This document shows, piece after piece, positions 1 to 64,000 of a stretch of 64,000 nt of DNA. Position 1 is the first letter of the stretch, and every line of letters starts with the position of its first letter. The notes under the pieces are model-generated. The model ran no database searches. It saw only the letters and a program-made list of their open reading frames with translations, and was not told the DNA's origin. The DNA is from Haliotis asinina (Eukaryota > Mollusca > Gastropoda > Lepetellida > Haliotidae): NCBI RefSeq assembly GCF_037392515.1, contig NC_090288.1:60063673-60127672 (forward strand), given 5' to 3'. The translations under genes were made by a program, and so were the position numbers.

Positions 1-57
1 TTCTTCTGATTGTCCCAATGTCACTTATCTACCTGGATATATGGTATACATACATAC

Positions 58-3000
58 CTAGTCCACCTGCACACACAACCTTTCCTCCTACAATCCCAGC
101 AGCCATATCACCTCTCTTCGTAGGCATCGGTGTGCCCACCTTCCAGGTCTCTACAAGCAAAGTTCTAGAGTAATGACACCATGTGTGCAGCGTTTCTTGA
201 TTTAACACCTTTCAATTTCAGAGGTAAATTGAAACCTGCTACTATGAAAATGGAACAAACATCAGTCTAAAAGTTTTGAAAAAGCAAAAGGCACCTGCTC
301 TTTGTATGTGCTGTTATATGGCAGTAATTAATATTGGTTGTCTAACACTGGTCCAAGTATTTAATAGCGTACATGTCATATCAAGTGAATGGATGTAGGG
401 ATCAGGCAGAGTTGTGGAATACAATACAAGTTAAGAAAGGGTGGATCCAGAAGGAGGGTGCAAGGTGTGCACCCCACCCACCCCTCTTCTACCTCGAAAA
501 TATTTTCCCTGACGTGCATTTTCCCCCTAGTCTTTGGAGTTTATGATATGCAAGGTTTTTTATTGTAGAAATAGAAGGGGAGACAACTTTTACATCACAT
601 CTGACACGTGTTCAGAACTGCAAGCACCCGCGAATGTTCGATCCTGAAACCTGTGCCCAAACTAGCACCCATGAAACATCCCCAAAGCTACCTCCCCAAG
701 CGAACCAAGATGGCAACCATAAATAATGTCATTCAAAAAACAAAAGTAGCAAACAAGAAAGGCAAGATTTATGGATGTCAACTTCTTTATTGTGAATGAC
801 ATGACATTCAGAGCATATGCTTGCTCCTTCATCAGAAGCCATAATGTCATTCATCACCGCTCGCCCCTTTCCGTAACCATCCAGAAGACAAGAAGCTATT
901 TGGCTTGTCCCACAATAACAGAAGTTGGTCACAAACGGTTTAATGTAACCAAGTGCTTGCATCCGTTCAGGGCCAGTGCAAGCACTTGCGGGAAGTAACA
1001 GTGTGGACGCTCATGGTTCTGAACATGCCTCTGTATTACACTTGGGGATAATCATGAAACCCAAGTTCCTAATCTGATTAAAAAATTGGCTTGAAGCCTT
1101 GAATCCTGTGTCCATATCTTCTCTTATACACAGGTAACTTGTATGACATTATGGTAGATACAAGTGCTATGTAATTCATACTCAGATGAAAACAAGTGAC
1201 ACTGATATTACACAGGCTAGGATGACATTGAAGAATCAGCACAATGTATATTTATCCCGACTTTTTTATTCGGCAGTGTTTTGACGTAGATTCTAATGTT
1301 GTTGTCAAGCATGCGGTTGAGTTTTCTATGACAACGTCCTTAGAACCACTTGCTTGACAACAACATAAGAATCTATGTCAAAACGCCACCTATAGGTATA
1401 TCCATAAAAATTATTGCCATTCTTCATCTCCATAACTTCTACAGGCAGTCATATGAAACACTGAAAGGTGTTCCAGGAAAAAAGTTGATAAAAATGGCAA
1501 CAATGATGGCCAAAATGATATATACGTTTTTATGTTGAATTTATTTATTTTCTAAAGTTTGTCTGAAAACTGATATAGTTGACACAAGGGTATCAACTGT
1601 GATTTACGGTCAAATGTTTTAGTGGGTTGGAATCGATGGTTACAAACAGGATAACTTAACAAATCTGTTAAGAACTACAGTAATTCATTAAAAAACAAAA
1701 TAAATATATCCTACTTAGTATCACATCATGAATGGTATATTTGTACTTACTTTTCTCTATATTAAAGACTTCACAGACATCAGAGAAGCCGAGGTCGGGT
1801 GGTTGCTGCAGTCCCCCAAGACTGTAGATGTTGGTGTCGTCCGTCACATACATTGGGAACACACGCTTGCTAGGAACAGCAGGTAGCTTTTCCCACTTCT
1901 TGGTCTCGAAGTGATACACCTCGAAAGCATCTGTGGGAATCTTACCCTGTCGTCCACCTGGAACAGATGCCACCAAACTCTCCATGTCTTGAAACTGCTA
2001 CAGTTAATACATGTTCCTGGAGCACTCGGCTAGGTGTAAAGATATTGCGATGTCATGATAAACCATGTTTCCTGACTGACCTTGGTGTCAAATGATACTT
2101 GGTGTCATGTAATTTTACATAACTGATATTCTTTTTTAATGCAAACGAATCACGATCCTGCATCAATTCTTCTAAAATTTCAGATGTCAAAGATATGATG
2201 TGGCTGAATCATGAACCAGAAGGTCAACATCAACATGTAAATGTTGTCTGCCCTAGAGCCACCTGGGAAATACTATTACAACAGAACCTATTCCAGCTTT
2301 TTGTTGAACAGTTTCTTATAGTATTTTCGATCTCATATTCTTCAAATGTATTGAATACAATATGTACTAATCATGATAATGTGCCAGATGTATCATGAAA
2401 CAAGGTGTAAACTGATGTATCACAGCAAGGCCCTCACATCAGGGTATCATTGTATTGTCACACTTGTAGTGTGAACTCCACATTGCTAACTTCCAAGGCA
2501 TCTTCAGATCACATTCCTTACATCACACCAGTAACAGATACACTTTCTGCATTATTTCATTAAACTATAATCAGGAATATACCTTGAGTCCTATATTTGA
2601 GGGATCTTGGACTCATACTCATAATTTTCAAGGATCCTGGATAACAAAATGGAGGTCCCAAACACTTAAATATTATTAATACTGTGATTGTATTATGTAT
2701 CGTGACCATCACTTAAATTGTTACAGGAATCAGACTGCAGATGATACCATAACTCCGCTAGTAGAAAACTCAGTGATAACTTACTCTTACTTGATTGGAA
2801 TTTTTACAAAAAGTATTTGAACTGCTTCTGTATCCCTGTAGATCACTAATAAATTTTGTTGTATCATTGTCCAATTTGATATGGATAGAACACAGAAATT
2901 TGTGTGCCATAAATCTCTGTATAATGAAGACAGAGATATTCATGACATTTATATTGTATGTGAATATTTGTTGCTCCATTTGACAAGGCTGACCAAATGA

Positions 3001-4247
3001 TGTACATATGGACCTACCTATAACAAACAGATCTGATCCCATGCAGAAGGTAGCGGAGGCATAACGGGCAGTTGGCATCCCAGGTAAACGGCGCCACTTG
3101 AATGGATCAGAATCAATGTCCAACTCAAAGAAGTAGTCATTAGGATTTGTATCTTTTCCCATGCCACCAATCACAAGAATCTTTCCATCTGACAAAATAC
3201 ATAACAATGTGCTACAAAACAAAACATATAATAGAATATTGTAAGTATTGCCACGTAAAGCAACATTGCTCAAGGCAATGTAAACTTCTTCCCATGTCTT
3301 ACACTTTCTTTACCCACAAGAGACTTATCTTCCATTGTTACAGACTATTGCTTCTATACTGCCCCTAAGTAAACACTGACTCCTAGGAGTAAACACTGTC
3401 TCTGAGCAGTAAACACCCTGCACTGCAGTAAACACTGTCCCTGAGCAGTAAACATTCTGCATGGCAGTAAACACTGTCCCTGAGCACTGCAGGAAACACT
3501 CTATTATCTCAGTGCCGTAAACAGAATACTACTGCTTGTTAATTGTGCTAAACATTGTTATCTTTAATAATCCAGCTTTTTGATGGCAGTCTGAAAGTAT
3601 ACAAGTTTGGATAAGATAATTCAGTGATTGACACTATGAGCAGTTATCTAAACATGTGTCAACCAAGTCAGCGAGTCTGACCATATAATTAGTTGCCTCT
3701 TACTACAAGCAAGGATTGATGAAGACCAGTTCTTAACTAGGTCCCTATAGCGTCATATACTATCTATTATAGTGAACTCCCAACTCTCTCAGTGAATACA
3801 TCACTGTCTCTGTCTGGTAAACACTCACTGCAGTAAACACTCACTTTCATGGCAGGAAACATGACAGGACCTACCCTTCACTAACACTGACATTCCAAGG
3901 AGCGGTTCAATCATGCTTTCTCCTGTTGTCCACTCTTTTTTCTCTATATCATACACTTCAACCACATCGAGGGGGTTCTGTGCCTCAGACACGCCTCCTA
4001 TAACTATGATCTTGTTCTTCAGTGCTGCCACACCAGGACCGGCTCGCTTCGTTGGCATTGGTGACAACTTCTTCCACTTGACTTCCTTCTCACTCATGTC
4101 ATACACTTCTACATTGTCCAGAGGTGCCCCCTTCTCATCACATCCCCCCACCACATACAGGCAGTCCTGGTACGTCACTGGTGTTGCAAACACCCTCTTC
4201 GTGGGCATGGACTTCATTGACTGCCAGCGGAAACTTCCTGACGACAT
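58..4247 (-). CDS. KLHDC8: Kelch-repeat protein, KLHDC8-like (5' part; four exons)
   Basis: Four exons join in frame: 4247-3875, 3188-3018, 1957-1751 and 150-58. All have AG acceptors and GT donors, and the gene continues beyond the left edge. About 281 residues are visible; the family is about 350 long. Start is the ATG at 4245-4247 (MSSGSFRWQS), which aligns with the N-terminus of vertebrate KLHDC8. Kelch blades are clear: glycine pairs (VVGGCD, VIGGVS, VIGGMG, SLGGLQQP, CAGGLG) followed by a tryptophan and an MPTKR-type turn. GGRQGK and SLGGLQQP are close to my recollection of the vertebrate sequence. Kelch blades form a beta-propeller for protein binding; no BTB or BACK domain is seen, as expected for KLHDC8. 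The last exon contains TPMPTKRGDM and AGGLG and has no start codon of its own, so it is easy to miss. The remaining 60-70 residues lie outside the window. Confidence 0.9.
760..850 (-). repeat. Decayed retroelement tail with hammerhead-like core
   Basis: Read on the minus strand, CTGATGA (836-830) is followed by a hairpin-forming GGAGCA...TGCTCT stretch and then GAAT where a hammerhead has GAAA. Next comes an AATAAAGAAGTTG tail resembling Penelope-type termini. The core is not intact, so this is read as a fossil. Confidence 0.35.
1270..1392. repeat. Inverted repeat of a Penelope-type terminal motif
   Basis: Two arms of about 35 bases (around 1274-1312 and 1350-1388) are near-perfect reverse complements separated by about 40 bases. 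Each arm reads GCTTGACAACAAC, then AATCTA, then GTCAAAAC. The same motif with GTCGAAACGCC occurs at 48500-48535 beside a recognisable Penelope-like coding remnant. Confidence 0.5.
3365..3530. repeat. Imperfect minisatellite, about 20-32 bp, in a kelch intron
   Basis: Repeats of GCAGTAAACACTGTCCCTGA and variants. Related sequence (CTGCAGTAAACACTCACT) recurs at 3815-3860, directly beside the 5' splice site of the first coding exon. Confidence 0.7.
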
Positions 4248-6060
4248 TTTGTCACTATTAAACTGTAAAAAAGAGTCAAGATGAAAAGAGCACTCCAAAG
4301 TGCTTTACAAATGGTAGTACTACAGGCTCATTAGAGCACTGAGCAATGTATGTTTATGTTTAGCATGATTTAGTGATGGAAAGTATGGGGCATATGTGCC
4401 TGTGGAATCAAACCATAGCCTTCTAATACGTGTTCTGTGGGTTGACTCAAGCCCTGATATAAAGTAAATACAATATACAGATTGTGTGTTGTGGCAGTCA
4501 CTGAGTCGGTGTTTTGATCACTTACTAAAATGGACTGAATAGTACCAATAACAAACACTCTCCAGTTCTGTCAGTTGTAAGACTGTCAAATTTGGTTTCC
4601 CTCAAAATCTGCAAATTCATGCCTTTAATTCCCACACATATCTTAACTATGTTGCTCTTGTGGGAGTTCACAGATTAAGTTCTCTCTCTACTGACTAGCA
4701 AACAGTTACCACACCAGTTATCGCCAGCACCAGCTGTAGCGCTGGAGAAGACAGCCTGATTTGCAGTTTTGTAGTATTTCTCACATTGACACAGCATTAA
4801 AACCATAAGCTACGAGAATTAATATCCAGCTGTTTTCTCAACCGCTACATCTGGATGCTGGCGTCAACTGATATGTGGCGAGAACTGGTCGCTAGCCAGT
4901 ACAATAACAGAAACACATATCCCATTCCTACAGCCGCGCACGCGCACTCTCTCTCGCACGCACACGCACGCACCCACCCACCCACCGACCCACCCACACA
5001 CACACTTTTATAAAATAGGTCCAACATCATTTCATATTGAGGCCGTATTCCAGCATATAACTAGACGACTTCGCACTAGGCCTGGAATTTGAGTTTAGTC
5101 ATACGAACTAGATGACATGGATGTATCGACATCGATAGCCATTGTGAAATTCACACGCACATTTAATTATTGCATCGCTTCAACTCTTGTCAAATCAGAT
5201 GGGCGTGATAAAAGTCACACAGTTTCCTTTCAAATACCAGAATGCTACAAGTAACCGAACCAACCCGTACTGCTGAACAGACAAACTTGGCTGACTTAGC
5301 CTATTTGACACTGATCGACTATCGTCGGAATCTCTGATCACAACCACGGGTGGACTGATCTAATATGTTAATTCACTGCACGCGAGATGAATGTTCTGCT
5401 CTTATTAGTTGTAGAACTAATCTACATGTAATATATAACTGATTGTCGAGTGGCAAAAGGCTAAGATTGTCAACATGGACACATGCTCACCGGTTTCCTG
5501 TAGTAATGTTTTGATGTAACTTGGGGAAGCGACCTCTCTGTTCCACAAGGTAGACAACTCTGTTTTCGTCACGGCCAGAGTTCACAGTTACTATTCATTT
5601 ATACCGGGGATAATGTACGGGTTGTAGTCAAATGGGCCGAAATGAAAATTCAGAGAGGCCGACAAATATAAATCTAATAAATTACATTGTAAAATGGTGT
5701 AAAAAGTGTTTGGTTTGTCGAGATTTTAATTGGAATTTGAACATGACTCTACTTGACTCATGCATGGGATGTTTGTTGTTGTGGCAGTAGGTTAATCCAA
5801 ATCTAATTTAAACACACACAAACAAAATGTCAAACTCATCCGAAAGATGCTTGATGTCGTACACCGTCCACCCCAAGTCCGACACATCATGAACAGTGAA
5901 CTAGTGTAAACCATTACCCATGAAATTGCGTAAATTATTTTATGCTAATTATGAGAACCTGTGTTACTTAAGTAAATGATGAACTGTGCGTATTGCCATT
6001 ACAAGAAATCTTGGCTACATGCTTGGCTATTACTATGCCATTACCATTTTATTAATATGT
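4248..6060. other. Upstream region of the kelch gene, no gene seen
   Basis: Presumed promoter side of the minus-strand kelch gene. A short CA/CCCA-rich microsatellite lies at about 4945-5012. No conserved coding exon or clear core promoter was recognised. Confidence 0.4.
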
Positions 6061-6061
6061 A

Positions 6062-6172
6062 CTGACTTTTTGTCACGGCCCATTTGGCTTTCACCTCGGC
6101 CCTTTTGTCTTTTTACACCGGCCCTTTTGACTTGGCACCTCTTGGCCCTTTTACCTTCGGCCCATTTGACCA
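6062..6172. repeat. Degenerate CGGCCCTTTTG minisatellite
   Basis: The phrase CGGCCCTTTTG or CGGCCCATTTG occurs five times at roughly 20-26 base spacing. A reverse-complement relative (AAATGGGCCGAAATG) lies near 5630-5645. Confidence 0.6.
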
Positions 6173-6223
6173 GTTCCCATAATCTACAACATATAGAGAC
6201 TTATCAGGGATACACTGTTAGAG

Positions 6224-6544
6224 TCTCCCTGGCCTCTTATAGTCTCCTTGGTGATACGTGATGACGGGGCTAGAGCAAGCCGCCAAATGTCGTACTCTCA
6301 TAGTCTCCTTGGTCATACTTGATGACGGGGCTAGAACAAGCCGTCAAACGTCATACTCTCATAGTCTCCTTGGTCATACGTGATGACGGGGCTAGAACAA
6401 GCCGTCAAACGTCATACTCTCATAGTCTCCTGTGTCATACTTGATGACGGGGCTAGAACAAGCCGTCAAACGTCGTACTCTCATAGTCTCCTTGGTCATA
6501 CTTGATGACGGGGCTAGAACAAGCCGTCAAACGTCGTACTCCAG
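6224..6544. repeat. 61-bp minisatellite, five copies
   Basis: Five head-to-tail units contain CATAGTCTCCTTGGTCATAC, then GATGACGGGGCTAGAACAAG and CCGTCAAACGTC. The last four are nearly identical, the first more diverged, and 61 is not a multiple of three. Flanks show no gene. Confidence 0.85.
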
Positions 6545-8170
6545 GATTAAAAAAAGCTGTAACAGCTTGCGCGCCTGTCATGTCACTGCGGTAGTCAGTG
6601 TGGCCTCCTCACAGTCCCTGAACCATTGTCCAACAGTACTAGTCAAGCACTTCCTGCAATGATAAAGCAATCATGAAGCAAGTCTATACTACACAATTTC
6701 ACAAGGGCTGTACATTCTGTTGAATTCACAAGCGAGGATTGAGGCTGTACGAAGGACGAAGAAAATGTCAAAGAAATAGAGTGAACACAGCACTTAATAC
6801 TTTCTGTACAATACAACCGATTAGAATTATTTTAATACTACTGAATGCATATGTATAGGTTTATAATGCCTTCCTTGCTGGTTTTTGCTCAGGATCAAGG
6901 ACGAAAAGATGGAGAAAATTGAAGAATGGAAGTAAACCAATATTTTACGTCCGCTTCGAAAGGTGATGCTTTCGGTTTATACCCTGCATTGGTTTACACC
7001 AATATGCTTCCTAACCATGACTACTTATGCACAGGTTTTTCACTCATACTCGGCCAGTTAGAAACGGTCAACGAAATATGATCTAGTACTACCCAACCGT
7101 GCTTAGAAAGCCGCTATCCACTCAATATGATTGAACTAATTATGAAATATAATAGATATTTCTAATAATCGTTAACGACTAGTAACAAAGTTACAAACCA
7201 ATCCTGTTAAACTAATACAATAAATTATTATTAATTTAGGAGTCCATATCTTACAAGGGTTAAGGAGTCGGAATATAAACTGCCGAACACTAAGAAAGCA
7301 TACATTTGAACACTGCATTGGACCAAATATACTGGACCAGTGAGAATAGAAGCTGTAGCTAATCCCTAGTTGGACCAAATATGCACCCATGTTATCGACA
7401 CGCCACTGAAACCAGTCGCTGAAAACACGATCTCCAAAACGTAACCACGATGTCCGTTTGAGACAAATCACCAGCGAAATCACCAGTGTTTGTTTTATAT
7501 TAGCCTCCAGCAAACGTGAGTGTATGGTCTTTTTGTATCCTTCGTACTGAGCCCCGTATCAGGAATCTGTACAAAAGGCATTATCCCCTGCACGTTTCAT
7601 CTGACATCAAACGAGGTGTCCAACCTCCAGACGGTAGAGGCTGATCCAGTGATCCAGTTGGAAACCATACCATATGATAAACATGTATGGCTACTGAACT
7701 ATCAGTAACCCCTTAAACACCATTGGCGGTGGGGTTGCCTGGTGAGGACATAGTTGCTAACAGGAACATTCACTCTTTAACTGTCAACTGCAATGTCACC
7801 ACCACACCTAACATACATATTCGGAATATCTGCGGAAAGACCACACCCTGGACTGCAATCTCAATCTGGACTGTGAGATAAATAACACATTCTTGTAATA
7901 TGTCAAAAAGGAAGCCACAACATAGGCGGGTCCAGAGGTGGGGTGCAGGGGTGTTCACCCACTCACCCACCCCTCCCTTCATCCTGAAATAAATGACCAT
8001 TGAAACTCGGGTGAAAATGAAGTGGGCACCCTCCTTTTCTCAACAGTGTTCACCTAAGCTGCATGTGTGTTAAAACTTTTGGTTCGGGCTACTTTATGTA
8101 ATGTATAATCCTTTCGAGGAAAAACGAGGTGAAGTAAGTGGAGACTGTGGCTCTTCACATGTGTGACATT
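6545..8170. other. Intergenic, no gene seen
   Basis: AT-rich sequence without coding-like exons or recognisable repeats, apart from scattered short open frames judged to be chance. Confidence 0.4.
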
Positions 8171-8173
8171 AAA

Positions 8174-8326
8174 TGAATGAGTGAGTGCGGTTTTACTCCG
8201 CTTTTAACAATATTCCAGCAACATCACGACGGGTGACACCAGAAATTGGTTTCACACATTGTACCCATGTCGGGAATCGAAACCGGGGTTTCGTTGTGAC
8301 AAGCAAATACTTTATCCACTAGACTA
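8174..8326 (-). repeat. tRNA-derived SINE-like copy (family B)
   Basis: On the minus strand the copy has a tRNA-like head with a B-box-like GGTTTCGATTCCC, then ATGGGTACAATGTGTGAAACC, CCGTCGTGATGTTGCTGGAA and a tail ending in CACTCACTCATTC. It matches the copies at 19115 and 21048. Confidence 0.7.
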
Positions 8327-8668
8327 CGTCTGTCTTTTCCAGACTGCATTATTTACAGACCGCCTCCATGTAGCCGGAATGTTACTGAGCACAGCAAACA
8401 ACCCAAACCATTTATTTTTGCGGATGGTGTGCCTTATACCCCAAGTGGAATCCGACTGGGTATCCTAAGGCTTTGACGTATCACAGTGTACATTCTTTAT
8501 GATACCAGGGTTGTAACCATGCCTTCTGCCTTTCATGGGTTAATTACCCATTAGCGGTACCCAAGACTCTGCATATGTTCAATGCTCTCTTTTATGGAAA
8601 AAGCCCCAAACACAGCCAGACATCAGGACTAGTAACTTCAAAATGTTACCAGACGTGACACCAAGATA

Positions 8669-10195
8669 ATAATAAATAATGTGGGTATTTATATGGCGCT
8701 AGATCCAGGTACTAAAACCCGCTCATGGCATTTCAATACTGTAGGAGAAAAAGGTACATACAGAGAGACAGTTGAAACGTAGAAAGTCTAGTAATAGGCA
8801 AGATGAAAAAAGTGGGTTTTTAGAGATGATATAAATGTGTCCAGGGATTCAGCATTCTTGATGCGAGTGATATGATCTTTCTTGGACCTGAGGCAGACGA
8901 TGCGAGCATCTGAGTTCTGTAGTGTTTGAAGTTTGTAAAGTTGAGATGACGAGATGCCAAAGTGCAGACTGTTACAGTAGTCGAGTCGAGGGAGTATAAT
9001 GGATCGGACCAAGGAATGAGCACATTCTGTTGTGATGAGATTTCTGATGGTGATGATTGTTCGCAGATAATTATGACAGTTCTCGTAAAGATGGTTGGCT
9101 CGTGATTCCAAAGACAAACTGGCATCAGGATATACTCCAAGATCCTTAATGACAGGGGAATGTTTGGTGTGACATGTGGAAATCTTCACATTGCAGATGG
9201 AGGTATTCTGCAGCTGTTAGGGATTTCCAAGGACGAGCAACTCCGTTTTGTCGCTATTCAGTTTCCTTGTGTTCATCCATGTCTTTATGTCGGAGACGCA
9301 ACTGTCTATGACTTGTAGATCAGTGACTGGAGATTGCATATTAAGTGTCCTGGTTATTTGATAGTCATCCATATAGGCGTAGTGCCCACAGTCACGAGAG
9401 TCAATAACCGTGGAAAGAGAGTTTACATATAGCAAGAAGAGAATAGGACCACGCCACATGTTAACTCTACTTTGTCAGATATATGATTCTGAACTTTTAC
9501 AACCTGTGTTTGTTGGTCCAGACATGAGGAGAACCAGCTGAGTGCTTGTCCTTTGACACCAAGTTCACGTTCCAATGTGTATAACAGGCACTTGTGGTCA
9601 ACTGCACTAAGGTCAAGCACGACCAATGCCGCCATATTACCACTGTCCAGGATCATTCTAAGATCATTCACTAAGCGTAGGAGAATGGTCTCAGTTGAGT
9701 GGAATGGTCTGTACGCTGGATATTGAGGATACTGGATGTGTGATCCAACACCAGGAGTGTTGGCACTGGATCAGATTCACATGTGATTCACTTTGGGAAA
9801 ATGGTTCAAAGGCCTGGAGAGGAGGGCCATCAAACGCAATCGTACCAGACACGGGATCCTGAGGTACAATGGAATCAAGGCGTTTTCTTATGTTTAGAAC
9901 CTTATCCTTGTAAAAGTTGTTGAAAGTTTCTGCAAGTTTGCCGCGATCATCACAATTAGGAATAACCTCTTCTCTCTTCTTACCAAGAAGAGAGTCACAA
10001 ACTTTGGTAACTGCCTTGCCTAAAAAAGTTTCTTTTACACTCCTCAATTATTTTTGAAACTTTGTTCCGACAGGACTTGTAGATCTGGTGGTCTACCTCC
10101 AGTCCCGACTTTCCCACGGTGAATTTACTCAGATGTATGGAACATCTGAAAATGTTATCAGACCATCGGGCTTTCAAGCTGTAAACTGAGATCGT
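8669..10195 (-). mobile_element. Decayed, 5'-truncated LINE of CR1/L2 type
   Basis: The minus strand encodes pieces of one reverse transcriptase spread over different frames. The linker before the RT lies at about 10190-9690. An RT core with LDLSAVDHK (the usual AF is missing) and the stretch SWFSSCLDQQTQVVKV is at 9671-9460. GPILFLLYVNSL and a YMDD active-site box in place of the usual YADD lie at 9459-9217. The C-terminal RT/thumb (LPRLDYCNSLHFGI) is at 9189-8790. The 3' end carries GCGCCATATAAATACCCAC followed by an ATTATT-type tail, as in CR1/L2 elements. The endonuclease is absent. Several frame changes make it inactive. Confidence 0.8.
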
Positions 10196-10721
10196 TCATC
10201 AGAAATCTAGCCAGTCTTGAGACGGGACTTTACCGGGACTTATTCATACACTGGCTATAGTATCAGCATTACTCTCTGGCTCTGAGATGCGGTATAGCAT
10301 CGTTTTAAGTGACTATCAATAATAATATCATGTCTAGGAACACAGGAACGGATTGTGCGGATCGAAGCCACTGCTAAGTGTGCTAAACAAACACATGCCA
10401 AATCCGCATAGGCATAGTGTCGGCATGATTGTGCATTTCACGAAGGTGCTCGTATGCATTGTCACGTGAATTAGTGGTTATTTTGTAAACCAATCAGAAG
10501 CGACTTCCCTTGCACTACTGTTTGGAGGAATGGAAGCAGACGTGACAACGCAGCTGGTGCAAGTCAAATGAGTGTCAACACTATTCAGGTTTAGCTATAA
10601 ACTCGGTACATTCAGGGAGACTATATAGAGATCGAGACTATCCCTGGTACTATTAACAGTTAAGGAAACTCTGTAGTGCAAGTACAAAAGGCTATAAATA
10701 TTTTGTTATTTAATGACTGAT

Positions 10722-10979
10722 CCGGGGTAGAATAGCCCTACGACAACCCATACTTTTCACAAAAGGCGACTATGCTTGTCGGAAGAGGCGAGTAACAGGA
10801 TCGGGTGGTCAGGCTCGCTTACTTGGTTGACACATCGGTTTCCAACTGCGCAGATCAATGCTCATGCTGTTTGTCACTGAACTTTCTGGTCCAGACTCGA
10901 CTGTTTGCAAACAGCCGCAATATAGTTGGAATATCGCTGAGTATGGCGTAAAACTAAACTCACTCACTCACTCACTCAC
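10722..10979 (+). repeat. SINE-like repeat (family A)
   Basis: The copy starts CCGGGGTAGAATAG, continues with AGGCGAGTAACAGGATCGGG and GGTTGACACATC, and ends GGCGTAAAACTAAACTCACT followed by (CTCA)n. It is near full length and aligns end to end with the copies at 41642 and, inverted, at 59006. Confidence 0.8.
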
Positions 10980-12505
10980 GCTCTGGATGATTGAACGATA
11001 TATTATTGTTGTATTTTTATTTGCCTTTTTATTTTTTTTTCTATTTCCATTCAAATGCCATAAACATATAGAAATCAGCCGTCAAACAGTCGTCTTATGG
11101 TTGGAAATGGTTAAATGGTTTTGTAACTTTGTTTGTGTACAACGTGAATTTAGTGGACAAAGGGAGTGGTCCTCGTTTGGAGCGAGGTTCGTGGTTTTTC
11201 AGTCATTTGGTGCTGGAGTAACCGAGCACTTTGCGATTCTGTTTGTCCAGGTGTGAACAAATCAACTAATTCCGTGATCAAACAAATACCATCAGCATAA
11301 ATGACGTCCCTATCGATTGAACACACTTTCTGAATTCTGTAATTCAACACAGTAATGTTATGTTTCACTTAACGGGTAGGTTAAAACCAACCTATATAAC
11401 TGGTATACACAGGGTTATACACAGAAAGTTGTCAAACTTCCGTAAAATTGCAAACATCAGTACTGACTCATCTACGCCTGCAATACCGATCAAACCACCG
11501 ACTGAATTGTTTGTAAATCACTGACAGAATAACAAACAGCTCCGGATGAACAGGCCTCAACGTGAATCCAGTACAGTGCTTCTATGGTGGCTCAATGCTC
11601 AGTCTGCTGGAGGTAGGACATTCCTCGTTTTTCATTGACAGTGATGGGAACACATGTGGACATATAGAGTGGTCTTCGTTAGGAGCGAGGTCAGGACATT
11701 GATCGGGGTTTTGGCGATGATATGGTCCCCTGGGTAGACGATTCTTTTGTTGATATATTGCTGGTTGATTGCTCCGTGCCTCTGTGACCTGCGATGAACG
11801 GCAGGCTCATGAGGTGGATGGTTTGGTATGGTAATAGCAAACACAGAAACCGTCAGGACGAACCTGAGTTCGAATCCACGATTACAGGTTTCCTCAGACG
11901 ACTCGGCAACACGTGTCCACTTAAGTGTCACGATTACATGTGCCGACAGATAATTCTAATGTGCAGTAAGCGTAGTGATAGTCCTCGGCAACGAGATTCC
12001 ATGTTAGGCTGACAATACATTTCACAACATGGTATTCGGGGAGAAACGTTTCCTCTTTGGCCAATAAACACGGAGAGAAACCGATCCGTACAATCAGAAC
12101 AAACTAACGGTAGTGCGTGTTTTCGTCATGCATTTGACAAGGGGAATTAGATCAATATAGAGTTAAAGCACATAAGAGTTAAAGTTAAAGCAGTTAAGCA
12201 CATTTATAGCTTAATAATCACAAACTATACAGAACATACAATAGTCCATAGTGGAGATTCTGGCTCAGATGTCAAGTGTTCGAAAGCATAAATTTATCTC
12301 ATTGTGTCTTTGATTTCCAGATTTATCTTCATTAAATCATTCATTATGCACTTATAACATCACAGCCCACACATCAGAGATACTTGTCAAACAGCCTCGT
12401 GAGATTAATGGCTGTGGGTGAAGTACATCATCGAGACGACTACTGCAACAGCAATTGCACAATGTTGGATGAGTATACTTGGAATAAACACATATACTTG
12501 GAACG

Positions 12506-12510
<5 letters not shown>
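10980..12510. other. Intergenic, no gene seen
   Basis: No conserved reading frame. Two stretches (about 11160-11240 and 11665-11700) share the words GTGGTCCTCGTTTGGAGCGA and GTGGTCTTCGTTAGGAGCGA, suggesting an old dispersed repeat. Confidence 0.35.

Positions 12511-12567
<57 letters not shown>
12511..12567. repeat. (CT)n microsatellite
   Basis: An uninterrupted CT dinucleotide run of about 57 bases. Confidence 0.95.
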
Positions 12568-12569
<2 letters not shown>

Positions 12570-12707
12570 GTGATAAAAGGTCAATCCGTTTTTGAAACTG
12601 ATGATCGGTTTAATTCAAACACATGTAAATGATATACAAATTGTCGGAAAGATTTCAAAGTTGACATGTTTGATCATCAATACTAAAAGACGAATGTCAT
12701 TTACAAA

Positions 12708-13180
12708 TCAAAATGACGACAGGTGGCGCGTGCGATCCGAAAGACAGTAACGTGTATGGCCCAACTGAGCGTTGACAACAGCGTTCCATCGTCTGTACAT
12801 GGAGTGGATGAGACGGTTGATGAAGCCCATAGGACCTTTTGCCCAGATACGGTGATACACCTGCGAGAGTTTAGCTGCAATTGTCGGCCTTGGTCGCACA
12901 TCATTGAGTCTCCTTTGAACCTCGTCCCACAAGTGTTCTATCGGGTTGGACTGATGGCATGCCAATGAAGAATGCGTATGCCGTACGTTGCTGTGGTCGT
13001 ATTGGCACGTGCGTTGTCCTGCTTGAAGACGTGGTTTCCATGACGACCAAAATGTGGCACGACGTAAGGGTCTTGATCAATGTAGCGGGCAAATGTTACA
13101 TCATTTCCTCTACCAGGACCAATGTTCTACCAGGGCCAAGTTTGTGACTGAGAGCAATAGCACCCCACACCATTATGGTG
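12708..13180 (-). mobile_element. Tc1-like transposase fragment
   Basis: The minus strand encodes the C-terminal DDE region: QSNPIEHLWDEVQRRL, then RWNAVVNAQLGHTRY, typical of Tc1 transposases. An upstream piece in another frame extends to about 13180. There is no N-terminal DNA-binding part and no terminal repeats, so it is a dead fragment. Its broken end abuts a truncated mariner on the other strand. Confidence 0.75.
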
Positions 13181-13204
13181 TAGAACGCGTGCGCGCGCGT
13201 GTGA

Positions 13205-14167
13205 GTATTTAGCGCTTCTTCCCCTTCATCTGCTACCATCGAACGATGGGTTAATGAATTTAAGCATGGTAGAAAGAGTCTTGAAGATGACCCCCGTCCA
13301 TGTCGCCCAACAACAAGTACAAGTCAGGAAAACATTGACAGAGTGCATAGACTTGTGCTGGAAAATCGTCGAATCACACTCCACGAGTTAGAGGAGACCA
13401 CAGGCATTTCACACGGATCCATTGAGACAATTCTTCATGAACAACTCGTCATGTCTAAGGTGTGCGCAAGATGGGTGCCAAGAATGCTTACAGATGAAAT
13501 GAAGCAAACAAGGGTCACCATAAGCAACTCCATGCTAACCAGATACAACAAGAATCCAGAAGATTTTCACTTTAGGCTAGTAACCTGTGATGAAACCTGG
13601 ATCCACCACTATGATCCCGAGAGCAAACAAGAATCCATGGAATGGAAACATGTCACTTCTCCTAGGACCAAAATGTTCAAAGCTTCCAGATCAGTGCAGA
13701 AGGTAATGGCGACAGTCTTCTGGGATAGCAAAGGCATCATCCACATAGATTACTTACCAAAAGGAAGAACAATGAATGGGGAATATTACGCTAACTTGTT
13801 GAGGCAAGTGCGACAGTCAATCAAGGAGAAGCGCCGGAGCAAGATCAGACGTGGTATTCTTCTACATCAAGACAATGCTCCAGTACACACCTCTCGCGTT
13901 GCAGCCGCTGCTGTCCAGGAATGCGGGTACGAAATCTTGCCGCTTCCCCCCTTCTCTCCAGACCTGGCACTAAGTGATTACCATCTGTTCCCAAATCTCA
14001 AGAAACACCTGCGTAGTCGTAGATTTCAGGATGATAATGAGCTTATTGCTGCTACTGAGGCTTGGTTTGGGGACCAAAATGGCGCCTTCTACAGAGATGG
14101 CATCAGTGCCTGGCAGAAAAGATGGAACAAGTGTCTTGACTCTCAAGGGGACTGTGTTGAAAAATAG
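13205..14167 (+). pseudogene. Mariner transposase, 5'-truncated (DD34D)
   Basis: A frame of 320 codons is open from a stop at 13202 to TAG at 14165-14167, with no ATG near its beginning. Mariner homology starts around ERWVNEFKHG, so the first helix-turn-helix (about 40-50 residues) is missing. The second HTH (TLHELEETTGISHGSIETIL) and a WVPRML linker are present. Catalytic motifs are visible: CDETWIHHYDPE, LHQDNAPVHTS and SPDLALSDYH, giving the DD34D spacing. SPDLALSDY differs from the usual SPDLAPSDY. The rest of the frame is clean, suggesting a fairly recent loss of the 5' end. Only the 3' flank (about 14170-14232) could still hold a terminal repeat. Confidence 0.85.
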
Positions 14168-14465
14168 ATGTGGTTCATACCAATATTTTGTGTTTTTCTG
14201 TGCAAGGCTCAAAACGTATTGACATCCCCTCGTACAAATGTACACCTTTCAAATGATTGCCTCTAAAATTAATTTAAACCAATATGTGTTCATCAACGGG
14301 ATTCAACTCAGGCCAGGTGTATGGTACTCGACAACTCAAGCATTTCGTTTTCAGTTCGGAAAGCAACTCAAAAGCATTACTGTGTGACTGAACTTCAAGT
14401 TATAAACAGTAGCTATAACATGAACGTGCGGTTAAAACCATACTTAAAATACATACAACAGGTCA

Positions 14466-14515
14466 CCTATGATCATCTGTGATCACCTATGATCATCTGT
14501 GATTATCTGTTATAA
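14466..14515. repeat. Short GATCA-type tandem repeat
   Basis: Three copies of a roughly 20-base unit of the form GATCACCTATGATCATCTGT. Confidence 0.6.
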
Positions 14516-14610
14516 CATATATCAACATATCGTCCTCATACAAAGGCTGATGTTGCTATCTATTCCATCAACAATATGATTAATATAGATAATGAAGAGG
14601 CCCTAAATCG

Positions 14611-14844
14611 CAGTCTAAGTAAACTTAGTCTCAGTGTATTTCGTTACACTCCACCACTGAGTCTAAGAAAACCTAGTAGAAGGTCGGGTCAGGTAACCTT
14701 TGAGCGACTAATAACCGTCCAATCAAACGCGAGACGGTTACATAGATTTAACCAATCAAGCAACGGCTACTATTTAGGGATCGGAGGGACTTTCAAAATA
14801 TTCAGGTTACCGGCACAGATCTGAGGATAAGTTTACTTAGACTG
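14611..14844. mobile_element. MITE with CAGTCTAAGTAAACTTA terminal inverted repeats
   Basis: The left end CAGTCTAAGTAAACTTAG and the right end ATAAGTTTACTTAGACTG are reverse complements. Flanks give an approximate 9-10 bp target duplication (CCTAAATCG versus CCTTAATCG), as in Mutator-like elements. At 234 bp and non-coding, it is a short relative of the copy at 44401. Confidence 0.75.
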
Positions 14845-15502
14845 TCCTTAATCGGAGCATCGAGGCATGCCAGCTTCCGCAGATTCAATATCTGAACTGT
14901 ATCCAGGAAGCTTCAAACTTAATCTCTCTTGTACAGTCCATGTCATTTTGTGATCTATACAAGGTAAGCCACTTGTCAGGGAGCACAAATTAGGACTGTT
15001 CCATTTCTGTCAAACGCGTTGTCTTGACTAATCTCCCTCATCACTGTTTAAGACATGAGCCTCTGAGTTGAGGGAGATACCCACCCAACCACCCAACCAC
15101 CCAACAACCCAACCACTTATCCAACGAACAGCACGTTGTTATTGATTACATTTGTACAAGTTTGTAAGTTTGCAGTTGGTGTTCAAGATTTCTGGACTCT
15201 TGTCATTGACTCATGGGTACAACCGCGTTCATTGTATATCCGAGCACTCGCCGTATTAGCAGTATTACTGCATCAACTCACTTACCATTAAGGACAGATG
15301 CACTCACACTCGCATTGGATTATTCTTGTGACATTGTAATACGGAATGAAGATCTGTTCTTTATACCCCAGTGACGTCACCATTCATGTGTCAACATGTG
15401 TTGAGATATCAAATACATAAACAATGAGACAACTGATTCGTGAATCAGTCCAAAACAATGTCGAGTTGTAAGGCGACTTTCGATCTTGAATACTAGTAGA
15501 AG
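14845..15502. other. Downstream flank of the channel gene
   Basis: No gene seen. A small CCCAAC repeat lies at about 15080-15118. The 3' UTR of the minus-strand channel gene presumably lies in the right part, but no clear AATAAA was found close to the stop. Confidence 0.4.
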
Positions 15503-16672
15503 TTACATAGGTGGTGTATTCCCCTCACTCATAGCAAACCACAATAAACTACAACAAGCAAGAGATATTGTCAACGACAGTATGAAAAATACTCCATCCA
15601 AAGCTCTCTCAAGTGAGAAGGACATACAGCACCCCCTGAATCGCCTCCCATGTTTCACCTCTACCAGTTCAGTCCCACTCATCTTGTGCTTTGCAGCCGT
15701 TTCTTCAGCCTTCTCCTTCCGGTGATGCACGCCGAGAACGGCGATGGACGCGAGAATGGTGAGGAAGCCCTGCACCTCCAGTAAAGCCAGGAACAAGGCA
15801 AGCAAGGAGACGGAGTCGGAGGTGGGGGGCATGGTTTGTTGGATGAGGTTGAGGAACACAGCGTGAGAGACAAACACAGCCATAAGGAAGGCGAGTTTCT
15901 CCCCCGACCTGGCGGGAATAAGGAACACACATGGGTTCAGGAGAGACATGAGCACCATGGGGAAGATGATGTTGATGACGTAGTAGGTTGGCCTTCTTTC
16001 TAATGATATTACGAACTGTGCTGCATTCACGCACCCAGGTTCCACCGGCACTAGCTGGGAATTCGTGTGCAGGTAATTCCACTCCCCATTCTGTACGGTC
16101 ATGTCTTTCACGCTTTGTAGATTTATGGCATCTACTGTAAAATTTATTTTGTGTCCGAATGTAGGCATGATGGTGACGAGACATCTTTGTTTATCAAAAG
16201 GGTATCTATATACGTCTATTTTACACGATGTACGGAAGGTGCCGGGCAGCTGCCACGACGCGTACCCTTGCCACGAAACAAAAACATTTCTGCTGGCGAC
16301 TGGCTCCTGACTGTCTATGCTGTTTGATAATATTATACCAGGGGTCCACAATTTACCAGGCTCTACCTCAATGATCGTATTATCGTGGTACTGGGACGTG
16401 TTCCAAGCGAGGTCCATATCCCTCCAGCGTAGTTCGAAGAAGGCCAGTACGGTGAGGATCTGACGTGCCGAGTCCAGGTCAATGATGGCTACCGGCTCAA
16501 ACGTTACGTCCACGTCAACACTGGAACTGTTGTCAACGAAGGGAGGAATGGTTTTGTTCGTTCGGTCAAACAAGGCATCATGCAGCGACACCAAAGCTGC
16601 TCGTTTTTCTGATTGTCCCCACACAACACAGCATAGTGCGACACAACACAAGACGACGCGTTGGGCAGACAT
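15503..16672 (-). CDS. Cys-loop ligand-gated ion channel, nicotinic-receptor-like, single exon
   Basis: An uninterrupted frame of 389 codons in one exon. Start is the ATG at 16670-16672, which begins a signal peptide (MSAQRVVLCCVALCCVVWGQ). The extracellular ligand-binding domain covers about 21-228 and contains the Cys-loop, Cys150 and Cys164 with 13 residues between (CKIDVYRYPFDKQRC). Four membrane segments follow at about 230-252, 258-281, 285-315 and 358-381, with a short M3-M4 loop of about 42 residues. M2 is preceded by GEK, as in cation-selective nicotinic subunits. The vicinal YxCC pair of acetylcholine-binding alpha subunits is absent: loop C shows only EPGCVNAA. It is therefore non-alpha-like or binds another ligand. 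Length and absence of introns suggest one of the expanded, possibly retrocopied, molluscan receptors. Confidence 0.9.
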   Translation of the reverse strand: MSAQRVVLCCVALCCVVWGQSEKRAALVSLHDALFDRTNKTIPPFVDNSSSVDVDVTFEPVAIIDLDSARQILTVLAFFELRWRDMDLAWNTSQYHDNTIIEVEPGKLWTPGIILSNSIDSQEPVASRNVFVSWQGYASWQLPGTFRTSCKIDVYRYPFDKQRCLVTIMPTFGHKINFTVDAINLQSVKDMTVQNGEWNYLHTNSQLVPVEPGCVNAAQFVISLERRPTYYVINIIFPMVLMSLLNPCVFLIPARSGEKLAFLMAVFVSHAVFLNLIQQTMPPTSDSVSLLALFLALLEVQGFLTILASIAVLGVHHRKEKAEETAAKHKMSGTELVEVKHGRRFRGCCMSFSLERALDGVFFILSLTISLACCSLLWFAMSEGNTPPM

Positions 16673-16754
16673 GGTAGTCTCGTTCCTCGGGATGACGTAC
16701 ACTGCAGGTCAGGTATGACTTAAAGATGCGCCTCTGTACTTAACTCTGTTATTT

Positions 16755-16915
16755 ACCGAGTCACTTTACGCCAGAGGTGATTTTTGTATTGCCACCGTAC
16801 ACCAGATGATATGACTATAGTGAGTTTGGTATAGTCACTTTACGCCTAATGTGATTTTGTACTCCAAATGGTATGGCTATACATGTAGTGACTTTGTTAT
16901 AGTCACCTTACGCCA
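16755..16915. promoter_or_regulatory. Three-copy GTCACTTTACGCC repeat upstream of the channel gene
   Basis: GTCAC(T/C)TTACGCC occurs at about 16760, 16834 and 16902, 85-230 bases upstream of the start codon, in a roughly 70-base degenerate unit. Position suggests, but does not prove, a promoter role. Confidence 0.35.
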
Positions 16916-19114
16916 GTGCCTAATGGTCTCTGTGGTATTTTTTACTTTGAGGTGTGATTCTGATGTTCGATATCACAGGATACACACACTCCTGTACTTT
17001 CCTTGTACTTTCCTTGCACTTCAGACGCCACTGTCCCGTACGTAGCTGAACGTCAGACTATACCACATCACACGTGACCCTTTGTCTGGTGTCGCTGCAT
17101 CACCAGGTTGCCGCAGCGTTTAACACTGTCCCAGCAGAAAGACAGGTAACTGTGTAATTCTGATGACTGATGATATTACATTACAAGACAAAGCAGCCAC
17201 TCCTATGGTTTCACCCAGGGGCTCTAGTGCGACGGGTAGACAGGTTGGCCCTGTCTGTTTCTTGCGAAAATTACCGTCATCAGATTCACTTCCAATGTCC
17301 ATCAGCTCCTGGCGCCAATGTCCGTCATGTTTCCATTTGAAGCAACGTTCTTCGCGGTACAACCAGTCCTAGATGTTTGAACGTCCCATTTACAGGTAGT
17401 ATTCATGTACTAGCTAGTATTTACTTCTCCATTAGTCTGTTGTGGAACACGTGCTTCTTATCACTCAAAACGTCATGAAGTTTACCGTCTCTGTTGACAG
17501 GTGGCGAGCGTTGTTTGTCACGGTCTCGGATACGGATGAGGATTATCTAGTGCAGAACTGCACAGTGACTTCCGGCCCTTGGGGAATGTGATCCTATTAC
17601 ATGATATATCGATATTGTACGTTTAATGGACGCGTGGGATGCTGCTAGCAGTTACAATTATTTCTGTCGGCGTTCGAGGAGTGTGCATATGCCTCCCTAT
17701 TAGTCGCTATGCCTCTGGCGTTTGATTGGATAGGAACCACTTCCATCGGGAACGTACCCAGCTTTGACAAACAAAGGGTTGATCAATGCATTATTTGGCT
17801 TAAACTGACCCATTAGGCAGATATTATTTTCAATGATGCTTTGTTAGTTTTTGCTAATGAAATCTTCGATAAGTCGGTGGAAGTATGTGGATAAACGCAT
17901 CTATTTGTTTCGTGTTTTGGGTGCCAGGTAACCATGCAAGATAATAGTTCCTAGTAATAGTTGTTTGAAAACAATAAAGGTAAAAATTTCTGTGTGTTGT
18001 TTTCTAAAACATTACAACCGGTAAGGAAAAATGAGACTACATGCTGAGGGAAAATGGGTATGTTCGAGTTGATCTGTTTGGGTAACCAGTGCCTACTGTC
18101 GTCACCATATGTTAAACACCGGTGTGTGTATACCGCCTGTAGGTCTCCCAATGTCGAGACAAGTGAAACCACTACTCCAAATGGGTCGGAGGCCTGTGAC
18201 GCACATGTCTACCTATTACGTCTCTGACATTTGCAATAGAACAAAGGCCTTGGCAAATATACTGAAGTGAAAAAGAAAGGCAACATTCGGACAAATGAAA
18301 TCTCATAAAAGTAAACGTTCAACTTTATGTTGTCTTTTTTAAAATTTGACAAAAAAAACGAGAGTTGCGCCACACGGTCAAATACTTGAATGGACGTCTA
18401 GTAACGGATTCAGTTATCAGTCTGTAGCTTGGTGATAGGGTTCCCATTAAATATATGGAAATGTTCTAATACCCCAGCAGGAAAGTACCATCCCGTTAGC
18501 AGCATATATGCTGATGTTGTCCTACACACTCACTTTCTGACAAGACCAACCGAAACAGTCAGAATATACAGATGTGACTGTGTTTATGGTTAGGTCAAAA
18601 CAACAGACTAATATCATCTCCTTGTTTCGGAATGAAATAGACACGCACGATAAACACAAATTGTTTCGTTAGCCACCCAAAGTGGGATACATAGTATCCC
18701 ACTGGCAAATCAAATCACGGGAAAATGGAAAAATATTGTCAAAAAGGTTATAAAGTTATAAAATGAATTTTAGTTCATCGATGATATATGACTAAGTAAG
18801 AGTCTGCCAAGCATTTATCTTTCTGCGTACCCTGCTAATATGCCTCATACTTTGATCTCTACCTATCTGATAGCGATACACGGAATCGATTACAAGACAG
18901 ATAGAGTTGCTGTATTCTACTTTCCCTTTTAGCTGAAGGTAGACGCATGGCAGACATTTAAAAACGTGATGATTAGATGATTAGGGTGACTTGCCAGAGA
19001 GTCCGTTTTTGACGGGATACTCTGGAAGCCTAGCATGATCTCGATTTTAATATGGTTCGCGCTATAGCTGCATGGCGGACAGTGATAACAGCAGAGGTTC
19101 TAGGTGATTAGAGG
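16916..19114. other. Intergenic, no gene supported
   Basis: A minus-strand open stretch at about 17120-17390 (contains ELMDIGSESDDG) looks protein-like but lacks a start and a compatible splice context. Nothing else was recognised. Confidence 0.35.
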
Positions 19115-19275
19115 GGCTGTGGGGTATCCCAGTGGTTAAAGCGTTCGCTCCTCACGCCGGAGTCCCGGTTTTGATTCCCCACATGGGTACAATATGTGTG
19201 GCCCATTTATGGTGTCCCTGTCGTGATACTGCTGGAATATTGCTAAAAGCGGTGTAAAAACATATCCGCTAAATC
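19115..19275 (+). repeat. tRNA-derived SINE-like copy (family B)
   Basis: Head GGGGTATCCCAGTGGTTAAA with an A-box-like TGGTTAAAGCG, B-box-like GGTTTTGATTCC, then ACATGGGTACAATATGTG and the body GATACTGCTGGAATATTGCT ahead of AAAAGCGGTGTAAAA. This is a near-complete copy. Confidence 0.75.
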
Positions 19276-21045
19276 TTATAGTTTGACGCTTCTATTCCTT
19301 ACTTCCGTGTCGTTCACTTCTCTTAGCTTTGTTTGACCTTCTGATTGCCATATTGGCAAAAAGGTGAATAATCATTTATTCAGACTGGCTGTACAGCTGG
19401 TCCGTCCATCGTAGCTATTTCAGCAAATGTATTTGTCGGTGGCTCACTACACTTTACTACCACTGTGACAGTCATTCATAAACTCATGACAGAAATAATG
19501 GCATAAAATACATGTTTTATACACAATACAGAACTTAGGAAGCAACTAGGAACATACATAAAACAAGCTCGAACAGGTGTCACATATTGAATGTAAGAAT
19601 ATGTACAAAACATGATCAATGCAAAACGATGAAATGTACAAAATATGAATGATTTTATGTGTGTTTTTATAAATGAGTTAGTTCAAATCGGCAGTATTTC
19701 ATCCATATCGTGAACAATGCAATAAGTAAGTTTAAGACGTTTAATTACGAGATATCATGAAATTAGAAATCCCGCATAATGATAACACCCGTAAGTCATT
19801 AAATACTACTAAACATGTTTTTGCAAAATGTTCGCTCAGAGATAAATATCTCATCTACTCGAGCACGTTTATGTGTAACTAAATTGATCAATGGCTTTAA
19901 TATTTCGCTACAGTGGTCGTAGTTTATACACATTCTCTGGATTAAACGATACCATTATATTCTACATACAGCGACTATAAGTTGGTGAGTCAGTAATGAA
20001 GCATGCGACGGTATGAACAACAAATGCCGTTGACAAAGCAACCTAATTTGACAACGGTTTAAGAACACCTGTGCAATACACAAGAACTTGATATCCATAA
20101 AATCATATACTTCAGTATTACATATAACCTTTAATCAGAGTACGTTCAAAGGGTAGTTACAACCGAACACGTGTCAACTGCTAGTTCAGGAGGACATTAC
20201 ATGTTCAGACACTTCACAGTCCCAGGAATTGTACATGAATTATGTAACATTAAAATGCGGCTCATCTTTCATAGCATGTACCCCTCTAACAACGGGACGT
20301 CATGGCGCAGGCAGGTGCCGAGTGGAGCATATGAGAATATTCTGATTCTTGGAATTTCTAGATATCGATGTTCGATACTGCCAAGCACCAGGTAAGAATA
20401 CATGTCCTGTATCTTCCTGGGTCAGTAGAGCAAATCATACAGGCATATGTACTGAGCAAAGGTCGCAGAAACGCGTGAATGTTTTGGTACGTCTTAAAAT
20501 TTTGTTGTCATGTTTCAACAACGGGACTCTTGTGTTTGTGTTTCAGTGGTGTTCCCTTATATTCAATTTGTGGTGTGCTCTGTGTTGTACTACAACCTGC
20601 TTTGTCACCAACGTTTGTTGTGGGCGAGATTTTGTCTTGTCACTAATGAATACTGTATATAAAGAGTTTGAATCAATATCACACAATCCTATCTGCTAAT
20701 GTGTCCCGATTAATGTATGTTCTGTGACAGGTACTGTTTGTGTGGTATACGTGGCCACGGTATTGTTTGTCCTGTAGTTGGTATTATCACAGCAACACAC
20801 AGGTCTCTGGTGTTTTTCCCTAGACACATAACGCAGGCTGTGCCTCCGGAGTGAATTAGTGACATCAGCGAGCACTGCGACGTGGTCGTCGTCTGACGTC
20901 CGCCATCTCTTGGTCTGAATGGCCCTTTTGTCTCCGCCGACTGTTAGGGACAGGAACAGTATGAACGTAATACAACAGCAATCGACGTGTCATGAAACAG
21001 GACTGTCTCTTTGTCTACATTCCCCTTTACTATCAGGAATGTCTT
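19276..21045. other. Non-coding; possible cytoplasmic-tail region of the EGF receptor gene
   Basis: No firm exon. One candidate on the minus strand starts after the acceptor at about 20380 and stays open for about 37 codons to a TGA near 20270. Its phase fits the transmembrane exon, but its content is unremarkable. Confidence 0.2.
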
Positions 21046-21047
21046 AC

Positions 21048-21226
21048 GATTGGGTGGAGGATAGACATATGGTTAAAGCGCCCGCTCGTCACTTTGAAAC
21101 CCCGGGTTCGATTCCCCACATGGGTACAATATGTGAAGCCCATTTCCGGTTATATCGAGGATGGTTTCTGTGTCCCTTGTCGTGATTGGTAAAAACGGCG
21201 TGAATCCATACTCACCCGCTCGCTTA
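21048..21226 (+). repeat. tRNA-derived SINE-like copy (family B)
   Basis: Contains a perfect B-box GGTTCGATTCC and the shared CCACATGGGTACAATATGTG, with a diverged, interrupted 3' part ending CGGCGTGAATCCATACTCAC. Confidence 0.7.
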
Positions 21227-21548
21227 AAATGACACGCTGGCAATAACAAATGACAAAGATAAAGGTATATAGTGACTTTGGTTTTCCAGCCCTTTTAGTC
21301 TCCCTGCAAATTCTCTTCGTTGCAAACTCTATACCTCAATACAATCCCAGTTCAATGTATATGGTTTCAAAACACAGGCTCACTAGAGGCCAAACTTCAG
21401 CAAATCCCATTTCACACATTTCAGTGACTCTAAGATACTTCAACACAAAATCAGAACATCCTGGCAATAACTTGACAATTTCCCCTTTCAATGAGATGTT
21501 GTCGACCTGCTCCGTCCCGGCCACTCTATCAATGACGACACTACTCAC

Positions 21549-21654
21549 CACCTCCACCAAAGCGCAACGCCGACACCAACGACGGCCAGCAGGGGGAGCA
21601 GCACCGCCAATGCTACCCCCCATGGTTGTATTGTGGACTGACTGGCACTGGCTG
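21549..21654 (-). CDS. Transmembrane exon of the EGF-repeat receptor
   Basis: Acceptor CAG at 21657-21655, donor GTGAGT at 21548. It encodes ASASQSTIQPW, then a hydrophobic run of about 22 residues (GVALAVLLPLLAVVGVGVAL) ending WWR. The frame continues exactly from the last EGF exon (MTA-A). It ends in phase 2, so further exons must follow to the left. Confidence 0.8.
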
Positions 21655-24600
21655 CTGGAACAACAACATTTCAAAGAATGGCAAAGGATATTTTGTTGCA
21701 TACTATCTTCCATTTTTGCAATGCCCAGGAGATATTACAATTGCCGAAAATTTTAAGAAAGTGTTCACTTCAAAGAGTGATTGAACTAAAACAGTCGCCG
21801 AAACAGTGTATGAAATCGCATGAAACAAACATTTCTGGTTTGTTTCATTTATGGTCACGTTGACACGTGACGCCTAGATTCTGGTTGGTACGGGTAAATG
21901 TTCCAGAGGAGTGAGTGAGTTAATATTTAAAGTCACATCGACCATATTACAGCCATATCGTGACTAAATTCACCACAAATACGTGTAACGTATAAAAACC
22001 TGTCAACGAAAGACAGCAAGACCAATTAGAACATCACACGCAGTAGATTCTCCCTAAAACTGGATTCATATATTTCTAAAACTGGATTTACAAATTCGGA
22101 CAGGACAGTGTACAAATGGTCTTTAGATCACCAACAACCGAAGGTAGATCACCATACTAGGAACCATGGGAACTTACAGTACTTGCCACCTGTATGGACC
22201 CAAACTGGATTTACACCATCCCTTCAGCGGCTGGCGATGTAGGGCATACCAAGCCAAACATTAAAAGAACACAAATACTACATCTTAAAAATCTGGTAAG
22301 TTTAAATCTAGTTGTGAAAGCTTTGGGACTCACGTATCCTCTCAGGAAGACAATAATTGTACAATACTTTAAACCCCTTTGACGATCCAGCCACTAACCA
22401 GTTAAGTCACTAATTCAAACGTCCAATCTTAAAATATATAGCTATTTGCAAATCTTTTAACAAATCTAATTCTTATAAAAATGCTGTAATTTGTTTCAGA
22501 GGAACAAACCAGAGGGTGCATTTACAGACGAAAGTACACATCTCACGCCTTGGGATGTTTTTTCCGCAAAAAACTTATATAATGTATTTTTTTCATAAAA
22601 GTGTTTTGATTGTTTCTAGGTAACAAACATTCGTTCGTGTTTACATATCACCACAAATATCCTTTAAAGTGTTGCGCGAGGGATATGATTAAAATCACGC
22701 TTTAGTTGAATCAAAGTACTACTACTGCACTACTAATACTTTTTGAAAGTAACGAACATGATGGTTACCTGTCATGCATAAATCCCCTGTCCATCCAGGA
22801 GCGCAGTTGCTGTTGTTGCAGCGCCCAGTGGCAATATCACAATGCTGATCCAGACAGTGGTCACACATGGGCCTACAGTGGATACCATTTGTCCCTTGCG
22901 GACAACCTGAAACGGCACTGAAGCGTTACTTTTGCTCACTTGGTTCGTTTATGCCAGTCGTCTGGCCAGCCACTCTGTCGTCTGGTCAGTCACCCTGTCG
23001 TCTGGTCAGTCACCCTGTCGTCTGACCAGTCACTGTCGTCTGCTTCAAGGTTTGTCTGTCCATGGGTGTCGTCGCCTTCTTTACGCGCCGACCTAATTCC
23101 AAATGTGTCCTTATCGACTACGTCTGGTTATGTTGTCTTTTCAGATAACTCTTCAGTTTCGCCATTGCTCGCACAGGATCCGGTGTCTGGTGTCTGAATA
23201 CATCGCACGGTGAGGTTGACCACTACGTCCGTGTCCGTCCTGACGTCGTGTTTGGGTCGCCTTTTTCATTTTCTACCAAATATTATCTCTGGTGTTTAAA
23301 CCTGGTGACTTTCTCCAATTACACGCAGGGACACTTTTGCACATTGGTATATAGTCGAAAATTTCAAAAATCACCATTCGTTTCTTACGATATATTTCTC
23401 GCACAACATTGTTTTACAATTACTGTGAAACCCTCCATTTAAAAAAAAAATCCACGCACAGTCCTCCTTGACAGAGGATAGTTCACATTCTCTCGTGATT
23501 CTCCTCCGTTCCTTACACGACGCTACTCGTTTCTTACGATATATTTCTCGCACGACCTTCTTTCACAATTACTGTGAAACCCTTAATTATTAATACATCC
23601 CCACACAGTCCTCCTTGACATAGGATAGTTCACATTCTTTGGTAATTCTGTAACAATGTGTTTCTTCAGCGAGGTCCCTGTTTGACAAAGATGAACAACG
23701 TCCTTTTCGATGCTGAGTTTGCAGACTTCAGTCGCATCGATTTTTTGAGAAAAAAAACAAAGAAACCGAAAAATAGTCCTAGGAATCCTCAACCATCTGG
23801 CAATCTACAATTTTTTTGTCGTTCCTGATATATTCTCGTAAGACAATGTGGACATCGGATAAGAGTGAGCAGGCGACAAGTTTACGAGCAGAAACCACAA
23901 ATTCGTGGACGTCGCGTGGAATACGGCGCGAGATGACAACGCTAAACCGACGTCATTCAGAACGACAGCGACAGCAGAATGCCGTTTACTTGAGACAACA
24001 GTCTGTAGTAGTGTATATATTCCACAGCCTCTAACAACTATCATGCCTTTGGAGCCTGACTCACCTCCATGGCACCTTGGTGGTTTGTACCCGTCCTGGC
24101 AATGACCGTCAGGACACAGACCAGACGTCTTGTCACAAACTGCGTTGTGGCGACACATCCCACACGGAAACTCACAACTGCTGCCATAGAAGCCGGCTGG
24201 ACATTCTGAAACAAACCGTAAGGTGATTTCCTCATGGACTCACGTGGAAAATTGTTCAGACGAAAGGCAAAACCAGAAAATTATGACGATCTCAATCCCT
24301 CGATGTATCAATGTCTCATTGAAAGGCTGTCCCTGTGTATACAACTCTGATGTTACCTGGAGTGCATGTTGTGTCACTCAGAGGACTGGAACCGTCTACA
24401 CAACTCTGATGTTACCTGTAGTGCATATTGTGTCACTGAGAGGACAGGAACCGTCTACACAACTCTGATGTTACCTGTAGTGCATATTGTGTCACTCAGA
24501 GGACAGGAACCGTCTACACAACTCTGATGTTACCTGTAGTGCATATTGTGTCGTTGAGAGGACAGGAACCGTCTACACAACTCTGATGTTACCTGTAGTG

Positions 24601-27600
24601 CATATTGTGTCGTTGAGAGGACAGGAACCGTCTACACAACTCTGATGTTACCTGGAGTGCATGTTGTGTCACTCAGAGGACTGGAACCGTCTACACAACT
24701 CTGATGTTACCTGTAGTGCATATTGTGTCACTGAGAGGACAGGAACCGTCTACACAACTCTGATGTTACCTGTAGTGCATATTGTGTCACTGAGAGGACT
24801 GGAACCGTCTACACAACTCTGATGTTACCTGGAGTGCATATTGTGTCGTTGAGAGGACAGGAACCGTCTACACAACTCTGATGTTACCTGTAGTGCATAT
24901 TGTGTCACTCAGAGGACAGGAACCGTCTACACAACTCTGATGTTACCTGTAGTGCATATTGTGTCGTTGAGAGGACAGGAACCGTCTACACAACTCTGAT
25001 GTTACCTGTAGTGCATATTGTGTCGTTGAGAGGACAGGAACCGTCTACACAACTCTGATGTTACCTGGAGTACATATTGTGTCGTTGAGAGGACAGGAAC
25101 CGTCTACACAACTCTGATGTTACCTGTAGTGCATATTGTGTCGTTGAGAGGACAGGAACCGTCTACACAACTCTGATGTTACCTGTAGTGCATATTGTGT
25201 CATTGAGAGGACAGGAACAGTCTACACAACTCTGATGTTACCTGTAGTGCATATTGTGTCGTCGAGAGGACAGGAACCGTCTACACAACTCTGATGTTAC
25301 CTGTAGTGCGTATTGTGCCACTGAGGGGGACTGGAACCGTCTACACAACTCTGATGTTATCTGTAGTGCATATTGTGTCATTGAGAGGACAGGAACCGTC
25401 TACACAACTCTGATGTTACCTGCATATTGTGTCGTCGAGAGGACAGGAACCGTCTACACAACTCTGATGTTACCTGTAGTGCGTATTGTGTCACTGAGGG
25501 GGACTGGAACCGTCTACACAACTCTGATGTTATCTGTAGTGCATATTGTGTCATTGAGAGGACAGGAACCGTCTACACAACTCTGATGTTACCTGTAGTG
25601 CATATTGTGTCACTGAGAGGACTGGAACCGTCTACACAACTCTGACGTTACCTGTAGTGTATATTGTGTCATTGAGAGGACAGGAACCGTCTACACAACT
25701 CTGACGTTACCTGTAGTGTATATTGTGTCACTGAGAGGTCCCGAACTGTCTATATAACTCTGATGTTACCTGTAGTGTATATTGTGTCATTGAAAGGTCC
25801 CGAACTGTCTATACAACTCTGACGTTACCAGTAGTACACCTTGTTCCCTTGTATCCCGGGACACAGCGGGATGGACAGGAACCATCAACATTGTTGCACG
25901 TGACGTTGTCGGCACAGTTTCCACACTCTGATGCGCAGTTGTCCCCATAATATCCATAAGGACACTCTGGAACACGTTGATAACCTTTTGTGATTTTTAG
26001 CAACACAGGGCTCAATATGTGGCGCCTTCTTGTCAATAGACCACAAAGGTACAAACTTGTGCAATGTTATCTGCTTCATTGTTTGGAATTTGAAATCCTT
26101 AATGATGTCTAAATAAAAAAAATAAACAGTAAAGTGGAAAATTAAAAACTAATTAATCACCCTCCAAGGCACGAAATCATATTCTACAGCTTATGTAGTA
26201 ACAGTTAACCAGTTTGGGATTTTTTTTAATACGCAATCTCTTTGAAAATATCTGTTTTTGCAGAAAGTATCTGAAACATTCCCCAATCCAATCCACCTAT
26301 AAAATCGCCGGGGTAATAGCAAAGAATGTCACATTTATAGAAAATTGAGGAGTATTTGTTACCTTGGTTACAGTAATTCGAGGTCCATCCTGGGTCACAG
26401 TCACCTGGACACAAACCGGATGTCATGTTACAGGTCACATTGCCCAAGCAATGTCCGCACGCTGAACACAGTTCCCCGTAGTAACCTTGCCTGCAGTCTG
26501 AAATAGTGAATATGAAGTGGAATCTTCGCCTGCATTATCCCACCGAAACATCTCGACGGGAAAACTTGATTGATGGAATACAAATGTATAATTTAATTCT
26601 ACACATTTAACGATAGTATCATGTTCAGAGTGACAGGAAGTAGTGTACATTATCCAGTGACATACCCATTTACATCATTATCCAGTGACATACCCATTTA
26701 CAACATTATACAGTGACATACCCATTTACAACATTATCCAGTGACATACCCATTTACAACATTATCCAGTGACATACCCATTTACAACATTATCCAGTGA
26801 CATACCCATTTACAACATTATCCAGTGACATACCCATTTACAACATTATACAGTGACATACCCATTTACAACGAAAGGTTTACGATAAGAATGGTTTGGG
26901 AAAAATACCGTTATAAACCGAAAGTGAACTAAGACCTCTTACAGTCTGTTTAAGATAACAATGCTAAATATGCTCCACCAATCCTATACTGCTGGTTGGC
27001 ATTATTTCCGGTATTGCCATGCTTGATCTGTCTCACCTAGACACATTCTTCCCTTCCAGCCGTCCTGGCAGCCATGTGTGCAGGTGCCCGACGTCCGGTC
27101 ACAGTTCTCCCCGTACAGACAGTGACCACACACCTTCTTACACATGGGGCCATAACGACCAACCACGCAGTCTGCCAGACACATACATGACTCCAAAGTA
27201 GAAATCTATATTTATTCATAACGGGAAATCATTAACAGTTTTATGACATCGGCTATAACTTGTATTGAAACTTTGGTCAATCTCCTGTGTACAATAATTA
27301 CAATGCAGACCAAGGATATGTTTCAGGGTCGCTCAAGCCACTCTACACTTTAGTGGTAGCTATGGAAAAGACCGCAAAGATTACGGTACAGAGATAGTGT
27401 TTCTTCGTTTCAATACAAACGAAATCTGTACAAAGTGTATTGTGTCCGTCTTTAATCAAATGATCATTACGTAACCAAAGGAAGTACATGTAGTCTAAAC
27501 AGGTTGCCTCCAAAACTCATCAGAGGAGTAGGATAAGCAGTACATTACAGACATTTAAGTTTTTGGACCTGGAAGAGATCGTTGCGAAGAAAGTCCTTTC

Positions 27601-30600
27601 ACCTGCATTTGCATTTTGCTTTGAAATCGTTCATGCCCTGTATGGAATCCTCGTTACCTGTACACGTGTCGCCGTCGAAGTTCTGCTGGCAACCCAATGG
27701 GCACCTGCCAGTGGCTTTGTCACACACGCTCGTATTGGCACAGCGTCCACATGTCATGTTGCAGCTCTCACCATGCAGCCCTGCCGTGCAGTCTGTGAAC
27801 ACATTATATCGCAAACACTGCTTAAAAGGTAAGGTTTATAGCAGGTATGACCAGGATTTCCTGTCTGAAACTAAAGCACTGGGTTTTATGCAGTTTTATT
27901 TAGCAATATTCCAGCAAACTCAGGGCGGGAGCCACCAGAAATGGGCTTATTGTACCAATGATGGCAACTGAACCCGGGACTTAGGCATGGCGAACGGACG
28001 CTTTAACTACTGGGCAATCTCGTCGTCCCTTAAACACAAGGTAACATTGAAACGGATTTTCATTAGATGAAACAGTAATGAACGTTATTAGGCTTACTTT
28101 GACAGAGTTGACCAGTAAACCCCAGTTCACATCCGCCAGCGCAGTTCCCTGTGCGGACATCACAGGCCACGTTGTTGTGACACGCCCCGCACTCGAACCT
28201 GCAGTTGGCGCCGTATGTGTTATTGACACATGCTGGAAAGGGCGAGATCAGGATACACCTCTGTGTTATTGACATGAACACGATAAGCCTTTACTTCATA
28301 GACAAGACCACTATAAACTGCTTATTTATAGACAGGAACACGATGCACCTCTATTTTACAGACAAGAACAGGAACAATCTCAATTTTATAGACAAGAACG
28401 GGGCAAACTTCAGTTTTATAGACAAGAACTTAATGAAAGGACCTCTATTTTACAGAAAAAATTATAAGCTTCTGTTTATTTCCAGCTAAATATGTATGAC
28501 CAGAAATTATTGAGGATGTAAAGATTGTAATCTTTGTATTCGTTCATTACCCAAGTATTAAATGTGGAAATTAGCAGAACATGATTCCAGATTCAAAGAC
28601 AGGTGACAGTTATTTTGTCAAGTGACAATGGGCAGCACTGGGATTCAATGCGGCGGGGCATACTGCTTATCAAAGAAGTTGGAAAGTCGTGGTCCATGCT
28701 GTTCCAATATCAGACCGCCTCCTCTTTCATTTCAGCAATATTTGTCAGATTTTTCTCATTGACACTTTCATTCGTAAGTCCCCAAACATTTTGTTTTGGG
28801 ATTTAGGTCCGAGCTATAGCTTGGCCAATCTAATGATGAAATATTTTAGGTCCGAAACCAGGCCTATGGATGCTTTGAACCATATTTTCGGTCGTTCTCT
28901 TTCTGGAAACTCCAAAAAAATCTCAACGTGAACAGATGGAAGCAAATGTAGTGTCTAAGATCACAGTTATTGGTGACGTCAAGCTAGTGACGACTGAGCT
29001 AGTGTTGCATGTAGACATGTATGTTAAAGACGCGTGCGTTAATGAAGATTAAAGTCTCAACGCAAAACAACTGTTCGTCTACTTCTCAGTAAATGTCCCT
29101 GACGTTGAAACACTTTGTACCGCTCACTGTTCATATTCCCTTCACGGAAAGAGACGAGGAGTCACGAATGAGGAAACAGCCACACATGACTTTCATCTGG
29201 GAAATTCGCATTGTCCCAGTTATAATGTCTGTGCTGTAAGCACCAGTTCAACCTTCGCTCTTTCTGTTCAGGTTTATGATCGGTGATGGAATTTCTCGAC
29301 TTTTCTGCCAACCCATTGCATGGAGCTCAGTTCTAATTGTCTCCTTACAGACAGCCACAGTTCATCTATCAGTCACATCGAGCCTTAAGTTTTCTAAACT
29401 CCATGGTTTGTTTTTAGAAACAAGAATACCGAGTCGCCTCTTGTCACCGACATTCAATTTTCTGGGCCTACCTGCGCCTGGTGCTCAGTGCCATATCCAT
29501 TGGCCATATTTTACAGATAAACATCAGACAATGGGATGCCTCTTCTACTTAAAACCACTTCAGCTGATCTGATGTCCCTTTTACACTACTCTAAAATCAA
29601 CTTCCTCTTCCCTACATTATCCGTACAAGGATCACTGAAATTGTCGTCTGCGGGCAAGTAAACAAAGGGGAATAACTCTTCAGAAACTAATGAAGATGAT
29701 TAACTGAGTTGTCGCTCTTGAATGAGACCAAGACTTAGTACTTGATAGCCGGACAAGGGGAGAGGATAAAATTTAATATGAAAACATATTTCTACTAAAT
29801 CTGGAAACATCAGTTAAAAAGAAAAGATATTTATAACTTAAAAAGACATCTTATCCCTATATGAGCATACTAACCGCCCTTTACTCAGACAGAAAGTTGA
29901 TCTACGAAAATCACCTTCACAATTACAAGTATTCCATGACCAAACCACAACAACTTAGTTTTCTGGAACTGTGAGAAGTATACATCTTAACACGTTCGTA
30001 AACATGAACTGGTACCATGACCTTGATGCGCTCTGTCGACTTACGTAACGGTGGAGCTACATGTTATGATTCAAAATCTTTGTTTCTGCGATAATGGTAT
30101 GAGTGCATGTTTTATGTACTAAGGGATATACGTGCGATAATATGATTGACCGCGTGCATATACAGGGTGTGTGAATACAACCGCTACCTATTCATGATCA
30201 ACTATCATCAAAGGGAGTTATATTTTGTTCTAATAGTCAAGATTAATACTGACAAATAACCGTACATACTCTATAGCACGTATATGGGTTCACAACACCT
30301 CTCTCAGCAATACCTCTGGTACTATATATGATTAATATTGATCAATTACCGTACATATTCTATAGCACGTATATCGGTTCACACCACTCTCAGCAATACC
30401 TCTGGTATTATATATGATTAATATTGATCAATTAGCGTACATATTCTATAGCACGTAGGCACCCGTGGCGAGCCACCTCCTCGTGGTGGGTGCTGGGTAA
30501 CGCCAAGAGCTCGCCGACACCCCCGTTGTGGACCCGGGGGGATATTTGGTCCACCAACCCGTTTGCCGTGGGTTGCGGCCCTGTGTCGGTGGAGGACGGG

Positions 30601-33600
30601 AGTCTGGGGGTTGAGGGCACTGGGGGCCTGCAATCGTGTTCCCTTTGCCCAACATACCCCTTCGACCCTTACTTCACCTAGACGGGTGGTTGAATGGGCC
30701 CGGTTCAACCAATCGGCTGGTCATGCCAAGCCCTGTGTATGGACTATATATATGTCAATGCACAAATTTTATTTGGAATTGTTTGATTTTCGGACTTGGC
30801 CTTATTATTACAGTGGCGTTATTTGGATTTTGTAATATGATAATTTGTACTTGAATTTTGCCTAGAGTCTTATGCCCAGAAGGCGGTGGCTCATGGGCCA
30901 ATCTGGTGGATTAGTTATTCATAATTCTTCCGCTAGAGTATATCATCTGAGTATCCTTGGTGCTGCAAGTCGGAGACCCACTAGCGTTTAGCACTGTCCT
31001 TGTGATACTCCGTGGTGGGTGGGGAGCTCAGATGATGAAATCTAACTAACTAAACATGGCTTACGAAACCCCTCAAAAAAAGAGCAAACGTCAACTTGAT
31101 ACTGATCCCGTTGAAACTGACCACAGACTGCCCAACTCAATTGATTACTGGCCACGTTTTCTTGTTGTTGAGACTATTGACAAGACCCCTTTAAAGTTGA
31201 ATCCTTTTGCCGTAGCTAAAGGTATACAAGGCATCGCTGGTGATGTTAAAAACATTAGGCGATTACGTTCCGGTGCCCTTCTGGTTGAGTGTGCAAAAAG
31301 ACAGCAAGCCACCAATCTTATGAGCACAGAATCTTTTGTCGGCATTCCAGTTACGATCTCGGCTCACAAAACACTCAACACGAGCAAAGGAATTGTCAGG
31401 GACCGTGAACGTTTGTTTGCTGACATGTCAGAACTTGACATCGCCTCAGAGATGAAGGAGCAAGGTGTCCTTTTTGTCAAACGTTTTACAACCCGTAGAA
31501 ATGATGCTACTGTCAACACAAACACATATTTGTTTTCTTTCTCTTCTCCAAATGTTCCAAAATCACTGAAAGCAGGATACTGTAACATCCAGGTTGAAAT
31601 GTACATTCCAAACCCTCTTCGATGTTTCAAATGCCAAAAGTTCGGCCAAGGGGTTAATAACTGCACATTGTCTGTTGTTTGTGCTCACTGTGGTGAAAAG
31701 ACACATACAACAGAAGATTGTGACAGTAACGTTAAGAAATGTACAAACTGCACTGGTGCCCATTCATCCTTTTCTAAAGAATGTCCTGTCTGGAAGTTTC
31801 ACATGGAGATCAACAAAATAAAATTCACCCGAAACATTAGTTTTGCAGATGCCAAAAAACTGGTCCAAAGTTCTGAACCTAAAGAAAGCTATGCTTCTAT
31901 AACTAAAACACCGTCAGAAGCAAGGATTACAAAATCAGCCACAAGCTGTCAAACTGACTTGACGTGGATTACATCAGAAGCTCCTCTGATTACTTCACCT
32001 ACAATATCTACCCAAACGCCAGAGTCACATTCGTCCCAAATCCAATCAGTAGCATCATCTGATCATGAGGCATCTTCTCAGTCAACTCCAAAATCTTCGG
32101 AAACCGTTAAAACTAAACCTAAAAGGCCAGATCCTTTGAAAAAACTAAGTGGCAGAACCCCGAAAGGGTCACAAAACAAGATTCAGTTGTTTAATAAATA
32201 TGGGTCACTTGAAGACATGGACGTTTCTGAAAACGTCCATTCTAGGGCACATAGCTTGTCGCCCTCCAAAAGAGTGCGGGGTAGATCCCCCATAAATCCC
32301 CCTAAAAGATAGTTTATTCCAATAATATTGTACAGTGGAACTGCAGAGGATTGAGGACTAATTTACATGAATTACAGCTATTAGTCCAAGATTTTACACC
32401 TTCAGCGTTATGTCTCCAAGAGACATATTTAAAACAAACAGATACATTTGACCTTCGTCATTTTAATGCATATCATTGTTTTTCACCTCCGGGTGATAGG
32501 GCCACTGGAGGATCATCCATTCTAGTGAGACAAAACGTTATTCAAAGCCCTGTTTCACTTAATACTAATATGCAGGCTGTTGCTGTGAGAATTACTTTAC
32601 ATGTAGCATTGACGCTATGCTCTCTGTATATTTCTCCGTCTTCGACGTTTCCTAAAACCGATCTCCAAGCTCTATATGACCAACTCCCGAAGCCCTGTAT
32701 TATAATGGGAGATTTAAATGGCCACAACCCACTCTGGGGTGGTGTAAATACAAACACTAAAGGTAAGTTGTTGGAGGACTTTTGTTCCGACAATGACTTA
32801 TGTATTTATAATGATGGTTCCAACACATATTTACACCCTGGTACAGGGACCTATTCTGCTCTCGACTTGTCATTGACAAATTCCGAACTATTAAACGAAT
32901 TCGAATGGTCAGTCCACGATGACCTCTGTGGAAGTGACCATTTTCCTACTATGCTAAAAGCTGTAACTCCATCCGATGTTCCTCCATCATCAAGACGAAA
33001 TTTTAAAAAGGCTAACTGGGCTTTATATCAAACACTGTGTGCTGAAAAACTTAAACCTGAACGTTTTATTGACGTTCCTGATGCTATTAAATGCTTTTCT
33101 GATGATCTGAATTCCATAGCTGATGAGTGTATACCAAAGTCCTCTGTAGTTCCACACATAACAAAACCATGGTTCAACGATGAGTGCAAACAAGCTAGGA
33201 AGGCAAGGAAAAAAGCAGAACATTATTTCCGTCGCCATCCTATGGTGCATAATTTAAATAAATTTAAAATTTCAAATGCTAAAGCACGGCGTACTTTTAG
33301 ACAGAACAAACGCCAATCTTGGCAAAATTATGTATCTAAAATAAATTCTCGGACACCCATGCCCAAGGTATGGAACATGGTCCAGAAAATCAAAGGTAAA
33401 GGTACTATATCTACTGTCCATCATCTTAAACATGGAGATCAATTACTTACTGATAAATCAGATATTGCGAATAAACTGGGCGAAACTCTTGCTAAACATT
33501 CTTCCTCTTCTAAGTATGTACCTAAATTTCAGCAGTATCAAAAACAACAAGAAAAGAAAACTATTAATTTCAATTCTGATAATGGGGAAGATTATAATGA

Positions 33601-36600
33601 AACGTTTTCTATTCATGAACTCCATACTGCTCTTGATCAAGCTCATGACACTGCTACAGGAGCTGATAACATACATTATCAACTCCTGAAACACTTACCA
33701 GAAACCTGTTTAGAGACGCTCTTATCTATTTTTGATGATATTTGGACTTCAGGTAAATTTCCTTCTTCATGGCGTGATGCCATAGTAGTACCAATACCTA
33801 AACCTGGACGTGATCACGCGGATCCGTCCAATTATCGTCCGATTTCATTAACTAGCTGTGTTTGCAAGACCATGGAACGCATGATAAATAATCGACTTGT
33901 TTGGTACTTGGAAACCAATAACCTAATCACAGATATACAGTGTGGTTTCCGTAAAAATAGAAGTACTGTCGATCACTTAGTGCGACTGGAATCATTTGTG
34001 AAAAACGCACTAATTCATAAACAACATGCTGTGTCTATCCTTTTTGATCTAGAAAAAGCATATGACACAACCTGGAAATATGGCATTTTGAGAGATCTAC
34101 ATGATTTCGGTTTGCGAGGTCGTTTGCCTCAATTCATAGCCAACTTTTTAAATGACAGACAATTTCAAGTTCGCGTAGGTTCTACTCTGTCTGATCATTA
34201 TAATCAGGATCAGGGTGTTCCACAAGGCAGTATTTTGTCAGTCACACTTTTTAGCATCAAGATAAATAGTTTGTCAAAAGTTTTAAACGATTCAATTGAT
34301 GGATCATTATTTGTGGATGATTTTAATATTTCTTGTCGTGGTAAAAATATGCATACTATTGAACGGCAACTGCAAATGTGTTTAAACAAAATAAATAAAT
34401 GGTGTCTTGAAAACGGCTTTAAATTTTCGAAGTCCAAAACTAATTGTATACATTTTTGCAGAACATATAAGCCACATAAGGACCCAGAACTATCTCTAGA
34501 TGGCACTCCCATCAAAGTTGTAAAGGAGGCCAAGTTCTTGGGATTAATTTTTGACTCACATTTAACGTTTCTACCACATATCAAATCCCTCAAAACTAAA
34601 TGCCTGAAGGCACTTGACTTGTTGAAAGTCGTTTCAAATTCTAAATGGGGAGGGGACCAAGCTACCCTCCTGCAACTTTATCGATCACTGATCCGGTCAA
34701 AACTTGATTATGGCTCCATTGTATATGGTGGAGCCTGTAAAAGCCACCTGAAACTTTTAGATTCTGTTCACCATCAAGGTCTAAGACTTTGTCTTGGCTC
34801 CTTTCGAACTTCACCTGTTGACAGCCTGTACGTTGAGGCCGATGAGCCATCTCTTGAGCAGCGACGTATCAAATTAGCTTTACAGTATGTAACAAAATTA
34901 TATTCCAGTGAGTCAAACCCTGCATATAACTGTGTTTTCAGTCCTCTGTGTGAGGACTTATACAATATGAAATCTTCACTTGTACCGCCTCTTGGTTTAA
35001 GAATTAAACCATTTCTTGCTGCTGCCGGCATTGAGCTGGAAAATATAGCTCCTTCCCGTCTTCTCTCTTCTCCTCCTTGGCAGTTGGTTAGGCCCCAAGT
35101 GGACCTAACACTGACCACATTTAAAAAATCAGAAACTAATGAATTACAGTATAAACAAGAATATAATGAATTGAAACATAAATATAGCAGTTATAAATCC
35201 TTATTTACAGATGGGTTCAAGGTCGGTGGTGCAGTGGCTTGTGCCACTGTCATTGGATCCAGAACAATATCTTCTAGATTACCAGACAACAGTTCTATTT
35301 TTACCGCTGAGGCTAACGCCATATTAACAGCTCTTAAATATATTCAAAGACGCCATAAACATAAACAATATATAATCTATTCCGACTCTCTTTCTTGCCT
35401 TCAGGCTATTAAAAATCTTTCTTGTAAACATCCACTTTTAATAGAAATTATTGAATTATATAATGATCTTGCTACTGGCCAATGCGACATCGTTTTTTGT
35501 TGGTTACCCAGCCACGTTGGCATTTCCGGTAACGCAATGGCCGATCTTGCTGCTAAGGCAGCACTTAACAAATCTGTGACACCACTTCGTATTCCTTATT
35601 CTGACTACAAAGCTAGCATTAGAGCTTACACTCGTGATCTGATGCAGAAGAAGTGGGACACCCAAGTAGGTATAAATAAACTACATGAAATAAAACCCTA
35701 CATTGGTTATACATACTTGGGTTGTCAGTCCATATTTGAAGAGGTCATCATGCGACGATGTCGCGTTGGCCACACAAGATATACGCATGAATATTTGCTT
35801 AAAGGTGAAGATCCTCCGTTCTGTATCCCTTGTGATGAAAGAATCACAGTCAAGCATGTCCTGCTTGACTGTGTTGAATATTCCATCACAAGGGATAACT
35901 ATTTTAAATCGGGAACTATGAAGGATCTTTTTAGTAACGTTAGTAATCATTTAATCATTGCGTTTTTAAAAGAATTAGATTTATTACATGACTTGTAAAT
36001 AGATAAATATTTTAAGATTGGAAGTCGAATCAGGAACTACGATTGTTAGTGGCTGTATCCTCGAAGGGGGTTGAAGTACCGTAAAAATATTGTCCTCCTG
36101 AGAGGGTACGTAAGTCCAAAAACTGTTGAAGTCAGATTTATTCTTCCACTTTTTTAGCCGTAGAATATGTGTCATTTTAATTTGTGGCTAATCTTGCATA
36201 CAATCGCTAGCAGCTGAGGGGATGGTGTAAATCCAGCTAGGGACCATGAAGGTAGCACAGGTATTGTAAGTCCCCATGGTCCCTAGTATGGTGATCTACC
36301 CTCTGTTGTTGGCGATCTATGGCCTGTTTTTATATTGTACTGTCCAAATAATGATACTGTTATATTTTTACATTTTCCACACTAGTTTTAATATTAACTG
36401 TGATAGTCTAGTGGTTTTACTGTCCTTCGTCGACAGGTTCTACATAATATGTACACATATATATTTTTTATGTCACGTATGTTCTCGTCACGATATGGCT
36501 GCAACATTGCCGATGTGACGTTAAATCTTAACTCACTCACTCACTATAGCACGTACATGGGTTCACACCTCTCCCAGCAATACCTCTGGTATTATATATG

Positions 36601-38925
36601 ATTAATATTGATCAATTAGCGTACATATTCTAAAGCACGTATATTGTTCACACCTGTCTCAGCAATGCCACGGGTATTTCATGGCTGGAAACACAAAGTA
36701 TGCCTGGTTTTACATGAATCTTGTTTGTTACATATGCACGTCTTGGATCACTAATTAATAGTTATTTCGTAATCATGAGTTTCTCCATACCGGCAGCGTA
36801 ATAATAGTAACTAACCCACACTGACATTGACCCCGTCAACCCATATTGTGATGCTGTGTTACGTAATAATACCTGCTGGTTTATCATACTATACTCAATA
36901 ACGACATTTCAGGTAATCACAGAGTGTCATACCGTGCTGGTTAAACACGATTTATCTTAAAGTGTGATATGTCCAGTCGCTATGCACGAACTGTGTCCGC
37001 GTTGACACACACACTGGTCGAACCATCCTATGAAGCATCGATTCGTTATACATTACAGGTGCAGATGGGAATTCATGGAAGCAGAAAGGACAAACCTCAT
37101 GGATGAACAACCACCTGAGTAAAGGAGTTTGTCCTTATCTGATTCACTAACGTTTAAACATACCATTCATGGCATAGCGAAGAAGTTCATGGAAGCAATC
37201 ACTGTATTGTTTGGTCTAGTTTGAATAATTCCGATGACGACTACTACTACTACTACTGCTACTACTACTGCGGCTGCTGCTGCTACTACTACCACTATTA
37301 CTACTACCACTACTACTACTACTTCTACTACTACTACTACTACTACTACGGAAATCCCTGTAACACTATTAACATTACTGGCAATGACTAACGTCTATAG
37401 GTCAAGCCATGTTAACTCACTTTCATTACACATATCTCCTGTGTATCCAGCACGACATCCCCGATGGCACTTCCCCTTGATGTCACAGTCGTCGTCAGCA
37501 CACATCAGACAAGGCTCACACTGTCCGCCACGGAGGTAGGTACCCTTCCGACAATCTGTACCGACCGACAACATCCATCAGTAACCTTCTGACACCTTCC
37601 TGTCTGGCTGCACCAGCTTTGAATTATTTAACTGAGGATTATCATTTGAGTTTTTTTCAATGCTCACAAACTGATGGAAAAATGTCCTAGTGTTATACAT
37701 GTTACAGACCACAATTATATAATCCACAAGAGCAGGAATGGCGCTGAGAAGCCTACAAACAAAATCAAGGAGAAACTAGGATTCGAACCCACTATCACAA
37801 GATTCTAACATGACCAACACTAGTCCGGCGAATATTTTGACAACATGATCCTGGTTGAACAGGTGTCCTACATTTTTTTAGGACATTTTTATTCGATGTA
37901 TCATTACACAGCATTGTTTTCCGGAGTCATCTGTGCAGCGTTATGAAACAAACCGTCTTTTTCACAGGCACTGTGGCATAGTGTCGTGTAGTTATACTTC
38001 CTTGAAGCGGATAGTTACCATGACAACCAAGGCCAGTCCAGTACCCTTCACACAGACCGTCTGGACAGTTCCCTGTCCTCGTGTTGCAGGCAGATCCCTG
38101 GGCGCAGTGACCACACACACTGGAACAGTTCTGCCCATAGTAGCCGCTTCGACAACCTACAACAATAGAACGTAAGTGCATACAGGTATGGCGCGTAAAT
38201 TATGTAATATCTAATATTAAATGTGTAAAGATGTTTCGTTAGAAAAGTTGCAGTTATGCTGCATTGCGACACAAAAACGTAACAACCAGCTAGTTGCTGT
38301 TCAACTCATCGTTCAGACATTCGGCTACTTCCTTCATCTGTTTATTTGTATTTTGTTGTTTAACGCTGCACTCAGCAATATTCTAGCTATATGACGGCGG
38401 TATGTATATAATCGGGTCTGGACCAGGCAATCCAGTGATCAAACAGTCTAAACCAGTCAGATTGCTTGACTAGATACAGGTCCACCAAACCTTTGACAAG
38501 TACCTGTTTACAGAAACACACATGCAAAATACTGACGACAATCTAGCAGAGCGATAACGGTGTCGGTGTATGTGCTCTTGTATAAAGGGATAAATATGAG
38601 ATAATATGTCCGACCGTTGGCGTGTGCATACAGCCAGTTTCTTTATGTCTGATCTCTTTTTCATCTTGGAACTACTATTTTATAGACTATTAGTTTGTAA
38701 TCAGGAGATAATAATCATGGTGAACAGGAACAACCATATCCAAACCGAAAGAGACCCACTCACACACTAATGAACAGAGAAAATCCATGGCCCTGGTCCG
38801 GTGCATACCTCGACCGAGAAGAGTCCACACTGTCACTGACACTAGCTCTTACCTTGAACGGACACGCAACTCGTTACAGCCGTTACAAGACATAACAGAA
38901 TGATTCTGTGGCTAGAAAACGTCAT
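21549..38925 (-). CDS. Transmembrane protein with nine EGF-like (MEGF/SCARF-type) repeats
   Basis: The model joins 38925-38853 (signal peptide), 38156-38019, 37555-37421, 28232-28098, 27792-27658, 27171-27037, 26497-26363, 25966-25829, 24205-24065, 22906-22769 (nine EGF-like repeats) and 21654-21549 (transmembrane). All introns before the TM exon are phase 1, all EGF exons are multiples of three, and the frame reads through every junction, about 470 residues so far. Each repeat follows C..G.YG..C...CG.C....C....G.C..GC..G..G..C, as in MEGF10/11, PEAR1 and SCARF receptors, which act in recognition and engulfment at the cell surface. The ligand and signalling of this protein are unknown. Cytoplasmic exons were not found, so the 3' end is open. 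The 9.2-kb intron after the second EGF exon contains a full-length LINE. Confidence 0.8.
21909..22495 (-). mobile_element. Old 5'-truncated copy of the full-length LINE's 3' end
   Basis: The reverse complement matches the 3' UTR of the LINE at 36000-36540 over its whole length. Shared words include GTCACGATATGGCTG, CCATGGTTCCTAGTATGGTG and CCTCTCAGGAAGAC, plus the (CTCA) tail. By eye it is roughly a fifth diverged, so it is much older than the full copy. It lies in the intron before the transmembrane exon. Confidence 0.75.
22769..22906 (-). CDS. EGF-like exon 9 of the receptor
   Basis: 138 nt, phase 1-1. Encodes CPQGTNGIHCRPMCDHC, then CDIATGRC and CAPGWTGDLC. Confidence 0.85.
22955..23045. 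repeat. 20-bp tandem repeat TCGTCTGGTCAGTCACCCTG
   Basis: About four imperfect copies in an intron of the EGF receptor gene. Confidence 0.75.
23376..23660. repeat. Tandem duplication of about 149 bp
   Basis: TTCTTACGATATATTTCTCG (first at about 23382), TACTGTGAAACCCT and CAGTCCTCCTTGACA each occur twice about 149 bases apart. The copies are diverged and sit in an intron. Confidence 0.8.
24065..24205 (-). CDS. EGF-like exon 8 of the receptor
   Basis: 141 nt, phase 1-1, donor GTGAGT. Encodes CPAGFYGSSCEFPCGMC, then CDKTSGLC and CQDGYKPPRC. Confidence 0.9.
24320..25828 (-). repeat. 59-bp minisatellite carrying about 25 copies of a 5' splice site
   Basis: The unit reads (minus strand) GTTGTGTAGACGGTTCCTGT ... 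CAATATGCACTACAGGTAAC ATCAGA, with a 59-base period and about 25 copies, one shortened. It abuts the donor of the EGF exon ending at 25829. The exon-intron sequence there, GTACTACTG|GTAACGTCAGA followed by GTTGTATAGACAGTTC, is a diverged form of the unit, so the array seems to have grown from the exon's own splice-donor region. Units nearest the exon resemble it most. 59 is not a multiple of three, so it is not a coding repeat. Confidence 0.9.
25829..25966 (-). CDS. EGF-like exon 7 of the receptor
   Basis: 138 nt, phase 1-1. Encodes CPYGYYGDNCASECGNC, then CNNVDGSCPSRC and GYKGTRCTTG. Its donor CTG|GTAACG is the apparent founder of the adjacent minisatellite. Confidence 0.9.
26363..26497 (-). 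CDS. EGF-like exon 6 of the receptor
   Basis: 135 nt, phase 1-1. Encodes CRQGYYGELCSACGHC, then CNMTSGLCPGDC and GWTSNYC. Confidence 0.9.
26648..26873. repeat. 28-bp minisatellite, eight copies
   Basis: Near-identical units of ATTATCCAGTGACATACCCA followed by TTTACAAC in the intron between EGF exons 5 and 6. Confidence 0.95.
27037..27171 (-). CDS. EGF-like exon 5 of the receptor
   Basis: 135 nt, phase 1-1, donor GTGAGA. Encodes CVVGRYGPMCKKVCGHC, then CDRTSGTC and CQDGWKGRMC. Confidence 0.9.
   Translation of the reverse strand, partial: TAWLVVMAPCVRRCVVTVCTGRTVTGRRAPAHMAARTAGREECV
27658..27792 (-). CDS. EGF-like exon 4 of the receptor
   Basis: 135 nt, phase 1-1. Encodes CTAGLHGESCNMTCGRC, then CDKATGRCPLGC and NFDGDTC. 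Confidence 0.9.
27893..28018 (-). repeat. tRNA-derived SINE-like copy (family B), partial
   Basis: The reverse complement has a TAGTTAAAGCGTCCGTTCGC head, B-box-like GGGTTCAGTTGCC, and the body TTGCTGGAATATTGCTAAAT. Confidence 0.6.
28098..28232 (-). CDS. EGF-like exon 3 of the receptor
   Basis: 135 nt, phase 1-1. Encodes CVNNTYGANCRFECGAC, then CDVRTGNCAGGC and GFTGQLC. Confidence 0.9.
28262..28455. repeat. 30-bp tandem repeat, six diverged copies
   Basis: GACA(A/T/G)GAACA-type starts recur exactly every 30 bases at 28271, 28301, 28331, 28361, 28391 and 28421, with TATTTTATA between. The period keeps one frame open (FIDKN-like repeats on the plus strand), but there is no other coding evidence. 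Confidence 0.85.
28456..30184. other. Intron sequence, no exon seen
   Basis: Part of the large second intron between EGF exons. No EGF-type cysteine pattern on the minus strand and no recognised transposon. Confidence 0.4.
30185..30457. repeat. 86-89 bp satellite-like tandem repeat (left part)
   Basis: Units contain TCTATAGCACGTATATGGGT, then CTCAGCAATACCTCTGGTA and TATATATGATTAATATTGAT. Starts lie at about 30271, 30360 and 30446. The array resumes at 36545 after the inserted LINE. Confidence 0.85.
31056..32312 (+). CDS. LINE ORF1, zinc-knuckle RNA-binding protein
   Basis: 418 residues from ATG 31056 to TAG 32310-32312. Role in this family: binds element RNA to form the transposition particle. 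The N-terminal half (35-180) has a fold resembling the usual RNA-binding part (WPRFLVVE at 32-39). Three cysteine knuckles follow. Knuckle 1 spans 190-203, CFKCQKFGQGVNNC, with Gln198 where His is expected. Knuckle 2 spans 209-222 (CAHCGEKTHTTEDC). Knuckle 3 spans 229-243 (CTNCTGAHSSFSKEC). The C-terminal third is Ser/Thr/Lys-rich and ends in a basic SPSKRVRGRSP tail. ORF2's frame opens at 32306 and overlaps the end of ORF1 by seven bases. Confidence 0.9.
   Translation: MAYETPQKKSKRQLDTDPVETDHRLPNSIDYWPRFLVVETIDKTPLKLNPFAVAKGIQGIAGDVKNIRRLRSGALLVECAKRQQATNLMSTESFVGIPVTISAHKTLNTSKGIVRDRERLFADMSELDIASEMKEQGVLFVKRFTTRRNDATVNTNTYLFSFSSPNVPKSLKAGYCNIQVEMYIPNPLRCFKCQKFGQGVNNCTLSVVCAHCGEKTHTTEDCDSNVKKCTNCTGAHSSFSKECPVWKFHMEINKIKFTRNISFADAKKLVQSSEPKESYASITKTPSEARITKSATSCQTDLTWITSEAPLITSPTISTQTPESHSSQIQSVASSDHEASSQSTPKSSETVKTKPKRPDPLKKLSGRTPKGSQNKIQLFNKYGSLEDMDVSENVHSRAHSLSPSKRVRGRSPINPPKR
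32306..35998 (+). CDS. LINE ORF2: endonuclease, reverse transcriptase, RNase H
   Basis: The frame is open from 32306; the first ATG is only about 70 residues into the endonuclease, so the true start is not a normal AUG. Residues below are counted from the TTG at 32351. APE-type endonuclease: QWNCRGL just upstream of residue 1, LQE (22-24), GDLNGHN (120-126), LDLSL (171-175) and GSDHFP (194-199). Reverse transcriptase: NYRPISL (494-500), LFDLEKAYD (564-572), GVPQGS (622-627) and active-site FVDD (654-657). RNase H: FTDG (952-955), TAEANA (985-990), YSDS (1010-1013) and WLPSHVGISGN (1051-1061). A C-terminal CX2CX7HX4C finger lies at 1158-1174. All catalytic residues are present, so the protein looks competent for target-primed reverse transcription. 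Confidence 0.93.
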   Translation, partial: KIVYSNNIVQWNCRGLRTNLHELQLLVQDFTPSALCLQETYLKQTDTFDLRHFNAYHCFSPPGDRATGGSSILVRQNVIQSPVSLNTNMQAVAVRITLHVALTLCSLYISPSSTFPKTDLQALYDQLPKPCIIMGDLNGHNPLWGGVNTNTKGKLLEDFCSDNDLCIYNDGSNTYLHPGTGTYSALDLSLTNSELLNEFEWSVHDDLCGSDHFPTMLKAVTPSDVPPSSRRNFKKANWALYQTLCAEKLKPERFIDVPDAIKCFSDDLNSIADECIPKSSVVPHITKPWFNDECKQARKARKKAEHYFRRHPMVHNLNKFKISNAKARRTFRQNKRQSWQNYVSKINSRTPMPKVWNMVQKIKGKGTISTVHHLKHGDQLLTDKSDIANKLGETLAKHSSSSKYVPKFQQYQKQQEKKTINFNSDNGEDYNETFSIHELHTALDQAHDTATGADNIHYQLLKHLPETCLETLLSIFDDIWTSGKFPSSWRDAIVVPIPKPGRDHADPSNYRPISLTSCVCKTMERMINNRLVWYLETNNLITDIQCGFRKNRSTVDHLVRLESFVKNALIHKQHAVSILFDLEKAYDTTWKYGILRDLHDFGLRGRLPQFIANFLNDRQFQVRVGSTLSDHYNQDQGVPQGSILSVTLFSIKINSLSKVLNDSIDGSLFVDDFNISCRGKNMHTIERQLQMCLNKINKWCLENGFKFSKSKTNCIHFCRTYKPHKDPELSLDGTPIKVVKEAKFLGLIFDSHLTFLPHIKSLKTKCLKALDLLKVVSNSKWGGDQATLLQLYRSLIRSKLDYGSIVYGGACKSHLKLLDSVHHQGLRLCLGSFRTSPVDSLYVEADEPSLEQRRIKLALQYVTKLYSSESNPAYNCVFSPLCEDLYNMKSSLVPPLGLRIKPFLAAAGIELENIAPSRLLSSPPWQLVRPQVDLTLTTFKKSETNELQYKQEYNELKHKYSSYKSLFTDGFKVGGAVACATVIGSRTISSRLPDNSSIFTAEANAILTALKYIQRRHKHKQYIIYSDSLSCLQAIKNLSCKHPLLIEIIELYNDLATGQCDIVFCWLPSHVGISGNAMADLAAKAALNKSVTPLRIPYSDYKASIRAYTRDLMQKKWDTQVGINKLHEIKPYIGYTYLGCQSIFEEVIMRRCRVGHTRYTHEYLLKGEDPPFCIPCDERITVKHVLLDCVEYSITRDNYFKSGTMKDLFSNVSNHLIIAFLKELDLLHDL
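36545..36660. repeat. 86-89 bp satellite-like tandem repeat (right part)
   Basis: Continuation of the array interrupted by the LINE: one unit from 36545, and the next starting at about 36630 (CTAAAGCACG). Confidence 0.8.
37230..37352. repeat. (ACT)n trinucleotide microsatellite
   Basis: Mostly ACT/ACC/GCT triplets. The open Thr/Ala-rich frames through it are a by-product. Confidence 0.95.
37421..37555 (-). CDS. EGF-like exon 2 of the receptor
   Basis: 135 nt, phase 1-1, donor GTGAGT. Encodes CRKGTYLRGGQCEPCLMC, then CDIKGKCHRGC and GYTGDMC. It is slightly diverged from its neighbours: an extra residue before the second cysteine and CEPCLMC in place of CG.C. Confidence 0.85.
38019..38156 (-). 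CDS. EGF-like exon 1 of the receptor
   Basis: 138 nt, phase 1-1. Encodes CRSGYYGQNCSSVCGHC, then CNTRTGNCPDGLC and YWTGLGC. Confidence 0.9.
38350..38440 (-). repeat. SINE-like repeat (family A), 3' fragment
   Basis: Plus strand reads AACGCTGCACTCAGCAATAT, TCTAGCTATATGACGGCGGT and CAATCCAGTGATC, matching the inverted copy at 59006. Confidence 0.6.
38853..38925 (-). CDS. Signal-peptide exon of the EGF receptor
   Basis: ATG at 38923-38925; MTFSSHRIILLCLVTAVTSC, then VSVQ, then a phase-1 donor GTAAGA. A hydrophobic core flanked by polar residues is typical of a secretory signal. Its phase matches every EGF exon downstream. It could also serve as an alternative first exon for the gene to its right. 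Confidence 0.75.
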
Positions 38926-39270
38926 GATGTCTTCACCTCTGTCCTCATCCCCAGAGAAACTTGGGTGTACGGTACTTTGCTTACAGCAACTCCCCGGTAT
39001 AACGCGGTCCGACAAGAAAGGTAACAATGTAGGGCCTGGCGATAACGAGCCCTTCAAACAGGAAATGACGTCATGAAGCCCCTTTTTCCCAATCCTTGTT
39101 CGTATCTGCTTGATATTACATAGAATCTGATCTGATTTCTGTTAATCACTAAACGCTATATTACCTTGGTTGAATGAGATTAAACTTTAACAAATAACAG
39201 TCTGAGATAATTCAGTTGCTGAGCACGAAATGTATTTCGTGTTGACTTACTCAGTAGTTGATATTTCCGT
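38926..39270 (-). promoter_or_regulatory. Probable promoter and 5' UTR of the EGF receptor
   Basis: Only about 345 bases separate the start codon from the minisatellite at the end of the neighbouring gene's last visible exon. No clear TATA or Inr could be assigned. Position is the only argument. Confidence 0.3.
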
Positions 39271-39279
39271 CAAGCATGG

Positions 39280-39565
39280 AGTACACCCACACCAACTGTA
39301 GCCTGCGTACCCGGACAACAACCTATCAACCACCCACCTTGTGTACAGCTCTGTCCAGTCAAGCCTGGAGGACACCCACTCCGACAGTAGCCTGCGTACC
39401 CGAACATCAACCTACCAACCACCCACCTTTTTGTACAACTCTGTCCAGTCAAGCCTGGAGTACACCCACACCGACAGTAGCCTGGGTACCCGGACAACAA
39501 CCTACCAACCACCCACCTTGTGTACAGCTCTGTCCAGTCAAGCCTGGAGGACACCCACTCCGACA
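39280..39565 (-). repeat. About 90-bp minisatellite made of an EGF exon end plus its 5' splice site
   Basis: Three to four units on the minus strand each contain GGCTACTGTCGGAGTGGGTG, the codons for PPGLTGQSCTQ, the donor CAAG|GTGGGTGG and intron bases up to TACGCAG. The unit overlaps the 3' part of the exon at 39517-39654. One unit has CAAAAAGGTGGGT. Each copy carries a donor-like site and an acceptor-like CAG, so extra small exon pieces could be spliced. Confidence 0.85.
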
Positions 39566-39654
39566 GTAGCCTGTGGTCTTGTTGCAGACTTCCGTGACGT
39601 CATTACAACTGCAGGTGGCTTCACAGTCTAACCCGTATTTGAAGTCATCACACT
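39517..39654 (-). CDS. EGF-like exon, FTP/EGF gene
   Basis: 138 nt, phase 1-1, donor GTGGGT. Encodes CDDFKYGLDCEATCSC, then CNKTTGYCRSGC and GLTGQSC. Its 3' end is repeated in the neighbouring minisatellite. Confidence 0.85.
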
Positions 39655-42600
39655 CTGTAGTAGAAATGTTAACATATTGTTTATAGATAGATGGATGGAC
39701 AGATAGAGGCTGATGGACCTACGGACAGAATGATAGATAGATATACGAGAGTTTTGTACTTTTGTACACATTTCACCCTGGGGCCAAGTGGTATGAATAG
39801 AAACCAGCAAGTTACTCTTCTAGTCAGAGTTGATTAATTTAGACTCAGTATTTACAATGTTTCATCTGGCCAACTGAGACTCATGGTGCTCTGATGTCAT
39901 GGGATTTCTGTCATGCCAGTTTTATAAACTCCACCATGATACAGCTGACATATCTAACAGCTGTTGTCAAGGATCATACAACAAGTCAAAACTCCACAAC
40001 TGTTAGTATCGTTTACCCCGGGACATGAGTGTCAAACAGCGCAAATTCACGTCTTATTGTCACGTTTGCTCTTCTTTGTCTTCTCCTTAGATCGATTTAT
40101 CACCCCTGCCTTTCAAGAGGGCGAGTTGTGTCCCTTGTAGTGGCAACGCAAGATCCAACCAGATCGCTGTTTTCATTTCAAGTGACGTCATAAACTTAAC
40201 ACGTGGACGACCTGGTCGTTCACACTGAAAGAATTCGAGATTTATTCCTGCCAGCAACGCAATGGATCACTGTCTGTGGACAACAACATTTTCGGGCATC
40301 ATCGATGTTTCATAAAACCAGCGATGAACATTTATACTTCTTTAGTCGAACGGGATATAATTATATAGTCGGCTTAAAAGGAAAGAACTGGACCTGATAT
40401 AGACTAATGGGTACTTTTGCCTCGGGAAGATGATATTAATGAGAATCGATTTACTCTAAATATTCTCATTTTTGTCAACATCACACTATATTGCTTTAAC
40501 CCCATCATGCGTACAATAATCGTTTGTGTTTTTACTTTACCATAAATTTCCACTTCACATAAACTGAGTATATGTTGTCCTTGTAACGAGGATGGGAGCA
40601 GAATGGACACATTAGAACCGGAAATGACGTCAGTGCAGTTGAAGTCAATGACAGCAGGAGGCGTGGCTGTGGTGCTGGCCTGGTAACAAGCACTGCCGTC
40701 TACTGTGACTTTGAATCCTCTAAGATAGTCAAGATCTGAATGAAGAGTTTGTGCCTTAAATCGTCGGGATAATATATCTGTATAGAGAACGACAGTATAC
40801 ACTACTCTACTAAACACACCAGTGTACAAGAGCCTCAGAACGGTGAATAACAAGGGTGCTGAAACACACCAGCACCATAATTTAAAGTTTGTCACAAGTG
40901 GCACGCACTATGCTGTGTTTGGGCGTTTGGATCAAACATGCTGCAGCTGTGTTTCAGCACCCTTGTTTTTCACTGTTTTGATTTCACTGTTTCATTTCAC
41001 TTTAATCGAACAAATACTGAACCAGCTGATCCACTACCTGTTCCAACATGCCTTTTAACCCCCCACCCCCCCCCCCCCTTAAGCACACAGAAAGTTTATG
41101 TTAGAGCATTAATAAGTTTATATATGACTATCAAATCATAGGGCGTTCCCATAGTTTTCTGTTTGTAGTATACAATATAGTTTGTTATACACCTACCATT
41201 GGAATAATGCGTGCTTGTATTTGTTTAATGGGCTGTCGTAAAGGTTACAGCATGTACGCATGTTGATAATTGCCTTTCTGCTATTACAACACCCTGAACA
41301 TACGGTGATGGTTGTTGTAGATCCTGAAGCTGTGGATGTCCCGAGTCTTCCCCAGGTTAACACTCCAGTACGACGAGGGTTGACCGGAGGCGGTGTATGA
41401 ACACGACCCGTTTACACTACTGGTGTCCCCATCCACGGCTTGACCAGCTGATGTCGCACATTGAGGGGATGTTGTATCGACACATTCTGGCCCTGAAGAC
41501 GTGCTGCTTTGTACGGCGTTCCGGTCCAGTGCCACATTAACTGAATAGGCAGAAGTAGAGAACTCAGTAAAGGCTCTTTCAGTCTAGTCCATATAAGTAT
41601 TTGGACGAGTGATGATACAAATGTCAACGGACCCGTGAAAGTCCCGGGGTAGAATAGGCCTTCAACAACCCATGCTTGCTATAAAAGGCAACTGTGCTTG
41701 TCGTAAGAGGCGACTAACGGGATCGGGTGGTCAGCCTCGCTGACTTGGTTGACACATGTCATCGGTTCCCACTTGCGCAGATCGATGCTCATGCTGTTCA
41801 TCACTGGATTGTCTGTTCAAGACTCAATTATTTACCGATCGCCGCCATATAGCTGAGTGTGGCGTAAAACTAAACCCACTCGCTCACAAATGTCAACGCC
41901 TATAAACACTGCAAATGCTCTTACGACTGTCATGGGCAGGTTATGACTCAGTCTTGCACCCTTGGTTCTGACAGAATCTACTCCAGGCGTATGGTTTAGT
42001 AAGAGAATGAGAAAGAGGCTCTGGAAGTCAAGTGACTATCATGCAATGAAATCGTATGTTTCGACGACTGTTTCGTTTTACTGTCAATGCTTTCATCTAT
42101 TTAGAAAACCAGGTTCACTTGGGGGCAAATTTCAAACCACGGAAAGCTTGGAAAAGTAGCTTCGACTCACTGGGATTTGTGAATCACTGAAAGAAACAGA
42201 GTGAAATTGTTTTTCATTTTGTTCTCCCGCAACACATTCACACTGCATATACAGTTTCCTTATTGTGCTAAGTGTCTGAAAATAACACTGACTACAATAG
42301 TATTTCAATAGTTGGTATTGTCCGTGGAATATCTATAATTTCAGATATTCAAAGTAGCGAGTGAGCTTGATTTAGTGTGTTTTTAAGGAATATTCAAGCA
42401 ATATCACCGCGGGGGACACCAGAAATAGACTCCACGTTGTGCCCGAGTGAGAAATCTTCCGCGTGACGAGCGAACACTTTAAACACTAGGCTAACCCATA
42501 AAAGTGCTGAAAAAGTAGCAACATCATCCGGCAAACAGGGATTCTAACCCTGTCACATATTTCCGGGATGTCAAAGGGTTGATGTGTAGAAAGGTTACGC

Positions 42601-45600
42601 TCAGCACTGCCACCATATCTTGGATTGAAAAGCACCTACTGATCTGACAATCGTCTCCTGCCCGGCCCGCTGCACACCCCGATAGGCAGCGACCGGTGAC
42701 CTTGTGACACACCTCCGACATGTTGTGACAGTGACACCTCTTGTCACACTGGGAACCGAACCAGAAGTCACTGCACTCTGTCAGAACATGAAGAAAGTCG
42801 GACATCACATATATACTCTTTATAAACTAACCAGCAAAAGAAACTATACCAAAACTTAATTTGATAATTTGGACTTCATTCCTTCATTTATACACTGACT
42901 CAAAGGATCCTCCAATGAAACAAATGAGCGCATGTTGCCCACTGTCTTTTTTCATAATGGTAGTTTGTCGTTTTGTAACATCAGTTATTTCGACTTGGTA
43001 TTATTTCTTCTGTCCGTTAGTTTGATACATACACAAGCTGTAAGAGACTGGTCTGTAGTGATGACACTTGGATAATGGTGATGACAATAATGTCAACATC
43101 AGATGACACAACTGAAAGGTGTGCGTGTGCAATAGGGACTTTCATTCATTTTGTGACATGCTTGTCACCACTGAATTTGAGTACGTGAAATAATTGTTGG
43201 AACAGACGTAGACAAGCATTTAATCTTCAAACATGAATGTGTAATTGCAATAGTGTGCTGGCATTCTCTGCCCACAGGGGTTACATCTTGCATATATTCC
43301 TACTGTTCGTTTGAATATATGACAAGTGTAACATCTGCGGTGTGCTGGGAGATTCAGAACCCAGTTCTTCATTTAGAGCGTTTGCATTGGAAAAAGGGCT
43401 GAGTGAAAAGAAACATGATGTTTTCAGGGATTGTGGGACAGACAATTGGAAGACTACGTTGGGGTCTCTCACCCATTCACCCATTCACCCATACACCCAT
43501 ACACCCCGGTAATAAACATGTATTCCCTGCACAACAGCCATGTCAGCTATGCATCTTCAGATGTGTTGAGTTGGCATATTAAAAGTTAGAGAGCGCCAAT
43601 AAAGGCAATATGCTTCTATATTCTATATCATATTATGATGCAACCTATAGGTAGAGATATAGCATACGTTAGTAGGAACAAAGTCACGGGAAGATTTGGA
43701 CGTGTGAGTGTCGGTGTGCTGTAAATGTTACACAGTCTACATAGACAAGTTGTGATTACATTTTAGTTAGTGTTGACTTACTAGACTCGGTTACAGCCAT
43801 CCAGAATCCAGTAAAAGCTCTTCGCCAGCATACACTTACCGTACACTAGTACTTCACACAAGTCCAACACAGGCTGATACTGGTTCATGGGGCCCGGTGG
43901 ACTAAGAATGGTCAGGTTAGCTCCGGTCAAAGGCTGCGCGCACGTTATATCAGCCACAAGGACATCACCTGTCCAGTTCTGACACCACTGGTCACTGACG
44001 TACAGGTGGAACGTCTTGAAATCCGATGGCTCTGAGTGGAAAATCAGGTGTCGCCCGGGTTACCGTTTGAAGTTCTTGAGAGGAAGTTGGACGAACGTGA
44101 ATACATGACATGCTTTACGAATAACAACTTCTTTACATTCTTCAGGCGGCGTTTCAGAGCTTAATGCTTGGCCTTTCATTCATCTGGTAAGGAGCAAGGA
44201 TTAACTTTGCAAAGCCCAGGATCCACCCAATGGTGTTGGATCGGGAACACTTTCTTTTTACAGAGCTATTTTTTGCTGATTCATCAGATGAAAGAAGGAC
44301 CAGGAATTAGCTCTTAGCGTGGTATAAAGAATAAGAAGAAGTTATATATGTGTCATATATTCAGGTTACCGTTTGCCGTTGCAAACATCCAGTGAAAGGA
44401 CAGTCTAAGTAAACTTAGCCTCAGTACTTTTCGTTACTCTCCACTACTGAGTCTAACAAAACCTTACGGGAAGTCGCGTCAGGTAACCTTTGAGATTGAC
44501 CAATCAGAATACAGCTTACCAAATCGCGAAAGTGGACATTCGCACATACTTTTAGAACTTTTTATCTCGAAAAGTTCGTACCCGAACGATTCAGAATGCT
44601 GTTTAGCGTACGTTCGCTTCCGGGTGATGCACACGGCACCCGTCACAACCATGACAACGGTGAGTAAACAGTCGCTAAAAATGGGGTTTGGGATAATATT
44701 CAAGGATGTCATCTTAGGGAAATATTAGCTAATGGTAACCATATCAACAGAAACCCCAAAGCGCATATACTGCTGGTCAATTAACTGTGTTATATGCGGA
44801 TTTTTGTTTGTGGAGAGATCTGTGTCAGTGACTTGAACATTTTGTAAGTCCCTCCGATTCCTAAGTAGGAGCCATTGTCTGATTGGTTAAGTCTATTTAA
44901 CCGTCTCGCGTTTGATTGGACGGTCATATGTCAATCAATGGTTATGTGACGCGAACTTCTACTAGGGTTTGTTAGAATCAGTGGTGGAGTGTAACGAATA
45001 ACACTGAGACTAAGTTTACTTAGACTGAGTGAAAAGAGAATGTCCATTTTTGTAAAAATAAATACACACAACAAAACTTGCTCTGTCTCTGAATAATGAA
45101 TACTTCATCCACCTCTTCATGTAAGTTCAATAACAACTCTTGGTCGGTCAGTTCAAAGGAGTCATATTTAAGCCTACTAGTCAATGTAAAATCTGAGAGA
45201 AACTTACGATCTTCGTCAGTGTGAATGACCACGTGACTGATCACGTGATTATCACCAAAGTTGACACTCCATCTGGCGGTGGTGTTGTGGGGTACGGTGT
45301 GACTACACGACCCATGCCAGTAGGTGTGGTCAGCAATGCCGTCAACTGCCAGACTGCTGTTCTTCACCCCACACACATTACGGCCGAAATGTGGGTCAAG
45401 GGGTGGACAGAACGCAGTATCGTTGAAGGAGCCTGTTTGCTCTGTTGGTCGACCGAGAGCAATATTTCCTGGAACAACCATAAAACAGTATTGTCATTTG
45501 ATGGACCAGGAACACTGTTACCTCGTGCAACTGTCTGACCAATAAGAGGATCGGACGAAAGTATTGAGGGACAATGTTTGGTATGTTCAGTAGTTGGATT

Positions 45601-46527
45601 GGGGACACTGTTATCTGGAGTGATAGTGTTATATGTGTTTAGTATATGGCTTGGGTGTATTGTAATCTGGCGTGACAGTGTAAGGTGTGTTCAGTAGATG
45701 GACTGATAGTGAATGGAGGCAGTTTGTATTGCGACAGAGTGTAAAGTGTTCAGTAAGTGGTCCCAAGACAGTGTTAGTGGTGAGGTCATAAAATTCTTCA
45801 GGTTAACAGTGGTAAATACATACACGTTTCGTCCGATTTCTTGTACAGACCCCTTCATATATTGTCACCCACTATCTTGCCTCATATGACCAATGGGAGT
45901 CCTCGTCACGCTGAAGACCCAACCACATACACTTACTGTCCAATACATTCTGCTTCGTAGGATAATAGAGAGAAATATTTAGAGGAGAATCTGCATGTAC
46001 TTGAAATTTCAAAACTAAGTGTGTTCGCTAAGCGTTAGTTTGAGCTCAGCGTACGGTATATATACTTACGTCTGTGACAAAAGTCTCCGTCCCGGCCTGT
46101 GTTGCAGCCCGTGACACACGGTGTCGGAGAGTAGGAACACCCGGAAGTGCACCCACAGTCAGTGATACCTGTCGTGTGAGTGATTAAGAGGGTGCAGACA
46201 TCACATACATAATCATAACAATACCTCAGCGGACTACGAGATGCAATCTGACGAGACAGGGCCAATAGAGAGAACAAAGGATTTCCTACAGCGACGACAG
46301 ATGTCAAGACTGACGAGCGCCAGCCTGACCATATACACAAGAAATATGTGATCATTGCATCAGGATTTCAATCTTTGAATTGGCAATATCGAGGAAAATG
46401 TCTCCACTTTAACCATAAATGTTATCAGATGGTTACCTTGGCCACCGACCTCGATCACTGTAACGAAACCAGAGAAACACAGTAAAATAAAGGTCGCTGA
46501 ATGTGTCCTCATGTCTCGTTCTGACAT
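39517..46527 (-). CDS. Secreted or membrane protein with two FTP (fucolectin) domains and EGF repeats
   Basis: The model joins 46527-46437 (signal peptide), 46168-46070 (short Cys-rich), 45468-45208 plus 44031-43840 (FTP 1), 42777-42640 (EGF), 41540-41304 plus 40735-40541 (FTP 2) and 39654-39517 (EGF). All internal exons are multiples of three and phase 1, and the junctions read through. FTP (fucolectin/tachylectin-4/pentraxin-1) domains are F5/8C-like beta-sandwiches that bind fucose; visible marks are NIALGRPTEQ, SSLAVDG, GSCSHT and RWSVNFG. Such proteins act in glycan recognition, often immune (family knowledge). No terminal exon is visible before the next gene's signal exon. It may splice on to that gene's EGF and TM exons, or read through the last donor to a TGA at 39451-39449, giving a secreted form. 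Confidence 0.75.
40541..40735 (-). CDS. FTP domain 2, second half
   Basis: 195 nt, phase 1-1, donor GTAAAG. Encodes LDYLRGFKVTVDG, then CTDVISGSNVSILLPSS and LSLCEVEIYG, the conserved C-terminal end of the FTP/F5-8C fold. Confidence 0.85.
41055..41082. repeat. Poly-C tract
   Basis: An almost pure C run in an intron of the FTP/EGF gene. Confidence 0.9.
41304..41540 (-). CDS. FTP domain 2, first half
   Basis: 237 nt, phase 1-1, donor GTATGT. Encodes NVALDRNAVQSST, QAVDGD, GSCSYT and YWSVNLGKTRDI, matching the FTP consensus. Confidence 0.85.
41642..41888 (+). repeat. SINE-like repeat (family A)
   Basis: Starts CCCGGGGTAGAATAGGCC, contains AGGCGACTAACGGGATCGGG and CTGACTTGGTTGACACATG, and ends GTGGCGTAAAACTAAACCCA before CTCGCTCAC. 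It lies in an intron, antisense to the gene. Confidence 0.85.
42372..42497 (-). repeat. tRNA-derived SINE-like copy (family B)
   Basis: The reverse complement has a GTGTTTAAAGTGTTCGCTCG head, GGCACAACGTGGAGTC, CTATTTCTGGTGTCCCCC and GCGGTGATATTGCTTGAATA. Confidence 0.6.
42640..42777 (-). CDS. EGF-like exon between the two FTP domains
   Basis: 138 nt, phase 1-1. Encodes CSDFWFGSQCDKRCHC, then CHKVTGRCLSGC and GRAGDDC. The RCHCHN spacing is shared with the EGF exons of the degraded paralogue at 50.3 kb. Confidence 0.85.
42778..43839. other. Intron, no further exon seen
   Basis: AT-rich. A short CACCCATTCACCCATACAC repeat lies near 43470-43505. No other feature. Confidence 0.4.
43840..44031 (-). 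CDS. FTP domain 1, second half
   Basis: 192 nt, phase 1-1, donor GTAAGT. Encodes PSDFKTFHLYVSDQWCQN, then LTGANLTILSPPGP and LDLCEVLVYG. Confidence 0.85.
44401..45027. mobile_element. Foldback MITE with long (about 85 bp) terminal inverted repeats
   Basis: The left end CAGTCTAAGTAAACTTAGCC and the right end are reverse complements for roughly 85 bases with few mismatches. Flanks carry a 10-bp near-duplication, AGTGAAAGGA versus AGTGAAAAGA. No transposase is present. It is the same family as 14611-14844 but with about 390 bases more internal sequence. It sits in the intron splitting FTP domain 1. Confidence 0.85.
45208..45468 (-). CDS. FTP domain 1, first half
   Basis: 261 nt, phase 1-1, donor GTAAGT. 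Encodes NIALGRPTEQTGS, then NVCGVKNSSLAVDG, YWHGSCSHT and ARWSVNFGDNHVISHV. Confidence 0.9.
46070..46168 (-). CDS. Short Cys-rich (half-EGF) exon
   Basis: 99 nt, phase 1-1, donor GTAAGT. Encodes ITDCGCTSGC, then PCVTGCNTGRDGDFC. It resembles the C-terminal half of an EGF-like repeat. Confidence 0.75.
46437..46527 (-). CDS. Signal-peptide exon of the FTP/EGF gene
   Basis: Two in-frame ATGs (46527 and 46512). The second, MRTHSATFILLCFSGFVTVI, begins nearest the hydrophobic core and is the likelier start. Ends ...GGQ in phase 1 at a GTAACC donor. Confidence 0.75.
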
Positions 46528-47344
46528 CTCGTTCTGTACACCAGTATACGGTATGGATGATACCGAGGAGATAACAAGCCTTAGTACTCGTGTCATGGCG
46601 ATAACAGGACGGATTGCATGATATAACCAAGAGAACATTCACTGCACTGTAATGAAATGCCCCGGAGAAGGTGTGTTTATTAACGTCAAAATATCAGAGG
46701 CATACCATCATGGCGGAAGAGTCATAATTTTAGTTATTCTGTTAGAAGTTACTGAATTTGCTGATTAATGTCTATGTATTGAAGAATGTGCATGTTTAAT
46801 ATGGCGCCAGAATGTCAGTAACTCAAATTCCAAATGTCAGTTGCATTACCGCCATCCTCGGGCCATTATAGAAATGCCTATATAGAAACACATACACATT
46901 AATAAGCAAAGTCAGGGCATTCAATGTATTTGCACCATCAAGGTTTATCAGTGTGCTAAATAATTTTGAATGTATGCATGTGGAAGAATGCTAATTCGAG
47001 GGAAATAATCGCCAAGCGATCTCCCTGCCGCCATGTTGGGATACTGATAACCCACGTTGCCAGCTCATACGGTACGATGATCTTCTGGCAGGGAACCGAT
47101 AAGCCGTATTAATCAGGCAAGGCGCATTTCCATCACTCTCATCTCGAGGACGAAGTCATGGCCGTCCATCACCCCTAACTTTAACCTTTTCCTATCAGAG
47201 CGTCCGGTCCAAGGAACCTCCCCGTCCTCTCAGTTCCGTTATGAAAAATACATGTCGTGTTTCTAAGAGAGACTGTTTACAACTACATAATAAACATAAA
47301 CTCATACACTCAATCACGCACACAATCCATCATATGTACACGCT
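46528..47344 (-). promoter_or_regulatory. Upstream region of the FTP/EGF gene
   Basis: No coding feature and no assignable core promoter. It separates the FTP/EGF gene from remnants of a third paralogue. Confidence 0.3.
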
Positions 47345-47512
47345 TTAACTTGGTTCTTTTGATAAGCTGTAGGTGATTTTGTCGATGGGAGCCTTGTCAG
47401 TCGCCATGGAGCGGAACACCTTCCAGAAAAGGACGAACGCAGTGGCTGACGGCACGTCATGGTCAGGCCACGTAACATAGTGCAGGTGTATCACTTCATG
47501 GCGTTCATTCAG
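47345..47512 (-). pseudogene. Tyrosine-phosphatase-like exon fragment
   Basis: After an AG acceptor the minus strand reads NERHEVIHLHYVTWPDHDVP, then SATAFVLFWKVFRSMATDKA and PI. This is the WPD-loop region of a receptor-type tyrosine phosphatase, with the general-acid Asp kept. Homology stops near 47384, exactly where VVHCSAG would be expected, and the frame ends at TAA (47347-47345) without a GT donor. No other phosphatase exon was found. Read as a remnant belonging to the degraded paralogue to its right. Confidence 0.65.
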
Positions 47513-47572
47513 CTATAACAGAATATTTTATCCTTAATCGTGCAGCCTCTTCCTACTGTCTCCTAACCGGAC

Positions 47573-47728
47573 AGAGGCGGTTCGGTAGCCTAGTAGCTAA
47601 TGCGTTTGCTCGTCACGCTGACGACCCGACTTCGATTCCAAAAATGGGTATAATGCCCATTTCCGGTGTTCCCTACCGCGATTTTGCTTCGACATTGCTA
47701 ATGCCGTGTAAAACCGCACTCACTCCAG
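47573..47728 (+). repeat. tRNA-derived SINE-like copy (family B)
   Basis: GGTAGCCTAGTAGCTAATGC head, CTTCGATTCCAAAAATGGGT and a tail GCCGTGTAAAACCGCACTCA. Confidence 0.7.
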
Positions 47729-48469
47729 ACGGACAACTGGTCTGGACAAAATAATATTACTGAGAAAGGGTGACCCTAAATACCAGGGCCAAGTTCAACA
47801 AAACGATCATTGTGCGACCTCTGTTGTAAGTTATCGTTTGATGTATGGGAGTTAAGTTTCTCACATCGTTTTCAAGCTAAACGTGAATACAACCAAATAA
47901 TGAGAAGCTTTCAGTTCCCAACCGGCCTCCTCCAATTATGTACCACTTGTTTACTCTATCACATACTGTTGTTAATGTACATCCGCTGTTTGTCACAACA
48001 TACCACGTATATAAAGCTTCTCACTTCTCACTATAAACAAGAAGTTGTAATCCATAAAACTGCAAGTTTCATATTTGACATTATTCAACTATTCCCGAAT
48101 GATAATATATACTTCACACATCTTGGATTCTTCATTGGTATTTGTGAAAGAAGTGCTGATACAGAAATCATGGCTGTTTTGATACTTGTACCAAAATGTA
48201 AAGGTCTAAAGAAAATATTTGTCTCATACATGTTACAGTAAGACTGTTAAATCAACCATTTCACGAAGTGACTAAAGATTTAATTAATTTCATAAAATGA
48301 CTAAGAGGGTCATTTTGTTTAACAACAATCACTATACTTCAGTCATTACATGAAATTTCATTTAATCCATATGTGGTGTAACGTGTTGATGTTGATGATG
48401 TTGAAAATTGTGATTTCATAAAATGACTGAATTATATTGGTTGTTGAAGAATGAAGACTATGATTTATG
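47729..48469. other. Intergenic, no gene supported
   Basis: A plus-strand open stretch at 47810-48241 begins with TTG, has no recognisable domain and is treated as chance. Confidence 0.4.
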
Positions 48470-49740
48470 GATATACAACTTCTTTTATTCAATGAGTGCG
48501 GCGTTTCGACATAGATACTAATGCCGTTGTCAAGCAAATGGTACAGGGTAATGAATTTGTGGAGGAATATATACATGAATTGTTGTTACAATGAATGAGA
48601 AGACGATGAGTTGTTTATACAATTAATGGGGTTGATATACACAAACTGATGGGAAGCCAGAAGTTAATAAGGAGCAGGGTATAGGAGATTGGAAACCAGT
48701 AGAGTGTTTTTATAACAAAGTGGATTGAAGTACAGAATTATTTCATCAAGTGATGATATGCGAGTGGGATTTGGAAGCCCTCATCTCTGTTGATCGCTGG
48801 TTCAATCTTCATGATGTGGAGTGCCTCTAGTAGCTTGCGGATTTTGTAGTCTGATTGGTTCTATTCTAAGATTTTGATGTTGTTCCAGTTGATGGAGTGG
48901 TTTGGGTGGTCGGCAATGGCTGATTTGGAGTCCCGTTTTCTAACTGAGGTCTGGTGTTCCTTGAGTCTATGGATGAGGGGTCTGGAGGTTTCACCAACAT
49001 AGGTGTCGCCACAATCACATTCAATGTGGTACACTACACCTGCTGGTTCTGGCTTCTGGGATGCTGTGGGCCTGCCTGTTGCTTGCAGGAGGTTCTGGAT
49101 GGTGTTGCCTCTTTGGAATGTGACGTCGATGTCGGTCTGTTGTTTCAGGAGTCTGCGGATGTGGTGGCTGGTTGATCCAATGTACGGGATGGTGATGGTG
49201 AAGGGAGCTGATTATTGTCAGGGGGCTCTTGGTGGTTGGATGGAGGGTGCTCTTGATGGTCTGGTTAACAAAGGAGGGCGGGTATTCGTTATAGGCTGTG
49301 AAGGCATGTCTGAGGTGGTCCAGCCCGATCTGGAGTAGTTCAGGTATTGATGAGGTGTTTTGGGCACGACGGGTCAGGGTTGCGATAACGCCTCTCTTGA
49401 CTTGGATGGCAGGAGGAGAAGTGGATGTATTGGTCGGGGAGGGTCGGCTTGCGGTATACGCTTGTGGTGAGGTGTGGTTTTCTCTCTGGACCAGTACATC
49501 TAGGAAGGGGAGTTTGTTGTCTGTCTCTGTTTCCATGGTGAACTGTATCCGGGGCTTTGGGTACTGAGATGTTGGAGAAGGATGGTGGGGTCGTCAGATG
49601 GGGGAAGGATGACAAAGTTGTCAGCTTTTCGGTACCAGCAGGTTGGTTGAATGGGGGATGTCAGGAGTGCTGTCTCTTCAAGGTGGTTCATGTAGATTTC
49701 AGTGATGAGTGGTGATAGGCTAAACAAGGTAATCAAAACA
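48470..49740 (-). mobile_element. Penelope-like retroelement, broken (3' portion)
   Basis: The minus strand encodes the end of a Penelope-type reverse transcriptase (NKLPFLDVLVQR, VYRKPT) and its GIY-YIG endonuclease region (CDCGDTYVGETSRPLIHRLK). The tail motif GTCGAAACGCC and an AATAAAAGAAGTTG terminus lie at 48480-48535. The copy is broken in several places and inactive. It is moderately old. Confidence 0.8.
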
Positions 49741-49885
49741 TGCTAAAGATAACTTAAACAAGGCAGAAAGGGAGATCCTGAGGCAACTCAGAGCTGACCC
49801 TAAAATCACTCTCGCCCCAGCCGACAAAGTAAGAGTCGCTATCATTCTTAACAGTAACATATACATGTCTAATTCGTGAATATAT
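49725..49885 (+). mobile_element. Penelope-like fragment in inverted orientation
   Basis: The plus strand encodes AEREILRQLRADPKITLAPA followed by DK, the N-terminal part of a Penelope-type RT, directly abutting the oppositely oriented 3' portion. Suggests one insertion with an inverted 5' segment. Fossil. Confidence 0.6.
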
Positions 49886-49904
49886 GAAAATGGTGACTTG
49901 AATC

Positions 49905-50951
49905 TGGCGGCACATGTTTGACATTCTCCTCCTATCTTGTAACATGGCTGTACACCCTGACACCTCCCACACCTGCCAGTACAGTCGAAGCCGTAGGTCC
50001 CATCCTGGCATGCTGTGAAATGAAGCGTCATTTAAAGATAAATCATGAAGGATACAATAGCTTAGGGTGAATCGGTTTCACTCCAGTAGCTTTGATAGCC
50101 ATGTGTACACGTCCCGTCCACGCCACGTCCAGAACTGATCTACCCCAGCACAATGTCCACACTTCTTCATGCAGCCAGAACCGTAGCGTCCCCGACAAGC
50201 TGTAACGGTATTTGTAGCATCTTGTTGCCGAATGCGTGATAGCGTGTGGGGAAAAAATGTTTGTAAATTGTAGTCAAACGCACATCACACTCTCACAATG
50301 TCCAGCTGTTTTGTCACACACCTCTGACGTGTTTCTACAGTTGCACCAGGAAGTACAGCCAGGTCCGTACCTCTCATCAGAGCATCCACTCCCACAGTGT
50401 CCAGCTGTTTTGTCACAGACCTCAGACGTGTCTCTACAGTAACACCAGGAACTACAGCCAGACCCGTAGGACTGACTCTGTCGATAGCAGAGATGACGGT
50501 CAACACGTACGAAGAAACCTTTCATCCGTCCTAAAATTAAATAGAAACGCAATGTAAATCAAGACGTCAATGTTGGAGGAAAACATGTTGTAAGAATCTG
50601 AGTATTTCAAGGCTCATCTTGCTTGTATGCTACACCATTATGAGACATTCAACATGGATCAGTCGTGACTCATTACTGTAGAATTTGTTAAAATACTTGC
50701 GTGGATGTGAGAAGAATATCCTCAAATTGGTGATGAGGTGAGTTTCTCCTAGGTCCACTGTCCACCAGGCGCGTCTCCTACCTGATACCCTGTGTGTACA
50801 AGTCCCTGACCAGTGCCTGCTGCTGACCACACTGTCAACCGCCAGGGAGGAGTCTTGTCGCCACACACCTTTCTCTTGGCCTCTGTGTACGCCCACTTAC
50901 AGTCATTTTCAGTGCTGCTTTGTTCTGTTGGATAAATCAGAGCAACGTTTC
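49905..50951 (-). pseudogene. Degraded third FTP/EGF paralogue
   Basis: Minus-strand pieces in the same order as in the intact neighbour. The FTP first-half exon (50951-50701) begins NVALIYPTEQSST and later reads DSSLAVDS, WSGTCTHR and AWWTVDLGETHLI. The two parts are in different frames, broken near 50865-50885, and its donor position shows GCAAGT instead of GTAAGT. Two fused EGF half-repeats (about 50487-50265) differ by a 99-base internal duplication (CDKTAGHC twice) and lack a phase-1 acceptor. An EGF exon (50199 to about 50095) changes frame midway. A further EGF-like exon (50012 to about 49905) starts CQDGTYGFDC and has no clear donor. No FTP second half or signal peptide was found. Most likely a dying gene copy. 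Confidence 0.65.
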
Positions 50952-51226
50952 CTGGAAATTAACTTGTAGGTGTTTATAGACACAAATGAGGTTAATTCGT
51001 TTGTTAAAGCTACATTCACTATCGATGTCTAAATCACTCAGTTCTGATACAGAAGAATACTAGACAACAATGGCTTGCGACTACATCCGCCGGACTAATA
51101 TATGTGATGAGATGAGAAAGTGACGAGAGTACCGAGCGTACAGTAGTACATGTATAACAAGTAGTTTCCGAAATGATAACACATATGATCTATAACACAT
51201 ATAACACATATGTCTATGTGTCAACA

Positions 51227-51780
51227 CACAACCCCAGGAATCCTCATATCATAAGACAAAATGTTCCAATCTTAAATGCTGATATTAAAATGAATCGAAT
51301 CATGGCAAATGTAACTTTGATAAAAAGTAAACGCCAAAGCCGTAAGTTAAAACACATATTGACACGTGTCAAATTCGACTCCTGTACTAAACCTACAAAA
51401 TTCGGTGTCGCAAAATGTAAACGGGGAAACTGTGGAACTTGTGTGTATATTCGTGAAAGCCCACGTATAAAGTTCAAAAGCAGGAAACAAACGTTTCATG
51501 TACGCTCTAACATGGACTGTTGCACAAAACATCATTATTAATATATTATTATTTGCCAAGGGTGTCATGAAGAATGCACCGGACAAACGGAGTGCTTGAG
51601 GGACAGAAGGCGCGTCCATAAGCAGCAGATTAAGGACCCCAAAACCAGTTGCATCACCTTAAACGCTCACATCGACAAATGCGCACCAGGAAAGGAAATA
51701 AAATTTAAAATATTCCCTTTTTACAAGATGATTACTGTTGATGCCATGCAGCGTAAAGCTAAAGGAACTTTTTCATGAAA
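51227..51780 (+). mobile_element. Penelope-like retroelement fragment (GIY-YIG end), broken
   Basis: The plus strand encodes KLKHILTRVKF, CKRGNCGTCVYI, then CQGCHEECTGQTECLRDRRR and FKIFPFYKM, the C-terminal endonuclease module of a Penelope-like family different from the copy at 48.5-49.7 kb. The RT domain is absent. Fossil. Confidence 0.7.
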
Positions 51781-52165
51781 GAATTGTGTCCATCGTTAAA
51801 CCATTAACGCAATGTATTGGAATTATAAGCTGTTTTTCTTATGCTTCTACTGCATTACTGTCAATGTTAAAGCCGCCAATGTGACGTCATGGCAACATGT
51901 ATGGCACAAAATTCTCCAGGACGATAAGGCCGCATCAATGGGTGTGGTCAACGCAAGCCCTCTCATTGGTCGACGCTTGTTATTGTCACAACACTGTCTA
52001 GGTTTGACAGATAACCTGTTTTAAAAACACTTTCAAAGCAATAACTCCAATGTTTCATTTGGAAACGCATTGATACCAAGAATTTGGATTACAAAACTGT
52101 CTGCTTTGGGGTTGTGAATATCCTGGGCCTAGATTTTCGAAATTCTGTTACCTGATCGAACGAAT
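51781..52165. other. No gene seen
   Basis: Short non-coding stretch between a retroelement fragment and a microsatellite. Confidence 0.4.
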
Positions 52166-52377
52166 GTGTGTGGGGGAGTGTGTGCCTGTGTGTGTGCGTG
52201 TGTATGTGTGTGTGTGTGTGCGTGTGTATGTGTGTGTGCGTGTGTATGTGTGTGCGCGCGCGTGTGTGTGTGTGCGTGTATGTGTGCGTGTGTGCGTGCG
52301 TGCGAGCCTGTGTGTGCGTGCGTGCGTGTGCGTGTGTGCGTGTGTGTGTGCGAGAGAGAGAGAGAGAGAGAGAGAAA
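52166..52377. repeat. (TG/CG)n-(GA)n compound microsatellite
   Basis: TGTGTGCG-type repeats followed by a GAGAGA run. Long Cys/Val or His/Thr frames here are artefacts of the repeat. Confidence 0.97.
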
Positions 52378-52849
52378 AACACACAACTAGTTTTCTGCTC
52401 ACGTGTCTGACAAGTGGGACCTGATCAGCCCAGGAGACGTCACATCCGCTAGTACAGTGACACTCACGAAATGTTGTCCCTGGAACAAAGCGTCAGGCTT
52501 CAGCACACAGGCGACACATTGTGCATACGAGCACGTCCTAAACACTGTCGAAAACGGGAATGTGGTACAATATATCGTTTGAACATTAAAGGAAATCTAC
52601 AGAGGTTAAATGCAAAGGGACATTTGTTTCCATTTTCCAATCGTTACCATGACACGCGTCATCATATATCTCCATAAATGGTAAGTTTGGTCTTAGACTT
52701 CTCGACTACATGTCACACAATGATCTTATTCGTATGCAAAGTGAATTATGATATTACTCAGGACAATTAATACACCGACAGACTATATGGCATACAAAAA
52801 TGAAACATCCATCTTTATGGACAACTTCCTATTGCATAGCGCGACGTTT

Positions 52850-52900
52850 CTAGTTTTTGCTTGATAACGATATAAGAAAATACATCGAAACGTCGCCCTG
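52850..52900 (+). repeat. Penelope-type terminal motif
   Basis: GCTTGATAACGATATAAGAA followed by ACATCGAAACGTCGC, the same motif as at 1350 and (inverted) 48500. A further trace (ACATCGAAACGCCGC) lies near 53730. Confidence 0.5.
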
Positions 52901-54194
52901 TGTGTTACATGAACATTTCATGTAGGTTTCATTTTTGACTCACAAACTTCTTGAATGCCGATAAAATAGTTATATGGCATACAATGGCCAGAGAGACACG
53001 ATTCCAAAGTAGCATGATAGCATTCAATTAATCTGCCTTACCTTCAGTGCGTTGCAGTATTCCTGAAGGCGCCTGGTCCCCTGACCTAACTTATTATATA
53101 CAATGATCCTAAGGCATTGTCTACAAACCAGTTTATATGGCATATTGCCCTCTGTCTATATGACAAGTACTAAATTGTTACCTGACAATTATTCCGTGAC
53201 TGAGTATATGATAACAGTGAACACATTTCCATGTAAGTTGTAGAATGTCATCACTGGAGTAGACGCGACAAAAACCCTTTCCTCATTAATAAGAAATTGT
53301 TGCCAAAGCAGAGTCGATTGCACCATAGTGACCATGTCATAGACAGATATTTGTTTCGTCAGTATCACAGCTGTATGAAGGTGTTTTTAAAACAATCGGG
53401 TCTAAATCAGACAATCCAGTGATATCACAATGTGACACGATGACAGTGCATCGATAATGAAGCTCCATCAAAAGACACCAGGTGCTCGCGAAAAGGTGAA
53501 CGTATCCTCTGCCCCTCAGGTCAGACTCTCTTAGCCGATTATCTGTCTGTCACACAATGAGTCTTTTCCTAATGCCTATGTCAGTGGCAGTGCTCCCTGA
53601 GTCCCTATATGACATACAATGCTCCTTCCACTTCATCAGCGGCAGCACTCTCTGATTCCTGGATACATTCAGTAACTGCGTGGCTTAGAATTATGTCACT
53701 ACATGATACAGTGTCATATTGTAAGAACCTACATCGAAACGCCGCTCTAAGCATGAAGGCAATGTATTTTTCAGTCATGTTATCTTTGACTCATTTTATG
53801 AGCCTAATTCTACATAAGGTGCAACATGCTATTACAAAACGTCTGATATCCCCTGACCGACTATTTGACATGCAGTGATCCTATTCCTTTGCAAGAGACA
53901 CCATATCACCCAAAGTCCACGAATCCCTGGTCCACTGTGTGGCATACAATGGACGTATTAGTATACAAACTATGTACAGTACGCAGTGTTATTATTGAAG
54001 GTCTGTGTTCCCTGACTCACTATATTGCATACGATATGAAACACCTCTGATTTAAATAATTATTCAGTCAAATCTCTCAACGTAGGGTAAGCAGAAGAGA
54101 ACTTTCATACAGCCAAAGGCAAGGGTTAATTACATGTTTCTCCAAAGCAGTTAAACCTGAAAAAAAACCCATTTAAATCTGCTAAATATTTCAT

Positions 54195-54990
54195 ATAAAA
54201 TTGCATCAGCAGTAATCGCTAATAGAAACCAGTGCCACTGTTGATTAGCAAAGACGATCAAAAGGGCTTTGTGCCAAACAGATATATACGCCATCATGGA
54301 CTACACAGACTGTATACCAGGAATCCTACTATCAACTGTTTTCGAAATGGCCTTTGACTCGTTCAGTAGGGGTGTGTGTTGTTTCCAAAGTATTGGATTT
54401 TTAATTCATTCAAACACTGGATACATACATTCTATAAAGATATAATCAAGCATACTAGTAAATGGTTTTGCAACTGACTATTTCAGTCTGACCAGAGGTT
54501 GCAGACAGGGAGATCCCTCATCCCCATACATTTTTCTGCTATGTGCAGTAAAACTAGCAAACATGCTAAGGATTAACATGAGAGCAAAATGGAATAAGCT
54601 TTGGAATTTCTTCTGGCTCAATTTGCAGATGACACAACACTGATATTAGCTGGTACAGAAAATTGCCTTAAGAACACTCTGCAAATCATACTGCACTATG
54701 CATCATTTTGGGGTTTAAAAATGAATATGAACCAAACCCAAGTAGTTAAAACAAGATCCCTGAAAAATTCTAAAGACGTGTAAATTGAATTGGAATGAAT
54801 ATGGATATACTCTCCTTGTTATCATCTTCACACACATTTTGGTGGAAAGTAACTGCAAAGATAAATTTGAAGTACGATTGTGGTACACATGTATCCTATA
54901 CCTGGAAGGTTCAATACCTTATCACTACAGGCCCCATTGATCGCATTGCCGACTCTTTGCTATACAATCACCCTTTTCGTATGTGAGGTG
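54195..54990 (+). mobile_element. L1/Tx1-type LINE fragment, decayed
   Basis: Pieces of one reverse transcriptase in shifting frames: KGFVPNRYI-like sequence near 54262, SLTRGCRQGDPSSPYIFLLC at about 54485-54544, QFADDTTLILAG from about 54616 (active-site ADD) and LNWNEYGYTLL at about 54786. The order and wording match L1/Tx1 RTs. At least two frame changes and internal stops; no endonuclease remains. Confidence 0.75.
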
Positions 54991-55376
54991 TAACATATTA
55001 TAACTGATAGCCGAAGATCCCGTGACCGACTCTATGTAAGCAATGATGCAATTATTACTGAAGGTGCCTTATCCTCCGAGGAACTACATAGCATACAATT
55101 AGCAGGTTCCTAGATGGGATATATCGTATTAATGTCTTAAGTGAATTATTTTGTGAAGTAGCTATGTTTTGCGACACACACCATGTGTGCATGTTTCACT
55201 TGTATGCATGGGACTAATCACCGAGGTGATATGGAGAACAGTGAGGATCGGTTGCTTCCGGAAGTGAACTTCCAGAACCATGAATTTGAGTGCTTTCTGC
55301 CTCGTCAACCATCGGGTTTCTGGCATATAATTTCATTCTAATTTCGGCATATTTCACAATATTCACAATATATATA

Positions 55377-56795
55377 CTGAGTCAAAAAAGAAACATTTTT
55401 TCTTCAGGACACTATGAAAGAACAAGAGATGGTAAGATGGTAAGATGGTTATATTGTTATTATTTCATTGCTGCGATCTGTGGGATGTAGTCGATACACA
55501 GTGCCACAATCAGTTCCATTAGGCTACACCGCCGTTCCAAAACATCGGTATACGGAATGTCAAGTTACAAGAATAAAAATTCGAAATTTCTCAGTTCAAT
55601 GTTGTGTATGGCCGCCCCGAGCATTCACCACTGCCAAACACCGTCTCCTCATCGACTGCCTGATGCTTGTGAACACGAGGTTGGGGATTCTGCGCCATTG
55701 CTCTTGCAAGGCAGCACCAAGTTCCTGCAAATTCTGAGGTTGGTTCCTAAGACCGCGAAGCCTTCTCCCAACTGCATCCCACCTGTGCTCTATTGGATTA
55801 AGGTCAGGGGACCTCAATGGCCAATTGAATCAAGCGTTTTGAAGGAAATTTCATGTCAACATCGCGGTATGCGGCCGAGCATTATCATGCTGGAACTGTA
55901 GACCTGGGCCATGAGCCGGCAGGAACAAGTTCAGGGGTGAGCACCTGGTTTCCACGGATGACCTGAAGTTGGGAACGGTTGTTCACACAACATTGGGCAT
56001 ACCGTTCACGACGTCGTCTCCAGACTCGGTGCCTGCCGTCCGCGAATCTGAGGGTAAACCTGGTTTCATCGCTAAAGACGAATCGAATCCAGTCTCTCTG
56101 GATCCATCGGAGGTGAGGTTGGGCCCACAGCAGACGTTGACGTTGATGAAACGGCGTCAATATTGGCCCAGGATATGGAAGTCGAGAATGGAGATTGGCA
56201 GTCCGCAACCGATTTTGCATGTTCTGTGAGGACAGCCGACCTCTAAGCATCTCAGCCCTGGTTCGTGTAGCCGGCAGAAATATGCCACGTAGGTGACGTA
56301 GGACGATTTGACGGTCTTCTGCTCGTGACGTCACTCGTTGACGACCCGACCTTGGGCGATCACAAGTGGTGTCAGTTTGTTGTAGATGACCTCGCAAGTC
56401 ATGCACAGTACGACGGCTACGTCCCATTGCTCTTGCGACGTCAGTTACTGATCTTCCCGCTTAAAACATGCCAACGGCACGTTTACGGTGCACCTTTGAC
56501 AATCGTGGCATTTAAAATACCGTCAGAACTGTGGTTTAAAAGTGTGTTTTTTTCAATTCTTGAGGCCAATGCAAACACGTGCAAATGACGAAAACTTCGA
56601 TGCGAAGATCACGTGATCGACTGCAAAACCTGATTTGACACTAACGTCATTTGCACGACGAATGCATGGGTTTGAGTGGATTTTGCTAACGTTTTTTCTA
56701 GAGTCGAAAGATATGGATCCCATTTCGGATACATAGATGTATCATCAGAGAAAAATAAATTATTCATTATTTTTAAAAATTACATTTTGACTCAG
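55377..56795 (-). mobile_element. Tc1-like transposon with terminal repeats and TA duplication
   Basis: The ends CTGAGTCAAAA...TTTTGACTCAG form short terminal inverted repeats flanked by TA (55375-55376 and 56796-56797), giving 1,419 bp. The minus strand encodes a Tc1 transposase in pieces: GRSRRTVHDL and RPRSGRQRVTS (HTH/linker, about 56430-56300), FVFSDETRFTL (first catalytic Asp), and RSPDLNPIEHRWDAVGRRLR (last motif, 55817-55596). Between about 55930 and 55820 the frame is lost, so the QHDNARPH motif is out of frame. Inactive. Confidence 0.85.
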
Positions 56796-56797
56796 TA

Positions 56798-57784
56798 TAG
56801 TTGCGTCACTCGTGCTTGTTTAGCATGAACGTAATCATTTGTAACAAGAACGATGTCATGTCATCACAATGACTTAAAATCACTATATACAATACGTTAC
56901 ATCACATAATTATGCCGAACCAAGACAGATCTGAATGGACAGAAGTAACTGATGCACGATAAACATGTTTACATACGTTTCAAAACGACACCTTTTCAAC
57001 AAAGTACGCTGACAAAACATCGACTTGCCTATGTCCATGAACCCACATGACATCATGCAGTAGATAACTTACATGGTTAAAGGAAACAGACCAGCACCAG
57101 ATGTAGTATGCGCAGGGACTTCCTGCATACTGTTGTCTGCATACTATTGAAACCTGCAATTCTATTACATGCTTCAACCAGTCTCTCCTGTATCACATCA
57201 CAATATGGTATTCACCGCGGGCATTTATGTCAATTAAAGAACATGTTAAGTTTATTTCATTTGGTAAACTGAGCATGAATAGAAATTTAGAGCGTATCAC
57301 AGTATAACGTAAATTGAACCTGATGTTTAGACATTTAGTTTGCCTTGTCGCACTTACATAATTCTGGAATGTACAGTGTCACAGACAGACTGGTCCCGGG
57401 GTATAATTTCAGTCACTTCTTCGTGTACATTTTATTCGTTTTTTTTTATTTCCTGCGACAATGTCACGATACGTGATACAGTTTGTCTGCACATGGTGCA
57501 AGGAGTTCTGCTTTCACATGTAGAGGTGGTGCCACCTGATCATCCTGAACTCCCAACACTGACAACTAATGGTTTTATTTGAGGAATGGATGACAACTGC
57601 AGGTGAGTCGAACACAGCCAGCTGAAAACACTTTGTCGGTCCCGAGGGTAGGGACTATGACAATCTGGGTCAACGGTGTTTGTGATTTTCGTTTAAAATA
57701 TAAATGTGTATAAAGGTGTATCGCGTACTGAGAAATAGAACGGACAATAAAATATAATACATATTACAACACGTTTGTTAAGGA
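56798..57784. other. Intergenic, no gene seen
   Basis: No conserved frame, splice pattern or known repeat recognised. Confidence 0.4.
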
Positions 57785-57985
57785 GGTGGTGTCTATCTAT
57801 CTGTCTGTCTATCTATCTTTTATATGTTCACACATACCTCTTTCCATCCATCTATATGTCTCTTTCTGTCTGTCTGTCTATATCCATCAGTCTGTATATC
57901 GATGTCAGTATACATGACTGTCTATCTATCTATTTCTATCCACCTGTCTGTATATCTCCGTTTGTCTATCTGTCTGACTGTCACA
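57785..57985. repeat. TCTA/TCTG tetranucleotide-type repeat
   Basis: Imperfect CTATCTGTCTGTCTATC-type repeats over about 200 bases. Confidence 0.85.
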
Positions 57986-58375
57986 ACTTCGTGATTTGTT
58001 TGTCAAGGGGCTTTTCAAAATATTTACGTTGTTTTAAAAAATATGGTGGTGGGTTCTTGATTCTGTGTTTGTCGGCTCCATGCCTTTATATAGTTATAGT
58101 AATCAGCGTTGAGGCAACTCACTTATCATATGCAAAACGGAAGTTTGTAGAGTATAATCTGTGGACTGTTTAGATATAACGTTACGGGACAGTCATGACT
58201 GTGTCTCCATTGTTTGATACACGTCTATGATAGTGAGATACTGCCTGATGCTGCAATACAACACTGTTTGGGTCACCTTTACACCCGTGACGGATGTATC
58301 AACTATACGTCGTCCTGTCTAGTCTAAACGTTTGTGTTGTGTTGAACACAAAGGATAGTGTATGCTTGTATGTGC

Positions 58376-58409
58376 GTGCGAGTGTGTGTGTGTGTGCGCG
58401 CGCGTGCGA

Positions 58410-58440
<31 letters not shown>

Positions 58441-58541
58441 CGTGCGAGTGTGTGTGCGAGTGTGTGTGTGTGCGTGCGTGCGAGTGTGTGTGTGTGCGCG
58501 CGTGCGTGTGTGTGCGCGCGTGCGAGTGTGTGCGTGTGCGT

Positions 58542-58577
<36 letters not shown>

Positions 58578-58580
58578 TTC
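58376..58580. repeat. (TG/CG/AG)n microsatellite
   Basis: GTGTGTGTGCGAGTGTGTGCG repeats ending in a pure TG run. Confidence 0.97.
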
Positions 58581-59005
58581 GGAGCATTGTTCCTAAACTC
58601 TTACTACACCATTCGACCATTCAGTATATAATAAGATACGGTGCTATAATAAGATACGGTTTAGGTGCTGGTCTTGTGTGTTCTTTCGCCGCTGAACAGT
58701 ACTTCAGGTTTGTCGGTAAAATAAGCCCAGTAAAACTAATACCAGTCTGTATCCAGTATCATGCACTTGCAGTATTGACTTTTGTACCACCGAGGCGTGG
58801 CTTGGGGAGAATAAACGAATCGTGAATCTAGTGAACTTGTTGTGGGGCGTTGCCTCTTTTCCTTGGTTGAACAACAGAAAACATGAGGAAAATATTCGAA
58901 ACCGTGACTAAAGGTCGTGCCTGACGATTGTGCCATTCGTAGCCATTAATGTCTGTATCTAGTTGCAGCCTTGACGTCTCGGATGACGAGGATATCAGCT
59001 CAAGA

Positions 59006-59259
59006 TGAGTGAGTGAGTGAGTTTAATTTTACGCCTCACTCAATGATGTCCCAGTTACATGGCGGCGGTCTGTAATAATCGAGTCTGGGCCAGACAATCC
59101 AGTGATCAACAGCATGATCATCAATCTATTCAAATGGGATGCAATGACATTTGTCAACCAAGACGGCGGGTCCGACCACCCTATCCCTTTAGTCGCCTCT
59201 TACAGCAAGCTTGGGGTGGTGAATATCAATATTATTGTAATCCGGATCTTCACGGCTTG
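59006..59259 (-). repeat. SINE-like repeat (family A)
   Basis: Plus strand starts GAGTGAGTGAGTGAGTTTAA, contains TGGCGGCGGTCTGTAATAAT and GGCCAGACAATCCAGTGATC, and ends near ATCCGGATCTTCACGGC. It is the inverse of the copies at 10722 and 41642. Confidence 0.8.
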
Positions 59260-60055
59260 AAGTAACATGACACTCGCAAGTATCACTACTCTTGTTTCTC
59301 TAACAAATACGAAACTTACAATTATGGAAGAATGAGTCCAGTAAATGTTAATCCCAACACTCGAAGTTCCAATGAAAACTGGTCCGACAGCGTCGAGAAC
59401 ATGAACAATACTGGAGGTATAGCATTCAGAAACGGGTAGAATCTGAGAATATCGTGAGAACAAGAACAGTGACTTAGAACCGTAACCAGCTTCCTGTGGG
59501 ATACATCAGAGGGAAGTGGAAGTAACGTAAATAACTTTATGTTTAATGCTGAGTGTAGTAATAACGATGTAGATACATCGCACGCTTTATACATTTTCAG
59601 GACATGCTCCTGTGATGTATGCTACTTAACGCCGAATGATGTTAAGACGTTGTGTATATCCACTTCAAGGACTAAAATATACAAAGGGACGTGTATGAAT
59701 GTGATATGTGAACACTTAAACTCATTGTATATCAGGCGTACACGCTGACATTCTTGCGTAATGTCCACGTTGTAACGGATCACATTCTAACGCCAAACGT
59801 AACCGTGCTTAATATATGTTATTAACATTAAAATGTTATAAATGAAAACACTGGAATTAAAATTTCTAAGATGCATATTTTACTTTAACACCAGGTTATA
59901 GCTATATGACCGATGTATAAGTTTCAGAGGAAAGATTTAACCGTGATTGTTTGATATCAGATGATAAATCGAGATAACATGTTAAGCTAATGTGTAATAT
60001 TATAACAGAGGTAAACGGTTTGATAATTTTACAGACTTGAGGAGATTTGCAAAGA

Positions 60056-60105
60056 GTGAGTGAGAGAGTAATGTTTTACGCCGCTTTTATAAATATTCCA
60101 GCATG
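60056..60105 (-). repeat. SINE tail fragment
   Basis: GAGTGAGTGAGAGAGTAATG, then TTTTACGCCGCTTTTATAAA and TATTCCAGCA: the shared 3' tail of the SINE families. Confidence 0.55.
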
Positions 60106-62149
60106 TTGTAGCTGCAACGTGGAGACAGACAACGTAAACAGAGTTCCATGACAACATTATTCCAGTTGATGGTGGTGATCCTTTACTGAATAAAGCCTTC
60201 TTCTATCGTACTTATCCATTTTTGTAAATGTACAAAGTCCAAGCCAAACGGTAGACAATCTGACCTACACAATAGCACAAACACAATATCTCAGTTCATA
60301 ACAAAAGCGCAAATTATGAAACATACGGCTAAAAGCCTATATTTAGACATGCATGGATATCAGCTTCATGCGTTCATGATAAAAGATTGTTTACACACTT
60401 TAGTCGTTCGCGCCAGCCTTTACTCGATCGATATGGTATAAATAGTAAAGTATAGCTAGTAAGTCTGACGTCACAGTGTCAATAAGGGTATGGCACATGC
60501 GCAAAAATGAGCGACCTTTGTCACACAGTCAGTGTTCCTGTGCTATCTGCTGTGTAATCTCCTTTTAACGCAATGTAATCAGCAGACAATACAGTGCTTG
60601 TAATGGCGAATATCTTCATATCCACGTATATCACCAACAGCGGTTCATTTTACCGCAAACCAACTCACTGTAGATATAAACCAGACTCTAGTTACAGACA
60701 AGACATCGTGATAGCGCTATAACGAGGTGTTGAGCAATACCGTCAAGTTGGGACTTGTGCGCTCACGTGATCTATTTTCACCTGTGCTGACGCTGCCAAT
60801 TTGTACTATTTCACCTGATAGTATTTGCAAACGCACGTGTTTACGGAACACGGGCACAGACGTTAGATCTAGTAGGAATCAGGTGAGTCCTGTTTGTTGA
60901 CACTCAACATCACATAACACTCAGTTGATACAGCGCCATACGAACTGGGAACATGCACCGCTTTGTAGATGGGCGTGGCATCGGGGAAGTTAAACCAGGT
61001 GACACGGACGCTATTTAACAAGTTATTATTTTGATTGTTTCAAGTTCTTTTTTTCATCTGTTCTAAAGCATTTCATGCGTGTTCTATAGTAAGTCGCGGT
61101 CACTTTACCCACTGCAAGGAAACACAACCTCCATGTTGGAATATTGAATATGGTTGTGTGGAGATTAGACATTTTACAACCACCTGTCTTGATTAAACAC
61201 TGGCAGTTTAATACCTGTTCTGCAAGTGCTTCTTAGTAATCGGTACTTAAATGCTGGATTTAACCGGCATTGTAGACGGCGCCTCGTCAAAGTGTCCGCT
61301 AGTCTCACACACTCTGTCCTGGCTCACTGCCCTCCCTACTCTGTCACAATCCCGTTCATTAGAGCATATCGCCAACTACATTAAGCTGCATGTACCTGCT
61401 CGTATCAGTGCTTGTTAAATGAGAAATGATGCCCCGCACAATAATAGATATGCATGAAGTTTTGATATAACGATTTGCATAACTGCACCGTTCCGTGGTC
61501 AGAGAGACTCATGAGAATATTTTGAAATGTTCATGAAAACGTATGAAAATCAAAGAAAATCTTGTAATTTGACTGTTAAAACACTGAGAAAATTCACAAA
61601 TGCATTTTGCTCTATTATTGACATTACCCAATAATACGCAGTGCCTTCACTCACAGTACAAAATAAATCGATCTGCGAGAAGGCGCGACACTGAACAGAA
61701 ACCGACAGATTTGCTCAAGATTAACGCCAGGTTTATCTAGGTCCGTGTATCTGATTTCAAGCCATATGCAGGTGAAACGTTTACTCAGAAGTCGACCACA
61801 AATCCGCTGACTATTGGGTTTGTAGTGGTGTTGAGTCTTGCTTGATAATATTGTTTGAGGTAGAGCTGAGAAATAAAGGCGGGTGCAGTCATTGATCTCA
61901 TGTAACCCATGACTACGAAAATACAAATACCAGCCGGACACAGACATAACATTGTGAATGCTGCATGTAGCATAGGACATGTTACTTAATACTGTTGTCT
62001 GTTTGGCTGTAAAACCTAAACTACGTGTTGTATGGATTTGTCAATCTATATATTATTGGTTACTCATTGTTCTTGTGTGGTCCCCTACTAACTTGACAAT
62101 TACGTTTAGTAGATGTCTATTTTAGGCTTAGTGTTTGACTTATGTTTGA

Positions 62150-62255
62150 ACGGGTTTTACTTATGTTACTTATGGCGGAGGACACCAGAAATGGATCACA
62201 CACAGTACCAATGTAGGGAGTCAAACCCGAATGCTTTGTCCACAAGGCTATCCCA
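62150..62255 (-). repeat. tRNA-derived SINE-like copy (family B), partial
   Basis: Plus strand has GGAGGACACCAGAAATGGAT, GTACCAATGTAGGGAGTCAA and ACAAGGCTATCCCAC, the inverted head and body of family B. Confidence 0.6.
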
Positions 62256-63448
62256 CAAAACGCCTTGTGACAAAAGCGACGTATGAAAAGATATTCAATC
62301 ATTTGCGTGTGCTGTACATAAAGATTCCACCAGATTGCAACCAGTGGGTGAACTGAAGATGTCTTGAGTGTGTCTAAACTCGGCCATGACGTTTATCAGT
62401 TTGTTTCGTTATTACCTAGCCTTAAGAAATTTGTTTGATCCCTTGCAACAATGGTATCTCACCTGCACATTCAGAAATTCGACTTGACGCGCGTGCTAGT
62501 TGTTATCAGTTCTTAGCTATTTGTCAAGCCTCCAGTATAATTCGAAGTACACGTGTCTGCTACTTTCAACTCAAATCAGTCTGTAAAATTGGGTGTTAAT
62601 TTGTGACTGTGTTCATAGCGGTATTCCGGTCACACATTAACCCTGGCTATGCGGAGGTCCAATGAGTTAATGTGCGCAGCTGTCAACAAAATCATTACAT
62701 GGCGCTAAATATTTATGTCAAGTTTAGACGTTTATGAGCGAGAGAAATTCCTCGTTGAGTGAGTAACGATTTAGGGTGGCAGTATATAAGCTGAATTGGG
62801 TTCCTAGATGAAGTTAATGATTGTCACGGGGAGCTTCATGTTGTGACACCATTTTCGAAACGAATCATTGGTTAAGGATGGGTCTGGAGACACAATGCAC
62901 TAGATCATTGAAAGTCTTTATCGTCACATCACGGAACCACTCGATTGTCAACGACTATTCGAATATTATGGTCATGGCAGGAAAGTCCGAGGTGATGCAA
63001 GTCTTTAACAGGATAATAAACATCATCATGGTTACCCATTATTGGTCAGCGTTGTGAAACTTCTGTGGCCGAGCAATACTTGACAGAGACTTGCATTAAT
63101 GTGTGTTTACCTTCGATAATCTTGTCGCGTGTACATGCGAAGCGCTGCTTATGGAGGTCGTTTACATGCGGTACTCATCTCAACATATATACCCAGAGTA
63201 GGCTAGCAGTGGCTAACAATATAAGCATGGTGGTAACTTTACTGTAACAAGGGACTGTTGGCTCAAACAAGATGTCAACACTACACACACCAAGAAATGA
63301 GCTCTGTGGTGCCCAGCAGTAAAATATAGAATTACTCGAGTAATAACACCGGTGCTTGTTGTGTAAATACACAAAAGATTCACGTACATGTACCATTTGC
63401 GGTATGACCAGCTTATGTTCCTCTCTACATTGCAGGTAACCTAGCAAC

Positions 63449-64000
63449 ATGCCGGGAGTAAAACGGAAGGCGTCACGTGCTTCGCCTTATGAACCGGTCA
63501 ATAAACTGACCAAACAGCGAACCTCCACTACGGTCAGCCCTGTCAGGGAGGCATCAATCGCCCGTCCAACACTGCCTTTGCCAAAATGGCCAAGTCTTAA
63601 AAGGAAAACGACTAAAGAAAGCGCCACTCCTGAGGGACCAGGAGACGTGTCCCCTCCACCGGGATTGAGAAGGGCCCCCACCCTAACCCTGGAGGACAAA
63701 GAGTCCAAGTCGGATTCACCTCTATCTGGCAAGAAGAGTTTGTCCAAGAAAGGATCTGTTGTAGTTGGCGAGGTCGTTACTGCCCCATCACTGCCAAAAA
63801 CAGCGTCCATCGTTGAAGGTGACGATAGAGTTACCACTTTGACACTGCTGGGCTCTGGGTCAACTGTTGGCCGCACCACCAGTTTGTCTGAAGCACCTGC
63901 TGCAATAAGCAAGGAACTGTCCAAGACATCCAGTACCACCAAGACGCCTCTCATCTGTAAAAGCATCAGCAGAGGGGGAAGCATCGTTGTCGCCGAGGGA
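63449..64000 (+). CDS. Start of a basic Ser/Thr/Pro-rich protein, function unknown (3' end beyond window)
   Basis: The ATG at 63449-63451 lies 13 bases after an acceptor-like TTGCAG (ending 63435), and an in-frame TAA at 63437-63439 fixes it as the first start. The frame is open for 184 codons to the window edge. The sequence begins MPGVKRKASRASPYEPVNKL and is rich in Lys/Arg, Ser, Thr and Pro, for example RPTLPLPKWPSLKRKTTKES and later KKSLSKKGSVVVGE. There is no signal peptide or membrane segment and no domain I recognise. The many basic clusters would suit a nuclear or nucleic-acid-binding protein, which is inference only. The opposite strand is also open over most of this stretch, but a Met-Pro start behind an acceptor and the residue mix favour the plus strand. 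Confidence 0.6.
   Translation, partial: MPGVKRKASRASPYEPVNKLTKQRTSTTVSPVREASIARPTLPLPKWPSLKRKTTKESATPEGPGDVSPPPGLRRAPTLTLEDKESKSDSPLSGKKSLSKKGSVVVGEVVTAPSLPKTASIVEGDDRVTTLTLLGSGSTVGRTTSLSEAPAAISKELSKTSSTTKTPLICKSISRGGSIVVAEG

Follow-up and report, generated by a model that had tools for sequence, protein, structure and literature searches.

A 59-bp minisatellite at the end of an EGF exon in Haliotis asinina carries 25 copies of a donor-like site

How does a tandem array come to begin at the end of an exon, and what would splicing make of the donor-like sites that it repeats? An intron in a minus-strand gene of the abalone Haliotis asinina (1.14-Gb genome) raises this question. The gene lies in the 64,000-nt stretch of DNA analyzed here, referred to as the window (contig NC_090288.1, 60,063,673-60,127,672). 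As expected for an abalone-like vetigastropod, the genome has egg-lysin matches, six of them over the family cut-off on contig C14, against none in 14 control genomes. An exon scan of window positions 18000-33000 placed seven phase 1-1 EGF exons, and the array adjoins the 3' end of the fifth, which the original prediction had called exon 7 by its own numbering. The joined exon peptides matched EGF_laminin as a whole (E 9.6e-06, over the cut-off), and none of the single stretches passed alone. In window coordinates, with a slash marking exon/intron junctions in donor sequences, the relevant features are:

28232-28098, 27792-27658, 27171-27037, 26497-26363, 25966-25829, 24205-24065 and 22906-22769, minus strand: the seven EGF exons (exon scan)
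25829-25966, minus strand: EGF-like exon with the array, 138 nt, phase 1-1, eight cysteines, ending in CTACTG
25967-25991, minus strand: acceptor region of this exon, scoring below all 67 paralog EGF acceptors
25823-25831, minus strand: presumed authentic 5' splice site CTG/GTAACG, junction at 25829/25828
24206-25828, minus strand: whole intron, 1,623 nt, with an array part of 1,488 nt; 151 nt remain from the last donor copy on
24341-25835, minus strand: 59-bp minisatellite, 25.4 copies, first 7 nt exonic (TRF)
25711-25828, minus strand: two founder-like units with GTTCGGGACC, sharing states with the 3' flank
25809-25811, minus strand: in-frame TAG at intron nucleotides 18-20, located 5' of every donor copy
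25533, minus strand: donor copy with AT replacing GT (unit listing)
25360, minus strand: second donor copy with AT replacing GT (unit listing)
24304-24356, minus strand: last unit grading into unrepeated intron, aligning to the founder-like first unit
24065-24205, minus strand: next EGF exon, donor GAG/GTGAGT (exon scan, splice-site scoring)

Scoring 150 of 1271 genome candidates for the array-adjoining exon returned 149 other matches with 37-58% identity, two of which are exons of the same gene. At the DNA level, where one candidate place was scored, the genome yielded no array-free copy of this exon as an outgroup. Expression of the array-bearing gene may be low.

TRF described the array with a period of 59 bp and 93% matches, in agreement with the original prediction of a minisatellite that multiplies a 5' splice site about 25 times. 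On the gene's strand, there are 26 donor positions, comprising the authentic one at 25828 and 25 downstream copies, termed decoys below. These read CAG/GTAACA in 21 cases, CAG/GTAACG in two and CAG/ATAACA in two; the expected figure of about 25 decoy donors therefore applies to the copies, but GT is present in only 23 and replaced by AT in two. The AT decoys look like parts of mutually copied unit blocks (units 5-6 and 8-9). Donor-to-donor unit lengths were 59 bp in 22 of 25 cases, 60 bp in two and 54 bp, with 5 bp missing, in one. Where units 1-2 carry GTTCGGGACC, later units have GTTCC(T/A)GTCC. The array had been said to start exactly at the exon boundary: its edge does lie at the exon end, but TRF places the start 7 nt inside the exon (25835 versus 25829). 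A whole-genome DNA search, which skips very common words and thus does not prove uniqueness, found the array once, and a search of a phage collection gave no match. The introns of this region are rich in tandem arrays.

In a fixed register, the exon end (ACTACTG) and the unit end (ACTACAG) are identical at six of seven nucleotides. Elsewhere in the window, 219 of 124,866 positions attain a 6/7 match to the unit end, and such a match precedes two of 102 other GGTAA sites; in an extension test 36/5000 random window positions equaled the exon-end match. The exon-side similarity is short but above chance. The unit had been described as a near copy of the exon boundary; aligned there, the units indeed match better than at most random positions, but the match is limited to 6-7 nt. 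Continuation of the similarity into the intron, also offered as evidence, had to be discounted because the first 59 intron nucleotides are copy 1 itself. We likewise rejected homology reaching 16-20 nt back into the exon. Ungapped identities to the first unit were 11/16 and 12/20, but this stretch also aligns within the intron, to its 3' flank, which limits the exon contribution to 6-7 nt.

At the opposite edge, the 3' flank (24356 to about 24304) follows copy 1 through +53 and then departs. Its alignment score was 53 with the first unit, 43 with the second, 40 with the consensus unit and 35 with a middle unit, and for the portion past +20 the first-unit match exceeded 500/500 shuffles. The CTACAG of the unit end has no counterpart in this flank and, because the flank diverges there, needs another source; the exon end, whose CTACTG fits 5/6 (6/7 with the preceding A), supplies one and is the likely origin of the unit end, a proposal carried by few bases. 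The 6/7 exon match and the flank evidence together argue that the unit donors derive from the exon's own. Older sequence is common to the 3' flank and the first unit, which makes a tandem duplication of ~7 exon and 52 intron nucleotides the probable founder, and the original claim that exon end and donor were duplicated and expanded probably holds.

From the array anatomy and the founder-like sequence observed at both ends, we infer the following course. In the simplest reading, the ancestral state is preserved at both array edges, and the intron once measured about 151 nt. In this short intron, a slip or unequal exchange would have doubled a 59-bp segment comprising 6-7 nt from the end of the exon and 52-53 nt from the start of the intron, and unit and block duplications would then have taken the pair to 26 copies. 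We regard it as fairly probable that the whole account is correct, that is, boundary duplication, growth to 26 copies, no dedicated function and main use of the authentic donor.

A separate observation concerns the change from founder-like to later units, which creates GACGGTTCCTGTCC. The exon holds GATGGTTCCTGTCC at 25886-25873, out of the repeat register, and this is the sole non-array place in the window within one mismatch of GACGGTTCCTGTCC; in the same comparison, two of 1,794 other window pieces scored equally high against the unit. This pattern, noticed post hoc, would be explained if the exon had templated a short change in the array.

Site strength was assessed with matrices from 67 EGF exons of 29 paralogous loci in the same genome, on both strands. 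A single donor candidate was available for 53 of the 67, and the end of the others was picked by a human matrix; at least one donor call is questionable, that of L032 at 355, which falls within a 21-bp array. The authentic donor scored 3.40 bits, with one of 67 paralog EGF donors lower, while the decoys CAG/GTAACA and CAG/GTAACG reached 6.39 and 6.60 bits, with 9 and 13 of 67 lower. The label 'consensus-like' attached to the decoys thus needs qualification: they exceed the authentic donor but carry C at +5 and fall in the bottom fifth of the paralog EGF set. GTAAC donors occur in 4/67 paralogs, and the type CAG/GTAACG or CAG/GTAACC also ends two predicted exons of the same gene (27658 and 22769). 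U1 duplex energies were -8.0/-8.3 kcal/mol for the decoys versus -5.3 kcal/mol for the authentic donor, which is mismatched at -2, whereas the decoys offer 7 contiguous U1 pairs (counted by eye). The predicted chance of being open in local folding was 0.0035 at the authentic site; over the 25 copies, its median was 0.075. These values suggest that the copies are credible as potential 5' splice sites, with 23 predicted to exceed the authentic donor in strength, and that the EGF exon, poorly marked at either end, is followed by better donors. Its own acceptor, at 2.77, lies below all 67 paralog EGF acceptors.

The first decoy lies at +59; with splicing at decoy 1 the exon would measure 197 nt, and at decoy 2, 256 nt. 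The units are out of frame (59 mod 3 = 2), unlike those of the human IFI6 minisatellite; an in-frame unit was not counted as required for this type. Because the TAG precedes the first decoy, any decoy-spliced mRNA would carry a stop, and decoy use would be expected to yield mRNA that is truncated or degraded instead of an extended protein. Skipping the 138-nt exon preserves the reading frame. We predict that the authentic donor would stay the main site, being nearest to the exon's acceptor in an intron now long enough for exon definition, accompanied by in-frame skipping of the exon or by leakage to one or both of the two nearest decoys, with the stop codon probably leading to mRNA decay. In one study, the upstream donor, nearest across the exon, was preferred when donors were near-equal and introns long, and minigenes with two strong equal donors used the upstream one exclusively (PMC9225289). 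The same study gives human data in which the stronger donor was the major one in 86% of events and the downstream donor was preferred in about 60% before strength was evened out, and states that strength counts less in the choice for extended exons >250 nt (PMC9225289). As the 86% and about 60% figures both favor the decoys, the predicted winner is uncertain; loyal use of the authentic donor seems to us likelier than leakage into the first decoys, given that the gene has open frames and has tolerated the array.

Are donors favored targets of such arrays? We surveyed 74 EGF exons (67 paralogous and the seven of the array gene), scoring a site as repeated when at least two near copies (13/16 nt) lay within 400 nt downstream. 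Donors were repeated in three: the array exon and both members of a paralogous pair, L032 and L033, in whose repeats the exon end TCAACAAG recurs together with a GTGAG donor. Acceptors were repeated in one, sites at intron +40 in three (the array under study, L030 and the questionable L032 exon at 355) and sites at intron -56 in none. One further donor, flagged in a 900-nt range (L042), was dismissed, its copies being the donors of neighboring EGF exons. The 74 EGF exons thus gave no sign of donor preference, in small and noisy numbers of which the donor and +40 counts both include the array under study, and minisatellites in EGF introns seem to start anywhere, some of them on a splice site. 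Within the array, diversity was 0.016 in the donor core versus 0.059 in the rest of the unit (20 units); as 7/59 circular windows were equally low, selection on the core could not be distinguished and is neither shown nor excluded.

Similar arrays were sought elsewhere in the genome by scans for three CAGGTAAG words at spacings of 14-44, 14-38 and 42-72. From the matches listed on contigs C1 and C2, we took 21 array places. L056 was not a tandem array by TRF, and the 5' edge lay beyond the DNA examined or was unclear in seven (the L060 group, L091, L092, L093, L094, L096 and L099). Among the matches listed, a coding-like exon end starts the array in eight of the 13 loci with a readable 5' edge, representing seven events, with the paralogous pair L097 and L098 taken as one. 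The exon was uncertain at L085 and L089, and none was seen at L055, L087 and L090. Pfam assigned TSP_1 to L100 (over the cut-off), Sugar_tr and BT1 (over their cut-offs) as well as MFS_1 (2.7e-07, under the cut-off) to the L098 peptide, and CBM_14 to L057 (E 0.0022, under the cut-off). At L086, L088, L095 and L101, the exon was recognized by its open frame only, with no Pfam match or a weak one under the cut-off. Two sister-exon peptides had no match among solved structures.

Exon end and unit end agreed at 27/27 positions in both L097 and L098, 47/51 in L100, 30/37 in L095, 18/20 in L101 and 11/11 in L088, each unequaled at random positions (0/5000). The agreement was 28/29 in L086 and 5/5 in L057, the latter equaled at 8/5000. 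L085 gave 7/9 (105/5000), and L089 gave 15/16 (0/5000) but without a clear exon. In L100, the first and last 54-bp units examined read in frame to the final GTATGT (L104), and this array may be simply exonic. Raw places of the donor word exceeded those of the backwards word (855 versus 151 at gaps of 14-44, 592 versus 135 at 14-38 and 879 versus 224 at 42-72). We rejected a genome-wide enrichment, since single arrays yield dozens of places and the separate arrays counted by hand on contigs C1-C2, among the matches listed (gaps 14-38), numbered 12 versus 6. For AAGGTGAG arrays, the places numbered 763 versus 431. It seems improbable to us that decoy-donor minisatellites form a recurrent, mutable regulatory layer, in which exon-end duplications in EGF, MFS-transporter, TSP1, chitin-binding-like and other genes would let copy number tune splicing, as a decay-coupled rheostat when out of frame and as protein length variants when in frame (TSP1, 54 bp).

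Other readings of the locus were weighed against these data. The array could be a plain intronic minisatellite that starts at the exon by chance, the 7-nt exon match being a coincidence. The match is short and equaled at two of the 102 other GGTAA sites, and arrays abound in these introns. Such an origin would nonetheless require array edge and match to coincide and would leave the CTACAG of the unit end sourceless where the 3' flank diverges, and sister loci match 5 to 47 exon nucleotides; we hold it to be very unlikely. The units also read ACAG/GTAAC, as in a recursive splicing or intron-birth array in which each AG/GT junction would serve as acceptor and donor. As acceptors, however, the 23 junctions average 0.07 bits (best 3.22), and 22 of them lie below all 67 EGF acceptors, unlike recursive splice sites, which join a good acceptor to a donor. 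A low score does not exclude use, as the EGF exon's own acceptor is itself below all 67. The junction scores would also speak against a new intron between duplicated signals, and we give the recursive or intron-birth reading hardly any weight.

Engineered U1 molecules bound downstream of an exon help its recognition. By analogy, uncut decoys might hold U1 downstream, aiding recognition of the weak exon or guarding the intron from early polyadenylation. The contiguous U1 pairing and lower duplex energies of the decoys, next to an exon weak on both sides, are compatible with such a role, but the survey found donors repeated no more often than a nearby intronic site and hence no sign of selection for such arrays, and we think the role quite unlikely. 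Somewhat less remote, though still unlikely, is a switch in which the stronger decoys often win, each with its stop, so that array length would set the amount of functional mRNA as a copy-number rheostat acting through nonsense-mediated decay. The weak authentic donor, the low acceptor score, the higher decoy scores, the TAG ahead of every decoy and the human preference for stronger 5' sites would all suit this switch. From the second decoy onward, however, exons would measure 256 nt and more, in the range where strength counts less according to the study cited above (PMC9225289), and, for a gene that is not dispensable, selection should work against a burden of this kind. Most likely, the array is a neutral by-product of boundary duplication that would create real donor competition.

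The human IFI6 minisatellite has a short (12 bp), in-frame unit. Turri et al. 1995 reportedly described this minisatellite (6-16, G1P3) as a source of several splice donors. In a further source, donor use is stated for two downstream units of the repeat, with three mRNAs as the outcome (PMC4526556). The abalone array resembles IFI6 as a minisatellite supplying several donors, here predicted from sequence. It begins at an exon 3' end (24341-25835 versus the predicted exon end 25829), and its units carry a potential exon-derived 5' splice site (GT in 23/25, scoring above the authentic donor). It differs in its 59-bp, out-of-frame unit and in the stop before the first decoy; the in-frame 54-bp units of L100 are more IFI6-like. 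Intron gain by tandem duplication likewise involves the copying of splice signals by a duplication that spans an intron-exon boundary. There, the intron 1/exon 2 (acceptor) boundary was duplicated and a new intron arose, whereas the abalone array holds 25 repeats of the donor side and gives no indication of a new intron. With ordinary intronic minisatellites or VNTRs, the array shares period, unit turnover, block duplications and founder-like edge units, but its unit includes an exon end and a donor-like site. In titles and abstract starts of the open-licence literature, we found no further donor minisatellite besides IFI6. The kind is known from IFI6; new are the out-of-frame, stop-coupled form, the 23 decoys predicted to be better than the authentic donor and the signs of recurrence within one genome.

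The choice of the spliceosome among near-identical donors is usually approached with minigenes. This abalone gene presents a natural case, in which one exon precedes 23 near-identical, near-evenly spaced donors, each with a higher predicted strength than the exon's own, and a stop codon would report each error; the same genome holds several further genes of similar build.

Units of the 59-bp array from 25710 on match the exon stretch 25886-25873 at 13 of 14 nucleotides, and the matching stretch sits out of register with the repeat. A small part of the array may have been rewritten with the exon as its template, which would account for this match. The same EGF gene contains three further minisatellites, located between the placed phase 1-1 EGF exons or just upstream of them:

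26647-26872, minisatellite with a 28-bp unit
28325-28429, minisatellite with a 30-bp unit
22957-23042, minisatellite with a 20-bp unit

The window also holds an open frame, presumably retroelement ORF1:

31050-32312, forward strand, open frame of 420 amino acids with zinc-knuckle-like CCHC motifs

Among the other loci of this genome, two paralogous MFS-transporter genes (L097 and L098) lie ~76 kb apart on opposite strands. They have in common a 60-bp array placed at one and the same exon end, so the array either is older than the duplication that produced the two genes or has undergone conversion. At L100/L104, 54-bp in-frame units repeat a TSP1 exon end; every unit contains GTAAG and the array closes with GTATGT. 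This array could represent either a coding repeat or an arrangement resembling human IFI6, in which a minisatellite provides multiple splice donors.

Repeats at splice sites were also observed in EGF paralogs. For one EGF-exon acceptor (L048, 548), the 400 nt upstream contain three near copies, and two mutually paralogous EGF genes carry repeats spaced ~32-36 bp:

L032 2800-3131, reverse strand of the locus, exon-end and donor repeats
L033 2318-2680, reverse strand of the locus, exon-end and donor repeats

If used, the +36 donor of L032 would add 12 residues in frame.
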